A program made the translations under genes and the position numbers. From Candidatus Lithacetigena glycinireducens (lineage in GTDB: Bacteria; Coprothermobacterota; HKB111), in contig QLUP01000068.1 of the NCBI GenBank assembly GCA_018725485.1, positions 1-5,570 on the forward strand: a stretch of DNA of 5,570 bases, in the 5' to 3' direction. Below, one piece after another: positions 1-5,570 of this stretch (position 1 is the stretch's first letter; each line of letters begins with the position of its first letter). Under the pieces are notes generated by a model. The model did not search any database. It saw nothing but the letters and a program-made list of their open reading frames with translations, and had not been told where the DNA came from.

Positions 1-1
1 T

Positions 2-457
2 TTTCACCTTAATATCACCGTATCACCCTTCGTTCCCAAACCTCATACCCCCTTTGAAAGAGAGAAACAACTGTCAATAAAAGACTGTTACGAAAAAATT
101 GGATATTTAAAAAAACAGCTTCATGAACCTCTTTTTACCCTGAGAGAACACGACCCTCTAATGAGTTTTCTTGAAGGGGTGTTTGGCAGGGGAGATAGAA
201 ATTTACACAGGGTAATACTGAGTGCTTTCCAGAAAGGGGCTCGGTTTGATGGTTGGGAAGAGCATCTTAAGATTAATTATTATCAACAGGCTTTTGTGGA
301 AGAAGAGATAGACCCTTTGTATTACTTAGAAGAAAAGGAAGGACCACTTCCCTGGGAGATTATAAATTGTGGCTTATCCCCGGAATTGTTAAAGCGGGAA
401 AGAGATAAAGCCTTCAGGGAGGAGGAATCAGATGCCTCGTTATTTGCTGACATTTAA
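2..457 (+). CDS. C-terminal part of TIGR03960-family radical SAM protein (5' end outside window)
   Basis: This reading frame is open from the first bases of the window and ends at TAA 455-457, giving the last 151 residues of a larger protein. The first visible residues contain the VSPFVPKPHTPF segment typical of the end of the radical SAM barrel in TIGR03960 proteins. The family's helical tail follows, including HDPLMSFLEGVFGRGDR, a GARFDGWEEH motif and LPWEIINCG. Complete members also carry an upstream B12-binding-like region and the CX3CX2C cluster motif; both would lie outside the window. The family is almost always encoded next to a TIGR03936/DUF2344 protein, as here, with a 26-base overlap that implies translational coupling. 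Its reaction is not known to me. The tail ends in SLFADI and lacks the cysteine-rich terminus I recall for many relatives (see findings). An internal ATG at 161 is only a methionine inside the conserved tail, not a start. Confidence 0.9.
   Translation, partial: FHLNITVSPFVPKPHTPFEREKQLSIKDCYEKIGYLKKQLHEPLFTLREHDPLMSFLEGVFGRGDRNLHRVILSAFQKGARFDGWEEHLKINYYQQAFVEEEIDPLYYLEEKEGPLPWEIINCGLSPELLKRERDKAFREEESDASLFADI
416..425 (+). promoter_or_regulatory. Strong ribosome binding site for the DUF2344 gene
   Basis: The purine tract AGGGAGGAGG lies inside the end of the preceding gene, six bases before the ATG at 432. It fixes the start of the downstream gene within the upstream reading frame. Confidence 0.85.
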
Positions 458-1130
458 TAAAAAAAGGTCGGTAAGATTTTTATCTCATCTGGAAGAGGTA
501 AGAGCTCTGGAAAGAACTCTACGCAGAGCTAATATCCCGCTAATGTACTCGCAAGGTTTTTCACCTAGACCGATAATGTCCTTTGGACCCCCCCTTCCGG
601 TAGGTTTTTCCAGTCGGGCTCAATTGATGGAAGTTAAATTAGATAATCAGCTTACACCTGAAGAGATAATTTTTATGGTTAACTCCACTCTGCCTGAGGG
701 TTATAACCTTTCAGATGTAAAATATTTGCCTGATAGTTACCCTTCTCTTGGAAGTTTCCCCATGGCAATTAGCTACTTGTTGTTAGTAGAAGGAAACGGA
801 ATCAAATTGTCTATTAACAGTTTTTTGAGTCAACCATACTACCAGGTTTTACGGGAAGATAAGAAGAGGAGAGAAAAATTATTTAATATCAGACCTTTTG
901 TTTTACATTTAGCCATCATCAATCAGGAAGAATTAAGTGATTTTTTTAAAACAATGAACCTCTCCTATACTGCCGAAGACTTCTGTTGGCTTGAACATCC
1001 AGACAGTACCTTGCTTTTTTTCCAAAGCCTTTATACCACTGAAGGTAGTGTGAAAATAGCGGAATTAGAAAAGGCTCTAAATGTTAAAATTATTGATGGT
1101 GAAAGAATCAGTATTGCGAGGTACCGCTAA
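432..1130 (+). CDS. Radical SAM-linked protein, TIGR03936 / DUF2344 family
   Basis: This is a 232-residue soluble protein of the family encoded beside, or sometimes fused to, TIGR03960 radical SAM proteins. The N-terminal signature is clear: KKRSVRFLSHLE (residues 10-21), RALERTLRRA (24-33), YSQGFSPRP (39-47) and SFGPPLPVG (50-58). The length is close to what I expect for stand-alone members. The start ATG at 432 has an excellent ribosome binding site at 416-425, and the N-terminus PRYLLTFNKK matches the family's usual beginning. The first part of the gene overlaps the radical SAM gene by 26 bases, so the two are coupled and probably act together. The biochemical role is not established to my knowledge; a substrate-presenting or partner role for the radical SAM enzyme is inference from linkage only. 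No catalytic cluster or membrane segment is visible. Confidence 0.93.
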   Translation: MPRYLLTFNKKRSVRFLSHLEEVRALERTLRRANIPLMYSQGFSPRPIMSFGPPLPVGFSSRAQLMEVKLDNQLTPEEIIFMVNSTLPEGYNLSDVKYLPDSYPSLGSFPMAISYLLLVEGNGIKLSINSFLSQPYYQVLREDKKRREKLFNIRPFVLHLAIINQEELSDFFKTMNLSYTAEDFCWLEHPDSTLLFFQSLYTTEGSVKIAELEKALNVKIIDGERISIARYR

Positions 1131-1133
1131 GAA

Positions 1134-1862
1134 ATGATATTTGATTTTATTATATCTGCCTGGCTTATTTACCTGTTTTACTCGGGCTATAAAAGAGGGT
1201 TAATAAAGCAGTTAAGTGCTGTTTTAGCTATTTTTATAAGCTGGTACATTGCTTTAGCCCACACTGACACCTTCATAACCTTATTAGAAAGCCGATTATC
1301 CTTGTTAAGCAGAATCACTGCTTCTATGGAAAGATTTTTCTTAAGGCAAAACCCTGCCCTTTTTGGCATGAGAATATCCGAAGAAGGCATAAAAGAATTT
1401 ATCAATACTCTGCCCTTTTCACAATCCATCAAGGAAATAATTATTGGAGGGGTGTCTGATTTAACAGCAAGCCTTACTCCCCTGATACTGGCGAGCGTAT
1501 TGGGGAGACTCCTTGGATTGATTCTTCTGGGAATAATCTCATTCCTCTCGCTTTTCTTTTTGACACGCTGGTTGCTGAATTTCACCACTACCATAATCAC
1601 TAAATTACTTAAATCCCTTCAACCTGTAGGTTTTATTAATTTCGCTCTGGGAGGGGTTTTAAACCTTTTACTTTATGGACTGTTAATGGTGTTTCTTTCG
1701 GGTTTTGTGGAAGCGCTACTGCATCAGATGTTTCCGGGATTTATCTCCCTTCAGTTAGAAAAATCAATATTGTTTGGTTATATTCGGTTTCTGTCAGAGC
1801 AGGGTTTAATAGAAAAAATGGTAATTTTCCTTTATTATCAACTGTTAAACCTGCTTAAATAA
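1134..1862 (+). CDS. CvpA-family-like integral membrane protein
   Basis: This 242-residue hydrophobic protein starts 3 bases after the DUF2344 stop, so it is co-transcribed. The N-terminus has a first hydrophobic helix (about residues 3-17), then the loop YSGYKRGLIKQ (16-26), then a second helix (about 27-42). This helix, G-(Y/F)-x-(K/R)-G-L, helix arrangement is the hallmark of CvpA (colicin V production-like) proteins. A polar central section (about 45-115) follows, then a long hydrophobic stretch containing LGRLLG (121-148) and another after a G-rich turn (about 165-192), again as in CvpA relatives. A moderate Shine-Dalgarno GAGG sits about 11 bases before the ATG. CvpA proteins affect envelope functions such as secretion, purine-dependent growth or stress tolerance in different bacteria, but no molecular activity can be read here. 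The family call rests on the N-terminal motif and layout; other multi-pass proteins are possible. Confidence 0.72.
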   Translation: MIFDFIISAWLIYLFYSGYKRGLIKQLSAVLAIFISWYIALAHTDTFITLLESRLSLLSRITASMERFFLRQNPALFGMRISEEGIKEFINTLPFSQSIKEIIIGGVSDLTASLTPLILASVLGRLLGLILLGIISFLSLFFLTRWLLNFTTTIITKLLKSLQPVGFINFALGGVLNLLLYGLLMVFLSGFVEALLHQMFPGFISLQLEKSILFGYIRFLSEQGLIEKMVIFLYYQLLNLLK

Positions 1863-1882
1863 TTTTAACTGCAGATATCTTA

Positions 1883-1891
1883 TGATATAAT
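1883..1891 (+). promoter_or_regulatory. Extended -10 promoter element, possibly giving a leaderless mRNA
   Basis: TGATATAAT is a perfect extended -10 box (TGnTATAAT). The upstream -35 region (around 1863-1869, TTTTAAC) matches TTGACA poorly, as is common with extended -10 promoters. A transcription start 7 bases after the box falls at about 1898, only 2 bases before the ATG at 1900. No Shine-Dalgarno sequence lies between the box and the ATG. Confidence 0.6.
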
Positions 1892-1899
1892 AAAAAGAG

Positions 1900-3522
1900 A
1901 TGAAAAGAAAGAAAATTTTAGGAACAATATTAAAAGTTTTGATACCGGTAGTTATCGTTATTATCCTTATGGGAACCGCTTATAATTTTTTCCGAAGACC
2001 ACAAACTTTTAATCTTTATGGGCAAGTAATTAACAGTAACGGGGAGTTTATCGTCGGAGCAAAGGTATCTCTACCTGAACGGGGAACTGAAGTATTAACT
2101 GATAGTAAAGGTAAATTCACTTTTCCTCCCCTTAAAACAGGTAAGGTAAAGATAAGGACAGAGGTAGTAGGGTTTCATCCCTATGAGGAAGAAGTAAATG
2201 GTGTAGGCGGAAACAAAATCCATCTACTCATCATCCTGGTAGAGGTAGGGAAAGAAGAAGCCCTTATTCGGATTAAGGTGTTTGATGAGGAAACGAAATC
2301 CCTTCTGGTAGGCTCGGTAATTAACATAGGGGAAACAGTCTGGTACACAAATGAAGATGGTTTAGCTACCATTCCTCTAAAAGCCGGGCTTCACTCGGTG
2401 GAAGTGTTACATCCGGGTTATCAACCGTATAAAGTATTAGGGGTAGAAACTTTTACTGGTAAAACTACCAATCTTAAAGTAGCCTTAAATAAAGAAAGAC
2501 CCTTACCCGGAACCTACGGTAACCTGGAAGTTAAAGTAACTGATGCCCAAACAGGTAGAGCTATATCCCAGGTAACCGTTCAGGTGGGAGAAAAGAAAGG
2601 ACTCACCGATATTGAGGGCTACCTTTTAATAACCGAAGTCCCTGCTCAGAGCTCCGAAGTGGTTTTTACTGCTTCCGGATATCTGACTTACAAAGAAGTG
2701 GTATCCATAAAAGTTAACGAGAACACCATGTTAAATGTAAAATTGCTTTCCGGCCAACAGGGGCGTGGTGGGATAACCGGGATAGTCAAAGATAGTTCTA
2801 ACAGTTTACCTTTAAGCGGAGTATCTGTAGAAGGAAAAACACTTAAGGCGCAGACAGGTTTAGATGGGAGATTTGTTTTTCCTAACTTAGTCCCCGGTCC
2901 TTTAACTTTATCTATAAGTTTAAAGGGTTATCAAACCGTATGGCGAGAAATACAAATTGAAGCTGGAAAAGTTTTACAACTGGAGATATTCTTGGAGAAA
3001 ATTGTGGTAGATATAAATTTTTCAGGTAGGGTAACGGGTATAAATAACGAAGCAGTCGTTAGGGCTCGGGTTTCAGTAGGGAGCACCCAGGCTTTAACCG
3101 ATGAAGAAGGAAGGTTTTTCCTGAAAATAAGAAATGATGAAAAGACTGTTATTTTTGAAAAAGAAGGGTTCTATACTCATACAGCTACCTTGCCCGATGA
3201 CCCTACTATAAAAGATGTTTATCTGGATATTCTCATTTATAAAATTGTAGCGGATGGTACTTACATCGGCAAAGCTTCCTCTTTCCAGGGAGAGGTGGAA
3301 ATGAAGGTAGAAGTAACCTCGGGAAAAATTAGGGGGTTGAAAGCTCTTTCTTATGAAGGGAGTTCTGCTTTTATGGAAGCGTTTCAGGAAAAACTGCTGG
3401 AAGTAGCTCGCGAGGTATTACGAATGACACCAGGGGATTTCTTAAGGAAGTATAATCCCGTTGATAGTGGTCCAAAAGAGGTTATTCTTTTAGCTATCAA
3501 GAAAGCGCTGAGCATACCTTAA
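1900..3522 (+). CDS. Membrane-anchored protein with five carboxypeptidase-regulatory-like modules and a C-terminal FMN-binding-like domain
   Basis: This 540-residue protein has a basic N-terminus (KRKK, residues 2-5) and one hydrophobic segment (about 7-27). It is most likely a signal anchor with the rest outside the membrane; I see no lipobox cysteine. Five beta-sandwich modules of about 75-85 residues follow, at roughly 37-114, 121-196, 207-283, 291-366 and 373-445. Each has a T-x-x-G-x-(F/L) turn (TDSKGKF 67, TNEDGLA 150, TDIEGYL 236, TGLDGRF 319, TDEEGRF 400) and then a G(Y/F)xx(Y/H/V) motif (GFHPY 91, GYQPY 173, GYLTY 260, GYQTV 343, GFYTH 423). This fits the CarboxypepD_reg/PEGA type of surface module. 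Residues about 450-538 (DGTYIGKASSFQGEVEMKV, then SGKIRGL) resemble an FMN_bind (NqrC/RnfG-like) domain, but the usual SGAT threonine motif is replaced by VDSGPKE. ATG 1900 keeps the basic anchor; it lacks a Shine-Dalgarno and follows a promoter directly. No specific function can be assigned. Confidence 0.85.
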   Translation: MKRKKILGTILKVLIPVVIVIILMGTAYNFFRRPQTFNLYGQVINSNGEFIVGAKVSLPERGTEVLTDSKGKFTFPPLKTGKVKIRTEVVGFHPYEEEVNGVGGNKIHLLIILVEVGKEEALIRIKVFDEETKSLLVGSVINIGETVWYTNEDGLATIPLKAGLHSVEVLHPGYQPYKVLGVETFTGKTTNLKVALNKERPLPGTYGNLEVKVTDAQTGRAISQVTVQVGEKKGLTDIEGYLLITEVPAQSSEVVFTASGYLTYKEVVSIKVNENTMLNVKLLSGQQGRGGITGIVKDSSNSLPLSGVSVEGKTLKAQTGLDGRFVFPNLVPGPLTLSISLKGYQTVWREIQIEAGKVLQLEIFLEKIVVDINFSGRVTGINNEAVVRARVSVGSTQALTDEEGRFFLKIRNDEKTVIFEKEGFYTHTATLPDDPTIKDVYLDILIYKIVADGTYIGKASSFQGEVEMKVEVTSGKIRGLKALSYEGSSAFMEAFQEKLLEVAREVLRMTPGDFLRKYNPVDSGPKEVILLAIKKALSIP

Positions 3523-3544
3523 AATATAGGGTTAACTATATTTT
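3521..3544. terminator. AT-rich hairpin, probable bidirectional terminator
   Basis: A perfect 9-bp stem (AAAATATAG / CTATATTTT) encloses a 6-base loop (GGTTAA) and begins within the stop codon of the 540-residue protein gene. The 3' arm ends in four Ts on either strand, and the site lies between convergent genes, so it could stop transcription from both sides. The stem is AT-rich and the T tract is short, so strength is uncertain. Confidence 0.5.
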
Positions 3545-3551
3545 CTGTCTT

Positions 3552-3569
3552 TCTGGACCCTGATCCAGA
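3552..3569. terminator. Small hairpin in the convergent gap
   Basis: TCTGGA and TCCAGA form a perfect 6-bp stem with a 6-base loop, followed on the + strand by GTTTCCGCTTTT. It may assist termination together with the preceding hairpin; the T run is interrupted, so this is a weak call. Confidence 0.3.
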
Positions 3570-3591
3570 GTTTCCGCTTTTCCATACGATT

Positions 3592-3629
3592 GGGGACAGT
3601 CCCCATGTGGATTTTAGGGGACTGTCCCC
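3592..3629. repeat. 13-bp perfect inverted repeat, GGGGACAGTCCCC type
   Basis: GGGGACAGTCCCC (3592-3604) and its exact reverse complement GGGGACTGTCCCC (3617-3629) are separated by 12 bases. Each arm is itself nearly palindromic (GGGGAC, one base, GTCCCC), so the element can fold as one 13-bp hairpin or as two small ones. It is far richer in G+C than its surroundings and has no T tract after it. From memory, sequences of this shape occur as dispersed copies in many bacterial genomes, sometimes near REP-associated (IS200-like) transposases; no transposase lies in this window. Confidence 0.7.
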
Positions 3630-3657
3630 TTTGCTGCGCAGAGACAATAGAAACGAA

Positions 3658-4047
3658 TTAAAATTCTACCGCTATTGACTCAATCTCTATTAAAGAACCC
3701 CGGGGAAGCCCTTTAACTTCTATGGTGGTACGAGCCGGATATATTTCCTTAAAGAACTCTTTATAGACCTCGTTGAAATCGGCAAAATCCTGTAAATTGG
3801 TTAAATACACGGAGTTTTTAACTACATTATCCAGTGTAAGGCCACCTTCTTCCAAAAGAGCCTCGATATTCAAAATTACTCTTCTTGCCTGTTCTTTGAT
3901 ATTTTCGCCAACCATCTCACCAGTTTCCGGGTCAAGGGGTATCTGACCGGACAGGAAAATGATTTTCTTAAACCCTTCTACCTCAATTGCCGGTGAATAA
4001 GGTCCGATAGCTTTTGGAGCTTTAGAACTTTGCAGAATTTTTTTCAT
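3658..4047 (-). CDS. ridA: RidA (YjgF/YER057c/UK114) enamine/imine deaminase
   Basis: This 129-residue protein has the full length of the RidA family. RidA is a small trimeric cytoplasmic enzyme that hydrolyses reactive enamines and imines, such as 2-aminoacrylate released by PLP-dependent Ser/Thr/Cys lyases, to keto acids and ammonia. Visible signatures are IGPYSPAI (14-21, including Y17), FLSGQIPLDPETGE (31-44), NIEALLEEGGL (60-70), VKNSVYLTNLQDFADFN (76-92) and the C-terminal PARTTIEVKGLP (104-115) followed by IEIESIAVEF. The catalytic arginine is R106 and the conserved glutamate E121, matching R105 and E120 of E. coli RidA, so an active archetypal RidA is expected. The start is certain: a strong AGGGAGG (4060-4054 on the - strand) precedes the ATG by a few bases. 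The gene lies 16 bases after the SCIFF maturase stop and is most likely co-transcribed with it. Whether it has a role in that system or is only a housekeeping passenger cannot be decided here. Confidence 0.96.
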   Translation of the reverse strand: MKKILQSSKAPKAIGPYSPAIEVEGFKKIIFLSGQIPLDPETGEMVGENIKEQARRVILNIEALLEEGGLTLDNVVKNSVYLTNLQDFADFNEVYKEFFKEIYPARTTIEVKGLPRGSLIEIESIAVEF

Positions 4048-4063
4048 TTTTAACCTCCCTGGT

Positions 4064-5416
4064 TTAATCAGACTGTTTTAATCTGGCTTTAATCCACAAC
4101 GCCCATTCTAATCTTTTTTTAAGAAGAGCGCACTCTAAGTCATCCGGTAGATAGATACTATCATTGGCAAAATAATGATTAGCATGGCATCCACCGCTGC
4201 AATAAAATCTTGCCCAACATTGCAAACATTTATCCTTGGTAGAAAAATCAAGGGCTATAAACCTGTTTCTCAGTTCTATGTTCTTCAGACCTTCGCTTAG
4301 GTTTCCTAAAATAAAGCCAGTTTCACCAACAAACTGGTGGCAGGGATAAATATCCCCTTCAGGAGAAATAGCGATGTACTCCCGACCAGCACCGCAACCC
4401 CCGGTCCTTCTTTTAAGGTCGGGTCCCCTCATAGGATCCAGAAGGAAATGGAAAAAGGTTATATCTCTACCTTTAAGCCTTTCTTCTAAGTACCATTGGG
4501 ATAGTAATTCATATTGCCGGAATATTTCGGGTAAATCATCTTCTTTTAGGGCAAAACTATGTTTTTTCCCCACTACCGGTTCCATGGAGACTACCGGAAA
4601 ACCCTCATTAAAAAGATATTGGGCAGAGTCAGTGAAATGAAGTGTCTGACTGGTGTAAGTGCCACGAATATAGAAAGGTGGAGGGTTTTTAGAAAGGTAT
4701 TCTTTAATATTTTGAGATACAGTTTTATATGAACCCTTACCCTGAGGGTTAAGACGGTAAAGGTCGTTGGTCTCCTCTGAACCATCGAGGGACAGTACGG
4801 TTTCAATGCGGTTATCAATCAGAAACTCCTGAACGGGTGGGGTCAACAAAATAGCATTGGTGGTCAGGGTAAAGTTGATTTTCCTTCCTTCTTCCAGGGC
4901 TTTTTTGTTCCCATAGTAAACAGTATCCTGTAAAACAGGAAAGTTTAAAAGCGGTTCGCCACCAAAAAAATCAACTTCCATTTCCTCGTAAGGGGAGTTC
5001 TGGAAAAGAAAATCAATAGCACCGCGGGCTTTTTCAGAATTCATAGCTAATAGACGCTTAGAAGCAGTTTTATTCCTGACAAAACAGTAAGAACAGGCAA
5101 GGTTGCACCTCCCCTCAATTAAAAGGCACATACCCTGCAGGTGAGGGGGATATTCTGCTGGATAAACTAAGGGTGGGGAATAGAGAGCTTCTTCCTGATA
5201 AAGAGTTAAAAGTTCATTAAAAACTTCTTTGTTTGCCTGAGGAATTTCAGAGAGGGAAAGTTCTCCTAACTGGTTCACATTTTTAAGAATATCATAGGTT
5301 TCAGCTGAAATTTCTATGAGGGTGTCCGAATTAACATCCAGGGCAAGGAATGCTTTACCACAACGGAAAAGGTGAACCTGTCCCTTCCCTTTCTTCAGGG
5401 TAGAATTTTCCTGCAA
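4064..5416 (-). CDS. scfB: SCIFF peptide maturase, thioether-forming radical SAM/SPASM enzyme
   Basis: This 450-residue enzyme belongs to the family (TIGR03974; CteB, Tte1186) that uses radical SAM chemistry to link a cysteine sulfur to a threonine carbon in the SCIFF precursor, giving a ranthipeptide. Residues about 13-85 fit the PqqD-like leader-recognition domain (VHLF, LDVNSDTLIEIS, TYDIL). The radical SAM cluster motif is C104-NLA-C108-SY-C111-F, with FGGEP at 151-155. The SPASM domain holds C341, C359, the CX2CX5CX3C set C397/C400/C406/C410, and C429, so all seven usual ligands are present. Family-specific stretches include RGTYTSQTLHF (251-261), FFHFLLDPMRGP (321-332), GCGAGREY (340-347) and YPCHQFVGE (357-365). 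The start is TTG at 5416, 2 bases after the peptide gene's stop. The frame is closed at 5434-5432, and no ATG, GTG or other TTG occurs before M96, which would remove the recognition domain. The precursor gene lies directly upstream and ridA 16 bases downstream. Confidence 0.94.
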   Translation of the reverse strand: MQENSTLKKGKGQVHLFRCGKAFLALDVNSDTLIEISAETYDILKNVNQLGELSLSEIPQANKEVFNELLTLYQEEALYSPPLVYPAEYPPHLQGMCLLIEGRCNLACSYCFVRNKTASKRLLAMNSEKARGAIDFLFQNSPYEEMEVDFFGGEPLLNFPVLQDTVYYGNKKALEEGRKINFTLTTNAILLTPPVQEFLIDNRIETVLSLDGSEETNDLYRLNPQGKGSYKTVSQNIKEYLSKNPPPFYIRGTYTSQTLHFTDSAQYLFNEGFPVVSMEPVVGKKHSFALKEDDLPEIFRQYELLSQWYLEERLKGRDITFFHFLLDPMRGPDLKRRTGGCGAGREYIAISPEGDIYPCHQFVGETGFILGNLSEGLKNIELRNRFIALDFSTKDKCLQCWARFYCSGGCHANHYFANDSIYLPDDLECALLKKRLEWALWIKARLKQSD

Positions 5417-5418
5417 GC

Positions 5419-5556
5419 TTATTTGCCTGGTTTAAGAAAGTTTGTCTGGTTGGCTATAGTACAGGAGGTTTTACAAGCCGATTGGCAGGATACTTTGAAC
5501 CTTTCCAGCGTTAAGGTCTTAAGGGCTTTTTTGAAAATTATTTTTAATTTTTTCAT
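5419..5556 (-). CDS. scfA: Reduced, three-cysteine SCIFF-family ranthipeptide precursor
   Basis: This 45-residue peptide is the probable substrate of the adjacent maturase. Residues 23-33 read SCQSACKTSCT and 34-38 IANQT, matching the highly conserved core of SCIFF peptides (usually CQSACKTSC followed by TVANQ). Cysteines are C24, C28 and C32 only; family members normally have six within about 45 residues. The N-terminal half is cysteine-free and basic (K2, K3, K5, K9, K10, K13, R19, K21) with interspersed L/I/F, and the C-terminus is NFLKPGK, where relatives usually have a last cysteine. A strong AGGAG (5568-5564) stands 7 bases before the ATG at 5556, and the TAA at 5421-5419 lies 2 bases before the maturase start, so expression is coupled. 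SCIFF thioether formation was reported between Cys32 and Thr37 of a characterised precursor; C28 and T33 have the same five-residue spacing here. The promoter must lie beyond the window end. No upstream cysteine codons occur in other frames, which argues against a simple frameshift. Confidence 0.88.
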   Translation of the reverse strand: MKKLKIIFKKALKTLTLERFKVSCQSACKTSCTIANQTNFLKPGK

Positions 5557-5563
5557 CTTATTT

Positions 5564-5568
5564 CTCCT
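5564..5568 (-). promoter_or_regulatory. Ribosome binding site of the SCIFF-like peptide gene
   Basis: AGGAG on the - strand with a 7-base spacer to the ATG at 5556. It is close to ideal and supports this short frame as a real gene. Confidence 0.85.
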
Positions 5569-5570
5569 AT

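Follow-up and report, generated by a model that had tools for sequence, protein, structure and literature searches.

SCIFF precursors (TIGR03973, PF13165), among them CteA/thermocellin and Tte1186a, are named for their six cysteines and are paired with radical SAM/SPASM maturases of the ScfB/CteB type (TIGR03974; PDB 5WGG). The reported modification is a single thioether whose donor is Cys32, the fourth cysteine; the acceptor was Thr37 in vitro and Thr34 (at C-gamma) upon co-expression (PMC8326336, PMC8172795). A review regards both the participation of the other cysteines and the reason for the differing acceptors as open (PMC8326336). In the CteB crystal, the open Aux I site is occupied by peptide Cys21 (PMC8326336), Cys255 of anSME has been identified as a fourth Aux I ligand (PMC6231123), and three AC1 and four AC2 ligands have been named for PapB (PMC10470005). 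Precursor cysteines are designated here in the CteA register (C1, 21; C2, 24; C3, 28; C4, 32; C5, 36; then C6), with the numbering taken directly from an Acetivibrio CteA relative (L090).

The locus described below lies in a stretch of 5,570 bp (the window), which is an entire contig of a draft genome that is 83% complete. A preliminary description of this DNA, made from the sequence alone, had proposed that it encodes a three-cysteine SCIFF peptide next to a SCIFF maturase, and that this form might represent either the minimal unit required by the enzyme or a separate subfamily.

The three-cysteine precursor gene and its setting

The minus strand at positions 5419 to 5556 encodes a 45-residue SCIFF homologue, MKKLKIIFKKALKTLTLERFKVSCQSACKTSCTIANQTNFLKPGK, in which residues 24, 28 and 32 are the only cysteines. 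Both the reading of the frame and the Pfam SCIFF profile (PF13165; 33.7 bits versus a cut-off of 27) bear out the existence of this peptide beside the maturase. All three cysteine codons have counterparts in the CteA register: C24 (5485 to 5487) is the canonical C3, which is invariant in the 113 peptides compared; C28 (5473 to 5475) is C4, i.e., CteA Cys32, the published thioether donor (PMC8326336); and C32 (5461 to 5463) is C5, replaced by alanine in the two-cysteine relatives. T30 (5467 to 5469) corresponds to CteA Thr34, the favored acceptor, and T33 (5458 to 5460) to Thr37, the alternative one, so named from the published register (PMC8326336). C1, C2 and C6 are missing, in agreement with the proposed absence of the N-terminal and C-terminal cysteines. 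From the contig end up to C24, the minus strand has no TGC or TGT codon in any of its frames, and direct reading of the peptide gene found no cysteine codon 3′ of C32.

The gene is preceded by a ribosome-binding site (AGGAG, 5564 to 5568, minus strand) located 7 nt 5′ of the ATG; since the window is the whole contig, 14 nt are visible upstream of the peptide. The maturase gene (4064 to 5416, minus strand) starts 2 nt past the stop codon of the precursor. Further downstream lies a RidA-family gene (3658 to 4047, minus strand; PF01042), which is probably outside the mechanism. At 1900 to 3522, the window also encodes a protein of 540 aa that has a hydrophobic segment in its N-terminal part and shows several carboxypeptidase-regulatory-like repeats as well as matches to PEGA. 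The intergenic region 3′ of that gene (3591 to 3631) carries a near-palindrome pair, ggggacagtcccc and ggggactgtcccc, which resembles a small repeat element.

A second genome of the same genus (G001) contains the same three-cysteine peptide (locus L003; 42 of 45 residues identical), an identical AGGAG site and the gene order scfA-scfB-ridA. The three residue differences all fall before position 17, and none is found from there on; nine further codons differ silently, two cysteine codons among them (dN ∼0.03, dS ∼0.5). Under neutrality, 10 or more silent changes among 14 differences would be expected with a probability of ∼7e-5. No second SCIFF was found in the window's genome or in that of its sister, no six-cysteine copy was found in these two or in Coprothermobacter proteolyticus, whose genome is complete, and a search of a plasmid collection gave no match. 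These results bear on whether the reduced peptide could be an artifact or a relic, be it through a frameshift, an assembly error where the contig ends or degeneration of a copy beside an intact scfA elsewhere. That the peptide begins 14 nt from the end of a contig in an incomplete draft genome could prompt such a suspicion, but the sister species has the same peptide within a longer contig and at silent-site divergence, neither genome holds another SCIFF, and the complete C. proteolyticus genome carries a reduced form as well. The sister genome and the pattern of silent changes rule out artifact, frameshift and decay, and we give this explanation virtually no credence. The preliminary description had dismissed a frameshift for want of upstream cysteine codons, and had named a normal six-cysteine peptide in close relatives or a canonical copy elsewhere as counting against its proposal; what was found is a close relative with the three-cysteine form and no such copy. 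Upstream of the sister scfA (L003:400-1270), short direct and inverted repeats are densely interspersed; repeats 5′ of scfA may be the reason that the window contig breaks off where it does.

Assignment of the window peptide to the family depends on the yardstick used. TIGR03973 recovered it with an E value of 4e-8 but at 33 bits, below the cut-off of 50; as judged from these profile scores, the match is not one of chance. An adjoining maturase is present at a gap of 2 nt, and donor and acceptors occur in SCIFF register as C28, T30 and T33. The six cysteines that give SCIFF its name are reduced to three in the window and its sister and to two in the remaining phylum. Because the six-cysteine feature and two curated cut-offs (TIGR03973, TIGR03974) fail, the peptide is not filed as a standard SCIFF; it is a homologous variant, one that most likely functions in the same way. 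The earlier expectation that profile searches miss this subfamily thus holds in part: PF13165 does find the three-cysteine form, while TIGR03973 rejects it and the two-cysteine relatives score below both cut-offs (20.7 to 24.1 versus 27 for PF13165). Cut-offs based on six-cysteine peptides consequently overlook the two-cysteine forms.

Reduced precursors across and beyond the phylum

Eight of nine Coprothermobacterota genomes searched carry a SCIFF-like peptide, none of them above the TIGR03973 cut-off; in the ninth (G007), ∼130 bases separate the maturase match from the end of the contig, too few to show a peptide. Six of the genomes lie outside the genus of the window, among them that of C. 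proteolyticus (G002), which is complete and has a peptide of 39 residues. All six have a two-cysteine peptide immediately 5′ of the maturase, exemplified by MVRVIIKNELQKEEDFKGACQTACKTSATVSNVTFEPEQ and also given in the form ACQTACKTSATVSN; the peptide of one of them (G006) is cut by the contig end. These families keep C3 and C4 only, whereas the window peptide keeps C5 in addition. All six share one and the same 14-residue core, encoded by six different DNA sequences in which every codon varies at its third position and at no other. Confinement of the reduced form to one genus is ruled out by this phylum-wide search: the cysteine-reduced SCIFF extends over the whole phylum wherever contigs reach the site. 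Together with the sister genome, these forms substantiate the proposal of a separate, selected SCIFF lineage with fewer cysteines. The idea of a minimal peptide unit also gains support, but three cysteines are not the minimum, as the sister families keep two.

Comparison of 113 distinct peptides, collected with the C3, Thr34, C5 and Thr37 positions left free in the search, revealed C3, C4, K33, Thr34 and S35 to be invariant (113/113). Position 37 is threonine in 111 peptides and glycine in the other two (L005 and L058; CKTSCGVAN), both of which retain Thr34, an exchange that bears on the disputed acceptor. The C5 position is cysteine in 66 of the 113, a figure biased by the deliberate search for C5-less forms. 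Less biased samples returned C5-less peptides in 19 of 54 genomes of a small-genome phylum (that of G021), in 3/3 of another and in ∼19 of 398 Bacillota. Such peptides, with V, M, I, L or A at this position, occur in at least three phyla besides that of the window (L105-L126, L127-L145 and L067:2792-2950).

A C2-less SCIFF was sought in the same two large samples. The 398 Bacillota genomes yielded two matches, neither of them SCIFF-like, and the 54 genomes of the small-genome phylum yielded two with a stop codon after KTS in both. In a third survey of Bacillota, which left C1, C2, C3, C5, Thr34 and Thr37 largely free, the matches listed, once about eleven evident chance ones had been set aside, were by sequence all SCIFFs with Cys at C1 to C4 and with Thr34. 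Within the genomes surveyed, loss of C1, C2 and C6 was found in Coprothermobacterota only, and loss of C5 also elsewhere.

The maturase and its missing cysteine

The maturase of the window is a 450-aa protein with a TTG start. TIGR03974 is its top-scoring family, yet the score stays below the cut-off (392.6 versus 425 bits), as does that of NF047865, the PapB family (258.9 versus 340). Its predicted structure (pLDDT 87) matches 5WGG (CteB) over the full length, including the RRE domain (TM 0.89 over 448 columns). The radical SAM motif CX3CX2C is present as C104, C108 and C111, and all seven SPASM cysteines are in place (C341, C359, C397, C400, C406, C410 and C429); these seven correspond to the ligands named for PapB, three of AC1 and four of AC2. 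A Clostridiales maturase of the ScfB family (L083) had no SCIFF-like peptide in the flanks examined.

One cysteine is absent. The window enzyme has D333 (codon 4418 to 4420, minus strand) at the position of residue 339 in the 5WGG chain, which precedes the first ligand of Aux I by eight residues. This position is Asp in both three-cysteine enzymes, Ser in all seven two-cysteine enzymes and Cys in the 55 others aligned, of which 38 (CteB among them) have a peptide that is six-cysteine or was not seen and 17 have one that lacks C5; its invariance is an observation of this analysis and not a published criterion. As the C5-less lineages keep the maturase cysteine, it goes with C1, C2 and C6 rather than with C5, a coupling that amounts to one or two evolutionary events. 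By spacing alone, the residue resembles Cys255 of anSME, in a loop modeled with low confidence. These coincidences, along with the docking of C1 in the CteB crystal, led us to consider a thiol hand-over in ordinary SCIFF, an attractive but doubtful scheme. The enzyme cysteine might occupy the open Aux I site as a resting or exchange ligand, and there an N-terminal peptide cysteine would dock before C4 takes its place; Coprothermobacterota would load C4 directly, having dropped both halves of the relay. The residue missing in the reduced lineages in any case offers a concrete target for mutation in CteB.

The branch leading to the three-cysteine maturases is very long (1.8 changes per column in a quick tree), so that substrate handling could have changed. 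The two-cysteine clade is also on a long branch, and the two groups stand apart in the free quick tree, whereas a constraint test preferred them as one clade (lnL +33, p-AU 0.94); the phylogeny comprises this quick tree and this one test, is unrooted and has weak deep forks. The simplest course is that C1, C2 and C6 were lost once in the phylum and C5 subsequently in the other two families, an order that presupposes a six-cysteine ancestor in an unrooted tree. The reverse polarity would make the few-cysteine form ancestral, with C1, C2, C5 and C6 added in the lineage of Bacillota and other phyla and the cross-linking mechanism unchanged. The missing root and weak deep forks leave room for it, and only C3 and C4 are common to all forms. 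However, C1, C2 and C6 stand at exactly matching positions in three other phyla and in all six- and five-cysteine lineages, and the extra maturase cysteine is found in all 55 aligned enzymes of other lineages. Since register and extra cysteine are common to the other lineages, one shared ancestral state is the simplest explanation, and we regard a few-cysteine ancestor as unlikely.

A working model and its relation to known systems

The locus as a whole probably constitutes a functional SCIFF-type ranthipeptide system, its precursor having shed cysteines dispensable for the cross-link. We propose that the adjacent CteB-like enzyme would bind the leader through its N-terminal RRE domain and generate a radical on threonine, and that the sulfur of C28 (C4) would then form one thioether to T30 (Thr34) or, less likely, to T33 (Thr37). 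This single cross-link is suggested by the retention of the donor and both acceptors in the reduced peptides and of the cluster cysteines in the enzyme. Thr34 is favored as the acceptor because it is fully invariant, while Thr37 is glycine in two peptides. C24 (C3) probably has a second, universally needed role beyond the cross-link. C1, C2 and C6 would have been lost before or early in Coprothermobacterota, along with the maturase cysteine near the first Aux I ligand, and C5 afterwards in the two other families.

A maturase that drifted to other chemistry, acting at another site, forming no thioether or using C3 instead of C4 as the donor, could account for the long branches of the three- and two-cysteine enzymes, for the scores below the TIGR03974 cut-off and for the missing cysteine near Aux I. 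Against such drift, the enzyme retains its ten cluster cysteines and the CteB fold, and the peptide its CKTS-x-T core, all without change, and we consider it improbable, more so than a few-cysteine ancestor. Taken together, the reduced peptides form a deletion series made by nature, which indicates C4 as the donor, favors Thr34 and marks C3 as the residue to be accounted for next. Our literature search, which reached few subscription papers, found none linking Coprothermobacter to SCIFF; C. proteolyticus DSM 5265 is available in culture and has a sequenced genome, and the prediction can be tested directly.

The PapB/freyrasin system (NF047865) is comparable in having a related maturase whose AC1 is likewise described with three Cys ligands (PMC10470005), but PapA has Cys-X3-Asp motifs and six cross-links (PMC8172795), whereas the window peptide lacks Cys-X3-Asp and carries the SCIFF core. 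ScfB/CteB shares with the window enzyme the RRE, radical SAM and SPASM domains, the 3 + 7 cluster cysteines and, in Bacillota relatives, ∼40% identity; the window enzyme differs in falling under the family cut-off and in the replacement of the invariant Cys by Asp (Ser in the two-cysteine lineages). Unlike the six-cysteine SCIFF precursors, the window peptide has three and those of its sister families two, with C1, C2 and C6 missing. It is like them in its SCQSACKTSCT core in register, its 45 residues, its basic leader with a K-x-I/L-K start and its gene immediately 5′ of the maturase, and the C4 position is residue 28 in the window, 24 in C. proteolyticus and 32 in CteA.
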